Program-made: the position numbers and the translations under genes | From: Nitrospinota bacterium | GTDB lineage: Bacteria > Tectomicrobia > Entotheonellia > J063 | Direction: 5' to 3' | NCBI GenBank assembly: GCA_003696125.1 | Contig: RFHZ01000698.1 | Span: 1 to 7,171, forward strand | Length of the DNA: 7,171 nucleotides | Notes under the pieces: generated by a model | What the model was told of the DNA's origin: nothing | Seen by the model: the letters and a program-made list of their open reading frames with translations, nothing else | Database searches by the model: none | Part shown: positions 1-7,171 of the stretch, piece by piece | How the letters are laid out: every line of letters begins with the position of its first letter | How positions within the stretch are numbered: position 1 is the stretch's first letter

Positions 1-838
1 GGGTTGAGCAGTATCCGTGATCCGAGAGAACGAGGACATACGTATCTTCTGTCTGCTCCGCCTTGAGCTTACCCACCAGGTCATCCATGAGCCGGTAGGC
101 ATCAGGAACCGCTTCAACCAAAGCTGAGGCAGGGGGAGAAGAACCATCGGTGAGGGTCTGGTATTGCCAGGCCAGATGATGGATCCGATCAGGAAGGTTA
201 AAGACGACGATAAAAAGGTCCCAGGGTTTTGTCGTCATCAAGTAATGGGCCGCTTCAGCCCGTTTGCGTTCGATAGCCAGGTAAGCCTCGCATATCTTTT
301 GCTCACCACCGAAAAAGAAATCTCTCAATTTCGCCTGCTGGTTATAATCGATCTGGTAGGCAATGCCTTGAGCTGCAAGCTCCCTTTTGAGCTCCGGGGG
401 GTAGGTGTACTCGACTGTTTCGCTTGGTGCATCCATACCGGAGATCATAAACCCGTTGAGTGGGAAAGGAGGATAAGTGGGACAGACATTCACCAGCCCT
501 ACCCGGAGGGAAGAGTTCCTTAAGAGTTCAGGCAGAGAAGGAGCTTTAAGGGCCTGGTGGTTATAAAAGGTGAAACGCGAGGCATTGGTTGTGGCATAAG
601 GATGGCGCAGGAAGTGGTAAATTCCATGCTTTCCCGGATTTTTGCCGGTCAGAAAGGTGCTCCAGGCAGGAGGGGAAAGGGGAGGGATAACCGAGGTCAG
701 GATTCCACTGCTCCCCTCCTTCATCATGTGGGAGAGAACAGGTAACTCTCCCTTGACCTGCATGGCCTCAATGATATCGAGTGTCGCGCCATCAATGCCG
801 ATGACGAGTACTCTTTTCCGCTCTGTTCCTGTCTTCAT
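1..838 (-). CDS. AlkP-superfamily phosphohydrolase/phosphomutase (COG3379-like), 3' end cut by window edge
   Basis: Translated by hand from the minus strand: 279 residues are visible and the frame is still open at base 1. The N-terminus runs straight into a beta-strand and the first metal-ligand motif (VIGIDG, Asp16). The family's hallmark nucleophile region follows: PPAWSTFLTGKNPGKHG at about residues 57-72, with Ser60 or Thr61 as the likely nucleophile. Next come Asp217 and His221 (PDRIHH) and the SDHG motif (Asp273, His274). The last histidine ligand would lie beyond the window. Full-length relatives usually run to about 450-550 residues, so roughly half is seen. There is no signal peptide or membrane segment, so it is probably cytoplasmic. 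An in-frame stop lies shortly upstream and no other start codon intervenes, so the ATG is secure. It is the last visible gene of the run, 68 nt after the GNAT gene. Members hydrolyse or transfer phosphate-type esters; the substrate here is unknown. Confidence 0.85.
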   Translation of the reverse strand, partial: MKTGTERKRVLVIGIDGATLDIIEAMQVKGELPVLSHMMKEGSSGILTSVIPPLSPPAWSTFLTGKNPGKHGIYHFLRHPYATTNASRFTFYNHQALKAPSLPELLRNSSLRVGLVNVCPTYPPFPLNGFMISGMDAPSETVEYTYPPELKRELAAQGIAYQIDYNQQAKLRDFFFGGEQKICEAYLAIERKRAEAAHYLMTTKPWDLFIVVFNLPDRIHHLAWQYQTLTDGSSPPASALVEAVPDAYRLMDDLVGKLKAEQTEDTYVLVLSDHGYCST

Positions 839-840
839 AA

Positions 841-846
841 CTCCCC
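841..846 (-). promoter_or_regulatory. Ribosome binding site, very short spacing
   Basis: GGGGAG lies only 2 nt before the ATG of the COG3379-like gene. The spacing is shorter than usual. Two other genes in the window have the same GGGGAG core 3-4 nt from their starts, which supports it as a real site. Confidence 0.45.
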
Positions 847-879
847 AAGGCTTTTTGATAAATCTTTACCCTATCCGCT

Positions 880-900
880 CTCCACCACACAATGTTGGAG
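880..900 (-). other. Imperfect inverted repeat between GNAT and phosphohydrolase genes
   Basis: On the minus strand CTCCA and TGGAG form a 5-bp stem that can extend by two more pairs past one mismatch, with a loop of about 5 nt. It starts 7 nt after the GNAT stop codon. No T-run follows on the minus strand, so it does not look like an intrinsic terminator. It could be an mRNA-stabilising or processing hairpin, or chance. Confidence 0.3.
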
Positions 901-906
901 TCGTCC

Positions 907-1989
907 CTAATAGAAATCTGCATCCCCCATGGTAATGTACCAGTGCTCCGTCCTGGTGGCAAACGATGGGGAAACGGCCGGTTCCTGGGGGTTGACATTC
1001 CGGAAGATCAACTCTCGACCTTTGCCTGGCCGGGCGCGAAATCCCAGTGCCACCAGTTCTGGAAACACATGACTATGGGAAAACATCCAACAGGCAGCCA
1101 GGGCCATCCCTTTTTGATGAAAGTGGTTAAGCGCTTGTGCCAGGAGTGTCCGGGTGACTGTTGCGTTTTCCTCTCGGGGAGTCACAATATCGATAATCTG
1201 CCCTACAGGGAGATCCCGGTATCTCTCGTATAAGACGACAAAGCCGAGAACCGCCTCTGTTCGTATGTTCTCCAGAGCGATTATGGTATAGTGCAAGTGC
1301 GGAATGTCCACATATCTCCAATTAAGATATCGGCAATCCTTCACCGTCATGATCGGGTAATCTCCCTTGATGCGACTCCAGAAGGTATCAAAGCGCTCAT
1401 CAAAACGTTTTACCTCTCTCATTTGGGCTCCCGGCGGAACGGTGATCTTTGTCGGATAGAAGTGCCGGAGTACCGTATTCACCGGGAAAGCGAGAAGCCT
1501 GGAGAAGGCTCTCAGATGGAGCTTCCTCTGGAGAAAAGGTTCACTATTTAACACCTTGACCAGACGGGGGATTGGACCAACTCTTTGAAACCCCAGGGTT
1601 TTTTGGGCAATTTGGGAGGTGGCTTCAATAGCAAATCCATACTTAAAGGCGATCCCTTCTTTCTTATCGATTGCATTACGGAGTTCGGCCAGTCTATAAT
1701 AGACATCGAATCTCCTATGCCCTTTATCTATCAGCATATCAACCTCTTGAGCAGCCCTGAGCTCACTGCCCTCAACCAGGAATCGTATCGGGATGGCTCC
1801 TATCTGGCCGATCACTGTGCCATGGTGCACTGCCACAGCCGAGAGAGCCGTTCCTGCTGGATTCTGACGGTATTTCCACTGCCAAAAGCTTCTCTCCCTT
1901 GTTACACCCAGGATTTGATGAGACAGGTGAGAGAGAGTGGTATCGTCCGATTCCATGTACCGCCTGACTAGCAGAGATCTCTGTTGCAC
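907..1989 (-). CDS. GNAT-fold N-acyltransferase of polysaccharide-cluster type (two GNAT-like halves)
   Basis: 360 residues counted from the GTG at 1989. The N-terminal half has the VRRY strand, the FWQWKY...NPAG signature (about 35-46), a strand ending in VDML, and YGF...LGF...GPIPRLVKVLN (about 117-147). This pattern is typical of large GNAT proteins encoded in glycan biosynthesis and exosortase-type clusters. The second half opens with YLNWRY...P...Y (about 221-234), has a GNAT-like sheet and helix, and ends in WYITMGDADF, a recurring C-terminal signature. There is no signal peptide, so it should be cytoplasmic and may acylate an amino sugar or lipid-linked precursor; that role is inferred from context. 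The usual acyl-CoA loop (R/Q-x-x-G-x-G/A) is replaced by KGHRRFDVYYRL (89-100). A GTG at 2001 would add four residues but has no ribosome binding site, whereas the GTG at 1989 follows GGGGAGG. The gene ends in TAG. Confidence 0.75.
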   Translation of the reverse strand: MQQRSLLVRRYMESDDTTLSHLSHQILGVTRERSFWQWKYRQNPAGTALSAVAVHHGTVIGQIGAIPIRFLVEGSELRAAQEVDMLIDKGHRRFDVYYRLAELRNAIDKKEGIAFKYGFAIEATSQIAQKTLGFQRVGPIPRLVKVLNSEPFLQRKLHLRAFSRLLAFPVNTVLRHFYPTKITVPPGAQMREVKRFDERFDTFWSRIKGDYPIMTVKDCRYLNWRYVDIPHLHYTIIALENIRTEAVLGFVVLYERYRDLPVGQIIDIVTPREENATVTRTLLAQALNHFHQKGMALAACWMFSHSHVFPELVALGFRARPGKGRELIFRNVNPQEPAVSPSFATRTEHWYITMGDADFY

Positions 1990-1992
1990 TTT

Positions 1993-1999
1993 CCTCCCC
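1993..1999 (-). promoter_or_regulatory. Ribosome binding site that favours the GTG start at 1989
   Basis: GGGGAGG is followed by AAA and then GTG. This matches the short-spaced GGGGAG before two other genes here, and it overlaps the alternative upstream GTG at 2001. It therefore argues that translation begins at 1989. Confidence 0.45.
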
Positions 2000-2028
2000 A
2001 CGCACCATGCGATGAGAAAGCAGACCTC

Positions 2029-2050
2029 AAAAAGCCCATCTCAGGCTCCT
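2029..2050 (-). terminator. Weak possible intrinsic terminator after the AlkP-propeller gene
   Basis: On the minus strand AGGAGCC and GGCTTTTT can pair around a TGAGATG loop. Only four pairs are strong (AGCC/GGCT); the rest include two G-T wobbles. Five T residues follow the core. It sits 25-46 nt past the stop of the AlkP-propeller gene. At best it would give partial attenuation before the GNAT gene. Confidence 0.2.
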
Positions 2051-2074
2051 GCTAAGATGTAGAGGAATGGGAGA

Positions 2075-4162
2075 TCATGGAGAGTATGGATCATCGATTA
2101 CCTCAAAATAGATCTCCCAATTTCCATCTCGATCATCCTGCCATACGAGATAGACCTTGTTTCCATAAGCCAGATCCGGATGGGTCGAGTTCGAATCGTC
2201 ATGAGTTATCCTCATATCGGCAGACCAGGAGAGTCCATTGTCTGGGCTTGTCTTGTAGTATATCTCTTTATTACCATCACGATTGTCTTCCCAGGCCACA
2301 TAAAGCCTATCGGCTGTCTTCAAAATTGTGGGGAAGATGGCTCCTATTTTGCTGCTTGTAAGCACCTGGATCGATGGCATCTCCTTTTTCCTTCGATTAT
2401 TCCGGAGGAAACTGATCTCGCTATGACCTGTTCGGAAATCGCTCCAAACAAGATAGAGGTACTTCTCATCCACTGTGATAGCAGGGTGCAGGAGGTAGCT
2501 ATTTGAAGAAAGAAGAGGATGAGGTTCTCCCCATGTATCTCCACCGTTGAAACTAAAGTTGTACCAGATCTCCCATCCTTCAGTAGTAAACCTGTGAGCT
2601 GTCCATACAACCCAGAGGGAATTGGACCTCCCTAAAAAGGCATAGGAAGGGATAAACAATCCGTCGTAAATGATCTTATGGGTTCCCCAGGTAACACCGC
2701 CATCTTCACTCTTACTATATACGAGCGGACCTTTGTGATAGCGAACGGTAGCCCTGATATCTGTCTCTTCATTCACTTTAGGGAGCCCAGGAACGATCAT
2801 AGGGCTGCCTTTAAACAGGGAACTCTCAACATAAGAGCGGGCTACAAGCCTCGCAGGTGACCAGGTTTGTCCCGCATCTAAACTCTGTCTCAGATAAATA
2901 TCCCAGTTGTTGTTTCTATAATCTTTCCATATTACAGAGACTTTCTCCTGAAAGACGGAAATGGAAGGTTCAACTGCCAGGCCACTTGACCGACTAAGGT
3001 TAAAATCAGCGCTCCAAGAGCTTCCTCCGTCTTCACTCCTTTTATAATAGATTTGCCAGGTCCCTTCTCTGTTATCTTCCCAAACAAGATGGAGAATATC
3101 TCCTGAAGCAGCTATTTGGGGGGTTACAGATGCTCCTACCGCATAAGTAAGGCGGGTTCCAGGGGATAAGCCTGTATCCTGCCTGAAGTCATATCCGATA
3201 TCTGTGTGATTATCTGTAACGAACATCTCCGAGAGGACTCGTCCTTTTGCAAACGGTGTGGGAAATTGCAACATATATCCTACCGTCGGGGCAATATCCA
3301 CTAAACTTGCAGGCTCCCTAATCTCAACCCCTTTTCGAATCCCAGGTCCCACTGCAAGCAGGAAGCTCTGCTTACATCCTGGACAGATACCACCGTGCTT
3401 CAAGAATCCTCCGTGCAGCTCATCGTGGCGGCCATGATCCGTTGTGACGAGTAAAGCAGTCTTCCCCTGGTATTGAGGATGGTTTTCGAGATAGGTCCAC
3501 AGAGAGTAAATCAACCTATCCACTCGTCTAATCGCTGCCGTATACATCTCCCAGCTATGATGGCCTGCGTAATCTACATTTCCGAAGTTGATAAAGACCA
3601 GAGACGGTTCATAAGACTCTATGATACCTATCGTCTTTTCCCAAACCTGAACATCACTATCGCCAGCAGACTCCAGCGACGCCTGATACGTCGGCCCAAA
3701 CGCAGGGTTAAGACTGTAGTTCAGGGCACTCAGAAAAGAAATTTTCCCTCCCACAACGACCCATACCTTCTCTTGGGGAACTTGGTACGCCTTTCGATAA
3801 TATTCAAAGATGGTGGGGTAAATGGTTCGTACACGAACATTCTTATATTGAGGGGTATATACCCAGTTTCCTGTAACTATATACATATGGCCGGGGGCCG
3901 TGTTTGTGTCTCCCAGATTCCAGACGTCTGTGTACAAAGTACCGTTCGGTTTCAGAATGTTCCCCAGATGGGGAATGTATCGGTATGAACTGTCACCAAA
4001 GGCTTCCGAGTATCGCAGACCGTCTATGACAACCACAAAAACCTTTTCAATCGATCCGGTTTGTGAATACCCTGGGTTGCTGAAAGAAAGTATTACTCCT
4101 ATAGTAATTAGCCCCAGAAGGGGATACAATTCGAAATTACCTCTGATACCCTTTGTCTGCAT
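2075..4162 (-). CDS. Exported alkaline-phosphatase-superfamily hydrolase fused to a BNR/Asp-box beta-propeller
   Basis: 695 residues. A hydrophobic stretch at about 13-28, ending near GYSQ (31-34), is a signal peptide or N-terminal anchor. Residues about 38-315 form an AlkP-superfamily domain. Asp47 lies in VVIDG, the nucleophile is probably Thr88 in DTNTAPGH (cf. T-x-P-x-H in nucleotide pyrophosphatase/PafA-type enzymes), then come Asp197 and His201 (NVDYAGHH), Asp242-His243 (TTDHG) and His256. All expected metal ligands are present, so it should be active. Cys260 and Cys263 follow the last ligand. Residues about 340-690 carry seven W-x-D-x-R...IYY/Asp-box units, giving a sialidase-like propeller. 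The AlkP fold could act on a phosphodiester, phosphomonoester or sulfate, and the propeller could bind a glycan. It lies 35 nt after the glycoside hydrolase gene, which suggests both exported proteins work on the same polymer. The substrate is not predictable from sequence. Confidence 0.85.
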   Translation of the reverse strand: MQTKGIRGNFELYPLLGLITIGVILSFSNPGYSQTGSIEKVFVVVIDGLRYSEAFGDSSYRYIPHLGNILKPNGTLYTDVWNLGDTNTAPGHMYIVTGNWVYTPQYKNVRVRTIYPTIFEYYRKAYQVPQEKVWVVVGGKISFLSALNYSLNPAFGPTYQASLESAGDSDVQVWEKTIGIIESYEPSLVFINFGNVDYAGHHSWEMYTAAIRRVDRLIYSLWTYLENHPQYQGKTALLVTTDHGRHDELHGGFLKHGGICPGCKQSFLLAVGPGIRKGVEIREPASLVDIAPTVGYMLQFPTPFAKGRVLSEMFVTDNHTDIGYDFRQDTGLSPGTRLTYAVGASVTPQIAASGDILHLVWEDNREGTWQIYYKRSEDGGSSWSADFNLSRSSGLAVEPSISVFQEKVSVIWKDYRNNNWDIYLRQSLDAGQTWSPARLVARSYVESSLFKGSPMIVPGLPKVNEETDIRATVRYHKGPLVYSKSEDGGVTWGTHKIIYDGLFIPSYAFLGRSNSLWVVWTAHRFTTEGWEIWYNFSFNGGDTWGEPHPLLSSNSYLLHPAITVDEKYLYLVWSDFRTGHSEISFLRNNRRKKEMPSIQVLTSSKIGAIFPTILKTADRLYVAWEDNRDGNKEIYYKTSPDNGLSWSADMRITHDDSNSTHPDLAYGNKVYLVWQDDRDGNWEIYFEVIDDPYSP
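2093..3145 (-). repeat. Seven degenerate beta-propeller units within the AlkP fusion protein
   Basis: These protein-level repeats cover residues about 340-690. Each unit typically has a hydrophobic-W-x-D-x-R strand, an IYY strand and an Asp-box (S-x-D-G-G-x-x-W). Key tryptophans are W361, W412, W520, W573, W624 and W674. Asp-boxes are at 376-383, 427-434, 485-492, 537-544 and 639-646. Unit 3 keeps the Asp-box but not the W-x-D-x-R part. Unit 5 keeps W-S-D-F-R but has lost the Asp-box, and unit 7 ends the protein without one. Units 1 and 6 are the most alike. Confidence 0.75.
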
Positions 4163-4165
4163 GAA

Positions 4166-4171
4166 CTCCCC
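4166..4171 (-). promoter_or_regulatory. Ribosome binding site of the AlkP-propeller gene
   Basis: GGGGAG (preceded by AAAA) lies 3 nt before the ATG. It is the same core and nearly the same spacing as at the COG3379-like gene. Confidence 0.5.
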
Positions 4172-4197
4172 TTTTCTACGGACTTATATTTGATCAA

Positions 4198-5598
4198 TTA
4201 CATGAGCTCTTCAAGAAAAACAGGGGAAGAAATTGTCAAATCCACTCTCCCATTTTTCACTTCTATTCTTTCTACCTTAGGGTTGGTCTGCTCCTTGTTG
4301 GTAATAATGTGAGTAAGCATTACATCTCTGGCAGTAGTAGAGAAGGAATATGTATGCGTTCCAGACTCACTCCAGAACACATATATCGTTTGGCCAGATT
4401 TCTTTTTAGCTTGATAAGCCGAGATTCCTATCGGTGCTGATATCCGTGCTATGGATTCCAATCCGTGTAGCTTGTGGGTCATAAGTTTATATGTATAATA
4501 GGCAGCCGATTTGTTTCCATACTGGTCGATTAAGGCTAACCGGACGTAATTGTCCGACCAGAGAAGGGTCGGTTTCAGCGAACTCCAAAACAGGCGCCCC
4601 AATCCGTTACTGAACCCTATGACATGCCTCCGTACCACATCTATGGCGAAGCGTTCCTCAGAAAAATTAAAGAAGGGGCCCGCATTCTCCAGAGACCAGA
4701 TCTCCTTGGAGTATCCATATTCCCGCATCTTCTTCTGAAGCCACTTCAGAACTATTGCGATATCATAAGGATCCTCTGTATAGGAATGGAAATCGATGAT
4801 ATCGAAATATCGACTTCCTTCTCTCAGCATCAACTCTATCTTTCTCTTCCCTTCCCTGTATTCTCTGGTTTTAATATATTGAGAGACATACACCTTCCTT
4901 TTGCCTTTATCAGTACCCCCAACGGTGATATAGTCTTTGTTTCCGACACCCTCGGCAACGGCCATGGGAAGTCCTCCGATGGCACCAGCAATCACTCTGG
5001 CCTCCGGATCAGCCCTTTTGATGGCCGACGAGGTTTTCTGCAAAAAGGTGAGATACGCTTCTGGAGTATCGACCCATTGCCATAGCCATTCATTCTCTAC
5101 CTGCCAGAATTTTATCGGTCTGCGTAACCCGGGCATGTCGTGAAAACCGTCTCCATCATACCGCTCAACGATAGCCTCGACCATCTTTAACCACGCATCC
5201 ATTCTGCGCGGGTAGCCACTTTTGGGCGCTTTGCGGGTCTGCTCCTTTATTCTCTTCCCCCCCCACCGGCTGAGAGGACGCAGCGTAACAACCAGATTTA
5301 TTCCATAATCCTGGGCCTTTCTGACTATACCATCCCCCTTCTGAAAACGGTATCGTCCCGGTCGCGGTTCTACGTTCTGCCAGCGGACAATGGCCCGCAC
5401 GTATTCGACCCCCAAATTTCTGACTTCCTCAAACTCCCCCTGTACGTTATGCAGACCAAAAGGGGAACTCTGGAACACCATGGGTTCAGATGACTCCTGG
5501 GCACTTTCGCTGACAGGCGTCTGCCCCATTCCCTGTCCAGGATAAAGCGTAAGCAGGCACAGGATCAAGATCAAGAAAAGACCTCTTAAATCTCTCAT
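4198..5598 (-). CDS. Exported clan GH-A glycoside hydrolase, GH39/PslG-like
   Basis: 466 residues. Hydrophobic residues 6-19 form a signal peptide, with cleavage probably near 25; Cys14 is not in a proper lipobox. The mature protein begins with SPFGLH (45-50), then LGVEYVR and W-x-x-V-E-P-x-x-G-x-Y (73-83), the usual opening of GH39/GH5-like (beta/alpha)8 barrels. The acid/base is probably Glu170 in WQVENEW (the Asn-Glu pair after strand 4), the nucleophile Glu304 in IWSLENAGP, and His271 in DFHSY lies near the site. Residues about 385-466 look like a C-terminal beta-sandwich. Length and layout recall PslG, the endoglycosidase encoded in the Pseudomonas psl exopolysaccharide operon. It probably cleaves or trims the glycan made by this locus (inference). 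A lysine/arginine-rich stretch lies at about 221-256. An AGGGAG site 8 nt upstream supports the ATG. An 8-G run lies at codons 112-114. Confidence 0.82.
   Translation of the reverse strand: MRDLRGLFLILILCLLTLYPGQGMGQTPVSESAQESSEPMVFQSSPFGLHNVQGEFEEVRNLGVEYVRAIVRWQNVEPRPGRYRFQKGDGIVRKAQDYGINLVVTLRPLSRWGGKRIKEQTRKAPKSGYPRRMDAWLKMVEAIVERYDGDGFHDMPGLRRPIKFWQVENEWLWQWVDTPEAYLTFLQKTSSAIKRADPEARVIAGAIGGLPMAVAEGVGNKDYITVGGTDKGKRKVYVSQYIKTREYREGKRKIELMLREGSRYFDIIDFHSYTEDPYDIAIVLKWLQKKMREYGYSKEIWSLENAGPFFNFSEERFAIDVVRRHVIGFSNGLGRLFWSSLKPTLLWSDNYVRLALIDQYGNKSAAYYTYKLMTHKLHGLESIARISAPIGISAYQAKKKSGQTIYVFWSESGTHTYSFSTTARDVMLTHIITNKEQTNPKVERIEVKNGRVDLTISSPVFLEELM
5257..5264 (-). repeat. 8-G homopolymer inside the glycoside hydrolase gene
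   Basis: Eight G residues on the coding strand encode part of Trp112-Gly113-Gly114. The frame is intact at eight. By hand translation, loss of one G gives a stop after only four more codons, and gain of one G gives a longer out-of-frame stretch before a stop. The tract is a potential slippage or sequencing-error site. Confidence 0.7.
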
Positions 5599-5606
5599 GG
5601 CATTAT

Positions 5607-5612
5607 CTCCCT
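5607..5612 (-). promoter_or_regulatory. Ribosome binding site of the glycoside hydrolase gene
   Basis: AGGGAG lies 8 nt before the ATG, the best-spaced site in the window. Its GGG is also the last of four closely spaced G-runs in the spacer. Confidence 0.6.
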
Positions 5613-5650
5613 GGAACGGATCCCCTGGTTTCCCCCTCCCTCACCTGTTC

Positions 5651-5664
5651 GCTGCGTAAGCAGC
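5651..5664. other. Perfect GCTGC/GCAGC stem-loop
   Basis: A 5-bp stem with a 4-nt loop: GTAA on the plus strand, TTAC on the transcribed minus strand. It lies about 30 nt after the ligase/polymerase stop. There is no U-tract, so termination is unlikely; it could be a small mRNA processing or stability element. Confidence 0.4.
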
Positions 5665-5692
5665 CTGGTGGAACGGAAATCTCCCTGAGGGA

Positions 5693-7093
5693 TCACCCCA
5701 CCATCTCCTCCTGAGGAAGGGACCTTCTCTGCTGGCTAAGATTTTCTAAAATCACGGCAAAAGCGATGCTTATCCACCCGATCTCATGTTCAAGAGCAGG
5801 GATAACTCCAATACAGATAACATAGATCACAAAGCTCGTGAAAATGGCAATACGAAATCCCCTCATCTCTCTATCATCCCCCTCTCGCGACCGATACAGG
5901 GCAAGGGGAACAGAAAGGAGGAAGAGCAGGAAGATGATGAGGCCAACGGTCCCGTTTTCCGCCCAAATCTGCATCACTCCATTGTGAATGATAATCGGAA
6001 CTCGAGGGACCATATCGGGCACGGTCCGAATATACCGATGGTATTCGGAGTAGAAATTCCCGGTGCCAACCCCGAACACGGGATGTCGTTTCACCATCTC
6101 CCAGGCCATGATTATCCAACCCAGGCGATACTCTAACGACTTCAATCCACTCTCCCCGGTGTAGCGCTCTGCCGTAAACTTCTCCGGCATGAAGGAGAAG
6201 AGTCCAAACAGCACCAGTAGAACGGCAAAAGCAGCCATGAGCTTTGGAATCTTCCAGCGCACCTCACTTAAGAGAAAGACAAGGGAAAAAGCCACCACCA
6301 TCCCTAAAAGTCCCAGGCGGGCATTGGTACCCAGGATATTAACACAATACAGTACCAGCAAGATATAGAGCGCTATCTTCGGATACCGATTCTGCACCAA
6401 CTGGATTTGAGTCAGCAGGAAGGGTAAAAGCATGACTAAGATGGCGGCATGGAAGTCTGGATTTCCGGCACACCCCTGGATACGACTTGCCCCACCGCTG
6501 GTAATATACAACTCTTCTCTCCGCTGGGATTTCGGCAAGACTTGATCCCCTGTTCCCAACTCATAGAGTCCTACCAAAGTAATAAAAAAACTGGCCAACA
6601 GCAATAGCTGAATGCTTCTCCTCAACAAGGTCTTGGAGCGAATGAGATTGAGGAGGAAGAAATAGAAAACGATTACGTTTATTCTCCTCACCAGCACCTC
6701 CACAACCCTTTCCAGGTCTCTCGCCTGGACAGCGGTAAGGATCGAGACCAGCAGATAGCAGAGGATCAGGATACTGGTTCGGGAATTATAAAGCGATTCC
6801 AGGGGAAAGGGGTCTTTGGTGAGGATAGCCCGGACAAGCCATATCAGCAGGGTGAGGCCGATAAACACCTTGGAAACAGTTAACCCCAGCCCCTTGAGGA
6901 TAAGAAAACACCGGTCAAAAGGGATGGTAAAGAAGGTCATTAGCAAGCCAAATTCCAGCGATTGCCCGATAAGGAGGGTTAGGAGAGCGACGACGAACAG
7001 CAGGCTTCCCAACACCGGATTAACCGAATACAGGAGGCTCCCGATGAAGAGAAAAAACAAAACAGAGAGGAGGAAAAGGGACGTTATCATCAT
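5693..7093 (-). CDS. O-antigen ligase / polysaccharide polymerase family membrane protein (Wzy_C/WaaL-like)
   Basis: 466 residues with about 12 hydrophobic segments. A large soluble loop lies between about residues 303 and 372. The arrangement matches the Wzy_C (PF04932) family: an Arg in a TNARLGLLG segment (Arg259), then W-x-M-x-x-x-HPVFGVGTGNF in the loop (331-347), then IIHNGVMQIWAENGTVG (His370, Glu379, Gly381) leading into the next membrane helix. In this family the loop faces the periplasm or cell exterior and helps transfer lipid-linked glycan either to another glycan (polymerase) or to an acceptor (ligase). Sequence alone does not tell which. An in-frame stop lies just upstream and leaves ATG 7093, or the adjacent second ATG, as the start. 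There is no good ribosome binding site, but the ATG overlaps an upstream TGA as ATGA, consistent with translational coupling. The gene ends in TGA. Confidence 0.88.
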   Translation of the reverse strand: MMITSLFLLSVLFFLFIGSLLYSVNPVLGSLLFVVALLTLLIGQSLEFGLLMTFFTIPFDRCFLILKGLGLTVSKVFIGLTLLIWLVRAILTKDPFPLESLYNSRTSILILCYLLVSILTAVQARDLERVVEVLVRRINVIVFYFFLLNLIRSKTLLRRSIQLLLLASFFITLVGLYELGTGDQVLPKSQRREELYITSGGASRIQGCAGNPDFHAAILVMLLPFLLTQIQLVQNRYPKIALYILLVLYCVNILGTNARLGLLGMVVAFSLVFLLSEVRWKIPKLMAAFAVLLVLFGLFSFMPEKFTAERYTGESGLKSLEYRLGWIIMAWEMVKRHPVFGVGTGNFYSEYHRYIRTVPDMVPRVPIIIHNGVMQIWAENGTVGLIIFLLFLLSVPLALYRSREGDDREMRGFRIAIFTSFVIYVICIGVIPALEHEIGWISIAFAVILENLSQQRRSLPQEEMVG

Positions 7094-7171
7094 TTCTCTG
7101 ACGGTCTGCTCCCTCTATCCGAACGTAGGACGCTGAGATAAAGTTCTGTAGTCCCCTTGACTTCTTGAGAC
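7090..7171 (-). CDS. C-terminal tail of an upstream gene, possibly a GT4-type glycosyltransferase (partial)
   Basis: From the right edge one minus-strand frame reads 26 codons and ends at a TGA that overlaps the next gene's start (ATGA). The tail contains TTELYLSVLRSDRG. A charged helix ending in LY-x-S-V-L is common at the extreme C-terminus of GT4/GT1-type glycosyltransferases. Another frame is also open here and stops at 7115-7117, so the choice rests on the ATGA overlap, the absence of a ribosome binding site at the next gene, and the look of the tail. Too little is visible for a firm product. Confidence 0.35.
   Translation of the reverse strand, partial: SQEVKGTTELYLSVLRSDRGSRPSEK

Follow-up and report, generated by a model that had tools for sequence, protein, structure and literature searches.

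A recurrent, uncharacterised protein family joins an AlkP-superfamily domain to a predicted seven-bladed propeller

Gene, domain layout and neighbourhood

The window, i.e. the whole stretch of DNA that was analysed (7,171 nucleotides), carries a gene for an AlkP-propeller fusion protein and four co-directional neighbours, separated by gaps of 35–94 bases. The following features were assigned, with the evidence given in parentheses:

2075..4162, minus strand: AlkP-propeller fusion protein, 695 aa (open reading frame, Pfam, full-length relative L004, co-linear relatives)
4061..4162, minus strand: signal-peptide-like N-terminal segment, residues 1–34, without a lipobox Cys (sequence inspection)
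3221..4048, minus strand: AlkP-superfamily domain, residues 39–314 (PF01663 and PF01676, family profile boundaries, fold matches of a low-confidence model)
3887..3907, minus strand: nucleophile loop T86-x-T88-A-P-G-H92 (conservation in 33 relatives, SPAP spacing)
3371..3439, minus strand: hallmark DHGR(242–245) ... H256-G ... C260-x-G-C263-K (conservation in 33 relatives)
2090..3163, minus strand: seven-unit propeller, residues about 334–691 (PF13088, Asp-box statistics, model, structure comparison)
5693..7093, minus strand: O-antigen ligase/polymerase family membrane protein (PF04932, 81.9 bits; TIGR03097 below cut-off)
4198..5598, minus strand: signal-bearing glycoside-hydrolase-like protein, 466 aa (weak GH42/GH35 matches)
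907..2001, minus strand: GNAT-type acyltransferase (PF13527, 30.1 bits)
2..838, minus strand: second PF01663 protein, without a signal peptide and truncated by the contig end (PF01663, 106.3 bits)

The N-terminal segment of the fusion protein has a basic start, hydrophobic residues at positions 13–27 and a GYSQ end on inspection, and is the single hydrophobic segment seen at the N-terminus of the protein, which is presumably exported. Pfam assigned PF01663 (Type I phosphodiesterase) to residues 41–246 (43.7 bits, cut-off 23), PF01676 (Metalloenzyme) to residues 41–296 and BNR_2 (PF13088) to the C-terminal half (51.2 bits, cut-off 31.4). The initial annotation had described an exported-looking AlkP domain and an Asp-box propeller in one polypeptide, an arrangement borne out by the open reading frame, the Pfam matches, the repeats and the structure model. 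In the open-access literature, nothing to the point was found on the AlkP-propeller architecture.

The neighbourhood fits a polysaccharide locus, as judged from sequence. The protein encoded at 4198–5598 (minus strand) has an N-terminal hydrophobic segment and the NE-type motifs WQVENEW and WSLENAG; it could belong to the GH-A clan as an enzyme of such a locus and is reminiscent of PslG. The neighbourhoods of relatives, read by eye, did not obviously contain the same set of polysaccharide genes. The polysaccharide context may therefore be particular to the window genome, and it is weak evidence on the general function of the family.

Active site of the AlkP domain

D47, T88, D197, H201, D242, H243 and H256 were all located at the residue numbers originally assigned to them. 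They follow the order typical of the AlkP superfamily (Asp, nucleophile, Asp-x-x-x-His, Asp-His, third His), and their presence and conservation in relatives agree with the earlier view that the domain is apparently catalytically complete. Twelve residues (D47, G48, R50, N82, T86, T88, D197, D242, H243, G244, R245 and H256) were invariant in 33/33 relatives, and the positions of H201 and C263 were occupied by His and Cys, respectively, in 31 of the 33. The AlkP profile of the family could be aligned to iPGM, NPP and sulfatase chains of the PDB.

The metal ligands of SPAP are Asp300, His304 and His491 for one site and Asp49, Thr89, Asp345 and His346 for the other (PMC3145672), and the predicted ligands of the fusion protein match them in order and kind. 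The spacing of T88 and H92, with a His four residues past the Thr, equals that of Thr89 and His93 in SPAP (PMC3145672). The SPAP signature comprises Thr89, Asn110, Lys171 and Arg173, of which Lys171 and Arg173 are also needed for the monoester signature (PMC3145672). In the fusion protein, no clear counterpart of Asn110 emerged, whereas K140, the Lys of a G-K position that many relatives conserve, might take the place of Lys171. It is followed two residues on by a Ser, without an Arg at +2, and we therefore do not choose between a monoesterase and a diesterase.

In common with SPAP/PhoK (3q3q, 5xwi) and PafA (5tj3), the fusion protein has a Thr nucleophile, the seven metal-site residues and a His at Thr+4. 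Unlike these enzymes, it has a compact AlkP domain with 109 residues between T88 and D197, places H256 only 13 residues past H243, lacks an Arg at Lys140+2 and carries a propeller. XacNPP (2gsn) shares with it the PF01663-type core, the DGxR start and aligned D-x-x-x-H and DHG motifs, but has a Met past DHG, where the fusion protein has R245, and no propeller. The third His of NPP presumably lies far downstream, in contrast to its close position in the fusion protein.

Two other assignments were considered and rejected. An S1 sulfatase is at odds with the nucleophile region, which reads TAPGH instead of the formylglycine motif Cys/Ser-x-Pro/Ala-x-Arg. The sulfo-group transfer allowed for in the initial annotation is unlikely for the same reason, since the nucleophile is a Thr. 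An iPGM/phosphopentomutase was discarded at 29.1 bits against a curated cut-off of 330.65, with a match to the C-terminal half of the family model only.

Structure prediction gave low confidence for this part of the protein. The AlkP region was poorly modelled in the first model (ten sequences), and the domain modelled alone (two sequences) reached a mean pLDDT of 50 and a pTM of 0.58. Viral contigs were scanned for AlkP relatives and yielded none, so that the alignment stayed at two sequences; the neighbouring AlkP protein was left out, as its addition misaligned the motifs. The isolated model, although of low confidence, matched chains of the AlkP superfamily (at best with Z 14.8 and an rmsd of 5.1 over 255 aligned residues), with YejM, GacH, NPP, PafA and sulfatases at Z 13.5–14.8. 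These matches support the predicted fold and not any particular subfamily.

The propeller

Five Asp boxes of the SxDxGxTW type were found in the propeller (shuffled sequences: average 0.004, maximum 1), together with five WxDxR motifs (average 0.11, maximum 3). Chance repeats in the C-terminal half were ruled out by the Asp-box shuffles. TIGR04275 (beta_prop_Msarc) scored 64.6 bits, under its curated cut-off of 85.

Seven repeat units were laid out by eye, and the strands of the predicted model fit seven blades. The first model (ten sequences) had a pLDDT of mostly 80–93 in this region, with weaker values in blades 3 and 4. Structure prediction had been proposed earlier as a check on the propeller, and the predicted structure does contain one, seven-bladed and of mostly good confidence. 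Sialidases filled the top rows of a Foldseek search with the propeller model. A second aligner, applied to the same candidates, ranked seven-bladed proteins first: CylK (7roo, 7fh7; Z 34.6–35.1, with an rmsd of 3.1 over 347 aligned residues at Z 35.1), an alkylating enzyme that lacks an AlkP domain, gave the best match, and was followed by the PLL/PHL lectins at about Z 28–29 (PLL4: Z 28.9, rmsd 2.7, 304 aligned), a rhamnose-glucuronate lyase (Z 28.1), BT3686-type glycoside hydrolases (Z about 27.5), an ulvan lyase (Z 26.9) and sialidases (Z about 23–24). S9 peptidase and integrin propellers were also among the fold matches. On account of the seven repeat units and the ranking by the second aligner, the propeller is assigned as seven-bladed in the predicted model.

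The label 'sialidase-like' given in the initial annotation needs correcting. GH33 sialidases share the Asp boxes and the Foldseek top rows with the fusion protein, but the latter has seven units instead of six blades, and its Z-scores to sialidases are lower than those to seven-bladed lectins and enzymes. The sialidase FRIP motif is absent from the fusion protein; with this and the seven units, sialidase activity was rejected. The Photorhabdus PLL/PHL lectins (5c9o, 5mxg, 8q82) resemble the modelled propeller in their seven blades over about 305 residues, at an identity of 10–12%, and differ from it in not being fused to an enzyme. Retention of the enzyme on a glycan by its propeller is plausible, given the match to the seven-bladed lectin fold and the polysaccharide-type neighbourhood, fold likeness alone being no proof of sugar binding.

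Relatives and spread of the fusion

A scan of named genomes revealed one relative that matches along its full length (L004, from a WOR-3 bacterium; 31% identity across residues 29–689), whose longer C-terminus carries Kelch repeats and a Por secretion tail. Elsewhere, the scan picked up many propellers with the repeat type of the fusion protein. Searches with an AlkP-domain profile gave matches in 9/147 genomes of the WOR-3 phylum. Seven of its genomes contained intact AlkP-propeller reading frames, encoding nine proteins (L004, L048, L049, L050, L051, L052, L054, L056 and L057). A further match, L055, was truncated by a contig end; in L053, the AlkP reading frame ended early and a propeller blade went on in another frame, a break that probably reflects a frameshift or an assembly error. 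One WOR-3 phylum genome contained two AlkP-propeller genes in tandem (L083, 5959–10750).

The phylum of the Ignavibacteria genome had matches in 28/395 sampled genomes. Among those read, L065 was the one clear full-length fusion, and the others comprised 304–565 aa, some with a C-terminal tail. BLAST alignments with the fusion protein ran through the propeller in most close relatives (669 columns for L065, 728 for L048). Six of 132 Zixibacteria phylum genomes matched, including one (G280) with two longer fusions of 685–688 aa. In the phylum of a deltaproteobacterial record (G009), 17/282 genomes matched, with frames of mostly about 650–1400 aa. As a group, the C-terminal parts of the latter matched the propeller of the close fusions in a profile comparison (probability 95.4%, E 1.7e-8, 289 columns; control with the AlkP alignment, 0.2%), and in single members Pfam recognised BNR_2 weakly or not at all. 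Co-linear relatives were thus found in seven WOR-3 phylum genomes and one Ignavibacteria-phylum member, and divergent AlkP-propeller proteins in two further phylum samples. The fusion protein belongs to a recurrent AlkP-propeller family that is uncharacterised; the rarity implied earlier does not hold, as several phyla contain related fusions.

In the phylum of the window itself (five genomes), close members were confined to the window genome, namely the fusion gene and a paralogous AlkP domain of the same family (contig C763; L080, 3–1421, minus strand). The latter is cut by the contig end and so may also carry a propeller. In the sampled phyla of G008 and G012, nothing matched at 1e-35, a result that shows little. 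In L108 (708-aa frame), the same AlkP domain is joined to a different, long C-terminus that does not look like a propeller on inspection. In the Ignavibacteria genome G007 (L007 and other contigs), 72 matches to propeller units with the repeat type of the fusion protein were recorded.

Fused proteins were clustered in the AlkP-domain tree (4 changes, compared with a mean of 11 for shuffled labels), and a single clade of all close fusion proteins gave an AU p-value of 0.057. Many AlkP relatives have no propeller, which is therefore not needed for the chemistry.

Proposed function and alternatives

Our leading, tentative reading, to which we give a little under an even chance, is an exported two-metal phosphoester hydrolase docked by its propeller on a polymer, probably a glycan. 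D197, H201 and H256 would bind one metal, D47, T88, D242 and H243 the second, and Thr88 would attack the phosphorus. The propeller would serve as a docking module, keeping the enzyme near its substrate on a polymer that is either secreted or at the surface. In the window genome, this substrate would probably be a phosphomonoester or phosphodiester, attached to the polysaccharide on which the neighbouring genes act or located close to it. Export, metal binding, phosphate rather than sulfate chemistry, glycan docking and the substrate are all points that we infer. If the proposal is correct, phyla that are known chiefly through metagenomes contain a recurrent secreted family that combines phosphoester chemistry with a lectin-like docking module, providing a handle on the making or breakdown of phosphorylated surface or extracellular polymers in these organisms.

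Part of the evidence could also be read in terms of phosphorus scavenging, with an exoenzyme whose AlkP domain acts on extracellular organic phosphate to free phosphate and whose propeller only anchors it to the surface or matrix, with no role in substrate choice. Secreted-looking AlkP relatives without a propeller, many of them Por-tailed, occur in the Ignavibacteria phylum sample, the variable gene neighbourhoods fit a general enzyme, and K140, at its widely conserved position, could replace Lys171 of SPAP. We nevertheless consider scavenging rather unlikely: the SPAP signature (PMC3145672) is not evidently complete, with a Ser at K140+2, and the genes around the fusion gene are of the polysaccharide type rather than phosphate genes. 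Similarly improbable in our estimate is a propeller that acts as a protein-protein or structural module of a surface complex and binds no glycan, in which case the hydrolase proposal may still hold for the AlkP chemistry. Such a role is in keeping with the abundance, in several genomes, of propellers that share this repeat type (G007 alone had 72 matches) and with the S9 peptidase and integrin propellers among the fold matches; against it, seven-bladed lectins and glycan enzymes come next after CylK in the ranking of fold matches.

A transferase that moves a phospho-substituent (phosphoglycerol or phosphoethanolamine) onto an exported polysaccharide, like GacH or LtaS, would suit the adjoining O-antigen ligase/polymerase gene, and alignments of the low-confidence AlkP model were obtained both with GacH (Z 14.8 and an rmsd of 4.3 over 239 aligned residues) and with LtaS-type domains. 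The Z-scores of GacH, NPP, PafA and sulfatases are, however, tied or nearly so, and the match to GacH consequently does not discriminate. Known transferases of the GacH/LtaS kind are PF00884 proteins with several membrane segments, whereas the fusion protein is a PF01663/PF01676 protein with a single N-terminal hydrophobic segment. We regard this activity as very unlikely.

A broader and distinctly speculative extension of the docked-hydrolase proposal, which we hold to be unlikely as a whole, is that the AlkP domain represents a compact, widespread and undescribed AlkP subfamily (DHGR ... HG-x(2-4)-CxGCR, without a large cap), whose propeller-fused branch would edit the phosphate substituents of exported polysaccharides and, at the same time, be docked on the polymer that it edits. 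Next to the predicted metal site, the conserved DHGR/CxGC loop offers a concrete, testable active-site variant.
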